Shown here: positions 1 through 64,000 of the stretch, piece by piece | Layout of the letters: each line of letters starts with the position of its first letter | How positions within the stretch are numbered: position 1 is the stretch's first letter | Origin: Darksidea phi | Lineage: Eukaryota > Ascomycota > Dothideomycetes > Pleosporales > Lentitheciaceae | NCBI GenBank assembly: GCA_030770425.1 | Contig: JASJFT010000183.1 | Coordinates: 1-64,000 of the forward strand | Length of the DNA: 64,000 bases | Direction of reading: 5' to 3' | Notes under the pieces: generated by a model | Told to the model about the DNA's origin: nothing | Seen by the model: the letters and a program-made list of their open reading frames with translations, nothing else | Databases searched by the model: none | Program-made: the position numbers and the translations under genes

Positions 1-392
1 TGTAGATTTTCGATTTTTAGGTGTATTTTGAGGGTGGCCGCTCGCTTAGAATGGCCGCTCGCTACGTAAACATGTTATCTTCTAAACCACAAAGATTCCG
101 CGAGCTACCGAGAGTGGGGAGTTTTTGCACTACTTGTTTACCGTACACTGCACTTGCCATCCACGCTGGCATATCATGTCTACCCATCGCACAATAGCCA
201 GTGTCCAACCCACCTATTTAGAGCCCAACACCCCCCACCCTTTCCTCTGCCTTCCACCGTTCATCTCATCAGCAGATTTTGACTTCGCCGCATTTAGAAA
301 CGGTCCAGCCGTAGCGTTGCTACCAGCAGTCGTAAAGCTCGCGAAGGGGCTTGCATTAGCCGAAGTGGCGCCCTTATTCGCAAATCCCTTGA
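1..392. other. No gene recognised
   Basis: I see no convincing coding sequence here. A short direct repeat (GGCCGCTCGCT, twice within about 35 bases) lies near position 35-65. The stretch is downstream of the minus-strand gene that ends at 393 and may hold its 3' UTR. Confidence 0.4.
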
Positions 393-1836
393 TTAAGAAA
401 CCATTCTCATTAATGTGTCGGTCGTTGTGATTTTTGCAGCGGTTATTAAGGGGTTGTCGCTGGAAGACATGGCGTTGGTGATGCTGGCGAAAGGGGTGGG
501 AGCAGTGAATGAAAGGTTGGAGGTGGGTTGAGAGGCTGGTGATTTGCCGAGGTTGGAGAAGAGTGTAGGTATGGATGGGTTTGTGGTGCTCTTATTGTTG
601 TTCCTGAAAGATGCAAAGAGAGATGTGTTGAAGTCGGGGCTTGTAGACTGATGTTGTTGCTGTTCGATATTACCAGCGTTTATCTGAGAACCACCAAGCG
701 TCGGACCAAGGTCAGAGTCTTGGAACGGGTGCGCCGGATTATTCGTAGGCATCTCGCAAGGTCCATGGATGGTGGTCGTGTTCTGAGTGGTCAGACCGCT
801 TAGGAGATGTGGTTGCTTGTAGAAGCAAACGCCACCTAATTAGTATATTGTTAGATTTTGAAAATCTAATATAATAATTAGGAGTACTTACATTCATATA
901 CCTGAGGCTGGACGGGCAGATCTCGACGCATCCCAGCTGCTATGTACTGGCACAAAAGACCGAATCGCCGCTGGCCAATACCTAGATCGACGGGGCGAAT
1001 GACTGCGAGTTTCAGGGTTTTCGTGAAGAGAACTTCGACGATGAGGCGCTTAGAGTCGGTCTGCTCGGCGAGATAGTGTAGTACTTCGACGACGCGGTGG
1101 TGGAGAACGACTACCTGATCTTTGCAGAAGATCTCTCGCTTGTGTTTCTCCGCTTGCTGCTTAATGTCGGCTTCCAGCTGCCCATTCAGCGCAAGAACCT
1201 TCATTTCACGGGTCATGGCTTTTTTGACGTCACGTAGAGCATCAACCTTTCCCGACGCCTGCTGACCGAGCGCTTGCTGAAGTTTGATGATTTGGTCTTG
1301 CAGACCATGGACGGTGGCCAGCTGATCGTTGACGCAGAACTCCAGATCTTCCCGCGGCCTTCAAGCTTCACCTTCTCCTGGTAGACAGGCGCCTCCTTAA
1401 CCTGCTTTTGGTGGAGCATAAGTTGTCCCAATGTAGTGTTCAGAACCTTCTGCAACTCCACATAATCGGCGCAGAGTTTCTTCTCGCTAGCCTCCAATTT
1501 TACCTTGACGTCTACCATCTCGCTACGAGATTTGATGGCTTCGCCGCGCTCACGCATCAGCTGCTCTTGCATGGTGGCCCAGGACTGCTTCAGCTGCTCG
1601 AGTTCCCGCGGGGAAGTGCCGAGCACATGCCACGCGAATTGCACGGTGTTTATGGCGATGTAGTAGAGGAGATTGAGGAAGTCTAGAGCTAAGGCTCGGG
1701 TGAGTGGCGAGATTAGTAGCATAATGTAGCCGGCGATGGTCAGCAGGCAGAGAGGACAGGTCATGGTTGCCCAGATGAAGGATGGCGGGGGACAGGTGGT
1801 GGGAATGCAGTAATCGTCGTTAAATGAGGTGGACAT
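393..1836 (-). CDS. Membrane-anchored coiled-coil protein, broken by one frameshift
   Basis: I do not recognise the family. The ATG is at 1836. The protein opens with about 25 polar residues, then a long hydrophobic stretch (about residues 24-70, probably one or two membrane segments), then a charged heptad-like coiled coil rich in E, K, Q and L. The frame changes once near 1345-1362. Upstream it reads ...KVKLEGRG, and downstream it resumes as DLEFCVNDQL in the frame one base away, as if one base were missing. A canonical 56-bp intron lies at 836-891 (GTAAGT donor, TACTAATTAG at the acceptor end). It joins the coiled coil to a Ser/Thr/Pro/Asn-rich tail ending at 393. With one base added the exons total 463 codons. 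The open frames on both sides of the break suggest a recent mutation or a sequencing error. Confidence 0.55.
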
Positions 1837-2750
1837 AATGGTTATAGAGAATCGAATTAAAAAACAAGTTGAGTAGTATCTTGTATGCAGCTGTTTGATG
1901 TGATGAGAAATGCGGTTGCAGCAAACTTAAGGCATCATAGGGGGTTTATTGACAGTAAAGTACAATAGAAGTGCTTTAGTAGCATTCAGCATGTTCATGG
2001 TGAAATATAACCCAATAGAGGTGCCTAGCATAGGAGAGTATGGAAGGCTCAGCTCACTGACCAAGAATAGGTATAATGTTCATATTATGCAATCACAATA
2101 GAGGCGTATACCAGATGAGATGGTCACTGCTAGAGGCCATTTTCGACTAGAGGACTTTGAAAAATTTGAAGCGCAAGTTCACACAGGTGTTTCCCGACGC
2201 TCGAGGAGTGGCTCGAGGATAGGAGGCAAACCATCGTCCTTGGTATTATGGCCGAATCAACCTGTTGCATGAACGTCAAGACATAGAAAAGAGATGGAGT
2301 ACACGTTGACAGGCTAGAAGAACGAAGGACAAAATGAGAGTGAACAAACAAACGCCGGCCATGCAACGAACGGGGGGGTGCCCAAACATGTTGTTGAGAC
2401 TATTAGCAACGCTTGTTTGCTTGCAATTGTTCCACCCTGGAAGATGTGGCACTAATAAGTTGAAAATGGTATTCTCGTTCTAGACATACTATAAAAGTTA
2501 TAATAAAATTAATTACTACTTTATCAGATAAATATAAATTTTATAAAATAAAAACAAAGTATTTAAATTTTATTATGTTATAAGAAGAAGTATTTATAAA
2601 TATTAAGAAAATATAAATTATAAGAAAGTAGTTAAATCTAATATCTCAGCTAGTTATGGCTAGAGGCTGTACTCGAAGCGTCTTGGCGCCCGCTGGTGGT
2701 AATAACTATTACAACCTCATTACTGTACTTATAAATTCAACGCCCCTCGT
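1837..2750. other. Intergenic; AT-rich island at about 2480-2645
   Basis: No gene is supported. About 170 bases around 2480-2645 are almost pure A/T, unlike both flanks, and look like a remnant of a decayed repeat. The rest has ordinary base composition and only short open frames. Confidence 0.4.
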
Positions 2751-2860
2751 ACAACCCTCTGGCGGGTGCGGGTCGGCCGGCTTCCTTGCTAGCGGTGGCG
2801 GGTTGGAAGTATTTTGCATTCTCACTCGCATGCTATAAATGCCGCTAATTAGGTTGCCGC
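2751..2860 (+). repeat. Left copy of a 110-bp inverted repeat
   Basis: This segment is repeated in inverted orientation at 6388-6497 with, by my reading, three mismatches in 110 bases. It is GC-rich (it contains GGCGGGTGCGGGTCGGCC) and also holds ATTTTGCATTCTCACTCGCA. The pair brackets the whole HET gene and its tandem array. It could be a terminal inverted repeat of a roughly 3.75-kb element or two copies of a dispersed repeat. I found no clean target-site duplication outside the pair. Confidence 0.85.
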
Positions 2861-3069
2861 CAAGGCCCTTGTTTGGCTGAGTAAGGTGGGGAAAATTAGA
2901 AATAGGCAACAGCCAATTCAACTACCCCGCTATCTCGATACACCATCTTCAAATCATCATTCAACCCTGAGAGTAAAAGTGTAACTCGAATTACAGCCGG
3001 TTAGTATAGAATATTATAAGCTAGAGGAAAGCATTATAATCTATCTTAGCCGCAGTTGAACTAGTTCCG

Positions 3070-6058
3070 ATGGACCAGGAAACATGGGAAGACACCCTGT
3101 TTCGGGTAAGCGTTGCTAGAAATTAGACGTTGTTCTAGCTGACGGAGTAAATACAGCGTGTGAGCATTCAAGTGGCATAGTCTAACCCTTGTTTTAACAT
3201 TTTGGACTATAGGAAGTAAGTCGACCTGCGAATATTGATATATGAGGCTGCTACTGATCCTGGTTTGTTTGGTGGTGTAGCGAGTAAGTTGACCTGCGAA
3301 TATTGATATATAAGGCTGCTGCTAATCCTGGTTTGTTTGGTGGTGTAGCCTGTAAGTTGACCTGCGAATATTGATATATAAAGCTACTACTGATCCTGGT
3401 TTGTTTGGTGGGGTAGTTAGTAAGTCGGCCTGCGAATATTGATATATAAGGCTGCTGCTGATCCTGGTTTGTTTGGCGGTGTAGCGAGTAAGTTGATCTG
3501 CGAATATTAATATATGAGGCTGCTACTGATCCTGGTTTGTTTGGTGGTGTAGTTTGTAAGTTGACCTGCGAATATTGATATATGAGGCTGCTACTGATCC
3601 TGGTTTGTTTGGTGGTGTAGGATGTAAGTTGACCTGCGAATATTGATATATAAGGCTGCTGCTGATCCTGGTTTGTTTGGTGGGGTAGTTTGTAAGTCGA
3701 CCTGCGAATATTGATATATAAGGCTGCTACTGATCCTGGTTTGTTTGGTGGTGTAGTTTGTAAGTTAACCTGCGAATATTGATATATAAGGCTGCTGCTA
3801 ATCCTGGTTTGTTTGGTGGTGTAGGATGTAAGTTGACCTGCGAATATTGATATATGAGGCTGCTGCTGATCCTGGTTTGTTTGGTGGTGTAGGATGTAAG
3901 TTGACCTGCGAATATTGATATATGAGGCTGCTGCTGATCCTGGTTTGTTTGGTGGTGTAGCGAGTAAGTTGACCTGCGAATATTGATATATGAGGCTGCT
4001 GCTGATCCTGGTTTGTTTGATGGTGTAGGGAGTAAGTTGGCCTTTGCATGTATATGGATGAACATGAACTACTAATTATGTAGCCTGACGCCTGGCATTC
4101 CTCCTTTGACAGCACGTTCGCTCAAGGTTTCTTTGAAGCGTTGCCAGCTGGTGCGCTACGGACGCAGCATATCCCAGTCCAGTGTTGCAATTGCTGTAGC
4201 TCCATTTTAGCTGCTAACTGCGACACTGATCTTTCCGATGTCCGTGCAGCTGAAAAGGATTGTCAATTCTGCGCTCTACTCCGTACACTTGTGGCCCACG
4301 TCATCAATGACGATGGACGCGATGTTCGAATCGTTCGTGAAGGGCCGGCGTTGAAATTAGGGAGCAATGGGCAACATGTTCTCTGGGTATGTTCTAATCC
4401 AGGTCAGTGTTCCCAGTTCATGTGTATTGGGCAAGCCCCTTGCTTACTGCATTATTTTGCCACAAAAGGCTCGGTCGATACAAAGACCCACATCCAGACA
4501 GAAGTACTAGTTCCTCCTGAAGCTCTCAGCTCTGCACGGTTTGAACTACTTCGCACATGGCTTCGTTGGTGCGATCAACATGAACACTGCAACATCCGTG
4601 ACAGTAAATCGAACCAATTGCTTCCGAACAGGCTTCTCTGGGTCGGAGATCCAGATGATCAGCATTACGACCCTACTTCATTGCGTCTAAACACCACTAC
4701 AGATAAAAGTGGAGGAAAATATGTTGCGTTATCCCATTGTTGGGGCGAACTTCCAACGGAAGTCAAGAAACACTTTTGCACAACCTCGGATAATATTAGC
4801 CGCCGGAAGGGAGGATTCAGTTTCTGGGAACTGCCAAAGACTTTCCAAGACGCTGTTAAAGTGACTCGAGAACTTCGTATACCGTACATTTGGATCGACT
4901 CACTCTGCATTATCCAATACGGTGACAATGGTGAAGATTGGAAACGCGAAGCTGGACGCATGGAAGAGGTCTTCTCTGGGGCTTACTGTACAATTGCTGC
5001 AACTTCGGCCTCAAATTCGTACGCAGGATTCCTTCAGCCACATATGAAACATGATTATATTCATGTTCAGGATGCCTCAGGCAATCGATTCTATGTCTGT
5101 GCTGGTAGGGACGATTTTGAGAATGATGTGGAGAAGGCTCTGCTCAACACACGAGCATGGGTAATGCAAGAAAGAGTCTTGTCACGACGGACTATCCATT
5201 TCAGCGCCAATCAGGTATACTGGGAATGCGGTGAAGGGGTTTACTGCGAAAATCTTACAAGGCTGCTGGAAGGGTAAGTGCTCGACCGCATCTGACTGTT
5301 TAACGCTTTCCTAACTTGGGCATTTCTTTAGCTCATACCGAAAGAGGTACTTTATGCTTGACCCAGACTTTCCGGAGCGGCTCCTTACGTCGGGCTATCG
5401 ACGTACTATGGAATTCATTCATTTTCTTTCCCAGGACTATTCGATGCGTGGGCTTACAGAGAAGACTGACAGATGTGTGGCAATATCTGGATTAGAAGCC
5501 CGTATTACACGTGCTTTAGGCTGCAAAAGCAGATATGGTATCTTTGAGAGGTACCTTCACAGGAATCTCCTCTGGCAGCCGTCTGATGTCAAGATGGAGG
5601 AGATTGTGTACAAAGACCGACAAGTGCCATCTTGGTCATGGATGGCATATAGTGGGGGCATTCGATTCCTTGACAAAGATATCCGGTTTGGTACCGTTGA
5701 TTGGATTCGCAACCTCCGGTTCCATGACGTATGCGAACATGCATTGATCGCCGACGTAGGGAAATTCCGGGATGGAATGGAACTAGATGGCAACTATGCC
5801 GTCTTAGATTCTGGCGGAATGGAAAGAGGGCGGGCACAATATGATGTTGAGAGGGGCAAGGACGAGGAACGCAGGGGTCTTTGTGAAGAACGATGTGTTG
5901 TCGTTGGAAGGAAGTCTAGGAGAGGGAAGAACGGTGTTAAAGACTACCACATATTAGTTGTCAGACCGACCAGAGATGGCGAGTATAGGAGGGTTGGAGT
6001 TGGGCTGATTCAGAGTGACTGCGTAGTGAGAGAGAGGCTCAGCGTGCGGGTCGTCTGA
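3070..6058 (+). CDS. HET-domain protein with a candidate 13-microexon leader
   Basis: HET proteins act in fungal non-self recognition and heterokaryon incompatibility. The main exon 4084-5273 carries a Cys-rich start (CCNCCSS, CQFCALL) and the HET core: ALSHCWG, then IPYIWIDSLCIIQ, EAGRMEEVFSGAYCTIAATSA and TRAWVMQERVLS. A 58-bp intron (5274-5331) leads to the last exon 5332-6058. There is no ATG between the in-frame stop at 4081 and about codon 100 of the main exon, so the start must lie upstream. The best model starts at ATG 3070. Exon 1 is 3070-3105 (MDQETWEDTLFR). Intron 3106-3212 has donor GTAAGC, branch CTAAC and acceptor TATAG. Then come GAA (3213-3215), twelve units of a 65-nt intron plus one codon, and a last intron at 4032-4083 (GTAAGT, ACTAAT, TATGTAG). 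All junctions are phase 0, giving 664 codons with stop. One long intron from 3106 or 3216 to 4083 would also keep frame. HET identity is certain; the 5' splicing is inferred. Confidence 0.85.
3216..4043 (+). repeat. Tandem array of twelve 68-bp units, each an intron-like 65-mer plus a triplet
   Basis: Units start at 3216, 3284, 3352, 3420, 3488, 3556, 3624, 3692, 3760, 3828, 3896 and 3964. The period is exactly 68, and a partial thirteenth copy (GTAAGTTGGCCT) begins at 4032. All twelve units begin GTAAGT, carry CTGAT or CTAAT about 25 bases before the end of the 65-mer, and end GTAG. The remaining three bases vary: CGA (units 1, 4, 11), CCT (2), TTA (3), TTT (5, 7, 8), GAT (6, 9, 10), GGA (12). 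Differences inside the 65-mers are few and mostly transitions. Because 68 is not a multiple of three, unspliced copies would scramble the frame, so the array is not a repeat-protein exon. Confidence 0.95.
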
Positions 6059-6387
6059 ATGATTTGGTGTTAGGAAATCTAGACGAGCAACCGACGCATG
6101 TATGAATTCAACATATGGGCTCCGCCTACCTGTATTGTGGGTGCTTGGTCAGCTGGGGCAACTGTAGAGATGAACCAATCTATACTGGAAGTTTAACAGA
6201 ACATTGCAGATTAAGCAACAGTTGCACCACTATATAGTCGCGTAGCTAGCTGTTTGAACATGGCCTTTGAATATTCTGGGCAAGCTTACTGCTAAGACTG
6301 TTGCCTGAGGTGGGTCTTGAGCACTTTTGCCACATGATTGTGGGGCGACCGTCACCAACGTAGGTACCTTTCGTACTGGACAGGTTA

Positions 6388-6497
6388 GCGGCAACCCAAT
6401 TAGCGGCATTTATAGCATGCGAGTGAGAATGCAAAATACTTCCAACCCGCCACCGCTAGCAAGGAGGGCGGCCGACCCGCACCCGCCAGAGGGTTGT
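6388..6497 (-). repeat. Right copy of the 110-bp inverted repeat
   Basis: Reverse complement of 2751-2860, about 107 of 110 bases identical. It lies 330 bases downstream of the HET stop codon. The outer ends of both copies read ACAACCCTCTGGCGGG on their own inward strand. The immediately adjoining flanks (CCTCGT on the left, GAGGTG on the right) do not form a direct duplication. Confidence 0.85.
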
Positions 6498-6970
6498 GAG
6501 GTGGCGAATCTACAAGAGGTGAGCTGGTTGACGGGGAGGCAGAGAGTAGCCAAAGGTTAAGATCACAAGGCTGCGGGGCCGAAGTCGGCCCGCTTACTAA
6601 GACTTTGCACAGCCACAGGTCTAACAGCCACGACCCTGCTTAGTAGCTGTCAGATTAGGTTACGATTATGTGGCAATTCTATACTAGCTAGAATTAGTAA
6701 TCGCTCCGGATGGAGACACGATCAATCGATGCTCAATTTCGAACTATGTGCATAGTGCCAAGCACAAATTGCAAGAAGCCGGTGGGTGTGATAGGATGAA
6801 AAGCGAAGCCTTCGTCGGAGTCCTCATGAAGTTGAGTCAATAAGGCTGCCGGAACGGATCAATGATGATGCGGCGGGGCTGACTCACTGCCCTTTGACTC
6901 CAAAAGTTCCAGTGCCCCGCGCGCAGTCAAACATTTGGACACACGATCACGAACCGCAATTGCAATCAAC
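6498..6970. other. Intergenic, upstream of the lysyl-tRNA synthetase gene
   Basis: No coding sequence is supported. It should contain the promoter and 5' UTR of the synthetase gene starting at 6971. No specific regulatory motif could be assigned. Confidence 0.4.
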
Positions 6971-9450
6971 ATGGCAGATTCAGAACAGCCGGCGCAGCCC
7001 CCCGCTGAAGGCGTGGACAACCTCCACAGGGATCCCGTCACCGGAGAAATGATATCCAAGTCTGAATGTACGATGTGCAGCTCTATTTACGCTATAGGCG
7101 AGCACTAACGAAGCATAGTGAAGCGCCGACAGAAGCAACGCGACAAGGAGGCTAAGAAGGCCGAGAAGGAAGCCTCCCTACCTGCCCGACCGAAGAAGGA
7201 GAAGAAGGATGACGGACTGGACGAGCTCAATCCCAACGTTGGTGCCAATTGCTGAGAAAACAACCTACCGTGGCTAACCTGGGACAGCAATATTTCGAGA
7301 TCCGCAGCAAGAAGATCATGGCGTTGAAGGAATCACGAGATCCGACACCGTACCCCCACAAGTTTCAAACCAACACCAACCTCCGCGAGTTCGTGGAAAA
7401 GTACAAGGGCTTGCAGAAGGGCGAGACACTCGAAGACACGGAGGTTCGCGTCGGAGTTCGGATGTGAGGGCCTCTTATCCTTTCTTTCGAATGGCTTGCT
7501 GATATATTCAAAGTCTCACCAAGAGGGAGTCTGGCAATGCTCTCAAGGTATGCCCGCCTATCGTGGACAGCATCGTATATGCTGATTGGCTTTCTAGTTT
7601 TACGTCACCAAGCAAGAGGGCGTGACTGTGCAGATAATGTGCCAACTGCAGTACGCCTCCGATAAGGTTCCCTTCGAGAAGCAGCACGAGCACCTTCAGC
7701 GCGGAGACATAATCGGCGTGGTGGGATTCCCCGGTCGAACGAATCCGAAGAAGGGTGGCGAAGGAGAGATTTCCATCTTCGCTCGAGAGGTCATCTTGCT
7801 CACACCATGCTTGCGTATGCTGCCAACCGAACACTTTGGATTCAAGGATCAAGAACAGCGACATCGACAGAGGTTCCTTGATCTTATCATGAACGACTCA
7901 ACCCGCGAAACCTTCGTTACAAGAACCAAGAGTGAGTATCTCTAGCTACCCGATTGAATGACCGACAATACTAACGATCACTTAGTTGTCAAGTACATTC
8001 GCAAGGTGAGGACAACAGGATTGCTATGCGGTGACAGATACTCACATCTCCTAGTACTTTGACGATCGGGACTTCCTCGAAGTGCAAACTCCAATGATGA
8101 ATAAGATTGCTGGAGGGGCTACTGCTCGGCCATTTAAGACATTCCACAATGAGCTCGGTATGGAACTCTTCATGCGGATAGCGCCCGAACTGTATCTCAA
8201 GGAGCTTGTTGTGGGCGGTCTGGAGCGCGTCTACGAGATTGGCCGTCAATTTCGAAACGAGGGCATTGACCTCACCCATAATCCCGAGTTCACTACTTGC
8301 GAGTTCTATATGGCTTACGCAGATGTCCACGACGTCATGGAGATGACAGAAGAGCTTGTCAGCGGCCTGGTACTTGCCGTCAAGGGTACCTACGAGACAG
8401 AGTACCATACACAAGGCGGCGAAACTTACAAGGTCAACTGGAAGGCGCCATGGCGGCGAGTCGACATGATTCCCGAACTTGAGCGATGTACCGGCGAGAA
8501 GTTCCCTCCGGCCTCTGAACTACATACCGAAGAGACGAACAAATTTCTGAAGAAGGTGCTTGAGAAGGTTAGTCGCATATGTTCGGCATTTCGACCACCC
8601 GTAATTGACAGGATCACAGCAAGGTCTCGAGTGCTCACCTCCTTTGACGAATTCGCGGATAATTGACACACTAGTTGGCGAGTATATCGAAGAGACCTGC
8701 GTCAATCCGACCTTCATCACAGGTAAGTGCTCAAACATGAAACTCTCTCCGCTTGTATAAAGCTAATATGATGTCTTCAAACCAGGTCACCCTGAAGTGA
8801 TGAGTCCTCTTGCCAAGTATCACAGAGACACTGTAAGTTGACCCTGCCTTCCTGTTTCCCCTAATTCTAACCCGATTTAGCCGGGTCTCTGCGAACGCTT
8901 TGAAGCCTTTGTCTGCAAGAAGGAGATTTGCAACGCATATACAGAGTTGAACGATCCCTTTGATCAGCGAATGAGGTTTGAAGAGCAGGCGAACCAGAAG
9001 GCGCAAGGTGACGACGAGGTGAGTCTAGCGCCGTTGCCGTTCATGGTACTGTTGCTGACTCAATCTAGGCACAGCTAATCGATGAAACCTTCTGCCAATC
9101 TTTGGAATATGGTCTACCGCCGACGTAAGTTATGGACCCAGAGCATCACAGCGTACTCTACTAACAAAAGCTAGTGGAGGATGGGGAATGGGTATTGACC
9201 GACTGTAAGAATCGCCCGCATACACAATATTCCACAATCGACTGACATCTTCTAGGGTCATGTTCCTCACGGACAACAACTCCATCAAGGAGGTCCTTAC
9301 ATTCCCGTTCATGAAGGACGTCGCTGAGGATAAGAAGGGAAAGACGGCGGCGGAGGTAGTCGGCGTAGAGCCACGACCTGAAGAGGGCATTCGTAAGCGC
9401 TTCATATCAATGCTGCGATCCGTCTTTAACCTATTCCAGCGCACAAATGA
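6971..9450 (+). CDS. KRS1: Lysyl-tRNA synthetase, cytosolic, class IIb
   Basis: It charges tRNA-Lys with lysine. The 14-exon model gives 605 codons with stop: 6971-7067, 7119-7237, 7288-7463, 7514-7547, 7598-7931, 7986-8005, 8055-8567, 8620-8722, 8786-8832, 8881-9018, 9069-9124, 9175-9204, 9256-9392, 9440-9450. The order is as expected for the family: a Lys-rich N-terminal extension (KKEKKDD), the OB-fold anticodon domain ([20 protein letters not shown]), then class II motif 1 ([15 protein letters not shown]), motif 2 ([18 protein letters not shown]) and motif 3 ([10 protein letters not shown]). Introns are about 45-63 bp, most with GTAAGT/GTGAGT-type donors and CTAAC/CTGAT-like branches. The last intron (9393-9439) leaves a three-residue final exon; reading through it instead would add a different short tail. 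It converges on the hexokinase gene. Length and motifs fit the eukaryotic cytosolic enzyme. Confidence 0.95.
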
Positions 9451-9993
9451 TCGCCCGTAATGGTAGACATAGAGCGCGAGTATGAGATATGGTGCATGAC
9501 ACGAATGAGATGGCTTCGGCGTCATGGAGCGACGCTGCTGGCTAGGGTGAATTGCCTATTAGCATTAAAAAACGTTCAGGATAAGTAGATCAAAACATCT
9601 TTGGTCATTTCCACATCCTACTTTCCTCGCAAAGTGATTTTTTCCTTGATACTATTTGTCCGTCGTTCACCCTTCTCCTGAACTAGCTATGTCGCGATCG
9701 CGTCAATTGCTTTTTCAGTGAAGAAGTAGTGGTTTTGGTATTTCGGGTAAGGCTCAAGAGCCTGGTCATGATGCGTGGATGACTTTGGTTGGCTACCAAG
9801 CTTGACACTAGCTATGCCGTTGCTATGTACATTCCGATCAGGTCTTTCTGCGCCTTTGTAGCGAGAATATAAAATATACTGACCCATATAGATGGGCATA
9901 AAACTTCATTCCGGGAAGAATAGCAACCAGCCGAACCCCTGCACGGCGCAAAATACAAAGGCCGACATAACTCCAACCGTCACACTCTGCACC
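9451..9993. other. Convergent intergenic region between KRS1 and hexokinase
   Basis: No gene is seen. This 543-base stretch holds the 3' ends of both flanking transcripts. Confidence 0.45.
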
Positions 9994-11559
9994 TCACTCC
10001 TTCTCATCATGATGATGCGGTTTAAGCTTCTGCGCCAATTCCGCCGCCTTCCTCATAGCTTCGGGATCCTTAATCCCCGCATTCTGCCCCACAACCACCC
10101 TCTTCAACGTCAAGGCCGCAATAAGCGCAGCCCCCACACCGGACCCATCCTCAGCGGGGAAAAGCTCGATCGGATCGCCCCTGCCCTTGCCCTTGTCCTC
10201 AGGCCAGTCTAGAATCTCTTTCAAAGCTTGCGCGCCGCGGACCTTGAAATGCGGATACCTGTTGAAGACGGAGCCGTCGGCGCCGACGTGGCAGGTGTCC
10301 CAGTTCTTCATCTTGCAGATGGCGGCGATGCCGCAGGCGGATAGGCGTGCGGCACGGGTGCCGATTAGTTCGGCGAGGCGGCGGATAAGTTCTAGTTCGG
10401 GTTTGGTGGTGGTGAGGGAGAGGGTGTTTTGGAAGAGGTCTTGCACCTCAGTCAGGTTCTCGAAGGGGTCTTCTTCGATGGCGGCGAGAAAGCCAGCGTC
10501 GAGGGAATATGCCTTTTTGAGCTTGGAGATGTCTTGGTTTTGGAAGATGTGGCAGTCAGCTTGTGTGTGCAGGTCGACGAGGACGAGACGGAAGATCTCG
10601 CCGAGGTAGAGGCCTGCAATCATCTTTTCGAAAGCTTGTTGGCCCGGGCGGGGCGATTCTTTGTCGATGATGATGTCGTAGGGGGTACGCGGGAGGACTT
10701 TGTGCTCGTTATCGAAGGCGCCGTATTCGCAGTTGATGGCCATGAGGAGCTTGGGGTCGAGGTTCATGTGTGCGAGTTTGGGGATGGAGCCGCAGTCTTC
10801 CATGTAGGCGGCGTTGCAGCCGGTGCCGAATATGCAGCCGATTCTCATGAGCGGGTCGGTGTATGCCGAGGCGATCATGGTGCCTGTGGTGTCGTTGACG
10901 AGGGCGGTGAGCTTTATGGGGACGTTGCGCTCTGCGAGGGCGGCTTCGAAAGGTGGGACTACATCCTTTCCTTCTACGCCATCGATATCGAAACCCTTTG
11001 TCCAGCGCTGGAGGATGCCGTGGTCAACGTATTTTTGCGTCGCGGGGTATGAGAAGGTGAAACCGAGGGGTAGCTGTTCGATCTTCTCATTCCCGTGGTG
11101 GTATTCGATGAACTGCTGCAAGCAGTCTGCAACGTATGCCCAGAGCTCGTCGGCGGTGCCCGTTTTCAGCTCCTCGGGCAAGCGGTACTTTGATTGTATG
11201 ATATCGAATTCGCCCTTCTCTTCGGTGAGGGTTACTTCGCAAACGCGGAGATTCGTACCGCCCATATCGAGGGCGAGGAAGGTGCCTTTTTCGTTGCCAT
11301 CTGGGAAGCCCATGCACCATGTCGGGTTCATAGGCTATTGCAGTCAGCGCACATAGTCTCTGTCGGGCCCTTGTGGTCTACTCACAATGGTGGAGCCTTC
11401 CTCTCGTAGTCCTCTCTGGAGCTCGGTGACGAAGTGGTCGGTGATCTCCTTGAGCTTCTCTTCAGACACACTGAAGAGCTCTTCTAGTCTGGCGACCTGG
11501 TCCAGCAGATCCTTTGGCAAATCGGCCATGGAACCTGCCGCAGATGTCAATTCCCCCAT
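9994..11559 (-). CDS. hxkA: Hexokinase
   Basis: It phosphorylates glucose and other hexoses to the 6-phosphate with ATP, the first step of glycolysis, and in fungi this type can also signal carbon repression. Two exons, 11386-11559 and 9994-11334, are split by a 51-bp intron (11335-11385), giving 504 residues, normal for fungal hexokinases. The first exon carries the small helical domain (DQVARLEELFSVSEEKL). The second has the phosphate loop LALDMGGTNLRV (about residues 78-89), the sugar-binding segment PLGFTFSYPA and LQRWTKGFDIDGVEG, the catalytic Asp in LVNDTTGT (about residue 206), and the glucose/ATP motif IGCIFGTGCNAAYME. The tail is His- and Lys-rich (KPHHHDEKE). A second in-frame Met ten residues in (MADLPKD) is an alternative start. 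Hexokinase rather than glucokinase is my best reading of FTFSYPATQ and GFDIDGVEG. Confidence 0.95.
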
Positions 11560-13263
11560 GCTTGTATTAGGTTGTTGTGGGTTGTTCGAGAATCTCAGAA
11601 CGCGCGAGTAGGCTCAGTTGAGGTGAGGATAGAAGGGAAGCTGGATCGTACCCTTCCGCGAAGGCGGTTTCCTTGCCCCGAATCCAACCATTTTTTGCAA
11701 CTTTCTTCCGGTCTTGGACTTTCGATTACGCTCGGGGTGCCAAATATGGAAACTGGGAATCTAGAAATACGCGCAGGTTACCGCGTCGCGAACTAACGAT
11801 ATGACCCTGATGTACTTCTGAGCGAGGTGTCAGCGCTTTTTAGAAGCAATGAGGCTGAGAGTGGGATAATGCGGCCTTAAAAGATAGATGATCATGCGTC
11901 CACGAGAACGTCTACGTAAACGCGAGGCCCTGCCAATTACCGCGGAACTGCAATTGCTTTTGGGCAAAGAAAAGTAAGAGATTGGGAATGTCGCTTACGA
12001 AGCTGAGTGATAATGCTATGTCAACAATTAGCGAAGCTACCCCGCAGACAGAGTATGAAGAGGGACGGCAAGCAAAATTGAGAGGGCTGTGGAGCCTCAA
12101 CGTGTTGAAGAGAAGATAATTGAAGAGGAAGTTTTCATAAAAATCTATCGATAAGAGTGGTAGGGATACGACAGTTGGGTAGAGAACCGTCCCAACAGAC
12201 AGCGGTCCACATCCCACGCGGTGCCGAGCTGGAGGGAACTCCGAGGGCGGGGCAGCATTTGGCAATATGACGCACGTGCCTGCAGATCTCGCTTAGCCCC
12301 TGCTAGCTCGGTAGAGAGACGGGGTTTTCTTTCTTCTACGATCCAACATTGGAACAGTTACTTCACTAATTTATTCCACCGTTTCTGCTCCTTCCAGTTA
12401 AGGTCGGAAAGTACATTCTGGGAACCGAGATGTCCCCGATGCTGGCCGATACCAGCCGAACGCTTGGCATCCGACGCTTGTTGACTGCCATATCGCTGAA
12501 CGTTTTTCACCACGGTGCCTGCTAATCATGAGTAAATGGCTCTTGTACTAAGCGGGATTTCCCAAGCAACGAAAGTGTTGGTGTTGGAAGCTTAAATATA
12601 CCATCTTTGTCTTAGAATTATCGAAAAGAGCTATGTATACAATCGATTTCTTCCAGGTCACACGCACGATCATGCCCTTGGATTACGGTCCACTATCGAA
12701 AGATTTCACAGAGCGGAAGCGATCTTCTAACCCTCCAATCGACATTCATAGCGTTCGTGTGCGGGATCTTCCGTTATCTGCAGCATTAATGGCAAACCCG
12801 CTCTGGTTTTCGCGAAAGAAACGCAGCACGGCAGAAGGCCACCACTGTACATCTCATACTCTCAATTTCGGTATACAAACTTGTAAAGCCATAGCCAGGG
12901 TCGGCTCCAGCGGCTCTGTCTTCCGCATTCTTTATGGAGAGTCGACTAATATAGTATGCTCGCTTCTTCACATCTCCTTCATTGTTTTTCCTTTTCTTAT
13001 ATTTTAAGGTCCTTTCACCGTTTTTCCTACAATCGCCTAGTATGATTAAGGTTGTTTGTAGCCCTAGGCAACCATGATTCCGTGCTTGTGTTGTTGCGCC
13101 CGGTTAAGGACGCGCCTGAAAACTTTCTCACCTTTGCCCACGCTCTGCGTCTGCCTCATCTCCACCTAAAACCGAGGCCGCATCTTTTGAATCTGCATTT
13201 CTGTTGTTCCAACTGACCAACTACTTACATCGAGAACGCAGGACACTCACCGTGAAGAAACCC
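11560..13263. other. Intergenic, no gene recognised
   Basis: About 1.7 kb between divergent genes (hexokinase to the left, an uncharacterised gene to the right). Short open frames exist on both strands, but none has introns, domain similarity or codon patterns that I could support. It should hold both promoters. Confidence 0.4.
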
Positions 13264-14363
13264 ATGGCTGGCCGCGACGGCTACGACAAACCCGAACGCA
13301 GCCACTCGCTCCCGCACCGGCGCTCGGTCATCGAAATGGGCGACCTTCTGTAAGTAACCCAATGGTACACACTAGGTGGCTTCGATCAGAGCGCATCTAT
13401 CCCTGAAAACAAAGCGGGGTCTAGACCGGGATGACAGGTACTGGCGCTGCTTTAAATGACCTTTGCTAACTTTCATACCCCATCTTTAGCTACGAGAAAC
13501 CGGAGCCTGCCAAATCAAGCGCGCTGAGCATCGCCTCGACACGCTCTGCCAAGAGCGCCAGCAGCACTAACACGGGTGAGCATTTCACAGCCCCAATTGA
13601 CATCAAGGGATCTCACTACGTCGAAGCTCGGCCAGTGACGGATGGCGACAGGAAGGAAGCGGAATTGCGAAAATGGTGCACTGGCCAGCCACCGAAGGCG
13701 TCCGGCTTTGGCCCGCTTCATGACTCGCCACCGCGTCGTCGTCATGCTCTGTCACGTAGGTCCACCCTCGCAGACAAGCCGGAGCTTGACGACCTTCTTT
13801 CTACGACAATGGAGTTATACAAGGGTGAGAAGTACTTGCCGCTATCCACCCGTACCCTGCATCGGTTGTCGCCATTCTGGAAGGGTGAGAAGCCGATCGC
13901 TGATTTCTCCATCTTCGAACGCCTTCTTCTGAACAAGGATGTCAACATGGTCCACGCCGATCATGTTGTCTCTGCTTTCGAGCGCATTGGGAAGTACTGC
14001 AAGCACCTTGCCGTCGTTGCTCCTAACCACACTGGCGAATACGGAGAAGTCTTCAATCGTGAGGAGGGCAACATCAGCACTGGTAATGACTGGTACGAGA
14101 TTCTGGCCTGCTTTCCTAACTTGGAGACCGTCACTTTCGAGCACCCGGAAGAGGTGCCCTCGGAGCTTACACGTTCGGCGTTCGCCAACTTCCGGCGCGC
14201 CATCAACAGTGCCAAGAGCGACAGCCTCAAGTTGATCAAGATGAGTGTCCCGCCTCAGGCCATGAACGATTCGCATGCCGACTTTCTCGGTCGCCCCCAT
14301 GTTGAAAGGCCTCGGGCCACTTCTGAGGACGAATATCCTCAAGTAGTTGGCTCTATGGACTAG
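13264..14363 (+). CDS. Uncharacterised protein, 319 residues
   Basis: I do not recognise a named family. The ATG at 13264 opens a short first exon (MAGRDGYDKPERSHSLPHRR...). A 140-bp intron at 13350-13489 (GTAAGT donor, TGCTAAC branch, TTTAG acceptor) leads to a long second exon ending at 14363; the two total 320 codons. The first 100 residues are basic and Ser/Arg-rich and look disordered. The rest looks globular and ends with a segment (WYEILACFPNLETVTFEHP) that resembles the leucine-rich or F-box-associated parts of many fungal proteins of unknown function. There is no signal peptide or membrane segment. It is followed on the same strand by another uncharacterised gene 570 bases away. Existence is well supported by the clean intron and open frame; function is unknown. 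Confidence 0.75.
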
Positions 14364-14935
14364 GCTGGTCTATTCCTCCCCGTTGAACATAGTGACCGCT
14401 TGACCTAGTGTACTTGATACTCGGAGGTCGTTATCACCCTAGAACTCGGTGGTATTTGCAAAGTGGAGTTGATACCACACGTATGACTCCGAATTTAATC
14501 CAACGTCTCTGATAGAAGAGATCGGTATATGTTTATGGTGAGATGAATGCATTTCTGGCCATTACGAGGAGGTGTATGCTTTCGATGGTTTTTTCCGCTG
14601 TTTGGGACACCTTTGGAGGACTGGACTAGTATTGTGAAGCTTGATAAATCAAATGCTTCCCAACATCTCACTTGCAGTTCGCCTTTTCTCACTCACATGT
14701 CCGTTGCTTCATGTCTTTCAAGCTCTCCTTCTCTCCCCCTCTGGCCCTCTCTGGCCTCCTCTGGCCCCCTCTCTCTCTTCTCTCCCTTCTCTTACTCGTA
14801 GTTTCATCGCTCGTCACTTGCGACGAAAATCCTTAGACTCTCACCTCTAGAGCCACCGGATTGCTTCAATGCGTATGCCTCCACCTATTTGAACAAGCTC
14901 TCTTGTAGTGTCCACCATTTCAGACAAAATTAGCA
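14364..14935. promoter_or_regulatory. Intergenic with a CT-rich tract upstream of the next gene
   Basis: No gene. A pyrimidine-rich run at about 14722-14794 (repeats of CTCTCC and CTGGCC) lies about 140 bases before the ATG at 14936. CT-rich tracts just upstream of start codons are common in filamentous fungal promoters; assigning it as a promoter element is inference. Confidence 0.4.
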
Positions 14936-16595
14936 ATGACTTCAACAGCGGTAATGAATTCAAGCACAGAGGATGTCACGTCGCGTCTGGCAGCCAATGC
15001 TTGCAACGACCACACCCCAGTCGCACCGCAAATGACTGCTACAGAACGCGCACGAGCTAGGGCCTCCAGCGAGGCGAACAATACTGATGAAGCAAAGGAT
15101 CCGCCACAACTTCAAAGTAAGTACCTGTTTCCTTCTTCAAATTTCTGATTTAGCTCACGCGTATGGATAGTTCGTCCGTTGCCCCCTGTCGATGAGATAC
15201 GAGCTGCTATTCCTGCAGAAGGAATTGATCTTCAAGACTTGGTGCAAAAGTTTGCCCATCATATAGATCATACGAACATTCGACTGTTCTTTCACTTTGT
15301 ACGGGAAATGGGTATCGTCGAGATGAAGGTGTGGGTCAAGCCGTCGTTGCAGATGCCCAAGCAGGCACGATTTGACGAGATCGAGAGAGAAATCAAGACA
15401 CTGCCGATTCCGAGACAAAGGCTGGAGTCAAATCAGACCATCTCCTCCAAACTATTGGAAGGAGTGTCGATGTAAGTTTTTCTACTGGACACCTAGTCAT
15501 GATCCGGCATATGCTAATTTTGAGTAGCACCTTCAAGGAGCCAGAAGAGCGTATGCGTGCCGCAGTCAAATTGCTCCCGAAATTGCTCTACCGCGTTGAT
15601 TACGAACAATCCGCAACCCTAAGCACCTTCACGTCCCAGCACACCCACGTGAGGCACCGCAAGGTAAAAGAATTGCAATTGCAAACGAATAATGCCTTTC
15701 AATCCATTGGCGAGTTCACGCCGCAAACTGATTTCACCGCGCTCCGCATCGAGCGCCACCTCCGCTGGAACCAAAAGAGAGACCCATCATCCTATATATC
15801 CGCCTTCGGAGACCTCAGTAAGTGCAGTACATCCAGTGAGCTTTCATTTCCGTAGCTAATTATGAAGAAAATGCGGAAAGGCGCGCTCATTTTCTCTATC
15901 ATGACGCTCAAGGCCAACACATAGGTCAACGCATCACCATAACGGTAATTAGCACCGCCGGTTTAGTACCAGTGACCGTGAGAGGGAAGCTCCAGGAAAA
16001 GATTGAGACCAATGCGAGTCTCCGGCGTCATAACGGGTTGCTCAGAGATTATGAGTCCAGTGTCGAAGTCAGCACTCGCGATGTGGAGATCCCCGCTTGG
16101 ATAGACAAGAAAGCCATGCCGGATGACAAGTCGCCGATTACTCTGTCGCAGCTAACTGAGTCCGGTGCAGACGTTTGGATGTCGATTTCTGAGTTGCGGG
16201 TATCAAGTTTGAAGCTCCCGGCCCATAAGGGCCACAGTTACGAATGGCTGGCTGGTGGAGTGATCCCGACGTGGCGCGTGAAGCTAGTCATGCCCTTCGA
16301 CGGGACAGATTTCCATGAAAAGCAAGGACCGGACCCGGTTCGAGTTGAGAGCAACAAGGAGCCTTGGTACTTCGATTGGAACAAACAGATGTGGTGTCTC
16401 GAGAAAGATAAGCCGAAAAAAAGAAAGCACCCGGCAGAAGACGCGAACCAGAACAGCAATGTTCCAGACCAAGGTCAAAACAAGCGTCCGAGGCTCGAAC
16501 TTGATCGCCACGAAAACGAGTCCGAGGCCATCGTGCACCGTTGTCCCACCTGCAAACAACCAATTGCGGAATCTTCAGAAGAAAACGAGCTCTGA
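14936..16595 (+). CDS. Uncharacterised nuclear-like protein with a fungal domain of unknown function
   Basis: Four exons (14936-15116, 15171-15471, 15528-15817, 15868-16595) total 500 codons with stop; each intron is 50-56 bp. The N-terminus is Ala/Thr-rich and disordered. The middle holds a globular domain beginning LLYRVDYEQSATLSTFTSQ and containing HLRWNQKRDPSSYISAFGDL followed by AERRAHFLYHDA. This spacing of an early Arg, a Ser/Thr core and a later Phe/Asp segment recalls the fungal DUF7587-type domain, which I name only tentatively. The C-terminal third is basic and contains likely nuclear localisation signals (KPKKRKHP, NKRPRL), then CPTCKQPIAESSEENEL, a lone CxxC. No catalytic residues can be named with confidence. 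Confidence 0.75.
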
Positions 16596-17306
16596 TTAGC
16601 ATTCCCAAATCGGACGCATCCAGCTATCCACTTACATGGCCTGCGGCATGTCGGCGTCAGCTTTTCTCGAAGGTATAGATTGAGCGAGGACGAGTTTGCA
16701 TCTAGAGTGATCATCTAGCATGGCTCTGATTGATAATTTTGTCTACTGGGATTCTACTCGTCGGGCTCTCTCGGGCATAGCGCTAGGAAAAAGCCTTATC
16801 TAAAAGGGACGGAGACGAACAGGGGAGCTATGGTGATATCGTTTACCAAAGGGTCTTCATTTCACACCGGTGGTATGGTTTATGAGCTTTTCAATTGCGT
16901 ACGGCTCAAGGTAACGACTTCTATGTATGGTAACACATGACAAGCAATCACCAACAATACAAGACTAGACTGCAAAGATTGCACCATGGGTGACAGCACG
17001 CACTCCACGATGATGATATTCACCTCGTGTGAGGTTGGGCCGACAATCCGCTTCGAGATCTCGGCTCCCCACTCCCGGAACCACCACGCCCGGAAACCAA
17101 CACCACCACCGGGTCCGACCAGCAAGCGTGCGGGCCGCAAGCTACCGCGCCCCAGATGCCGGCGCTAGCGCACGTCATTGTAGAAATAAATAAACGGTCG
17201 TTTGCGCGCATAGATCATCTTTTGATGTATTTCCGGGACTACTTTGATATCTGCGGTTTATACTATATTCGGAACTGTGACTGCGAAGCATTTTAAAAAA
17301 GACGAC
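16596..17306. other. Intergenic, no gene recognised
   Basis: 710 bases with no supported gene. It separates two same-strand genes and should include the promoter of the Ayg1-like hydrolase. Confidence 0.4.
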
Positions 17307-18709
17307 ATGGCTGCACCGGGAGGAACGTTCTTTATCCAAGAGAAGTTGAAGGAGAAAGCGCCGCATCATGAGAGCTATCAACAGCTGTGGGAGACGAAGT
17401 GGAAGAAACCTGTATGCGCTTCCTGCTTCCTCCTCCCTCCTGCCGTCCCCGATGTTCCTCCCGTCGCACCAAATACGACCCTTACTAATGCATATAAATA
17501 GGCCGAAATGGGCGTTTATCCCTTCATGTTCGGCACAGCCGTCGACTTCGAGCCCATCGTTCAAGAAATGGTCAAGCGCGACATGAAAGAACCCTACAAC
17601 TGGGACGAGTACGCTAGGATATACTTCCCGCAAGCGGAGAAGCTAATGGACATTGCGAAAGAGGCGGAGAGCAAGGGCGAGAAAGAAAAGGCGGGTGAGT
17701 ATTGGTTGAGGGCTAGTGCTGTGTATCGGATCAGCAGGTTTCCAGCGCCAAGGGGTGAGGTGCAGAGGGAGGCGTGGAGGCTAGGGAAAGATGCTGCGAT
17801 TAAGGGCTTAGGGTGAGTGAAGTGTGCAAGAATGTTGACTATAGCAGGGCTAATGAGTATAGAATGCGGCCGCATCCTGTGAAAGAGGTTTTGATTCCGC
17901 ATAAGCACCGTAACTCGGATGAAGGCGAAACGATACCCGTATACCATCTCCTCCCCGAAGGCGCAACCAAAGACTCGCCCGTTCCCCTCGTAATCATTTT
18001 CACAGGCCTCGACGGCTACCGCACCGAGCTCGCCGTTTGGATGGAAGGCTGGCGCCAAAATGGCGTCGCTACTGTCATTCTCGAGATCCCTGGTACGGGA
18101 GATTGTCCCGCTACAGCGTCCGATCCTATATCGCCCGACCGCCTCTACTCGTCGCTGTTCGATTGGGTGGGCCAGCAGGAAGGTATTGATCAGAAGAAGG
18201 TGGCGATTTGGGCGTTTAGCACGGGCGGTTACTACGCGATAAGGGTAGCGCATACGCATGCGGATAAGCTGGCGGGAGTTGTTGCATTGGGTGGAGGCTG
18301 CCATCATATGTTCGATCGCGAGTGGCTGGATAACGTGAACCACCTCGAGTATCCGTTCGACCTAGCGAATACGTTGGCGCACAAGTGGGGATATGGCGAC
18401 GACATTGAGACGTTCAAGAAAGAGGCGAGTGAAAAGTTCTCGCTGCTGAACGACGGAACGCTCGATAAGCCGGACTGTGCGCGCCTACTCCTCGTTAATG
18501 GCACCGAAGACGAGATCTTCCCTATCGACGATTATTATGTTGCGTTGCAGCATGGTGCACCTAAGGAGGCGAGATTTGTGCCCGGGATTAAGCACATGGG
18601 TGAGCCGATGAGCTTCTTCATCATTTTGAAGTGGCTGTATAAGCTGTTTGATATTAAGGCGGACCCAGTGAAGCAAATGCAGACGCTACCTTTCAAACCG
18701 AAGTATTGA
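17307..18709 (+). CDS. Ayg1-like alpha/beta hydrolase
   Basis: Fungal Ayg1 shortens a heptaketide pigment precursor during DHN-melanin synthesis; related hydrolases act on other polyketides. Three exons (17307-17411, 17502-17812, 17863-18709) give 420 residues, close to the roughly 400 of known Ayg1 proteins. Family landmarks are FMFGTAVDFEPIV near the N-terminus, RASAVYRISRFPAP, the oxyanion region IIFTGLDGYRTEL, EIPGTGDCPATASDPISPDR, the nucleophile segment AFSTGGYYAIRVAHTH, the Asp in LLLVNGTEDEIFPIDD and the His in GIKHMGEP. All three catalytic residues are therefore present. No signal peptide is visible. There is no polyketide synthase nearby, so a melanin role cannot be read from context. 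It converges on the VOC-fold gene, with 283 bases between the stops. Confidence 0.9.
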
Positions 18710-18992
18710 TGAGGTAGCTAAATGTGTCTGAAATATATGGGATCAACAAGGCCTCGGTACCTTTGCAGCGCTATAGGAAAGTGGTAGAAACAGGTGTAGG
18801 AAGAGCTATGCAGTATGGGAGAGCGGTCGAGGAGCGAGGTAGTTTGATATCTGTTGGCCAGATAGCGCATGTACGATCCAATAATGACGAATGTAATGTG
18901 TAGCCGCGCCCGGTTTATGATTTCCAAAAAGGAATATGCCAAAGCTAATAGTGAAAATGTTCAAAATGGGATCGTGCCTCGTTCAAGTGACT

Positions 18993-19495
18993 TCATTTCG
19001 TCGTCACCCCGGTCTTATCCACGCACACAGCTTCGAGATTGTTGCCTTCGGGATCATGCACGAAGGCCGCGTAATATGGCTGAAGGCTCATCTCTTGTCG
19101 AATACCAGGTTTTCCGTTGTCTGCGCCGTCATTTGACCTGCTTGACGATCAGCTGATGTACATGATGCTGGCTCCGCCTCACTTACAGTGCAAGCCGGTG
19201 GAACTCGTCTACCGCATCGTTGTCTGTTGGATCAGTCGACTGCTCTCAGAGGCCTACAGCGTGTTGGGCTCATACCTGGTGCATCAAGTGCAACGTGGAC
19301 CGGGTATGGCTTGTGGCCTTCTGGAACCTGCTGGAGCCAAAGGTATGGGTAATCACTCCCGTACCCTATCATTTTCTCACCAGAGGCGCGGATCATCTCT
19401 GTGTACCCCAGCGGCTTTAAGGCATTCCTATAGAAGGAACGCATAGCCGACATACGCTGAGCCGTGACATAGACGAAAACGTGGTTAATTGTCAT
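18993..19495 (-). CDS. VOC (glyoxalase/bleomycin-resistance fold) protein
   Basis: VOC-fold proteins bind a metal and include glyoxalase I, dioxygenases and drug-binding proteins; the substrate here is unknown. Three exons on the minus strand (19276-19495, 19187-19223, 18993-19137) are joined by introns of 52 and 49 bp (GTATGA and GTAAGT donors) and give 133 residues, the usual size for a single-domain member. The start is MTINHVFVYVTAQRMSAMRSF, followed by the first metal-type strand and helix, FYRNALKPLGYTEM. The middle exon reads DNDAVDEFHRLAL, and the last ends YYAAFVHDPEGNNLEAVC, the standard VOC ending with its Glu ligand. It is divergent from the disrupted transcription factor gene at 20200, with about 700 bases between the starts. 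Confidence 0.9.
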
Positions 19496-20199
19496 GATCC
19501 GGATTTGGGGGGTGTAGGCGAGCGTTAGGGGCCGAAAGTGTTGATTTGATATATAACACCAAAGTAGTTATTGGGCTCCGGAGATACAGCGGAGACGTTG
19601 GTTATACGTCTCGAGGCTGGTCTTAACGGCGGTGCAGACGGGTTACTAAGGTGCTTGTCTCAGCTGATAGCCCGGAGTTCCGAGTAGAGCCAAATCAGGA
19701 AATCTACCTGAAGGCTGATTTGCTGTCCAAGGAGACGTGTTTGCTTTGGGTAAACCTGCTCCATGGTTTTCCTTGTGGGGACTAGCTAGGTTGATTGGCC
19801 GTGAGCTGGGGTTTAGGAGTTAAGCCGGGAGGAAAGATCGTCCGGGGTACAAAGTGAAAGCACGCTAATGCCCTAACAAGCTTAGAGATGGTTTGTCATC
19901 TCACTCCACCTTCCGATCTTCGTCACTCTTCACTACGAAATTCTTCATTGCTTTCAGCTCTATGTTTAATGTTACCTTTTAGCTGCGAATAAACGGTGTA
20001 CTGCCTTCTCGTGCATATTTCTACCCCTTGCTGCTTATCTAGAGCCTGCGGCCAGGCCCGGTTAACTCCTGTCCATGAAATGGACTTACGATGATACTCG
20101 TTCAGTGAGCGGCCCCACAGCCATATAAATCCGGAACCCCGAGAAACGGTCTGCGGAATACCCAGAATAGGTCGAAGTGAAAGGCTGCAGCCAACAACA
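19496..20199. promoter_or_regulatory. Divergent intergenic region, VOC gene and transcription factor
   Basis: No gene. This 704-base stretch lies between the start codons of two divergent genes and must contain both promoters. Shared control by the neighbouring regulator is possible but not shown by any motif I can identify. Confidence 0.4.
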
Positions 20200-21105
20200 A
20201 TGGACAGCCGATTTGCGTGTCAGATCTGTAAGAAAACATTCACCCAAAGTCCGAGGCCCCCTCCGTCGGTATCCCACAGCATCCTACTAACTTATCAGAG
20301 TCCTCCCTTATACGGCACTCCAAACGTTGTACTCCTGGGCCTGCCCCCAGTCTGCGACAGAAGAGCTGTCGGCAATGCACAAGCGCGAAAACGAAATGCG
20401 ATCTGCAGCGCCCCAAATGCTCCAGATGTGAGCAGCGGGATACGGCTTGCGACTACATAGTTCCTATGACAAGGGGGATTCGTACACACTCACCCATCGA
20501 AGGGGATGGCGATGCTTCGTCCAATGAGGAAGATACGAGCACCGCTCCCGTGACTGCGTCAGATCTGGTGAGCAGCTCTACCGAGGCGCCGCAGACTTTA
20601 AGGTATGCTGTCCCACATCATTCCCAATTACTCTCGACATGCTTTGCTTTGTCTAGGCTGCTCCTGTTATGTTGGAGACGACGCTTAAAGGTCGGCGACA
20701 TGACGGTAATGGGTATATATTGGGTTGTCATATCTCCTTCTAGCAAATCAGTGCAAGTCGGTTTACACAAGGCTCTGCGGAAGTCGCTTATTATAGCGTA
20801 TGCTCACAATGTTGGCAGTGGACCCACGCCCCTCGATCCCAACTTGGCTTTTACCGGATTCGACTTTGCTGATGAGCGGATCAATATTGGCGCTTCGACC
20901 TTCGACCTGCTAGCCGACAAAGGCCCTTTTACAGACTTTGGCTGGGGCCTTTCGACCACATTCGACCCTTTTACCGGTTCTTTGCAGGCACCAACTGGCC
21001 AGCTCCACTCGATGGTACCGATCGCGAGTGCCGAATGCGGTCCTGCCGACGATGGCTTTAACACTGAGGATTTGTGGCTCTGGCATACTGGACCACCAAA
21101 ATATA

Positions 21106-21110
21106 CCCCT
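21106..21110. repeat. Target-site duplication, left copy (CCCCT)
   Basis: The five bases CCCCT abut the left LTR and recur at 27963-27967 after the right LTR, as expected for Copia integration. Confidence 0.9.
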
Positions 21111-21249
21111 TGTTAGCTAGGAAACCCTATCATATATAGGACCCCATTCACTCTGCTTGAGCACGGGCCTTATGCCCTCGCGTATATATAGGCCCTGAGT
21201 TCGGTATATAGATTAATCAATCAAGTACTCACTCTCCTCAATACTAAGA
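21111..21249 (+). repeat. Left LTR, 139 bp
   Basis: It begins TGTTAGCTAGG and ends AATACTAAGA. It differs from the right LTR at two positions (about 21221 and 21227), both T here and C in the right copy. It keeps normal CA and TG dinucleotides, unlike the interior that starts just after it. Confidence 0.93.
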
Positions 21250-24200
21250 GGTTATAAGCCTATAGACGCGGAAAACTACGTATACGAAGTTAACTAGTCG
21301 TAACGATACTTCGTACGTAAGTATACCGTTTAAGATATCTAATATCGTAAACGTCGATACTCTCTTTAGTAAGTAATTTATTAAACTCTCCGGACCGGAG
21401 AATTACGACTTATAGAAGAAGTAAGTAGAGAAACTTATATACCTTTATAGAATCTAGCGTTTTATTAATAGCTTAGAATACGTCCTTAAATGGTCTACGC
21501 TACTACTTACCCCCGGTACCTCTATAGATACTCCTCCTATCTTAGCTAGTAGTAAGAGTACCTTCTCTATTACTACCCGCTCCGGCGCTCGCTATACTTA
21601 ACCTATTACTACTATAGACGCTACCGATTATAATATTAAGGTTACCACCTATAAGCTCGACCTTAATAACTACCGAGATAATAATAATTACGTTCGTTTT
21701 GCTCTCGCTATACTTAAATACTCTATCGAAGATTACGTCTAGAAGAATATCTCCGATAAAGGTCGTTCCTATTCCTATATATACTAGGTCGATCTTTAAT
21801 ATAGCTACTAAGCCGATCGAGGTATCCATCTAGATCGTATCTTCCGTTATATAGGTAAGATTAAGCTAGTCGACTATAAGTTACTACGCGAATATCTAGT
21901 TCGATATAACGAGCTCTACGAGGATATTAAGAACGCTAGTAGTAGCTATAGCTAAGGATAGCTAATTACCAATATTATTATAGGACTACTACTACGCTAT
22001 AATAGCTTTATTAATTAGTACTACTATAATCGCGATAATACCGCTATTAACGGTAATTACTACGCTATCTTCTATACTAAGCTTCTTTAATAGGCTAAGA
22101 ATTATTAGAAGCGTTAGGAATATTAAGATAAAGAATATAAGACTAAGAATAAGAATAAGACTAAGGATAAGAATAATAAGTTTGACGGTTAGAGGGGCCG
22201 TAAGTATCCTTAGTACTTCTAGTACTCTATCCTAGGCTATAAGAAAGATAAGTATCGTAAGAAGAAGGCTACTATTAAAGCTACTAGTAATCCTAATCTA
22301 CCTAAACTACCTCTACGATCTAAGGATAATAAGTCTAAGGATAGTAAAGTTAAGAATAGTACGACCTCTTATATCGATAATCTCACTACTAAGAAAGCTC
22401 CTCTTTATATTATCGTATTCGCCGATATTAATCTCGATCTCTTCTAGAATATCCTTTACCTCTCTAATAACTATAGGTCCTATACTCCTACCCGTTCTAA
22501 TATCGCTAATACCGCTCTAGAAAGTATTAACGATATAGGGAAAGGTAATAGGAATACTATATAGGGTTAAGGTACGGGTATCTATAGAGTATCTAGTACG
22601 AACCCTAGTATAATATTCTCTAAGAATAGTCTATATACTATAATAGACGTTATCGAACTATTATTAAAGAATATATAGCTATATAATAGCGAAGCCTCTA
22701 CTTATATTATAAATAATCGTTTATTATTTACCGATCTTACCTCTACTAATATTACTATTAGTACCTACGTAGATAATTCCGATCTAACTATAAAAGGGGG
22801 AGGTACTATTAAAATACTAGTTACTTTATCGTCTAGTATATAATATATACTCGAACTTCGCGAAGTTATATATACTTCTAATAGCTATTATAACTTATTC
22901 TCTATACTATATCTTCTCTAACGAGGCGGTATTATAGGTATATAGGATTTTTATAGTATAAGCTTTTTCGTTACTAGAGTCGAAATCGCCTACGTACTAT
23001 TTAAGGGGGGTATATTCCGTCTTACTATTAATAGACCTATACTAGAACTAAATTAGTAAGTTATCGCTATAGCCGTAGATTTCGACGACCCCGTCTAGGT
23101 AGTATATCGCTAACTAGGATATATAAGTCTAGAAAATATAAAATAAGCTCTTAAAGTTACTATAGGACTATAGCTAATTAAGAAATAAATCTAAGCTAAG
23201 GTTATAGAAACCTATCTAATATACTATACTACCCGTATACTCTATAAGGTCCCTAGAGATAAGACTAAGTAATAGTATATAGAAGTTAGGGATCTTATAT
23301 ATATTAATATATAAGGGCCCTATCCTATTTCTAGTCTAAAAGATAAGCGCTACGTACTATTCGTTACCGACGACGCTATTCGATAGACTTAGTCGGTATT
23401 CTTTAAAACGAAGGATTAGATTACTTCTATCTTAGTTAACCTTCTTAAATTAATTACTAACGAAGAGAAATATATAATTCGACGTCTCTAGTTTAATAAC
23501 GAGTTTAACTAAGACGTACTAATCGACTATATTACTAAAAATAGTACTAGTATAGAATTAACTATTCCTTATATATATTATTAAAACGGCTTAGTAGAAC
23601 GATTAAACTATATTATACGGGAACGAGTAGTAGCTATAATATAAGACGTCTAGTCTATATCCCCTATAATATACGCGATAACTAATTAAACTAAAGAATT
23701 CCTTTATAATACTAAACTACCCGAAGGACTCTAGACTAAAGTAATTATTAAGTTAATTTAAAAGAAGTACTATACGCCAAGTAAGATATTAGGCTAGAAG
23801 ATACTATTTAAGCTAAAATATAAGAGATAGCTAGATCTCTCTAAATAATACGCGTAGGCCGCTTAGGTATATATAGCCTATCCCCCTAAGCTTCGGAGGA
23901 CTAACGGGCCTAAACTATATATACCGCGAGGATAGCTAGGTTACTATCTATCTATATTAAACGAGTTATAGTACCGTATTTAGTACCTAGACCTAAAATA
24001 GATTAAGCTAGTTTCTCCGAGTCGAATTAACGATACTACTAGTATAGACGATCTATAATACGGTTCCTATATTAACGATTATAATCCTTAACCTAAAGTA
24101 GATATACTAGAGGAACTCTCTAGTCCTAATAATAATAGTAATACCGATAGTAATAAAGAGATACTATTATAATATAACGAGACCTCTTACTACTTTAGTC

Positions 24201-27200
24201 ATTTTATCGGAATGGTTACTAACGACGGATCGATACTCGAAGACGACGATATTAAGGATAACGATACCGAGGATAATATCTAGACCTAACCAATTTAATA
24301 CTCTAATATCCAAGCTCGCTATTTAGTATATCGTTAGGAACGTCTATAAGAATAAAAAGAAAAAATCCGAAAATAAGTACGACTTCCGCGCGCGGTAAAG
24401 AAGAAAGTTCGCTATAATAGAGAAAGTTATTACTTCCTACTTAAAGGTAATAACCGATTTCGCGTAGTAATTGTACGCTTATCTTATAGCCGACCTAATT
24501 AGACCCGTTCTACTATTCTACCTACTATTCTAGTTATTATATATTATTAATCTAATAGTAGATAGATAACCTAACTAGAAGATACTCTACCTAATAATCG
24601 ATTAGAGACTCTTACCGAAGAACCTATAATTATCTTAAGCGGGAGCGAATTAGATAGTAACGATACTAATTTCTCCGCTAAAGGACTATACGAGACTACG
24701 GTTATAAATAACGATTCTAAAAAGAATACTACTATACCCGACTCGGAGTACGAATAATCTAGTAATTCTAAAGATACTTACGATAACTATAATAGCTTAT
24801 TTATAAGAGATTCCGAGTTAGACGACGAATCTTCTTATAATAAAACGCCTATAGAAATATAGACTAAAAGCTATAAGAGATACCTACTCTATTATTAGAT
24901 ATATATTATAAAAGAAGAATACGATAAATACGAATATTATAGAAAGAAAGGTAGAAAATATATTCCTATTACTATCTAAGATATTCTTCTACGAAAATAA
25001 GTATACTCCCGATACTTAGTATAATAAAGAATATACGACGGAAAAAGACTATATAATAAATATATTAACGAGGGTATAATTCTATAATATAGGGACCGTC
25101 GGTCTTATAAATAGGTATCTACGGTAACTTCTTACGTAATATATCTTCGATTCCTATCTATAAAGTATAAGCCCGATAAGGTACGTCTATTATACTATAA
25201 CGGTAACGATCTATATAACGTCTATATCGAAAATAAACGATCCTATATTAGTACTAGTAATATAGAAAAGGAACCCTACGCTCCCTATACGATAAAGGGA
25301 ACGTATTATAATCGGAAAGACTTCTATAATAGTTATATTAGGATCGGAGAACGTTTCTACCGGTATTACTCGTAGAATAAAGCGATAAGTATATATATAT
25401 ATAAGGAAGATATCTATAAGGAATCTAAAATCGGGATCTATTAGATATATCTCTAGATAGGCCGTATATATACTAGTAGTATACTATATCTCTAATATAT
25501 AACTATTATAGATAAATCCTATATAAATAATACTATCTACCTTAGGAGAACTATATATACTACCGCTACGAGCTCTAGAATATCGGTTACTACGCTTAAA
25601 TCCGCGTTTATACTAATTAAAAACGATAATAGTACCTATACGATTACCCGTAACGCGAGCGTAGTAAAATATCCTCCTAAGGCTATACTACCTCGCTCCC
25701 TTCGACTATACGATAAAGAGGCTATTTCCGAAGTCTCCGAGAATCCTAATATCTACGATAATATCCTAGATAGCGATATACTCGAGGTTAAAGATTACGT
25801 TATAATAGTTTCGCTCTTATACGAAGTTAATAACTTTTTTAACGCTATATACGACGAATACCTCGATAGCGACCTTCTCGACCTTACTAATACGCTATAT
25901 ACTACTACCGGCGATTATAATCTAGATAGTAATATCTAAGAGGTATACTATACCGCTATAAATACTACCTACCGAGTACCTATAGTAGATATAATCCGAG
26001 TACCTATATTATACCTCGAAGCTACTATATTACCCGAGGTAGAATAATAGAATAAGGCTAGTTAGGCCGAGATTTAGAGTCTAATTAATAAAGACGTATT
26101 CGAAATTACCGTTCTCCCTAAAGGTAGAAAGGCGCTAATAGCGTGTATAGTATATAAAGTAAAACTATCGTCTACTAGAGAAGTTATATAGTATAAGATA
26201 CGTCTAGTCGTACGCGGCTTTATATAATAATATAGTATCGACTTTAATTAGTTATAGGCGCTAATAGTTCGCTCTACTTTAGTCTATATCCTTCTCGCCC
26301 TATTAGCCTATCTAGACTAGTATCGAGGATAGATCGACGTTTCTACTACCTTTCTAAATACCGAACTTTATAAAGAAGTATACGTACGCCTACTACTACC
26401 TATTCGTCTACTAAAGGGGTATATTTAGAAACTTTATAAGGCCCTATATAGTCTAGTATAAGCTCTCTACGTATAGTATTAACGACTATAGGCCGAACTA
26501 ATTTATATCGGCTTTCGTATATCTACCTACGACCCCTATATATATATTAACGAGAATAAATAAATAGTTATATCTATTTATATCGACGATATTAGTATAT
26601 ATAGTAGTATAGAAGAGACTATAAAGAACTTTAAGGACCGTATAGCTATAACCTTTAATATTATAGAAGATAGTTCTAAAGCTACCTACTTAGGTATATA
26701 TATATATTACGATCGTTAAAATAGTACTCTTATAGTATACTAACTTTAGTATACTAGGTAAATTATCGATTAATACGAACTACGCTAACTACCCGTTACT
26801 ATTATACTATATAACTATCGTATAAAACTATAGAACTCCGGAAAATAAGCTACGCTAGTATTTAAGACTACTTATCTCGGTAAGTTCGGCTTACTAAATT
26901 ATTTACTAATACTAATACGACTAGATCTCGCCTACGCCGTCTTAGTATACGGTAGATATAACGCTAACCTAATATAAGAATATATAGACGGACTTTATAG
27001 AGCGTATACTTATTTAAAAGGCTAACCCGATCTCGGAATTATATATATAAAAGCTAACGAACTAACGCTTACTATATACGTTAATACTAATTAGGTAGAA
27101 TACCTAGATACTAGGAAATCTACCTTAGGATAGGTATTTATAATAGTAGGAGGGCCTATATCCTAGTCCTTAAAACGTTAGGTAATTAACGCTATATCTA

Positions 27201-27823
27201 TATATAAAGCCGAATATATAGCCGTAGAAGACGCCGTAAAGGAGGCTCTATAGATTAAACGCTTCGTTAATAACCTTAACGTAGGTATTAGCCTCGATAT
27301 AGTACCCCTCTATATCGATAACGCTACCGCTATTAAACTTATATATAATCCCGAGTTCTATTAATATATAAAGTATATCGAACTACGTTATTATTTTATT
27401 CGCGATACTGTCCTCGCCGGGGATATTGATATCAAGTAGATTAGCGGGAAAGAAAATCTCGCCGACATGTTTACTAAGGCTCTCACGCCTCCTCTATTCG
27501 AACGACTTCGAGACATGCTAGGATTAACGTCCCATATGGGCACTAACGCTATAGCAATGTGTGCCTATTTAGACACGAACACTCCTAACACCCCTACGGA
27601 GGACGAACTCGACGAACTCCTATGGTGGGGAGTTCCATTTACGCAATACGAGGAGGAAATATTTCTGGAATACCACCCAGACTACGACGAAGACTGCGAC
27701 GAGGATTTCGACTGGTACGAGCACTTTGGCATACCCGATAACATCTCAGAGGCAGCACAAGAAGCTCTACTAGAAGCAGCCACAGGTTCATAGAACGCAT
27801 TCATGCATGGGGTCCAGGGGGGC

Positions 27824-27962
27824 TGTTAGCTAGGAAACCCTATCATATATAGGACCCCATTCACTCTGCTTGAGCACGGGCCTTATGCCCTCGCGTATAT
27901 ATAGGCCCTGAGTTCGGTACATAGATCAATCAATCAAGTACTCACTCTCCTCAATACTAAGA
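27824..27962 (+). repeat. Right LTR, 139 bp
   Basis: 137 of 139 bases match the left LTR. It is preceded by a G-rich polypurine-like tract and followed by the CCCCT target-site duplication at 27963-27967. Confidence 0.93.
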
Positions 27963-27967
27963 CCCCT
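27963..27967. repeat. Target-site duplication, right copy (CCCCT)
   Basis: It matches 21106-21110. Removing the element and one copy restores the host reading frame exactly. Confidence 0.9.
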
Positions 27968-28828
27968 TCTTTGGTCAAGCACAGCATGGAGACACTTCTG
28001 CGGGTTATGAAAACGTGGCCTAAGGCTTTGGCTAAAGGTCTCCAAACACCGCCCATGTTCCATTTCACACATATACATCCTAGGTCAATGCTACGGCCGA
28101 TGGTAAACTGCGTTGCGATTGCGAAGATGTGGATCAGTCAAAATGTTGGTGAAACAGAAATCGTACGACAGGCAGCGATTCAAGAGATGCGATCTCTCTT
28201 CGAGCAGGTTGGTAATGTTACAGGTCGTCTATGTTGAGCGACCCACTAACAGCGGGAACAGTATCGTTCGATGGACGAAAGACATTTGCTCGCAGCCCTA
28301 CAAGCGCTCGTCATGTATACCTTGATTATCATGTTCCCCGGCAAAGGGCAGATATCCGTTGCGCTCGTGGACCCAGCCTTGTTTCTGTGTCTGCAGCGGG
28401 TTGTTGCCTACGTCGCAAAGACGGGTCTACTTTTAACAGAGGAGCGCGACTGTGTGCAGCCATCGTGGGAGTCTTGGGTCCATGTTACTGCAAAGCGTCG
28501 CGCAATTTTCACCCTATACCTGCTGCACTGGTCGTACTCGGTATATCACAACGTGGAGTCTTTCGCTTGTAGCCAGTTAGGGTTCATGCCCGCCCCCGCC
28601 CCGAAATTTCTGTGGCAGGCCGAGACGAGAGAGAAATGGGAGCATCTATACACGCGGTGGCTCGCCGAATGGGGAGAGTATCCGTACATGATGCGCGAGT
28701 TCGCCGCCATCCAGGCGGGCACATCTCTGGAACAACGGACAGAGAGGTGGCTGGAGGATGCGGATGAGCTCGGGGTACTCTTCTTTTCGATCGGTACGAC
28801 TGTCCATCCCTGTGTTCAGTGGTGGTGA

Positions 28829-31800
28829 CCTTGCTCACCAAAGCAGTGAATGCGACCGAAAGGGAAGATCCGATCCACGATTACGGCGGCGGAATACCGG
28901 TTCTCCCTACATGAATTAAGAGTGATCTTAAGTCCAGCGATGCCAGGTCGAGAGGATTATTCTACTAACGGGTTCATACATGTGGATTTCGTGCTGGATG
29001 AAAGTGTCTCGATTGGACTTGACTCTTACTTTCACCTAGTATTTCAGGGATGGGGTAACGGGCCTCGGCAGAATATATGGATGATCTCTACGCGTCATCT
29101 CGGGAACAATGAACCCAGCGCATGGGACAGACGAGCAAAACAAGAGATCGCTGGATCGGAATTGCCGATGATCATAAGAGCAAGGCCATACGTTGGGAGT
29201 TGGGCTGGAAGGCGAGTACGTGCAGTCGGACCCTCTCATGGTTTATCAGCGCAGAGACCAACGGCTGGAAAATCAGGGACAGTGTCCTGCCCATCCCAGA
29301 TGACACCCAACGGATGCCCAAAGCTGAGTTGGAGGGGTGGCGAGTGGTGGGTGAAGCGACCATGGAGGGGTCCGATGTGTCGTGGATGCTCGCGCGAGGA
29401 AGGGTACCCAGACTAGACTTCAACCTCCACAATCTAGGGATCCTGTAGATGAGGAGATGCAGATGGGCACCCATAATATCGGATAGGAATTATGTCCGCT
29501 ATGTTGCCTCAGTGACCGGCTTCTTCGTCCATGTTCCCTTTTCATCGCGGCTGTCATCCCATCTGTTCCAGTGCGAGTTTGACGACGCGATGGCTGCTAC
29601 TCATTCGGTACTTCTCCGCAGTCCTCGGGCACTTATCTGAAGCTTTCGCCGCGAGAACACCTCCCACCCACATCACCAAAGCAACCGGACAATAAAAGAC
29701 AGCACGTTCATTCTTCGGGTACTGAAACATGTCAGACCCTCGATTGGTTTGGTTCGGGGTGAGGCTGAAGCTGCACGACATGCCGTGGTCCCCGGCTCAG
29801 ATCTGACAAGAGGGTGCTCGGACACCGATGAGACTGGAGGGGTATCAGCCCCTCTCATCGCTGAATGTCAGCCCGAAAGAGGCAATGTACACGTGTCACC
29901 GAGATATTTTGGCGTTGTGCGGCGCGAGGATGGATGTGGAGAGTGTACTGGGTCTTGCGATGACGTGTCGTGCGACTGCGCAGTTGTGGTGTCTTTTTGC
30001 AGACGATTCAGGTGTCAATGTAGTGCCCAATTGAGGCGGAACGAGGCAAAGAAAGTTTGCGGTGCGTGGAGGTGCGCTTGGAGTGTTCTTGGCCTTCCAG
30101 GCTAATGGTAAGGGCGATGGTGGTGCAGCGAGCCGTCGCGCTGGAAGGTGCAGCCGGACCATCACGGGACGAGGCAGGCGCGACGAGGCAGCACTGCGCA
30201 CGACACGGCATCAAGATCAACATTGAACAGTGGCATGAATCGCGTGAGAGGCTATCTTGGGCCCTAGCCTATATCCGTGGGCGGAGAGGCGGCCTAAGAC
30301 CGGAACGATGGAATAAGGCGCAGGGCAGGGGAACACGGAGTTGATCGTGTTTATTGCAGGATGGAGGCGACCATTTGGGCAAATTGGATACTGGCGGTGC
30401 TATTCTGTGTTCTGATTTTTCCGTCGGCGGCCTTGTACAGACACTGCCACAGCTTCAGCCGGCGCTCCACGGGGTCACCCGGGGTGTTCGGTGTTTCTCT
30501 GTGGCTCTGGAGGCGTCAAACCATCGTCGCCGTGCTTCGGCAGGCGCTCGCCACCTGTATCAGTATATCGATTGGATGCAGGCAGCGCACATGCATATAT
30601 CGATAGACGATAACCACAGGCGTCTGCTGGCGAAGCATCCATAATGTGGAGACCTAACGAGTCGTCGCCGTCCCTCAGCGCGTTCGCGAGGGCCTGAGCG
30701 GGCCGTTCCCGACACCCCTTTTCGCATGAAGCCACGAAATTGCCTCATCACGACGCGGGCTCGGGCGCTGGCGGAAGAAAGGGGTCCCTGGCTATATCCC
30801 GTGGTGTGTGATGACGATGCGCTCATGGGGGGCTGGGGAGGGGGGCGCCCGGAGCCGTGGTCGTGGCGATCTCCTCCGGGACGCCTCGATGTAAACAAAC
30901 AAACGAACGCGTCTGGGTGGCGAGGTGCCCGCCTGCACCGCGGCGCGCTCGCAAACGACGCACGCAAGAATGCGTCTGCGTGTTTCGGTGTTTCTGTGGT
31001 CCTGGATGCGCGCCGTTGCAGCGGGCTCACACTCGAACTGCCTCGAACGAACGCTGCCGGCTCCCGTCTGATTCGACCAGGCGGCTCGGCGTGTTGCCGT
31101 CCAGGTCGTGCCTCCTCAACGGCTTCCTGCAGGTGCGCCCGGGGGTCTTGTTTAGTGGGGCCCGTGCACCCAGCCGAAAAAGAATCGCTCGCCAACGCGC
31201 AGCGCGTCTTCTTCCATCCCATCCCCCCCCCCGTTTCGATCGCAACGCCAGCGCAAAAAAAGAGCCCTTTCCATCGTCTGCCGCTCCCTTCCTCGCCCTC
31301 CCCCGCCCATTGCATCGCCGCTGCCCGCCGCCCGCCGCCCGTTGCTGGTCGTTCTTGCCTGCTGCAGCTCTGGGCAGGTGCGCCTGTCGAGGTCTTGTTT
31401 ACCACCACGCACGCGCATTCCGCCCTCACGACTCCGCACGTCACCCGCCACGCCAGCGAATCGCCCGCCAACACGCCAGCTACACCCTCATCCGCTCCTC
31501 CCGCCCTCCCTGCCGGGCATATCATCGACTTTGCTACCTCCGCAGCGCCCGAGCAGCCCTTGGATGGAGTCGTGCGCGCCGTCGCACATCGCTCGCTGAG
31601 GTGGAACTCTGGGTGAGACGTGACATCGGCATCGAACAATCGGCGCGGCCAAGTGTACCCAGCATTCCACGCATTCATACCACGCCGCTCCCCACGCCGC
31701 AAAACACTGGCGCTATCGTTATCGATTGGAGATTGCCATCTTTCAATGACTGCACCGGCTGCCTGATCGCTTCCGGACTCGACCACTGCGCCCGCAGCAC

Positions 31801-31908
31801 CACGACCCGACCACTCTGGAGCGTCACGCCAGCAACACCATCCACCAGTCTTTCACCTCTCACCTCGAGCACCCCATCACCCCACCAACAGCCGCACTCT
31901 CCAACGCC
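28829..31908. other. About 3 kb without a supported gene; GC-rich toward the kinase
   Basis: Between 28850 and 29450 there are overlapping open frames with protein-like pieces (for example WMLARGRVPRLDFNLHNLGIL near 29390) but no consistent model; a decayed gene is possible. From about 29800 to 31900 the DNA is strongly GC-rich and several long frames overlap on both strands, including one of about 400 codons on the minus strand. These have low-complexity, Arg/Ala/Pro-rich translations and look like by-products of base composition. The last part is probably the promoter and a long 5' leader of the Wee1 gene. Confidence 0.4.
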
Positions 31909-34900
31909 ATGAGCTTTGCTTACTCACCCCACCGCGAGGGCGGCACCATGCATCTGCCTTCACCCACCCACCACGGCTATCGCATGGAAGGCGCCCACTT
32001 TTCTTCTCTCCAGCAGCTCCGCCGCTCTCTCTCGCGCTCTCCCTCGAAACCCTCGCGCTTCCAACTCCGCACGAGCAGGACCGATACGCCCGGCTCACCG
32101 CTGTCGCCGCTCGCCCTCGCCCGCGCCTTCAGCCCCAAGATACACAAGTCAACCAGTCCCATCGCCACGCACTCCGAATCGCCATTTGGCGCGCAGGCCC
32201 CGCCGACGACCAAGAAGAAATTCAGTCTGCGCCGCGCAGGTCCCTTTAGGTCCTCGCCGCGCAACCGCGCCGCCAAAAGCCCGCGCCGCGCTCTCGTCGA
32301 CTCCACCGACCTCGGAAATTCGACGCCATTCGTTTCGCGACCGCTCTTCGGCGACGAGAACACGCCTGCGCGTAAGAGCAGCCTTGACTTCTGGGACACT
32401 TCTGACAGCAAGCATTTCGGCATCGACGACAAGCCTATCAAGTTCGAGTTTTCCCGTTCGCAAAACATGAGCTCCAACGCACCGGGCGCAAACTGCTTCA
32501 ATCCTTCCCAGCCGAGCCCGCTCAAACGCCGCGAAACGAATACTGGGTTCGATTCGACAAGCAGCGATACCCCAAACCCTAAGAGGAGGAGCTTGCACGC
32601 CGGATTGCCCTCGGGAGCAGAGCTGAATTTGTTCGAGTGCCCCACGCCGCGGCAAGCAGCAGAAATGCCGTCGCAGGCGCAAGATAACGATTTCGAGATC
32701 AACTTCTCCTCCCCTAACCATGCCGCAAGCACTCAATCGCCACGGAAAACACCACTGAGAAGGACAGTCTCACAGCGCGCTAACGCTGCGTCCCGACCCA
32801 AGCCGAGCATGGACGGAGACTTCGTGAGGCCTCTCTTTGCGGCGTCCAAGTCGAGGCAGAGAATGTCGCTAGATGGGTCTTCTCTCTACGCATCTGCGAC
32901 TCCGGAGTCTCCGTTCGCACGGCCAGCGCCAAGTCAGCCATACCTGCGAGGAGGTGCCGGCAATGCACCCCGACACCCGCTTGCGAACCAGCTGACTGCG
33001 TCGTCCTCGGCGTCGAGCTTGGGCGATGAGTCTCCACGCCCAGCTCCTTACCCATCGATGGCCACTCCCCGTGTTCCGAGCTTCTCCAAGTCCTTGCCCA
33101 TCGGTGCTTCGCGGCCATCGCAGGAAACCGCGGATCCAGATGCGCCACCCTTTGCGACACCGTTCCTGACAAAGAGGGGCTATCTACTTCCTCAACCCAT
33201 ACCTCAGAGTACGGGCGGCCTACAGTCAAAGAAGCATCGCAATGTCGAGGAGCTATCCGCTAAATTCAAAGTGCCCGATACCCCGACCAAGGCTAGTGAC
33301 GCATCAAAGCGTAACTCATATCCTCCCAGTGCTGGTTGCTCTCCAATGCCCAATAGGCGAAGCACCTTGTTATTCGGAGTTTCCGCCCAGTCACGACCCG
33401 AATTTGGCACCCCCAGCACGCCTTTTAGTACGCATCCTTCGCAGATCTCGAATGAGTCTTTTGGGAAGGGAGTTAGCATCTTCGGCAGTTTCGGCAGCTC
33501 CCATCAGCGACGAGGTAGCTTTGTCAGCATCGATGGCGATGGGGATGTAGACGTGGAGGCAGACGACGAGTCCAATTCGCCCATCGGAAAGCATATGACT
33601 GATAGTCAGTCGAGTGCAGACGACATGCCGCCCACGCCGACTAAGCATAACGATGGTTCAGGCCGGCGCTCGAAGGAGAGCAGCTTGCGACGAAGAACCT
33701 TTCGCTCACGCGCTTCTGTGGGCACAGACACGTTCGCTGCCCCGGAGCCACGAGGAATCGATATCCCTACTGCGTCAGCTGCTCTCGGTGTGACTGAATC
33801 AGGCCTCTCCCCACGCACGCCAAGCGAGTCGTTTGTGCCTCCAGACCCAAGTAAGCTTTCCATCTCTGGAGAGCGTCGCGACTCGCTGTCATTCAACAGC
33901 AGTACTGGCAGCGGTTCCTTCCAGCCGCCGATGACACCGACAGCTATACGCGACCAAGCCCAGTTCTTCTCAAATGCCCAGACTGCCATCCCAATCGGCC
34001 TCACCAAGAACGATGTAGACCCATCCTTGATGCAGAGGTTTCACGATGTCAAGAAGCTGGACGACGGGGCAGGCACGTTCTCTGAGGTTTTCAAGGTCAG
34101 CCGTCCTGTCAGCCAGGGTTCGTCGCATCCCTCCCCTCCGGGAAGCCAGTTCTGGGTCGTGAAAAAGTCGAAGAAGCAGTTTGGGGGACGATTGGACCGT
34201 GAACGCCAATTGCGTGAGGTCAGAATTCTCCAAGCTCTTCGCGGCAGTGACCATGTCGTTCACTATGAGGACCATTGGGAATTCAATGAGCGTTTGTACA
34301 TCCAAACAGAGTACTGCGAGGGCGGAAACTTAGCAACCTTCTTAGACCAACAAGGATACTCGGGTCGCCTAGACGACTTCCGGATCTGGAAGTTACTCCT
34401 CGACCTCTCCATGGTAAGCTGCTACCCAAGCATCCTAATGGCACAGGCTAATTGATGACAGGCACTGGATTTCATCCACAAAAGCGGCTTCATCCACCTC
34501 GATCTTAAGCCCGCAAATATTCTCATCGATTTTGGTGGCTATGTCAAGATCGCCGACTTTGGACTTGCCAGGGCTTGGCCCGCTGATAAGGGTATCGACT
34601 GCGAAGGCGATCGCCAGTATCTTGCTCTCGAGTCTCTCCGCGGCGAATACGACAAACCCTCTGACGTGTTTTCTCTCGGCGTAATAATGGTCGAGGTAGC
34701 CGGAAACTGCGAAATGCCGCACAACGGCCCAGAGTGGCAGCAGCTTCGGTCAGGCGATTTCAACACGGTCCTCCCCAGCTTAACATGGAGCGAGGAGAGC
34801 AGCACTCTGAGCCGCGACGCGAACGGCGAGCCCGTTCCAGTACCCAGCATCTCAGAAGATTCGTTTCTGATGTCGGATTCCGACTCTAGTACTATTGCCG

Positions 34901-35181
34901 CCGTCCACCTCAGGAAGAAGTTTCACGAGGAACTGGCCCGCGCGCCGGCTTTCATGATTAAAATCGAGGACCGAAACTCCATGGACTTCGTGGTTAGGAG
35001 CATGATGCACCCCGACCCGGCTGAGAGGCCGACTGCTGAGCAGGTATACCAGTGCTTCGGCTGCCAGTGGGTGGCACAGAGGCGACAATCTGGCGCCACC
35101 ATCTACGAAGGCAATTTCGGCCCTGCCCACGATGTCTTGGAGGCGTTCAACGACCATCCTGATGCCATGGACACTAGTTGA
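31909..35181 (+). CDS. wee1: Wee1-family mitosis-inhibitor kinase
   Basis: Wee1/Swe1 kinases delay mitosis by phosphorylating the inhibitory tyrosine of Cdc2/Cdk1. Two exons (31909-34413 and 34462-35181) separated by a 48-bp intron encode 1074 residues. The first 700 residues are a disordered regulatory region rich in Ser/Pro/Arg with many SP and TP sites, consistent with control by phosphorylation. The kinase domain starts near residue 707: glycine loop [17 protein letters not shown] lysine in [16 protein letters not shown] hinge, catalytic loop [10 protein letters not shown] (about residue 848), DFGLA, and the Wee1-type activation segment [13 protein letters not shown] in place of the usual APE. 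An acidic insert ([12 protein letters not shown]) lies in the C-lobe. HxDLKPxNI with GDxxYLAxE is characteristic of Wee1 rather than other Ser/Thr kinases. Confidence 0.95.
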
Positions 35182-36410
35182 AACTCGACTTGACTTGATT
35201 GTTCAATGTCATCCCTCCCAGTGCTGGCTCTTCTGTGTTTTGGACTGGCTAGAAGATTGTAGGATTTGTGTACCGATGGATCTGCGTCTTGAAGACTCGG
35301 ACTTCACAGCTTAAGATGCTATCGACGAAGTTGTCTACGAACAACCAGGGAAGCATCGCACTGGGAACGATCTAGACCGGCGATTCGCGCAACACAGTCA
35401 CCACAAAACCATTAATCCACCCGTCTCCCCGTTGTTAGCCTCCTCTTGCTAAGGCGGTCTTTATCTTTGGAACGGTTACGACATTCACGGCCATTCGCGT
35501 GCGAAAGGAAATTATTGTTTCTGTAATGAGCTTTGTTTTGCAGGCGTTGTCATACCGTCTATATCTGCATTCACCCCCACTGTTACCCTCGCTGCTAGGA
35601 ATTGCGGCGAGTTGGGGATTGGCGTTTTATTTGCTTCGACGGTGTTGTGCGACGAAAATGTTTACGGCCGCAGGCACGACTTTTTCGATTCGCATACAGG
35701 ACACTGTTTGGTATAGGGTGTGAGTGGCACCCTTAGTGCGGAGGTTGTGGTTGGATGTGGCCTGCGAGAATGGAAACGGATGGAGATGGATCTTGTAGTG
35801 TGTGTAGATGTTTAGGCCTGTATGATGATATGATGACCATGTCTATGCATGAACAATTTGTTCGCCTGCTTGTTGCTGTGTGGTGCTTGTTATGTGCTCG
35901 AGCGTGGAATAGTTGCTCGTGGATGGGCAGGATTCCGCCCTCGACATATAAAAGATCGATCTCAGCCTTCCTCGAACCCTTTTTCCTGTACACTGCTCTG
36001 TTCTCAACACTAAAATCGATGGCATAATATGACATGGACTGCTCTGTTGAATTAAAAAAAATCAAAGTGCAACCATTCGATGGGGAGGGGAAGTTTTATC
36101 GCTGAGACCAAAATGCTAGTGAACATGGGACATGGCTTGGTGTCGTCTTGGGCTGGTCTGCAGAGTGTACACATGGATATGGATATACTGAAATTCGTCT
36201 TCATGGAGAGTCCGGGACTCGGAGACTTGGGGATGCTGGGCTGGGGAGGGATGTGGGCGTTATGCGGGAGAAGAGAGAGGAGGAGAGAAGAGAGCATGTG
36301 CCAAAAAGAGAGAGAATACGAGTACGAGTCGAGGACGTGTACGAGAAATTTGTGAACAGGAGGGAGCATGGGCGGAGGGTGGAGGAGTTAGAACTGTAGA
36401 TGGAGGATGA

Positions 36411-36446
<36 letters not shown>

Positions 36447-38036
36447 TGGTTGGTTGGTTGGGCTGGTTGCGTCTGAGCTCCTTACTCAGTTCGTGATTAG
36501 GCAGGGCTGAAGATGAGGGTACTTAAACAACTTCCCCAGCTTCGTCGCCGGAGTCTTTCTTTTCCACAGTGTTGGGACCGGGGAATACGCGAGTCTAAAA
36601 ATTGGCAGTGCCAAAACCTATGGCTTGTCTTGCCTTGGCTTGATTGTTTTTTTCGAAAAAAGAAAAATACAATTGGGCAAATGGGTGGGAGGCGGTTGGG
36701 GCAGTCGGGGGGTTTAAAACAAGAGAGGTTGGCGGCTATTGTATGGTGGCCTTGTGTCAAAAACCGGACCCGAATGGCCCATGTGTGGGCGTTGTTTGGG
36801 AGATGTCGAAGGTGATTTGGGGAGGGGAAGACTAAAGATGCGAACGTGAAGGATGATGGGTTGGAGAGCAATGGGGGTTCTGAAATGGATGGGACTCCGT
36901 TTCAATGCCGGCGGGGCGGCCGGAAATTCAGAGTGTGGATTCTAAAATAACGGCATGGAGTCAGATGGTTGGAGAATCCGCCTCCTCCGGAAAAGTATTT
37001 ATTTTCCAGACGTTGGACTGTTTCCTCTTCTTCACTGCATCTGTTCCTGCCCGGGTTTCAAAAAGAAATGGGAACCGCAATAACGAAATGGGATCGTTCT
37101 TTCTAAAACCTATGTCGAGGATGACATGTGGAGAAGTGCGCCGTCTGTCTTGTTCCAAAGTACGGCAGTTAAAACGCATGACTGTGGGCTCCGAGTGGTA
37201 GATCGACTTACCAAAATCCTCGGACAAAGCCCAAATGTGTGGGGACCACTAAAATCGATCCGCACAATACACGTGGCGCTTTTCGTCCCGCGCTTCTTCA
37301 AGTCTGCGACACCTGCTCATATGCGTCGCTGTCGTTGCGTTTCCTCGGTCTTTCATGCTTCTGCATAAATGGGCTTTGTGCATTTGATTCTGCACCGAAA
37401 TCTTGAGCCCGAAGGATCTATGGATTTCCGGCGATGAGAGAGCTGAATCAGTCGTTCATGAAGTGTTCGTTTGGATATCTCGAAACTGTTGAGTCTTGAC
37501 GAACATGGACTTGTTCGCGTGATCAATGTGCCTCAAGTATGAGAGGCATGCGGGAGTGCGCTGTGTCTCTGCGGACCGATATCTATATTATTCGCTTGTA
37601 TGGAGTTTTACTTTGTGGTTTGGTCTGGTGGATTTTGCTGAGGCGGAATTTTGCGGGTTGCGTATTTCAATCAAGGAAGCCAAAAATACATGTGTTTTCC
37701 GGCCGGCAGTAATGCCGTCTATTTGCTGTTCCGGAAGTGTATCGGATACTTTGTTGTTCAGGGCAATATTTAAAGTCCCTTGACTGGTTATGGTTTTCCA
37801 GACCGCGACTATATCCCTTTTGAGAAAAACGATACTCTGAAAAAAGATGGAGAGCGAACATATGGCTGCTGTCGTGTGGGTCGACTTCTCTATGAACATC
37901 AGCAGGGGAAGAATGGCATCGGAAACCGACAGAACGAACTTGCATGTTCGGAGGGTACAGTCGAAAATAAGTCAACATCCATCCTGGAGAACTATGAAGG
38001 CGGCTATCTTGAGCGGTCGAACCGCGTTATTAAAAC
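35182..38036. other. Gene-poor stretch
   Basis: No gene is supported. Only short, overlapping frames occur. It contains the Wee1 3' UTR, a trinucleotide repeat at 36415-36444 and, from about 37800, uncertain remnants leading into the Gypsy integrase relic at 38037. Confidence 0.4.
36415..36444. repeat. (CTG)10 microsatellite
   Basis: Ten perfect CTG units are followed at once by a TTGG-type tetranucleotide run. It lies in non-coding sequence 1.2 kb downstream of the Wee1 stop. Confidence 0.95.
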
Positions 38037-38417
38037 GTGCGAGACCTCGATTACGGACTGCCGCCTGGAACCCAGATCTCTATATTGAAGACAGGGCACC
38101 ACCAGACACATGAAAGGCTGCGCGGAGCAGTTTTCATGAGGAAGATGGCCAAACTTCTCAAAATCTACATCAAGTACTGCCCAGCCTGCATCAAGAACAG
38201 GACGGAGCATCATATGCCATATGGCAGCCTGGAACCGATACCCAGCCCAGGACAGCCATACCTCACCATCGCCATAGATATAGTGACTGGCTTGCCAGCC
38301 AGTGCCACAGCATTCGACGCCCTGATGACTGCCACCTACAAAGAGTCCAAGCGGATACTTTTTGTACCCGGGATGATCGATTGGACAGCAGGAGAGTGGG
38401 GCGCAGCCTTGAGATGA
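38037..38417 (+). mobile_element. Gypsy/Ty3 integrase fragment, relic
   Basis: The translation resembles the zinc-finger and start of the catalytic core of fungal Ty3/Gypsy integrases. A GHHQTHERL segment is followed by YIKYCPACIKNRT (the C-x2-C half of the HHCC finger), PYGSLEPIPSPGQPYLTIAID and DIVTGLP (first catalytic Asp region), then a weaker match to the segment that normally reads like LIPG..TW.A..WA.ALL (here FVPGMIDWTAGEWGAALR). The frame stops at 38417, and the rest of the core is missing or unrecognisable. No LTRs were found around it. Base composition is ordinary, so it does not show the RIP pattern of the Copia element. Confidence 0.7.
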
Positions 38418-39829
38418 TTCATGGCTCGGGAGAAGTGCTGGTCGGTTATTTCCAACAAAAAGAAAATCCCAAGTAACACTACGGTGTTGGGACTGCGTAT
38501 CGAGAACGACGTATAGCATCAGGACTGGACGTCCTAAAATGCTGGTGTATTCTCTGCATGACCTTTTGCCTTTCCTTGTCGCCGAAATTCGTAGATATAA
38601 AGGCCACTCTACCGACCTACTCTCAATCCTTCACGCACTTGTCAAAAGTAGGGGGGTTACTAAAATGCCCGCCAACTCTTTCATGTTCGGGGGCCCTGGA
38701 TCCGGTCGGCGTTCCCAAAAAACCGACGTACGATGGCACGGTACTATGTTTCGGCTTTCTCCAGATACGCACCGAATGATATCTGAGTACTGCGCCTCTT
38801 TCAAGAATTCCAACTCATTGGAGCTATGGACGAAAAAATACTGTGCAGGTTATTAGCGTGTTCCCTGTTCCTCGAAAAATGGCCATGTTACACGTCCACT
38901 GTTCATCGAGAATTAAGAGTTCGGCGGTAGCGTGGAGCAACTATTCGCAAAGGACATCGTACCATATGCATGTGCGTCCGCGTCTTCTCTGGGCCTCGCA
39001 TATATAAAACGGCTCACCTCACGGGACAATGTCACTCGCTACGACTTCTCCACAACGGACTTGCAGTCTATCTTTTAGTACCCTATGGTTTATTACCTTA
39101 CGGTTAGCGCATTAGGCTGCTTGATTTGGGCAGTCGCAAACTCAATAGCGCTGAGAAATATAAAAGCAGAGCTTATCACCCAAACGAGCAACATAGCGCC
39201 ATTATCGACTTTGGCCAGTGGGTCTGGGTGGAGTAATACGGCCTCTAGTCATGTTGGTGATAGTAGTGGGTCTTTACCTCTGGGGCCGCCCATATCAACA
39301 TCAACATATACATCAACATATACATCAACATATACATCAAAACTTCTGACTCTCGATGAAATGGGTGGATTAAAAACGTTGAAACGGCTGCTGTATGCGT
39401 TTCTCAGTGGTTTTTTGTCCTCAAAACTATGTCGTATCCGAGAATGAATACCTGTGGATACGGATAGTTGCTTATTATGGATGGCCGAGCTTTGTGGTAA
39501 AAGATGGCTGGCGGTGCTTGTTAGGGAGTGAGGGTGTCTGGGACAAAGAGAATGTAACATGTGCTGGGCATGGTCGTATGTTTCGGGTCCGTGTTGGGAA
39601 GTGAGATTGGACGTTATAGTCTGAAAAAACCTGAAAGAAGATTGACCATGCATGTGTGAGTGTGAGAGAGAGCAGGAAATGCAGAAACGATAGGATTGCG
39701 TTGATACTAGCGACCTACACATAACAACTAACAACACCACGGTCCATCAACAACACACTCTATAACTCAAACACCTCAAGCCCATCTCCTATCCATCCTT
39801 CCCTTCCTTAAAACCCGCACCACATCAGC
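38418..39829. other. Gene-poor stretch with a short tandem repeat
   Basis: No gene is firmly supported. A 12-base repeat (ACATCAACATAT) is iterated at about 39295-39341. An open frame from 39085 begins with a hydrophobic segment (YYLTVSALGCLIWAVANSIAL) but runs through this repeat, and I do not trust it as a gene. Confidence 0.4.
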
Positions 39830-40199
39830 TCAGTAATCCCCATCCACGCCATCCCTAAATTTACAACACGCCCAACAGTTCTACGCCAAGTCAGCAAAAA
39901 AGTCCCTCCGTTCACTCTCTGGCCTCCATAAAAGAAAGAAAAGTTGTGTTACTCACCCCAATCTGATGCGCAACCCACCCCTTCCCACATGCAAGGCTAA
40001 AAGAGGAGTCGGCACACAGCTTGTTGCACATCCGCGGCCCTTTAACCAGCGTTGGAAGAGGGTATGGAGAAACTGTGGTAGTTGGATGGATGATGGTTGG
40101 CATGGGGTAGGGAACGTCAGTAGCCGTAGGTTTGGTGGGTGGAACTGCTGCTGCGGTTGCGAGGGCCGTGAGCGCAGCGAGTGAGATGAGGAGCTTCAT
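39830..40199 (-). CDS. Small secreted cysteine-rich protein, effector-like
   Basis: Two exons (39957-40199 and 39830-39880), split by a 76-bp intron (GTGAGT donor, GCTGAC branch, CGTAG acceptor), encode 97 residues. The start at 40199 opens a clear signal peptide (MKLLISLAALTALATAAA). A Pro/Thr-rich spacer follows (TKPTATDVPYPMPTIIHPTT), then a compact C-terminal region with six cysteines: MCNKLCADSS, ACGKGW and, mostly in the second exon, NCWACCKF. The short second exon supplies the CWACC motif, and without splicing half of the cysteines are lost. The layout matches small secreted proteins of plant-associated Dothideomycetes, but no named effector family is recognised. The nearest neighbours are a Gypsy relic and gene-poor DNA. 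An in-frame upstream Met at 40277 would spoil the signal peptide, so I prefer 40199. Confidence 0.8.
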
Positions 40200-40615
40200 G
40201 ATGACGATAATTTTAGGACTCGAGTTTGGAGTTGAAGCCGGGCCTGTGTTTTGGGGATCGTCTTTAAGAAGGAACAATGAGCGATGAACGTTGGTTAATA
40301 TACGGTTTAACCATGTTACACCAAAGGGATGCCGGGATTACCCCAAGCAGTAGCGTTGAGTGTCGGTAGACAACCCGAGTCGCCTGAAGCACATGCACGC
40401 TAGATTTTACTTTCTAGATTGGATCAGCGAAGAAAATAATGTGAATGTACTAAAGAGCTCTCGGCGACTATATTGCCACGACGTCTTGGCGGATTCCGTG
40501 CGTAATGTGAATAGGCTAAAGCTAGGTCCCAAGCATGCAACCTCAGCTCGAATATATACAGCTTCGCTGAAAGAAGCAGACTGGTGCTCGCTGTAGCTGG
40601 CATGTGTCCTGTCTG
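40200..40615. other. Intergenic, no gene recognised
   Basis: 416 bases between two minus-strand genes. It contains the promoter of the small secreted protein gene and the 3' end of the cyclase-family gene. Confidence 0.4.
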
Positions 40616-41826
40616 CTAGAATATCGCGACTGCGTTTGGTGGACTCGCGACGCCCCCCGGAACCTTGACCTCGTTAGCTGATCATGCTGTCAGTTTGCCG
40701 ACGGCGTGTTACCTTCAATGGCACGCTGGACACAAAACACGTATACCGTCCCAGTTCTTCAGCTTTCTGGCAAAGACGTTCCAAGTCAAACATTTCGCCG
40801 ATCATGACACCTTGCATTTGATTAGACCTCTCCTAAAGTCGGGTAAAGATGGGAAAATGAAGGAATACTTACCCCATCCAGCAAGCAGCCATTGATGTAC
40901 GAGACCGCCGCCTTGCATTTCATCTTCCCAAGCTTCACCTTTCCAAATACCGCCTGGTACGTTATGTGGACCTACTAAGGGGCTCATTTCGAAGCTCGGC
41001 GCATCACTTCTTGGTTAGCTCTCTGCCCGAAAAGTTGTGTAAGGTAGTATGCTTACCCGGCCACTGCCACGAAGCCAGACTCCCATATCCACTGCACCAC
41101 CTCCCTACTACTCTCCACGCCTAGGAATGCCGGCGGCTTTGTTGCTAGCTCCTTCCTCTCTTCCATCCCCAATTTCTCATAATCTCTTGTGAACCCGGTC
41201 CTCAGCAACAACAGATCGCCTTCCCTTGTTTCCACCCCTGTCTCTTTCAACATCTCCTTCAGCTCCTCTGCTTTGATGTAGTTCGCCCCTAATGCGTTCA
41301 CGTGCTGCCTCCCCTTCTTCTCCAACCACCGCGGATAATCCAAGATAACACCGCGCGTAGTAATCCCACCCGCATTCACGACCTTCTCGATCCCAATAAC
41401 CCCACTCCTCTCGAGGTCCTCCTGCGTCCTGCCGCCGTAGAATTTCCCCGCTCGTTGGTACCCGTAGTGGCGGAAGCCGTCCCATTGACTACTGCTCTGT
41501 GTGTTGATGTTCAAGAAGTCGTCGTTCACGACCCTTTTGTTTCCGTTAGGATGTCTTCGAATTTCCATTTTCCAGTCGAATGCGGGCCGGTCGAAGGACG
41601 GAAAAGTGGGCAGGTTCAGAGACCAATCGAGTGATACACGCTCGCCAGTTTGTATCTCCCTAGCGGCTGACTTCACGACGGCAGGCGTAAGCATGTTAAG
41701 GGCGCCGAGTTCATCGTCTTTGCCGTAGAGACCCCATGCATTGCCTGCGGGACCGTTTTTGTCGAGCGGAAGTGAGGCGAATGGTGGGCGTGTCGGTGGC
41801 GACATGGTAGGCAGCGTATCAGGCAA
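40616..41826 (-). CDS. Cyclase-family (kynurenine formamidase-like) metal hydrolase
   Basis: Four exons on the minus strand (41057-41826, 40873-41006, 40713-40810, 40616-40669) total 1056 bases and 351 residues, a normal size for fungal members. Introns are 50, 62 and 43 bp. Family features are NAWGLYGKDDELGALNMLTPAVV near the start, SSSQWDGFRHYGYQ (the family usually has a metal-binding HxDxxxH here; this protein has QWDGFRHYG), GITTRGVILDY, EGDLLLLRTGFTRDY and the closing VPGGVASPPNAVAIF. The family cleaves amide or ester bonds in aromatic compounds; the substrate cannot be deduced. A second Met seven residues in (MSPPTRPPFASLPLDKNG) is also a plausible start. It precedes the small secreted protein gene on the same strand without overlap. 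Confidence 0.9.
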
Positions 41827-42198
41827 ATGGGGCCCTGATGTGGCAGAAGGAGAATAAGAAACGGGTGTACTGGGGATTGGCGTACCTGCATACCGTCAAG
41901 CGCGAACCTCGGCGATAATATACCTAAGCAGGGTTGAGGTGGGGTTGAGGCGGGGTCGCTCGTACACAGTGATTTTCAAAATGACACATCTCCAAACAGA
42001 TATCATATTGTTGGTTTGCTTCTTGGACAAGTACAGAGATTCCGGTCGCTGTAGCGCATCACTGCGTCCTGTACGCATGTGCGCTGAGACGTTGTAAATG
42101 TAACCTGTGACGCGTAACGGACGCAATCGCGACTTGGGCAGGCCAAGCAACTACATGGCAACAACCACCTCGCCGGTTTCCTGGCAGACCATGATGCT
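41827..42198. other. Intergenic between Gyp1 and the cyclase-family gene
   Basis: 372 bases, no gene. It holds the 3' UTR of Gyp1 and the promoter of the cyclase-family gene; no motif is assigned. Confidence 0.4.
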
Positions 42199-44269
42199 CT
42201 AGAAGTTCGGACCCATGCCTACTCCGCCGCCTGACTTTGATCCGGTGTTCTTCAAATGCGCGCTACTCCCTCGGAATAGACTTTGCCAGATAAACGCTTC
42301 ACTCAACAATAACTCGATATCTTTCTCGGTCCATTCCCGTGTTGGCAACGATTGCAAAAACATCATAATCTCTTGAAAGTCCATCTTCCGGAGCTGGTCA
42401 GACCATTTGACAAGGAAGGCGGCGCACACGTAGAGGTGGAAGGAGGAAAAGCCGTCTTCTTCAGCCTAGTGTTTGTTAGTACTGAGGGGAGAGAGGGGTG
42501 AGAAGTGGACTTGTTACGCACCAAGTACGTATCCCACATCCGTATCGTGTTCTTGACGGATATCTCTCGCATAAGCAGACAGTTCATCCACCGGAAACTG
42601 AATTGAATGAACTCAACTCCCTCGTTCTGTAGGTGCTTGGCCAAGCTGTCGTCTATCCTGGTGGTGAGGTCCCTCAGGCTAGCAACCTGGCGCTGGATAC
42701 CCGGTTGCTGTGAGATGTAGTTATCTTGAATGCCATCGAGAAGCTTCGTCAGACACCAGAATGAGTCGGCTTCAACGGCATCCAGAACCTGTTTCGGAAG
42801 CTGCCCGGGATCCATGCCGAACTCAATGTCTGGGTCTGATATGTAGGCGCCAAGGAAGACCTGCCAGAATGGAGTGACGAGATCGTTGATGCCCTGCACG
42901 TAACCAGAGGCAGGATGCCGTATCGCCCAAACGTACAGTATCCGCTCTAATGATCTTTGTGTGGCTTCATAGCTGTAGAGGCCCAGATGTGGGTTCGTCC
43001 GCGGTACATCGATGCTGATTTGATGCCAGATGGCCTCGTCTAGGCCCCGACCGCGTCCGCGATTCAGCGAGGGGGACGAGGAAGCGCCCACAATACCAGC
43101 AGTGACTGAACCTGTGCTAACGCTTGTCCCTCGCTCGAAAGCTTGCCGCACCCCTTCCAAGTACTCTCTCCTCTTTCTCTGCAGTGCCGCCACTCTCCGC
43201 TCACTGCTTGTCGGTAGGTATCCGAGGAGGACCTGCCAGGCCATTGCGCGCACTTCAGACGGTATGCCTGACCATGCTGAATCTCGAAGCTCGGACAGCG
43301 GGATTGTGCTCGTTTGTAGTATGCGCTTAAACTTGTTGATGCGAGTTATGCGCGAGGAATGCTCTTCGATCTCCTTCGCGGTCGCGTTGGGAGCTACCGA
43401 CGGGTGCGATATCAGATGTAACGAGTTCGCGGGGTCACGGAGGATCTCCTGGTACTGCGGCCGAAGGATTTTGCCTTCCGTTTTCTTCGCGGTAGGGTAG
43501 TTGGGTATGCCCCTCTCTTCGGCAATATCGCCGCTGTCTATTGCGCGCCACGGTGTTGACGATGATGTTGAACCGTTTCTTGCCTTTGTTCCTCCCGGAT
43601 CCCTGCCCTTCGTAGGTTCCTTCCGCCTTCCCTTTCTGCGCATGCTTGCTATACTGGGTAGTCCGAACTCGTCCTCGTCGTCCTCGAACATGATATCGCC
43701 ACCTTCTTCTTCGTCGTCGTTCCAGTCATGGTTTGTTTCGCGGAGGAAGCTGGTGTAGGTGCGTCTCGTAGGAGGAGGAGAGATGGTGTTTGGGGTGCGG
43801 CTTGTAGGGGCGCTGGACTCGCGACTGTGGCTAGCCGACGGCGGGGTTCGCGGACGGGAGCTGGTTCCGGAGACGTTCCTTCAGCAATCAGCTTGGCCGC
43901 AACATAGAAGCACGGGGTGTATATACAGATTGTCGAACTTGAGTATGTCTGCATGCGAATAGGAAGCGCCGATGATCTTCTTGTTCTCGTACGGCTTCGA
44001 CGTGTTGGAGGTGGACCGCCAGAAGGGAGATGCTGATCTAGCGCTCACGGTCAATGCTTGTCCTGTGTGCCAGCGGGTGGAGCATGTGACATACGAGGAA
44101 CGGTCTACGTGAAGACAAGCATGGCGTTAGTGTGCTGCTTGCTGTGACGATTGCGGCTTGAATGCTACGGACCAACCTGCACCATTTCCTAGGGCAGCAT
44201 ATTAGCAATCGCGTAGGCATGCTCAAGCACCGTATCCCGGCATACCTGCTGCTGCTTCTTGTTCGCCAT
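42199..44269 (-). CDS. GYP1: TBC-domain Rab GTPase-activating protein Gyp1
   Basis: Gyp1 stimulates GTP hydrolysis by Ypt1 and related Rabs at the Golgi. Five exons are modelled: 44246-44269, 44173-44188, 43927-44104, 42522-43878 and 42199-42465, together exactly 614 codons with stop. The first two exons are only 24 and 16 bases. The frame, the CACTAAC branch before 44105 and the agreement of phases support them, although the second uses a GTCCGT donor. The N-terminal 200 residues are disordered (SRTPNTISPPPTRR, FLRETNHDWNDDEEEGGDI). The TBC domain carries the Arg finger in IDVPRTNPH, the Gln finger in ASGYVQGINDLVTPF, WCLTKLLDGIQDNYI, and EFIQFSFRWMNCLLMREI followed by RMWDTYL. A 56-bp intron (42466-42521) precedes the last exon, which ends GVGMGPNF. 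It is divergent from the Hrp1 gene, with 343 bases between starts. Confidence 0.92.
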
Positions 44270-44612
44270 CGTGGACGCAATCAGGATATTGAAGGCTGTC
44301 GCCCCGCCTGCTCGACCGCTGCTTCGACGTTCAGACAAACGCCGGCCGCGACGTGGACCGAGCCCGACACCAGCGCCCCTTTTGGACTAGCGTGTTTTTG
44401 TGTCTCCTCACTTCAAATGTTCGGCGTCAGGCTCTGTCTGTCTTCTGTCACCCGGCACGCCTTCACCCGACTTTCCCATCGCGCTCTTCTTGCCCGCGCA
44501 CTCTTTTCTGTCGCAGGACCCTTTAACAGCCCCTACCCGCGTGCCTTTTGAACTCAACTGAACACCTCCGACTACCCTCACCCTTTCCTTCTCTCACCCC
44601 CAGTAGATCGAG
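44270..44612. promoter_or_regulatory. Divergent promoter region of Gyp1 and Hrp1
   Basis: 343 bases between the two start codons. A CT-rich run (CCCTTTCCTTCTCTCACCCC) lies just upstream of the Hrp1 ATG at 44613, as is common in fungal promoters. Confidence 0.5.
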
Positions 44613-47600
44613 ATGGCCGACGACGCTTATGACGAGGACATCTTCGACGACCTGTCAGTAGTCTCTGCTCTCACGCGACTGCACGCTTTGCGCCTGAGCC
44701 TCCGCTAACAAAGGCCAGCTACGACGATGAGCCCGCTACGAAACCTGCGCCAGCCGCGGCCGTTGTGCAGACTGAGCCTGAGCCTATGAAGGCGCAACCG
44801 GTCGCCGAGTCCACCCAGGATGCCAACACCAACGCTGCACAGGTCGCACCCCCGGTTCAGGAGGAGATGAAGCAGGAGAGCAAGGAAGAGCACATGGGCG
44901 ACGCCTACATGGGTGGCTCCGGATGGAACGGCCGCGGCGGCGATGACGGCTACGGCCCCATCAATGTTAAGGAAGACGGGTAAGTCTTACTGCATGTGCA
45001 AGCAGTCCCTATACCCAGCCGGCGGGCAGCCGCCGGCTGTCGCACTAATTTTAGTTGTTCTTCAAGCGCATCGTGTTCCGTCAAGGCGACACAATAGTGG
45101 GAGAAGCATCCCCGTGGATAGATACAGTAGGAGTGGAGGTGTCTCGCCCGAGACGCATCGTTGCGGTACGCCCACAACGCGCATCGCCTTTGATCACATC
45201 ACCGGAGTACGACATCAAGATACAGTTCAGTCTGTCCTGCTGGTCAACTGCAAGTAGCGGCCGACTCTAGCTGCAGCATAGTTGAAGGCTGCGCGAAATC
45301 GGCCGCTGCTTTAAGATCATCTGTACTGCGAGGAAGATATACAAGGAAGCGGTGCAGGCGAACAGTCAAGAGGACAAAGGCACTTGAGGGTGCAGGGTAC
45401 GCAGAACGATACACCGGGGGCTCTGGAGCTCGGTTAGTCTTTGGAGCGAACAGCGGACAGATATAGTCGTGCTCGCAGAGCATACCAAGTACATACAGCC
45501 AGTGGAAGAAGCTTGCCTAGGGTAGTCGACAGCTCTACTATATCAGATCGCCGGACAGCATCCTGGTGCGCGAGGATCGCAGCTCGCCACCACATTGGCA
45601 GCGCCTCATGTCGATATAAGCCTAGGTACTTGATAGCGCGTACCACTCGCGAGCTGAGGTAGTCCCAAGAGTGTCGGACCGCAAGTCCACGCTCGCCTCT
45701 ATAGCAGAACAGAGACGCTTCACTCGAGAAACATTTCTGTGCCTTTGCTGGGCTTGTCCCTCGATGCTGGAATGGAAATTAAATGGCTATTACGACCCGC
45801 AGCCCTGGTTTGGCGCCTGCCAGCTGCAAGGCGAGCCCGATACGTTCGGATGCGGCGCATCTAGCCGTTTGCCTTTCGACACCTCATTCGCTTGCCGCCC
45901 CGTTAAGCTACACACCACGGAAATATGCATATCAGGGGGCAAGGAACGCTGCATTAGAGCAGAAGGCAGCGTCACTCGCGCAATTTCCATTGCCTCAAAT
46001 AGCAGTTGAGAGGATATGCAATTGCAAGTCACGTTTCCCCCTTCAGCCTGGGACTGTCAGTCAATATCAAACCATCGACACTCGCCCAAAACCACGACAC
46101 TTTCCATCAATCTCGGCAACCTCGTCTTCGCCACGCCAAAGTGTTTCCAATATCATTGAAGATGTAGCAAGCATCAGGAGGGTTCTCAAATGGCTGTCCA
46201 CGGCTGCTTCATGCCTTGACTGAAGCGACGATGCAGCTGTACTGAGACACGTCGGCTTACCGACAACTACATGACGCAGGGTGTTGTGGGGTTGATGGGA
46301 ATAGAACGGGCCGGACACGCCTGATTGTATCTGATGATCCGGACAAATCACGATGCGCTTGAAGACCGGGCAAACTCTGACGGATCTTGGACGATTTTAA
46401 AATATCTTGCTAACACGCCCATGTAGAAAGATGTTTATCGGCGGACTGAATTGGGAGACTACCGAAGGTAAGTTGTGGGCATCAATCGGTCAATGAGCGT
46501 ATTGATGTGCACCACTGCACCTCCTGCCCATATATTTTGCTAATTTGTGCGGATAGATTCTCTTAAAGATTATTTCTCACAGTTTGGAGAAGTTAGCGAG
46601 TGCACTGTCATGCGCGATGGTGCGACCGGTCGTTCCCGTGGCTTCGGCTTCCTGACGTTCAGGGACCCCAAGTGCGTCAATATCGTCATGGTCAAGGAAC
46701 ATTATCTCGATGGCAAGATTGTTCGTCTTCTCTTTTCACCAACCCGGGCACGTGTCTAACAGTTGTAGATCGACCCCAAGCGAGCCATCCCCCGTGAGGA
46801 GCAAGAGCGAACTAGCAAGATCTTCGTTGGCGGTGTCAGCCAAGAGGCGACCGAGGAGGACTTCAAGAACTTCTTCAAGCAATTCGGCCGTGTGGTTGAC
46901 GCGACGTTGATGATGGACAAGGACACCGGCAGGCCTCGTGGCTTTGGGTTCGTCACATTCGACGGCGACGCCGCAGTCGATGCCTGCCTCCAGGGCCCTC
47001 TTCAGATACTCGGCAAGCCTATCGAAGTGAAGCGTGCTCAGCCTCGTGGCAACATGCGAGAAGAGGAAGAGAATAAGAAATTTGGTCGTGGTGGAAAGTT
47101 TGGTAGTCGCGATAGCTTCGTAAAGTCCGACGGCGGTGGCTACGACGGAGGGCAGAATGCCAACCAGGGCGGGGCTAACGGCTCAATGACACCAGCTATG
47201 ATGGCGCAGTACTGGCAGCGCATGCAGGAGTACTTCCGCCAGATGCAACAGAACATTGCGGGGCAAGGCACCCCTATGCCGAACCCGATGATGGGGGGCA
47301 TGAACCCTGCCATGATGGGCATGATGCAGGGCATGGGCCAGGGCGCGGGTGGTCCGCAGATGGGTGGCATGAATCCTGGCATGATGGCCAACTTTGCCCC
47401 GTCGTTTGACCAGTCGCAGTTTAACGATCCGAACCAGGGTGGTGGCTACGGAGGCAATGCAGCCAACCAAGGCGGACCTCGCCCTGGCTACAACGCTCAC
47501 GAGCAGATGGCCTTCGAGCAGCAGAAGTACCAGCAACAGGAGCAGCGCCGCATGCAGCAGTCAGCTGGCTATGGAGGTCAGGGTGGACCGACTAGCTGGG

Positions 47601-47866
47601 AGGGCATGTACGACGAAATTCCGCCGCCAACTGCGGTCCCCGCAGGCCCGGGGGCTCACCGTATGCATGGTGGCAGCAACTTCGGTGGTCATGGCGGCAA
47701 GAACAATCGCGCACGTCAAGGCTCCTCCGTCCCACCGAACGCACCGAATGCACCTGCGAATGCGCCCACCGGACCGAAGAATGCCGGCAAGCCCTATTCG
47801 AACTATCGTGGTGGTGGCAGGAACCTTAACAACTTCCGCCACAATCCCTATGGTGGTCGCGGATAA
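44613..47866 (+). CDS. HRP1: Hrp1-like RNA-binding protein, cleavage factor IB
   Basis: Hrp1 (Nab4) binds UA-rich elements in pre-mRNA, helps cleavage and polyadenylation, and shuttles with mRNA. Five exons (44613-44653, 44719-44979, 46427-46467, 46557-46720, 46769-47866) give 534 residues. The acidic, Gln/Glu-rich N-terminus ([14 protein letters not shown]) leads into two RRMs. RRM1 has KMFIGGLNW and [11 protein letters not shown] (about residues 102-178). RRM2 has [10 protein letters not shown] and [11 protein letters not shown] (about residues 185-260). The C-terminal half is low complexity and rich in Met, Gly, Gln and Asn (repeated MMGGMNP, NQGG), as in yeast Hrp1. RRM1 is split over exons 3-5. 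The second intron is 1447 bp (44980-46426), far longer than any other intron in this window outside the HET locus, yet it has a GTAAGT donor, a GCTAAC branch and a TAG acceptor. Confidence 0.95.
44980..46426 (+). other. Unusually long Hrp1 intron (1447 bp)
   Basis: This lies between the N-terminal and RRM1 exons. It contains several moderate open frames on both strands, for example [19 protein letters not shown] on the minus strand near 45600, which look like pieces of a decayed insertion, but I could not assign them to an element. No inverted or long terminal repeats were noticed at its edges. Confidence 0.6.
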
Positions 47867-48984
47867 GCTGACCCAGAAGTACGACTAAACTTACGAGCCG
47901 TCGTACCTATTTCAGACTGTCTCCTGTATCCTGGTCGTCTTTGACCTCCTTTACTCTTACGGCGGCGGTTTTTCAACTGTCTATATCTCGGGGGTTGGCT
48001 ATTGTGGTTTTCACGGCCATCTTGTCTCCTCAGCTTCACTGGAGCATCTTTCCCTGGTCATGTGGGGCGGCGTTTGGGAGGGTTTCTGAAAAGATTTGCC
48101 AAATTTGGAGCGTGACGGGCAAGCGGATGATATGGTAATGGAGCTCTTCTGTACAGTAGCTACATGAATGCACACTTTTAATACATATGCAGTTCAATGT
48201 TGGTGATGTAGTCATTGCAGACGGGAATCTTTCTCGAAACTGAATTGTTTAGATGTGAGAGTACGAACGGAGAATGGAGCGATGGCCTGGCTCGCCAACC
48301 TCAATACATATGTATGGAGTTTGGTTAGGTGATAACGGTCGATGATAGGCTCCGTGAACTACCAAACCGTAGGAAGTGGTAGCATGCCATTCAATTGGCG
48401 TCACAAGCAATTAGATCAACGAAGGTCTACGTTAAAGTTTGTGGAGCACAACGGTGAAGGTATATATTGTACAGTATATTGTTTAAACGTTCATTGTGAC
48501 GTTGTAGTGTGAACACTTGATTGTTATATCAGCTGACTAAATAGCGCTGACAAATCGTGGAACGTGCGCTTCTTGGCATCGGATCTTGTTCTTCAGACGC
48601 TCGGCTTTGTTCCCCTCCCCTTTCAACTCTCACACTCCACATTACACCACACCCACTACTCTGCCTTCGACACCAGCGCCTGCGCGTGCCCTTTTACGAG
48701 CGCAATACAGCAGACGTAACTTCAACTCTTACGGCCACTTTCAGAGCAACAGGAGGTACATCGCCACAAGCGCACGTCACGGTAACTTCACCTGGCGCTC
48801 TGGGAGCGTCGCTTGTCCTCTTCCCCTACATATACATAGCAATAAACTGGTTGCGTGTCTCGCACTCTCCTACGTCGTACTGCATCTCTACGACTGCGCT
48901 GCAGCTGCCCGACGTTTTGAGTGACCACTCCGGCGAGAGCCGTCTAACTCCGCCTCGCTAGGCCGCCTACAACAACACGCAACC
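47867..48984. other. Intergenic between Hrp1 and Mpe1
   Basis: 1.1 kb with no supported gene. It holds the Hrp1 3' UTR and the Mpe1 promoter. Open frames near 48560-48960 overlap each other and lack domain similarity. Confidence 0.4.
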
Positions 48985-50925
48985 ATGTCGTCCTCAGTCT
49001 TTTACAAGTTCAAGAACTCTAAGGAACCCGAACGTATCGTCTTCGATGGCACCGGCATCTCCGTCTTCGAGCTCAAGCGCGAGATCATTACCGCTTCCGG
49101 TCTTGGCGATGGCACCGACTTCGACCTCCATCTGTACCCCGAAGATCAGCCCACGACCGAATATGACGACGACACAACCATCATCTCGCGATCGAGCACA
49201 GTCATCGCCGCCCGCCGACCCGCTGCTCGCGGCCAGGGCCGAGCCGCCCGCTATGTCTCAGGCCGCGCACCCGTGCGATCTATCAAAAAAGCAGAGGCGA
49301 AGCCCACCGTAGCCGCAGCAGGAGGCGCCGTCACTGAGCAGGACGCCGAAGCCGCTTTCCTAGCCGAGTCAGCCGAAGTCTGGAATGCGCAGAAAGAGTC
49401 TTTTGCGCATGCGAAGCCGATATTCCACAAGAAAAAGAACGTCAACGTTCCGGACCACCCGCCGCCGCCGGGTTACATTTGTTATCGTTGCCAGAAGAAG
49501 GGTCACTGGATTCAAGCATGCCCCACCAATGACGATCCCGACTTCAAGCCGATGGCTCGCGCCAAGCGCACTACCGGTATCCCCCGGTCCTTCCTTAAGA
49601 CAGTCGAGAAGCCGGTGGATGAGGAGGATGCTCGTGGCGTCATGTTGAACGCGGATGGCGAGTACGTGCAGGTCCTGACGGACAACAAGACCTGGCAGAA
49701 GTTTCAAGAGAAAGCAATTGCAACCAAGGCTCAAGCTGCGAACGCAGATGCCGCCAACAAGGAGGCTCGGGAACTGGGCTTCGAGTGTCCAATCGACAAT
49801 CGTATGTTCGTGGATCCGGTGAAGACGCCTTGCTGCGGCAAGACGTACTGTCATGATTGCATTGAGAATGCACTGGCGGATAGGGATCTGGTTTGTCCGA
49901 ATTGCTCGACGGAGGGCGTTTTGATTGATGATCTCGCTGCGGATGAGGAGATGGTGCAGAAGATTAAGGCTTACGAGGCCGACAAGGCCAGGGAGAAACT
50001 GGAGAAGGAGCAGCAGGCACAGGAGGAAGCAAAGGCGGTTGCAACACACTCTAATAATGAAGAGAGTTCTGTTCCCCCTGCTGATGAGGAGGCAAAGGCT
50101 GTTGAGAACAATCGAGTTGGTTCAAAATCGCCCAAGCCGATTAACCGTAGTGTTACTCAGTTAACTGTCAATGCTAAATCTCCTCTGACCGTTGCAGCAA
50201 ATCCTATAGCTTCGCCAACCCCCGGTGCTGGCGGTAATAGCTCGGATACTGACACATCGACTACCTCTAAGAAGCGCAAGCAAGCTCCGACTGATATCAT
50301 GCCGCCTACCGCCCCGAAGGCCATGCGCCAACAGAAAGAACAGCAAGCTCGTCAAGGAAAAGACCAGTCTTCTGTCGTAGATCAGATGGTCCGGGACCTG
50401 GAGGCCATGAAGCAGCAGCCGATGCCAGGAGCTCCCAAGGGTAACATGCCTACCAACCTGACTATGCCGAACAATCCGATGATGGGTATGCCACCGAATA
50501 TGAACGGCATGAATCCAATGACCCACATGAATGGCAGCGGCTATCCTCAGCAGATGAACAATGGCTGGAACGGCTACCAACAAGGATATCCGAACCAAAT
50601 GGGTTTCAACCAACAAGGCTGGAACAACAGCTTTCAACCCAACAACATGGGCTACGGCAACATGCCCAATGGCATGCACGGCATGAACGGCTACGGTGGC
50701 GGCAACTGGAATCCTAATCAGAACCAGGGATTCCACAACAATATGGGCTGGCAGGGCCAAGGTCAGCACATGGGCCAGCTTGCCGGCAACTTCCCCAACC
50801 AACAGCGTACCGTCTTCTCGGAGCAGCCTAACCAGCAGGATGCCTATGAGCGGAAGCCACTGAACCCTCACCGGAGCCAAAATAAGCACCGTAAGCATCG
50901 TCCGCAGGATTTCCATTATGTGTAG
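48985..50925 (+). CDS. MPE1: Mpe1/RBBP6-type subunit of the cleavage and polyadenylation factor
   Basis: Mpe1 is a CPF subunit that contacts the poly(A) signal machinery and has RING-type features. It is a single exon of 646 residues. The DWNN ubiquitin-like domain occupies residues 4-76 (VFYKFKNSKEPERIVFDG, FDLHLYPEDQP). A CCHC zinc knuckle is at about 166-179 (CYRCQKKGHWIQAC), and a RING/U-box-like module at about 268-307 (CPIDNRMFVDPV, CCGKTYCHDCIENAL, CPNC). A conserved linker between knuckle and RING includes GIPRSFLKTVEKP. A coiled, charged segment follows, and the last 150 residues are Asn/Met/Gly/Gln-rich, similar in flavour to the Hrp1 tail next door. This domain order is diagnostic. 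It lies directly downstream of Hrp1 on the same strand, about 1.1 kb apart; both act in mRNA 3'-end formation. Confidence 0.96.
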   Translation: MSSSVFYKFKNSKEPERIVFDGTGISVFELKREIITASGLGDGTDFDLHLYPEDQPTTEYDDDTTIISRSSTVIAARRPAARGQGRAARYVSGRAPVRSIKKAEAKPTVAAAGGAVTEQDAEAAFLAESAEVWNAQKESFAHAKPIFHKKKNVNVPDHPPPPGYICYRCQKKGHWIQACPTNDDPDFKPMARAKRTTGIPRSFLKTVEKPVDEEDARGVMLNADGEYVQVLTDNKTWQKFQEKAIATKAQAANADAANKEARELGFECPIDNRMFVDPVKTPCCGKTYCHDCIENALADRDLVCPNCSTEGVLIDDLAADEEMVQKIKAYEADKAREKLEKEQQAQEEAKAVATHSNNEESSVPPADEEAKAVENNRVGSKSPKPINRSVTQLTVNAKSPLTVAANPIASPTPGAGGNSSDTDTSTTSKKRKQAPTDIMPPTAPKAMRQQKEQQARQGKDQSSVVDQMVRDLEAMKQQPMPGAPKGNMPTNLTMPNNPMMGMPPNMNGMNPMTHMNGSGYPQQMNNGWNGYQQGYPNQMGFNQQGWNNSFQPNNMGYGNMPNGMHGMNGYGGGNWNPNQNQGFHNNMGWQGQGQHMGQLAGNFPNQQRTVFSEQPNQQDAYERKPLNPHRSQNKHRKHRPQDFHYV

Positions 50926-52832
50926 AGCTGTACTCAATCGAAAGGAAAAGGTCAAGGCAGGAAGGAGAAAAACTTGAATGCGGTCTTGCCCCGACGGTAT
51001 ACATCTCTCGGTACAACACTCTTATGGCTTCTCTTTCTTGGTCACGATACCCTTTGGGAGGAAATGTTCACAGTACATGGTTTCACCAATATCGTCAACT
51101 GAGCTTCATCTACTTCGGCATCTCCCTTCCCTCTTTTTGGTCGACTTAGCATCGGCCTACTGTACAATACGATACGTCATCTCTTCATCCAGGTCAAACC
51201 CTTTCCAGAATTTTGCGCATGGACACTCCAGGCTTTTCGATACTCCTCTTCATGGAGTCTTTCCCTGGACGGGAACGGCGCACGGCGTTTCGGACAAAGC
51301 ACTTATGAGCCTTTCATCAATCGGGGTCGACCAAGCCATCATCAGTCTTGGTTGGATGGGCTTTGGCTCCTTTCATCCGCGGATCTTGTTTTTCTTTGTT
51401 TCAGTCTGCGATCAACGGGCGGGTGGTTATTGTGTCGGCTTTTCTGCCGCTTTTAGGACCATTGGTCTTCTCGGGTTTATTTCCTCACGTGGGCAATCGG
51501 ATATGGGTCTTTGGCGTTCGGTCACTATGGTTCGGTGGTCTCAATATGTCGGTTTGCATAACCTAGTCTAGAGGTTGGCTAGCGTTGCGTGCGATACCGC
51601 ATGCCACTTGTATATGACACTACGGTTCCATACCTAAAATAAAATACTTCATACCACTTTTGCGGTTTTATTGCGTGTCTATGTGTGTCACTACTCACTA
51701 GTTCGATAGATAATAATTACAAAAAATAATTAGGAGTCCTGGTGTTGCATGTGCATGATGTATGTGAAAGGGCTATCATTCTTGGGGCATCACCCGATAC
51801 CTACCGCTGGGCCGATGATATGTGAAGCCTACCCATAGTGGCGAAGAGCGCCTGAGTCACGGAGTTTGAGTCTTGCGCTCATAGTACCTCCTCTCTTCTC
51901 TTTTTACTCGATCTACTGTCATTTTCTAACGGAGACAATACATAGAGTCTACAACCCATCGCTACCGCTGTGGAAGTCTCCCAACCGCCTCAATGTTCGA
52001 ATCATCACGTCGTCGGTATTACTGTGTACGGCTCTACGGCTCTACGGTTGTATTACCGTGGGTATAGCACCTCTACCGTGTACAAATTCCTACTATGTTT
52101 CGTGCGGACCTTGCAACAAAGACTTCCACTCTGTAAATCCAAACAAATAGTATTACTAGTTACAGAGTTCATGGGAGAAAAACGGATTTACCAAGACAAA
52201 GGGTGTAGAGGTAATTAAAATGCGAGGTTAAGAAGTTAAGTTTGCTGTAGAATCATAGTTCAGCACGTCTCTTGAAAACATACAGGTTGTTCGCAAGTGG
52301 CGAACGTCTAATGGCCTCAAACGCTCATTGGTTCCTTGCTGAGCTAGCATAGTGGCCTGCATTGTATCCTTGCAACTTGCATATGCTTATGAGGGGTTTG
52401 GTGATTGATTGGCGTAATGTTTCTCACTTGATTGAACGATTGGAACCGCATGGTAGGATCAAATGCAAGGCCAGAGACATGCTTCCAAGGCTGAAAAATG
52501 GTGATTACCAGGCCGGATGTAATAGCTACGTTGCTCAAATCCTGTTTCGAGACGTAGTTGAGTGTTTAAGAGGGATAGGCCATGTGACTTTCGGCGGCGC
52601 TGATGTCATGTGTAGGCTGGGTATGATTTCCGTTTTGGGATGTGCGGGGGCAGGGGAAATTTCGACCACGTACTTGCGTAGATGATAACCGCCCAACCTT
52701 TCCGACGACGATAATCGGATTCCTTATCGCTATCTCGTCTCCTTCTTCCTCTCTGTACCTTGAGCCAACATTAGTAGTGTCTACAGGCCACTGGTAGTTC
52801 AGCGCCTCTCCTCTCCTCCCGCCGTGATCATC
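50926..52832. other. Intergenic with one copy of a dispersed repeat
   Basis: 1.9 kb with no supported gene. The segment 51991-52150 resembles 56340-56530 (separate entries). The remainder shows only short frames. Confidence 0.4.
51991..52150 (+). repeat. Dispersed repeat, copy A
   Basis: It shares blocks such as GTACAAA, CCTCTAC and CGTGCGGACCTT in the same order with 56340-56530, on the same strand. The core 52060-52113 aligns over about 53 bases with a handful of mostly C/T differences. The family is unknown; probably a fragment of an old element. Confidence 0.65.
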
Positions 52833-55108
52833 ATGGCCACGGAGCGTATTTCCCAACAGGTCGACACTCTCTCGCAACTTGCGTCTAGAGCGTCAGCAAA
52901 TGCCGCCACATTCCGCGAAGAGGCTTCGAGGCGAAAGTCGTCATCGAAGAGCCGCAATGGCATGTTCGTTTCCTATAATTTCTTTCTGCTTGTGATCTCT
53001 TGTTTCAGCACTTTGTTCACGAGCGTACTGCACGACGACTACTAACACTAAGCTAGGATGCGTTACATGCAAATCTAGGAGAGTCAAGTGCGATGAGACG
53101 AAACCGGCCTGCAACCAATGCGCCCGTCGCCACATTACCTGCGGAGGCTACAAGAAAGATATCAGATTTCGACCTGTTGAGAGACCCTTGGCTGCCCGTG
53201 CTCAGCCTCTTCGAAACCAATCAGCCCCGAGACCATACCCTACGGAAAGAGACGATCGAGTCTTTGGCGACCTAGAGTCACCCAAAGATAGCAACAGGGC
53301 TCGTTGTAGCGGTGACTTTGCCTCAAGCCTACCATCTTGGCCCTTCTCAGAGTCGAACGCATTCGACTTTTCCTTCTCAGACTTAGACATCGAGCGGCCT
53401 TGGACAGTTCTCCAGCATACCGAAACGACTGGCTTGGATGGCGATCCGCCTACCTTCACTCAAAGCATCAATCAGGAACAGGACCGTGGTGCACATACGA
53501 CCCAAGAGCGCTCCAACGGCATCTTCGATCTGGACCTCGATGCCATATTACTCTCGCCTTTCCCGTCACCATCATCCGAACTTCCTACCCTCGCACTCGG
53601 CGACAGCCCAGAAGCGGTACTGGATGATCCTGAAACACTGGCAATACTTTTTCATGAGCAAACACGTCATGTTCTTTCGATATACGATGAGCCGAGCGAA
53701 AACCCATGGAGTAAACTCGTCTGGCCAATGGTCAAAGACTCAAACGCTCTATACCATGCTGTCGCGGCGATGACTTACTTGCGGCTGAGCAAGTCTGATT
53801 ATTCAGCAAGACGCAAAGGCCTGCTGCATGTTCGGAAAAGCAAACAAGCTCTCGAAATTGAGCTGAACAGTGGAAACATGCAGGTCGAGGCGGCTCTCGC
53901 CGCCACTATAGCGTTGGGTTTTGCCGAAACATGGGACTACGGCACATCATCCACAGGGCGGGCCCATATTAGAGGCGCTCAAATACTACTCCAACAGTCG
54001 TTAGCTAATCATGCATTTGCTTGCAGTACAAGCGACACATCCTCTCGACTCAAATTCCTCGCCAACACCTGGATATACATGGATGTCATTGCTCGTCTCA
54101 CATCCGACTGCGGCTCACCTCTCAACACGGAAATGTTGTCTCTCTTCGGGATCCATGAACTGTACCTGTGTGATAATGAGCTAGATCCACTTATGGGATA
54201 CGCTTCGACATTGTTCCCCATCATTGGGCGTGTTGGAGATCTTGTTAGTGAGATTCGGGCGCGTGTATCAAAACGCAACTCTCCCGCCATCATATCACGA
54301 GCCATAGAACTGAGAAAATTCATTGAGACGTGGGCACCGGCCATCGACTTGGAGCAAGTCGACAATCCTACCCCAAACATGTCGGACGCCATTCAAACTG
54401 CGGAAGCGTATCGGTGGTCCACACTTCTTTTCCTGCAACAAGCGGTGCCCGAGCTCCCAAATCTTGGGTCGGTGGGAGAATTGGGGCAAAGGACGTTAAT
54501 ATATCTTGCTACCATTCCGATGACGTCCCAGACCGTGATTGTACACACGTACCCATTGATGGTCGCTGGTACCGAAGCCGAGGATGAAGACCGAGGTTTT
54601 GTCCGCGAACGTTGGCGAAGCATGTCGAAGCGCATGATCACTGGCATTGTTGATCGATGTCTTGAGATCACGGAGGAAGTCTGGCGTAGAAGAGATGCCT
54701 ATCTGGCTGACGCTGAGTCATCTTCCCCTACCGACGCTTTACGCGCTCGACTTTCGTCTCCAATTCTAAGGCCCGGATCTGCCGACCATGGAAACGGGCT
54801 ATTTGACGCCGATACGAGTGCGAACCCTGGACCAGCTTCCACACATGACACCGTAAATCGAAGCTCGCCGCCGCATGCTCCCGCGAAACACAGCTCATCA
54901 ATGTCGTCTCATTTTCCAATCTCCGCTGCATTTAAGAAAGGCGCTGATCCTCTCACAAGAAGCGGGAATGTGGAGTATACTGTGAAGGGGAGGTTACATT
55001 GGCTTGGAGTGATGAAAGATTGGGGATGGGAGGGTGAGTACATGTCTTGTTTTCAACGTTGATAGGTATAGCGATCACTAACTCTGTTTCGCAGTCATGC
55101 TCGGCTGA
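52833..55108 (+). CDS. Zn2Cys6 fungal transcription factor
   Basis: This type of regulator binds paired CGG-like sites through a two-zinc cluster. Exon 1 (52833-52959) encodes a Ser/Lys/Arg-rich leader. The cluster at the start of exon 2 reads CVTCKSRRVKC then CNQCARRHITC, with basic residues around it, and is complete. To keep this frame the intron (52960-53056) must use a GC donor (GCATGT) with a CTAG acceptor. A disordered acidic and aromatic segment follows (FDFSFSDLDIERPW). The rest is the large helical regulator domain ending LHWLGVMKDWGWE. A last intron at 55034-55094 (GTGAGT, CACTAAC, CGCAG) would give the short ending VMLG common in this subfamily and 705 residues; reading through to 55062 gives a different tail. 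The overall form resembles the Acr-2-like group of fungal regulators. No target genes can be inferred. Confidence 0.88.
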
Positions 55109-58100
55109 TATTACTCCTGATAGTAATATTAAATTGGAATCAATATCGCGCGATCGTGGTCGAGCCTATGAAGCTCTTCAAGCCGTTTTGTAGTCCGCAC
55201 CTGTTTGACCACTCCTCTCACGTCATTCTCATCGGACAATATGCGCGTACATCATCAAGGCTGTCAACTTCTGGTGCGACATATCTTCATGAAGCGTCAT
55301 CCATTGCACCAGCCACTCAATCGACAGAGGGCTCCGGCATAGTTGACTAGCAGCCAAAAAGATAACTTCAGCACCCCACGAACAAGAACTCTAAGTGGTA
55401 CCCCCCAAAGCGTATCCTCTCTCTCAATACACATTGTCAGATAGCGGCCTTCCAAAATTTTGCAACCCCACCCTCACGCCATGAGGCGATCGTAGCTCCA
55501 GAAACTATATTAATGGCTGCGGTATGAAAGGACAGAGGTGGAGGGTCGACAAAAGGGCAGAGGTTATTTTGAAGAGTTGAAGGTTGAGACAATCAAGAAA
55601 AAATTTGAGACTGGGCGGGATAGCGCATTAGCGCCATATTCGACCTGTACGCAGTCATGTGAGCGCTCCCTTCCCCCCTCCATTCCGTCTTGGGTGCCTG
55701 GCGGCGCCCTCGATTTTAGGCAGACGTCTCTAATTACCGCTTGTGCGTACTTGGCAATTTCATTCTAGCTTTAGTCTATGTCTCTACTACAAGTACAGTG
55801 TTCTCAAATTCTATCACCTGACTTTCCAACCTTTCACGCCCAACATGGACTCCTTCCTTTCTTAGCTCACGGTTTCTCTGTTGATCTTCTGGCTCCTCTT
55901 CCTCCCCCCTCAGATCTTCCTAATCGTCTCTATATCGACGGCTTGTCCTTTCTAGTGCTCGTCCTCCTTCAGCTCTAGTATCTCTATTAGCCTTGTGCGC
56001 ATGAGGTCAGCCCCAGACATGGTCCACTAATAGTGCAGCTTAGAGTGATCCGTATTGCGTATCATATCTTTCCTAAGCAATCCCTCCATGAAAGGGTCGC
56101 CAAGTCGGAATACTGAACTTACTACCGCTAACCTTTTCTCTATTTGCGTGGAAAAACACTCGATATAAAACATACTTGCGGCGTCGCTTATTGAGACTGC
56201 GCATATGATAGGATGGTTTTACTTGTCCATTTTCGCGGTGCCATTTTCTTCTCCTTTCAACCTGGTTTATCGAAATATGGTATATGACCTCTGCCTCAAC
56301 TCTGCGGCTCGGCAGCACATGTCATTGCTCGTTGCCTGTCAATATTCGAAATATTACCCCGTCGGTCGTGGACATATCTCACGATTGATAGTACTGTATA
56401 CAACTACAGCTCTACAGCTCTATTACTATATATAAGGTGTAGGTATAGTACCTCTACTATGTACAAACTCCTCCTATGTCCCGTGCGGACCTTAGAAAAG
56501 ATACTCCCACCGCGCAAATCCCAAAAAAAAAGAATTTGGTCTATGATAGCTTCCAGTAGGTTCAATAGAAGAAGAAATGCGCAACTACTCTACGCCTTGG
56601 ATCGCCGAAACGGATCACAAGAGTTTGGGACGGCCTACAGAGGTCTCACTGAGTGGATCTCGCTCGGTTTGATCTATATGGCGATGTGCTGAAGGTTGAC
56701 GTCCGCCGCGAGGGGACGGTTAGTGCTGGCGATTTTGAACGCTATATCTAGTGTTCGTAGACGCGATCGTGCTAGGAGCATGAAAGGCGCGTACCAGCTC
56801 AACTTGACAGCGGCCATTTTGTCGCGCCTCTTCAGTTGGATGGATGGTTCAGTCGCTTGCCGCTCTGCGACGGATGGCAGTGGTGCTAGCCCGCTTTTGG
56901 AAAGAATGGCGAAGTGTACTCGGGGTTTTCGTAGATATTTACAGGGAGGGAAGTCGCAATTTTAAGGTTCTTACCCAACGCAGAGAGCGTACACTAGGAA
57001 ATATTGCGCGGGAATACACGTCTTGGAGGCCTAAGCGGGGAGATTAGGCGCTCCGGGGAGAATGGAGGGAGTGAGCAGTGGGCGGAGGTGGCGTCAGGAT
57101 GGCCTGAAGCTGACTCGAGGATGCGATTTGAGATACGAGATGCCAGAAGGCGTATTTGAAGGATATTTTTACATGAGCGATGTACGAATGGGATGTCGGA
57201 ACGCGTGGCGAGAAGGGGGACATCCTCGAGAACAACAGCTCTGCTTGCCATCCTGACATGAGCACATAGAGCGGGGCTCATACACAGTGCCATCCTATAC
57301 TTGAAACACATGTCTCAATCTCGTTGTAAAACCAATATTGCACGGACACATGAGCCTCTCGCGGGCCAGCTGTCCGAGCAAGCTTCAGCTGAGCCTTGGG
57401 CTCGTGGGAAAGAGCCTTGGTCGACCTGAAAAATGGGGGCCAGGGCATCGCGGATGTTTCATGAATGAACCGTTGGGGTAGTAAAAGCATGGTTTCACAC
57501 CAATCATATGCGAGCCAAGAGATCTTCTCCTGAGGCGGTGTTTCTGCCTGTATATTCTTAGATGCCGAGGCTGCAACTCGTCCTCCACGTACGTATGTAT
57601 GTGTGCAGATCTGTTTACCCCTGCTGGTCTTTGGCACTTGCGCACTTGCGTACGTACGATCGCGAGACAATGACTACTATTTGTGCTAGGCTGTGACAAG
57701 GGGTACGGCCTCTTCTACTTTGTTATGTGTAAGCACTGCTTTGGTCCAGGGCCGGCGACGACTTCAGGCTGATAGCAGGAAATTAAGCACACGGATGGAT
57801 CCCGTAGCACGTTGGATGCCGGTTCCGTCGCTTATCGGCTTCGCCAGCCACGTGTTGTGACACCCGGCGCCTTGGGCGGAATCGGCCGCTGAGGGTGGGT
57901 GTGTGTGGGCAGCAGCCACGATGTCGAGGAACCCCCGGCTTGTTTATTTGCCAGTTGTTTGCCTTGTCTGAATGGACCAATGGGCGACTTTTCATCTAAG
58001 CGCCCGCGTCAGATAGCCTTGTTCTGGCGTGTTACACCGCATATACGCGGTGGCACCTACCACCTTCAAACGTGAAAATGGGTCAAGGGTGCGAGCTAGG

Positions 58101-58761
58101 CTGGCGGTGGAAATGGGGCCCCCTTTCCTGATGCGGTCTAACCAGACGATATGCGATCCGAGTGTTTCTCGGATCTTACTCTGCCGTTGATCTCGAGGGC
58201 CCGAACTCTCCTCAATGCGGACGGCTGCGGGCCGAGAAGCCCTTTCGTAGCCGCCCTCTTGCATAGACAAAGACAGTCTCCTGAGATTTGGTGAACAGGA
58301 GGGACGGCTTCTGGTGAAAGTTCGCCACCCTCGTGTTTCATATCCCTGCGTGGCCTTGATGGGCATGTTGAGAATACGTACATCACGCCCCTAATTTTGG
58401 ACTCCATGACGACTCGAGCTTCTTTCACCGGTCTGTCACGGACCAAAGTCTTCTGAATTGGGCGAAACGCATGTCCACAGAGGTGTTGCGCAGGTGACTT
58501 TCCCCCAATGTAGGGGGCAGCACTGCCATGGATTTCGAGACACATGGGGTTGATAATCAACTGGTGGATGGGGAGGCCGGTGAGACACTCACTTGATTGA
58601 GATACTCAAGGAAAGTGCTGAGGGCGGTCACATTTTTGACCTTGAGGCCACCCGGTTGAGGAGTATAAGAGTTGGAGCACAGAAGCCGAAGTCTGGTTGT
58701 CCACCCCAACCATAGCTCGGAAATCCACAACTTAAGACTCTCCGCTAAAAGCATCTTCACC
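55109..58761. other. About 3.6 kb without a supported gene
   Basis: Only short frames on both strands and fragments of dispersed repeats (copy B at 56340-56530). No coherent gene model, tRNA or full element was found. Confidence 0.4.
56340..56530 (+). repeat. Dispersed repeat, copy B
   Basis: Counterpart of 51991-52150. It is more AT-rich, with C-to-T and G-to-A differences relative to copy A that fit RIP-like decay, and it ends in a run of nine A residues. Confidence 0.65.
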
Positions 58762-59035
58762 ATGTCTTCCAGCCAGCAACAAGCCCAGACTACCCCGACC
58801 GAGGCGCCCGATACCACAGCTACGCAGCAAAACGGAAATGGCGGTACCAACGTGGCCCAACCGACTGTACGTCCATGAAGAGATTGAAGGCTTGAATTCA
58901 TGCTGATCGATGTAGGCCCCAGAAAACGCCCAGCCGCAGACAGTATACGGGGAGACAATGCAACGCTACATCAAGCAACAACCGCACGAAGAGCCCTGGA
59001 ACCCCGTCAGCCGTGGGGGCAATTACGGCCAGTAG
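58762..59035 (+). CDS. Small uncharacterised hydrophilic protein, 74 residues
   Basis: Two exons (58762-58866 and 58916-59035) are separated by a 49-bp intron (GTACGT donor, GCTGAT branch, TGTAG acceptor) and keep frame, giving 75 codons with stop. The protein is polar and Gln/Thr/Asn-rich at the start (MSSSQQQAQTTPTEAPD) and ends in a tyrosine- and proline-containing segment (VYGETMQRYIKQQPHEEPWN then VSRGGNYGQ). There is no signal peptide, membrane segment or cysteine. I do not recognise the family. The clean intron and Kozak-like CACCATG argue that it is a real gene. Confidence 0.65.
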
Positions 59036-60296
59036 AATGACGACCTATCCCGCTTGACAAATGCAGCCGCGGTCCGCTTGCCCATGATATTATCGTGGTT
59101 TAACTCCCTGACGACCTCTTGCCCGACACTGAGGAATGCGGAAACTTGGAGTTTGCGCTTGGGTCTATCCTTAAGGAGGAATGTCTAGATGGTGGGAATA
59201 TTTTGAATAAAACCGCTTGAAGAAGACTAGTCCATTGTGTTCGTGCCAATAGTGACCTGTAGTTCTTTCCATGGAGACTTGAAAGCATTTCGATTTCAGA
59301 ACGGCTACATCAGTGCCACTGTGCACCGTGCGGGCGCGTTCGACGGATCAGCCAAACATGCCGCTCGTTGTATGAACAGCGTTTCCTAATATCTCATGAA
59401 CCAGCAGTGTTATGACTGCTCCTTTAGGCATGCCCACTGGTGGTGATGTATGTGATGGATGTAACACACCTGGACAGGTAGCGCCTTTCGTGCACACGCC
59501 ACTGCAGATCACTCACTCTGTTTCGGCCACTTCAAAATCCATATTTAGACACCAGTAGAGCTCCGGCTGTTCGTGGATAAGAGTGATGTTGACGGTGGGA
59601 GTGTTGGTACACGCGATGCGTTAAGTTGCATTGGACGAGCTAAACCTAATCCAGACGCGCCTTACAAAACCTTCGGAGTGAGCGATTTCCATCTAAGCTG
59701 TTGCGTTTTTTAGTCTGATTCTCCAAGCCATGCATCGTTAAAAAAAATTGTTGCATGGTGGCTTCCATCTCTTGTCAGGGCTGCGGTCTCTCTGGGCGCA
59801 GGGCCGGTCTGGTTGAGGCGCAGCTTGCCTCGAAGCGTCATGCCTCTATACTTGGAAGCCCGGTTGTCGCCACCTCACTTTCCGACAAATCGATCGACAT
59901 TCGACTGAACATTCTGAGGCCGTGGGAGCTAGAGGAGTAGGGATCAAGACTCATAGTTACGGTAATGCCGAAGGAATAGTTATGGCATTGCCGAAGGAGT
60001 ATTGCTAAGCCTAAAATGGAACTGATATTTCTTATTTCCTCTTAAAAGTTAGCGGGGTTTTAATTATTGTGTTACCTGACGTTCCTCGAGCGAGCTAGCC
60101 TCGATTTAGACAGATATGATGACAAATACGCCAAGCGACCGTGATGGTGGACTTTGCGGGGGTGGCTAAATACGTAGTATAGCGCCTTCGTTCACTGCGT
60201 CTAAGGAACTTTATCTGAGGGTAAGACAACCATGATAAACCTAAGGCACGGGGTAACAGTCAAATAGCACTCCGCCGATGCGCCGCTCGAAGCATC
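59036..60296. other. Intergenic, no gene recognised
   Basis: 1.26 kb with only short frames. A short imperfect duplication around 59963-60005 (twice ATGCCGAAGGA-like) is the only structure noticed. Confidence 0.4.
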
Positions 60297-60389
60297 ATGG
60301 TTTCACCGTCATCTTACCCTCGTAGCCGTCGCAACACTGAAGCGTTTCCGCCCCCGCGCCGCATCGGTTCTCTTCCTTACCCGTGGCAT

Positions 60390-61087
60390 ATGTGTCGAAT
60401 ACGGCCCGCACCAACACCTCTCCGGAGCGGCCGCAATACATCGCATCTCATACCTCCATCCCAGTGCCTAAAATCTATTGCGCATTCGAGAAGAGGAGCG
60501 TTACATACATAGTCATGTCTCGCATGTCTGGCTCGCCTATAGGACACAGATGGAAACAGCGGCCTCCAGACTCAAAGGCGCGTCTACTAAAACAGTTGGG
60601 GGCTTATATCGCGGAGATAAGGTCGCTTGCACCCCCGAATGCAGGCGTAGTGAAAGGCGCGGAGAGTGGCAAGCTTTACGGTATGCGTCTTCTGATGGTT
60701 CTGCTGGCTTCAGGTCTTTCAGGTCATTTCGCGATTTTCATTTGTTTCTCAGAAGTGGAATTAGTTCTTCCTCCGACCAGATACCAGAGGTTAACAAACT
60801 AATCGACAAGCACGAAAGCAGCCAGTTCTCTACATGCTTCACGCATGGTGATCTGAATAGCATGAATATTTTCCGTAAAGGGCGATAATATCGTGGGCAT
60901 TGTTGATCGGGTCACAGCTGGTTGGTATCCGGATTATTGGGAATACACTACCGCCTACAATGTAAACCCCCATGACGAGTTTTGGAAAGAGAAGGTGGGC
61001 AAATTTCTTGAAGCATACTCGGAAGCGGTCGAGATGGAACGAAATCAGGCAAAAGCACTTTGGCGCCTTCTGAAAGGAACCAAGTAG
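60390..61087 (+). pseudogene. Aminoglycoside phosphotransferase/choline kinase-like gene, frameshifted
   Basis: Parts of a fungal APH-family small-molecule kinase are found in order but in changing frames. VEYGPHQHLSGAAA (near 60395-60440) shifts to HTSIPVPKIYCAFEKRSVTYIVM and AYIAEIRSLAPP. It shifts again near 60670-60700 to FRSFRDFHLFLRSGI and the catalytic segment FTHGDLNSMNIF. A one-base change at about 60884-60890 then leads to DNIVGIVDRVTAGWYPDYWEYTTAY, the metal-binding DxxxG region. The usual IDWE is IDRV here. The last open frame ends at 61087. No intron borders explain the shifts, so I call it a pseudogene with at least three breaks. The original substrate is unknown. Confidence 0.75.
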
Positions 61088-61895
61088 ATAGATATTAAGT
61101 GGTACACCCCGGCCTCTACGCCCTGAGGAGAATCCGCTATCTGATAACTTACAGAAGCTGACGCGCCTCAGGGGATCACTTCCTGCTCATCCAGTAGGTC
61201 GTCGTCGGTCTGTACCAGACTTCCAGGGCCCTGATCCATCGTATCGCCTTTGTTGCCGTTTGTGCGCGACATAGCCATTGGACAACTGTTCGATCCTCTG
61301 CCAATCGGTCACTCTCGTTCTCAAGCTCTTCCCATCGGTCTCCAATGCTGCGTCGTCCTGCGCAAGGGGCACGGCTGAAAGTGCCGCGGTCAACTGAGTC
61401 ATGTTCGTAACCTAGCAGATCATGATCCGCGCAAGCAGCATGCTAGTTTGTGCTAGAGGGATATCCAAAGCTTCGTAGTGCCACACCCGGCGCCCAGCGG
61501 TATATGTTTGGGTTTTGTCCCCCGCGAGCATGGGGTGCGATATAAATGCGGTCTTTATTGGCTACCATTATAGCGAAAAAGTATTCAAGGTTGTTGGCGA
61601 CTAGGCCTCTAGACTTTCTCCCAAAAATAGGCTTAGTCGACGCTCGGAAGATTTTCGAAATCAATTTGTTGAGGCCGATCGTAGTCTTTATGGTAGTCCG
61701 TACATTCGCAGATGATTAACTATACAAATTACCGATCGATGCATATCCCTTACTCAACTTTGGTTACTATCGTTCTTCGCTTTGAGGAGGCTTGGCGCAC
61801 TCGCTTGTTTCCGGAAGCACGGATAGATCTATTGGCCCGACAAGACATCCAAAAAGCAGTGCCTCTCTATAGTTCTTCATCCAGTCGTCACACCC
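61088..61895. other. Intergenic, no gene recognised
   Basis: 808 bases with short frames on both strands, none supported. It includes the promoter of the following gene. Confidence 0.4.
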
Positions 61896-62450
61896 ATGAC
61901 ACGCAATAAACTTCGTCTCGAACTCGCTCTCTACGCGCGGCCCAAGCACCCAGGGTCCTACCACTACGCCCTTTTTGTTTCGCCCAAGAGTACGAAACGC
62001 CAAATCTGTGAATCGCCGACCAAACACCACGTGAAAAACACACTTCAAAACATCAACGGCCTGGTCTCGCAACCCTGGCGCTACGAATGCCTCGATATTA
62101 AAGATGTTCAACTGGAACCACGAATTTTAGCCCGTATCATCATCGCGAAAGTGGTGGTCTCTAGAGACGCGCTTCAGGGCATATTCAACACGATTCCGGT
62201 GTATCAAGACGATGATGTAGAGGTGATGGAAGGGAGAGTGTTTAGTTGCAGGACGTGGGTGAGGGATGCACTGGAGGAGTTGGGGAAGCAAAATGCTGTT
62301 GTTGGGTTCACGGATTGGGAGGGTGTACAACATGAGGCGTTGGAGTATGTGGAAGGGAAGATTAGGATGAGGAGATGGGATGTGGAATGGGAGGGGGGAA
62401 AGGGCGTGCCAATGTTGGATTTGTTGACAAGAGAGGAGATTGTCCGGTAA
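61896..62450 (+). CDS. Uncharacterised fungal protein, 184 residues
   Basis: A single exon from ATG 61896. The pattern is typical of a widespread, uncharacterised fungal family (I think of the DUF6914 type, named only tentatively). It has an opening strand with a basic/aromatic motif (YHYALFVSPK), a hydrophobic middle (ILARIIIAKVVVSRDALQGIF), a conserved FSCRTWVRDALEEL helix containing Cys and Trp, and an acidic C-terminal region (DVEWEGGKGVPMLDLL). No signal peptide or membrane segment. The Cys/Trp motif recalls thiol peptidase-like folds, but I cannot name a catalytic set. It is intact, unlike the phosphotransferase remnant upstream. Confidence 0.7.
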   Translation: MTRNKLRLELALYARPKHPGSYHYALFVSPKSTKRQICESPTKHHVKNTLQNINGLVSQPWRYECLDIKDVQLEPRILARIIIAKVVVSRDALQGIFNTIPVYQDDDVEVMEGRVFSCRTWVRDALEELGKQNAVVGFTDWEGVQHEALEYVEGKIRMRRWDVEWEGGKGVPMLDLLTREEIVR

Positions 62451-63618
62451 TAGACGTCTGTTCACTTGGACTGAGCGATAAAGTCATAGGTTGGACGTGC
62501 AGTTACGAACACGATTGAGCTGTTGGATTTATTGAGTTTAGGAGCTTTCCGCCTTGGTCGGAAGCTAAAGAAGAAAGGCTGCTTAATTTGCATCAATGTA
62601 CTTAATGAGTCCTGCTTTCGGGGTTCAATGTGCTTCCTCCAGCTCCTTTTGCTAACATACTCATACATACTCATATAGTCGCCTCTATTCGCTGAAGCTA
62701 AGGATACATACAGTACGGCATGCGGGGTGGAGACTGTGACTCAATTTATCTAGAGAATTATTACTCGAATGTGCAACCAGACGCTACTGTTGCTTTTCTC
62801 AATCATCCATGGAAGTACTCCGAGATGTTCACCTGGCTACTGCACTGAGCGATGGCGCACTGATGAAAGAACACGTTAACGCCGGCGCTTAAGGTCTCAC
62901 GTGATTTCTTGTAAGGAAGAGCCTGTGCCTTCAGATCTTTGATCTCCTTATCCTTCTGCTCGTCGGTCTCCTTGCGGTCCCTTGCTTTTCGCAGAAGATC
63001 ATTTTGGAGTTCATACTCGTCTATCTCGAGGGGGAATTCGAAATAGCCCTGTGGCTTTCGGTACGTGGGAAGCAAGACGCACACAAAATGACGTGGGGGT
63101 ATGGTGCAGCCGATAGTGTTGTCAGGCCATCAGATGACAGCGATCGCGTCAGACAAATGCCCGTTCGTAAGGGGCTGGTCGTAGAGCCTATTGGAGGTTG
63201 AAGGAAGTGATAACAAGACAAGCATCCGCCCTGGAGCTCATTCGCGATGCGGCGGAATTTAAGCGGGCGATACCAAGACGAGTTTAGCCGGCAGCGCAAT
63301 GACGTACACATATCACGAAGTTGCGGTCAGCGAATTCTGGCGGCAAAGCTCGTGCATAGATCCATCTTGAGCAGATGCGGGGCTTTACATGCCCGTGGTA
63401 TGAGACGTCCTGGAGGTAGACGACCTACTTGAGCTGCCGCGCCGCTGTTGCCCTTCCCCCCTCTTTGACGCTGTCTCACCGCGACGCCCCGCTCCGCTCG
63501 ACCCAAACCCCTCCGCGTTCTGTGTTCTACAGTCGGACACTTATTCCATATTTTAATTTCCTGTGCTCTCGTACTCGATTGTGGGAAGGGGAGCTGAGGC
63601 TCGTCATCTACCGCCACG
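62451..63618. other. Intergenic, no gene firmly supported
   Basis: 1.17 kb. A minus-strand frame at 62803-63084 has a charged, coiled-coil-like stretch (RKETDEQKDKEIKDLKAQA) but no ATG or intron that would complete it; it may be a gene remnant. Confidence 0.35.
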
Positions 63619-64000
63619 ATGAACTACGCCAGCTGGATCCAGGAAGAGAAGTTGAAGGTAACGTCGCCCCTGCTCTCTCCAATGTCATCCAACTAAGCCC
63701 ATCTCAGAAAACCTTCATAATAGCCACGCTATGCTCCACCCTCGTCGGCACCTTCACCTCCTCCATGGGTCTGTGGGAACGCGTTCAAAACACCCGCAAG
63801 CAATCCAAGCGCGACAAGCAGCAAGACTCTGAAATCAAACAACTCCGCGAGACCATCGAGAAAGCCGAAAAGCGCGGCCGCGAACGCGATGAAGAGAGGG
63901 AGCGCATCGAACGCCGGTTACTCGAGAGAGACGACAGAGATGAAATCGGCGATAACTTTCGGCAGAGTGGCGCCTTGATACAGAGACAGTTTGATGAGGG
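63619..64000 (+). CDS. Uncharacterised membrane and coiled-coil protein, partial at window end
   Basis: Exon 1 (63619-63657) encodes MNYASWIQEEKLK. A 50-bp intron (63658-63707; GTAACG donor, AACTAAG branch, CTCAG) leads into exon 2, which opens with one hydrophobic segment (TFIIATLCSTLVGTFTSSMG). A long, highly charged coiled coil follows (repeated K/E/R/D with Arg-Glu-Arg runs), still open at position 64000. The short luminal or outer N-terminus, single membrane anchor and long coiled coil suggest a membrane-tethered structural protein; I do not recognise the family. Confidence 0.7.

Follow-up and report, generated by a model that had tools for sequence, protein, structure and literature searches.

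A tandem array of intron-like units with predicted single-codon exons ahead of a HET domain in Darksidea phi

The 5′ part of a HET-domain gene of Darksidea phi (Ascomycota; array locus C94) consists of a tandem array in which an intron-like unit of 65 nt is followed each time by one codon, and judged from the sequence it is fairly probable that the units are spliced one by one, so that a short variable peptide would precede the HET domain. That the single-codon exons are real is the best reading of the comparisons presented here. The codons have probably been diversified by selection, the N-terminal peptide is best read as short and disordered, and the HET domain is predicted to act in self/non-self recognition. 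The window analysed is a stretch of 64,000 nucleotides (contig JASJFT010000183.1, positions 1 to 64,000), to which all coordinates refer.

Layout of the gene

Read directly from the sequence, positions 3070–4083 start with an ATG exon and continue with 13 triplets set between 14 intron-like segments, in phase 0 throughout; the exon with the HET domain follows. A first-pass annotation had already described this layout, and every coordinate and phase agreed exactly when re-read. Introns and exons in the following list are predicted ones.

2751..2863, plus strand: left arm (113 nt) of an inverted repeat that brackets the gene; the genome has related copies at other places
3070..3105, plus strand: exon 1, MDQETWEDTLFR, 36 nt, ATG, phase 0
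3106..3212, plus strand: first intron, unique sequence, GTAAGC...TATAG
3213..3215, plus strand: single-codon exon GAA (E)
3216..4031, plus strand: array of 12 units of exactly 68 nt (65-nt intron GTAAGT...GTAG and one codon), from sequence and TRF
3281..3283, plus strand: single-codon exon CGA (R)
3349..3351, plus strand: single-codon exon CCT (P)
3417..3419, plus strand: single-codon exon TTA (L)
3485..3487, plus strand: single-codon exon CGA (R)
3553..3555, plus strand: single-codon exon TTT (F)
3621..3623, plus strand: single-codon exon GAT (D)
3689..3691, plus strand: single-codon exon TTT (F)
3757..3759, plus strand: single-codon exon TTT (F)
3825..3827, plus strand: single-codon exon GAT (D)
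3893..3895, plus strand: single-codon exon GAT (D); its intron is identical to that of the next unit over 65 nt
3961..3963, plus strand: single-codon exon CGA (R)
4029..4031, plus strand: single-codon exon GGA (G)
4032..4083, plus strand: last array intron, 52 nt, different from the units, GTAAGT...ACTAAT...TATGTAG
4084..5273, plus strand: main exon, entered in phase 0, with the HET domain (PF06985, E = 8.3e-29, residues 213–363 of the exon)
5274..5331, plus strand: later intron, GTAAGT...TTTAG; C471 and C108 have an intron at the matching position
5332..6058, plus strand: last coding exon, running to the stop
6385..6497, minus strand: right arm of the inverted repeat, 96% complementary to the left arm

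The array is also reported by TRF, with a period of 68, 12.2 copies and a score of 1323; GTAAGT, a branch-like CTRAY site (CTGAT or CTAAT) and TAG are present in 12 of 12 units. The triplets read, in order, GAA CGA CCT TTA CGA TTT GAT TTT TTT GAT GAT CGA GGA, and the 5′ introns span 52–107 nt. A signal-like start is not apparent by eye in MDQETWEDTLFR.

Full splicing, including removal of 5274–5331, yields 663 amino acids and a stop; the annotation had counted 664 codons. The PF06985 match (101.2 bits) lies above the curated cutoff of 22.5. At E ≤ 0.01 HET is the sole Pfam match in the exon 4084–5274 and in the homologs P0017, P0069 and P0088, where no NACHT, NB-ARC or WD40-type repeats were found; the homolog P0021 has HET and one further Pfam match below its cutoff. 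The HET exon had been said to lack a properly placed ATG, and its first in-frame Met, counted on the translation, is indeed only residue 113 of the exon starting at 4084; translation must therefore start upstream.

Exon 1 ends and the exon from 4084 begins in phase 0, so the frame also stays intact, as had been claimed, when the array is skipped and removed as one intron. This in-frame junction is one of two points in favour of an alternative which we consider unlikely, namely that the whole array is one long intron holding an old minisatellite whose triplets never enter the mRNA. The other point is a gene model from Lepidopterella (P0007), in which MGAEKWKDSSFQ is joined straight to YDGW and such a peptide is absent.

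Related arrays in the genome

Two further intact HET genes of the 51-Mb genome, C471 and C108, carry arrays and are 52–55% identical over the HET exon, and the locus C329 holds a relic of two units with the same plan. C471 contains GAA and 21 codons between introns of 62, 64 or 65 nt and gives 643 amino acids after manual splicing, C108 contains GAA and 19 codons and gives 633, and the frame is intact in both. Units of C471 and C108 are 71–77% identical to those of C94, GAA is the first triplet in all three genes as well as in the C329 relic, and the arrays of C471 and C108 likewise end in a shorter, different intron. Exactly 3 nt are left at each of the 52 junctions in the HET arrays.

A genome search with the pattern GTAAGT-N{40,69}-TAG-NNN-GTAAGT gave 59 matches versus 1 in a backward-read control. 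Four arrays account for 52 of them (C94 12, C108 16, C471 21 and the unrelated gene C35 3), and 7 are scattered. With control spacings, 2 matches were obtained for a 4-nt exon (control 9) and 3 for a 6-nt exon (control 4), and the GTATGT donor variant of the pattern gave 1 match versus 3 in the control and no further array in the genome. DNA searches returned at least 21 matches to the C94 unit, all of them in the three HET arrays or the relic at C329, and at least 8 to the C35 unit, all in C35.

These results bear on the idea that contiguous codons existed first and introners were inserted between them later, in which case the triplets would be unrelated by descent and not diversified. Introner-like elements are known in Dothideomycetes (PMC4457414), and introns that are alike between near-random triplets would fit; however, the exact 3-nt spacing in the HET arrays argues against it, as does the DNA search, whose counts are lower bounds and which gave no lone copies beyond the arrays and the relic at C329. 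Moreover, a block of C471 was duplicated together with its codons, CGA GAC GCA following units 5–7 and again units 10–12, with introns 5/10 and 7/12 one base apart in each pair, which points to tandem duplication. Insertion of introners is a very unlikely origin.

Coding on the other strand, or a neutral satellite before a gene that starts downstream, was likewise considered. The minus-strand frames of the C94 array have only 2–7 stops with an open stretch of 274 amino acids at 3251–4075, and those of C35 are also stop-poor (3–8), but the number per frame rises to 11–16 in C471 and 19–22 in C108, and a unit of 68 nt is not a multiple of 3. Against a downstream start stand the position of the first in-frame Met and the conservation of the exon 1 amino acids alongside silent differences: exon 1 of C471 is MVQETWEDSLFK, which by eye shows 4 silent and 3 amino-acid differences from C94 in 12 codons. 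Both versions were rejected on the minus-strand stops of C471 and C108, exon 1 conservation and the Met position, and this explanation is highly improbable.

Variability of codons and introns

Intron bodies in the HET arrays are 81–94% alike and differ mainly by transitions, whereas among the codons, which come close to random, transversions predominate. The mean pairwise difference for C94, C471 and C108, respectively, is 0.68, 0.63 and 0.50 in the triplets, 0.06, 0.13 and 0.19 in the intron bodies and 0.02, 0.05 and 0.04 in the splice signals (18 of the 21 C471 units were used). Transversions make up 0.76, 0.81 and 0.58 of the differences in the triplets and 0.10, 0.11 and 0.14 in the intron bodies. 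The contrast is sharpest between near-identical units of C94: in 8 overlapping pairs with at most one difference per 65 intron bases, 17 of 24 triplet bases differ, and of two introns without any difference in 65 nt, one precedes GAT and the other CGA. Near-identical pairs elsewhere, two in C471 and two in C35, share their codon, and C108 is without any such pair.

Adenine is the first base in 0 of the 52 HET-array triplets, although it makes up 21–25% of the arrays; as first codon base it does occur in C223 (AAC, AGA, ACC) and C35 (AAA, ACT). Stop triplets are absent as well, and the earlier caution that this proves little is borne out by column shuffles, which expect 2.4 (P of none 0.05).

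One long intron would hardly account for triplets that vary 2.6 to 11 times more than the intron bodies, mainly by transversions, in three HET arrays, nor for splice signals less variable than the intron bodies. The same figures bear on a further alternative, in which the triplets do enter the mRNA but which codons they are does not matter; the series of introns would keep a dangerous cell-death protein scarce, since a stop or a frameshift follows whenever an intron is retained. Retention does produce an in-frame stop for 12 of 12 introns in C94, 19 of 21 in C471 and 19 of 19 in C108, and the remaining two in C471 shift the frame. Such a brake, however, predicts neither codon variability above that of the intron bodies nor that HET-array codons never begin with A, and C35 by its reading is not a HET gene; we regard it as rather improbable. 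A point against unit-by-unit splicing is that 16 of 21 introns of C471, 4 of 19 of C108 and 7 of 17 of C35 have an AG ahead of the acceptor, after the branch-like region.

An aged version and an unrelated gene

A more distant HET gene, C223, contains six consecutive AG-NNN-GT junctions with introns of 49–75 nt that are unlike each other, in phase 0 on both sides; a seventh candidate junction has an AAG acceptor. The longest chain is 6 at exon length 3 and at most 1 at every other length from 1 to 15. In 96 background segments from the window (98, of which 2 were dropped for the array) it is 1 at length 3 and 2 at any length from 1 to 12, and in 1,000 shuffles it is 1. When a branch site is required the C223 chain stops at 4; the simpler rule gives 6. 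One-codon spacing that persists between dissimilar introns again speaks against a single long intron.

Chains were scanned at 20 of 111 HET matches with about 1.5 kb per side, and three more stretches were added. A single-strand scan showed C94, C471 and C455 and missed C223 and C108; it was followed by a scan of both strands, in which 15 of the 20 loci had no chain. Under the fixed rule, applied to 8 stretches, the longest chain was 6 in C223, 1 in C455, 1 in C104 and 0 in the other five. Four candidate one-codon exons are seen by eye in C455, but with a chain of only 1 under the fixed rule it is unproven. Upstream of its HET domain lies a weak partial protein-kinase match below the cutoff (24.6 versus 31.7 bits); there was no such match for C223.

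The same plan with another sequence is found in C35, which also argues against one long intron. After the exon MRAFAVLVAMMVAAVIAAPNVQSSSDLETR this gene has 18 tiny exons, 17 of one codon and one of two codons (CCTGTT), between different introns of 77 nt. Its product is probably a small secreted protein unrelated to the HET genes, with a signal-like start by eye. Triplet variability in C35 is 0.36, which is not the unit maximum (another stretch reaches 0.45) and is attained by 490 of 20,000 random column sets.

Homologs in other fungi

Translated C94 units 2 and 9 read YKAAANPGLFGGV, and with a fixed pattern mistranslated units (YKAAANPTIFGGVG and similar) were found in the gene models of 4 of 135 listed homologs. 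A homolog from Phaeosphaeriaceae sp. PMI808 (P0005) has an exon 1 counterpart, MDQETWKDSLFW. Homologs on short contigs, e.g. P0003, P0004 and P0010, start within the protein. P0017 is an uninterrupted frame of 619 amino acids on a contig of 2,106 bases; it has no conserved later intron and is thus perhaps a transcript. Its start is MVQ-DRDRVVRYEER-YNNW, the middle part of which uses only residues encoded by the arrays. The AlphaFold2 model of P0017 has a mean pLDDT of 88, with values below 50 for the first 10 residues. Foldseek gave 580 matches of this model to the PDB at E ≤ 10 and, among the 50 listed, none at E ≤ 0.001, so that no function follows from the fold. An N-terminal query (residues 1–120 of the C471 reading) gave 194 candidates, none at E ≤ 10.

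A tree was built from 124 rows, 9 from the own genome and 115 of the 135 homologs; 20, including P0071, were dropped for short overlap. Eight array rows, of which two were assigned by eye, are spread over several subclades of one group of 87 rows, and two chain rows lie in another group. Clustering was as low in 55 of 500 shuffles for the arrays and in 64 of 500 for the chains, and being no clearer than this it does not separate a single from a repeated origin.

Comparison with known systems

The micro-exon genes (MEGs) of Schistosoma have exons of 3–81 bp, encode variable proteins and are alternatively spliced (PMC10526429). C94 resembles them in its predicted run of very short in-frame exons, 13 of 3 nt, but differs in its short, near-identical tandem introns and its HET protein, MEGs having introns of up to 5 kbp and secreted products; furthermore, every array exon is one codon. 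The likeness is one of architecture. The HET-NACHT-WD40 genes (hnwd) of Podospora are HET genes of allorecognition with tandem repeats, which evolve in concert and have four positively selected codons per unit (PMC2873952). There the repeat is a protein-coding WD40 unit, whereas in C94 it is an intron with only one coding codon per unit. Diversifying selection on few codons of a concertedly evolving tandem unit would fit the variability pattern described above, which comes from one genome.

With the introner-like elements of Dothideomycetes the arrays have in common that spliceosomal introns, here predicted ones, have multiplied within a fungal genome as near-identical copies; introners are dispersed in unrelated genes, whereas the copies of the C94 type stand in tandem at one place and carry a codon. 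In Zymoseptoria tritici, intron duplications other than introners, including tandem ones within a gene, are reported to have given less than 1% of single intron gains (PMC4457414). Splice sites in unusual order are shared with stwintrons and recursive splicing. Stwintrons are nested introns, however, and zero-nucleotide recursive sites leave no exon (PMC13149111), whereas C94 keeps three bases between introns.

The annotation had known of no gene with a run of 3-nt exons, and a literature search, with most subscription journals outside its scope, found among the titles and abstract openings listed no description of a run of one-codon exons, and no match for 'single-codon exon'. Adjacent reports concern the SP7 effector (PMC11333574) and a Drosophila microexon (PMC8042270). 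From the earlier interpretation, the single-codon exons have become well supported by comparison, namely by the paralogs, the unrelated gene, the aged HET version, codon variability above that of the introns in HET arrays and traces in other fungi; removal of the introns in 5′ to 3′ order, and isoforms that differ in the number or choice of their triplets, stay at the level of prediction.

Proposed mechanism and significance

The units may have been born by tandem duplication of an intron with its codon, and unequal exchange would keep adding and removing units, as the duplicated run in C471 suggests. The spliceosome would recognise every short intron by intron definition and join the codons. 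Selection may favour codon diversity, by analogy with the few diversified codons of the Podospora HET-NACHT-WD40 repeats. With array exons of one codon each, and with all acceptors placed downstream of the donors before them, any set of units could be skipped in frame; DNA exchange or splicing could thus change the length and sequence of the peptide without breaking the protein. In a HET-domain cell-death protein, the peptide might serve as a segment for specificity or tuning.

On a wider and more tentative reading, possible though somewhat doubtful, the arrays represent a novel coding strategy for a hypervariable peptide: an intron-based minisatellite with a one-codon payload, whose N-terminal recognition peptide could be altered one codon at a time, through recombination and through splicing in order or with skips, while the frame is always kept. 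It would recur in several Pezizomycotina HET genes and have originated separately in C35, the gene for a small protein in this genome.

Should the triplets be included in the mRNA, up to 22 consecutive 3-nt exons would be correctly joined, which would set a new limit of exon recognition and offer a natural test bed for intron definition. They would also form an unusual generator of diversity, since the homology for recombination, and the larger part of the mutational load, would sit in introns and not in coding repeats, and an exchange would replace entire codons each time. Such arrays seem to be beyond what gene predictors can model; false protein sequence results, as seen in the models of other fungi, and arrays of this kind may therefore be overlooked elsewhere. 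The finding raises the testable question whether fungal allorecognition genes tune their specificity via spliced single codons.

Gene structure of the array-bearing HET gene

The first-pass annotation had described the 5' region of the HET gene (3070–4083) as introns separated by thirteen single-codon exons, and direct reading of the sequence together with a tandem-repeat search confirmed this layout of the sequence to the base. The components of this gene (C94), as read from the sequence, are:

3070–3105: exon 1, ending in phase 0 at a GTAAGC donor
next 107 nt: first intron, acceptor end TATAG
thereafter: GAA, then twelve 68-nt units, each a 65-nt intron-like segment plus a triplet
52 nt before 4084: last array-side intron, in sequence unlike the units
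from 4084: exon with the HET domain (Pfam PF06985, 101 bits)

With all predicted introns spliced the product reads MDQETWEDTLFR-ERPLRFDFFDDRG-PDAWHSSFDSTF..., and the protein comprises 663 amino acids (aa) once an intron at 5274–5331 is removed. The first methionine of the exon from 4084 is found only at residue 113 of that exon, none being present earlier. The stretch at about 4404–4470, read as coding (QCSQFMCIGQAPCLLHYFATKG), coincides with an intron position of the paralogs C471 and C108, and the models of the homologs P0001 and P0002 begin inside it; it may be an intron turned coding or an intron with a poor acceptor. Open frames beside the HET gene (7213–8666) may belong to a lysyl-tRNA synthetase, whose motifs they resemble.

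Paralogs with arrays in the same genome

Unit DNA of C94 gave at least 21 matches in its own genome (51.35 Mb, 477 contigs; the counts of such searches are lower bounds), located at four places: C94, the intact paralogs C471 and C108, and the relic C329. In C471, exon 1 (MVQETWEDSLFK) is followed by GAA and 21 more codons; the array introns measure 62, 64 or 65 nt, and the frame, 643 aa long, is intact. C108 starts with MEHLQFT, followed by GAA and 19 codons; its array introns are all 65 nt long and its intact frame comprises 633 aa. At C329 (L011, 120–520) the start of a C108-type gene survives as a decayed copy that has GAA and no more than two units. Identity to the window amounts to 55% (C471) and 52% (C108) over the HET exon and to 71–77% among the units; the array codons of these two paralogs read EYLVVRDAYARDAYLEEVRAVD and EDDRDDDEYGYDYRFGEDER. 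A GTAAGT donor is present in 12/12 (C94), 21/21 (C471) and 17/19 (C108) array introns, a TAG acceptor in all 52.

Inverted repeat copies of about 80–150 nt flank the array-bearing HET gene at all three intact loci:

window, 2751–2863 and 6385–6497: arms, 96% identical
L009, 3835–3915 and 7835–7978, and L010, 2016–2133 and 6226–6366 (C471/C108 loci): arms, about 70–75%

More copies of this repeat exist elsewhere in the genome, and a TIR-like element may have spread the array-bearing HET genes as its cargo.

Variation among units

Per base, triplets differ between units by 0.68 in C94, 0.63 in C471 (18 of 21 units, three of other length being dropped) and 0.50 in C108; the corresponding values are 0.06, 0.13 and 0.19 for intron bodies and 0.02, 0.05 and 0.04 for splice signals. 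Random draws of three columns reached the triplet value 2 (C94), 0 (C471), 93 (C108) and 490 (C35, an unrelated gene) times per 20,000. Transitions make up 86–90% of the intron-body differences in the HET arrays, transversions 58–81% of the triplet differences. In the window, the 65-nt introns of units 10 and 11 are identical, yet their triplets are GAT and CGA; in the eight overlapping C94 unit pairs whose introns differ at no more than one base, 17/24 triplet bases differ. Against this counts that in such pairs of C471 (two) and C35 (two) the codon is identical within the pair; C108 has no such pair. Since a block of units in C471 was duplicated together with its codons, tandem exchange is evidently at work.

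Triplets starting with A are absent from the three HET arrays (0/52) though A accounts for 21–25% of these arrays, and either acceptor context or selection may be responsible; A-first codons do occur in C35 and in the more distant HET gene C223. Stop triplets are likewise missing from the HET arrays (P = 0.05), which is weak support for coding. We infer that the codons were shuffled and diversified and the introns homogenised, or are simply young, and the pattern of differences suggests that the array codons may be under selection.

Predicted one-codon exons in distant HET genes

Twenty HET loci, from a search listing 111 HET matches, were scanned on both strands for chained AG-NNN-GT junctions. 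Such chains were found in five (C94, C471, C108, C223, C455) and were absent from the other 15. In C223 the exon that leads into the chain ends in phase 0 with ...IVHRNRQ; AAC (with an AAG acceptor), GAG, TAT, AGA, TTT, ACC and CCG come next, and LDDKWEYTSDT... follows in phase 0; the introns in between have lost their mutual resemblance. When junctions had to satisfy a fixed rule (donor GT[AG]NG, acceptor [CT]AG, intron 44–100 nt), the longest C223 chain was 6 at exon length 3, with introns of 49–75 nt, and no other exon length from 1 to 15 gave more than 1; the length-3 chain falls to 4 when a branch site is also demanded. The background from the window (98 segments of 1,300 nt, two dropped for containing the array, leaving 96) reached 1 at length 3 and 2 at any length from 1 to 12, and 1,000 shuffles of C223 reached 1. 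Seven other HET stretches scored 1 (C455, C104) or 0 (C75, C379, C50, C412, C57) at length 3. The C223 chain is the chief argument for real one-codon exons, since sequence repetition does not account for it. The candidate exons TAT, AAT, ATC and TTT, seen by eye in C455 (fixed-rule score 1), are suggestive only, the phase of the preceding exon being ambiguous.

Both C223 (L025) and C455 (L026) have an additional open region upstream of the HET gene. That of C455 has a partial protein kinase match below cutoff, and the candidate exons sit between this region and the HET part.

Homologs in other fungi

The 135 homologs listed, the best 120 of 2,419 plus 15 from a second search, were considered. 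The best 120 comprise named fungi, which we take to belong to Pezizomycotina, and metagenome or assembly contigs. P0005 (Phaeosphaeriaceae sp. PMI808) starts MDQETWKDSLF and continues with YEAAANPAVFGGVG and YKAAANPTIFGGVG, which match the intron unit translated in one frame; in the window this frame reads, by eye, YKAAANPGLFGGV in units 2 and 9 and YEAAADPGLFGGV in unit 10. One fixed pattern found the trace in 4/135 listed homologs, namely P0005, P0008 (same species), P0020 (Macroventuria anomochaeta) and P0071 (Melanomma pulvis-pyrius), and a similar one was seen by eye in P0045 (Pyrenophora tritici-repentis) and P0052 (Decorospora gaudefroyi). The array is therefore translated in gene models of other fungi. 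The model of P0007 (Lepidopterella palustris) reads MGAEKWKDSSFQ-YDGW, without the peptide.

P0017, an open frame of 619 aa on a 2,106-base contig, runs through the site of a conserved later intron, starts MVQ-DRDRVVRYEER-YNNW and would fit as a spliced-transcript candidate. The 52 array codons encode ten amino acids, to which 11/11 residues of its middle part belong (a chance of about 0.004 given the remainder of the protein), as do 12/12 in P0021 (about 0.003) and only 10/13 in P0028, all three stretches having been picked by eye. The short-contig homologs P0003, P0004 and P0010 start inside the protein and are uninformative or contrary. In the structure model of P0017 (mean pLDDT 88) residues 1–10 lie below 50.

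An unrelated gene with predicted tiny exons

A genome search for the pattern GTAAGT...TAG-NNN-GTAAGT led to C35, which is unrelated to the HET genes:

L070, 3877–5520: C35 gene

Its first exon, MRAFAVLVAMMVAAVIAAPNVQSSSDLETR, was read by eye as a signal peptide. Eighteen consecutive tiny exons follow, of which 17 hold a single codon and one holds two (CCTGTT); the tandem 77-nt introns between them are quite unlike those of the HET arrays in sequence, and the last exon would read, by eye, NVRFRRHPSTDV and then a stop. The codons run CAA AAA CCT CCT AAA CCT TCT ACT CCT AAA CCT ... with CCT predominating, and the product is probably a small, proline-rich, secreted protein. Variability of its triplets is elevated, yet not the peak of the unit. 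Its unit as DNA query gave at least eight matches, all within C35.

Relation to known systems and proposed mechanism

Very short exons as such are already known, as are the schistosome micro-exon genes (MEGs); a run of single-codon exons was not found in the literature searched. The nearest functional analogues are MEGs (PMC10526429) and the Podospora hnwd (HET-NACHT-WD40) repeats, in which positive selection acts on four codons of each WD40 unit (PMC2873952). The array-bearing HET gene belongs to neither: unlike in MEGs its array introns are short and tandem, and unlike in hnwd, NACHT and WD40 were not found by Pfam in the parts scanned.

Skipping of any unit keeps the frame, and retention of any one array intron leads to a stop or frame shift (52/52 introns, three HET arrays). 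The single-codon exons would be joined by ordinary intron-definition splicing into a short, probably disordered N-terminal peptide, which may exist in several isoforms and may determine allorecognition specificity; its length and residues may be altered by unit exchange.
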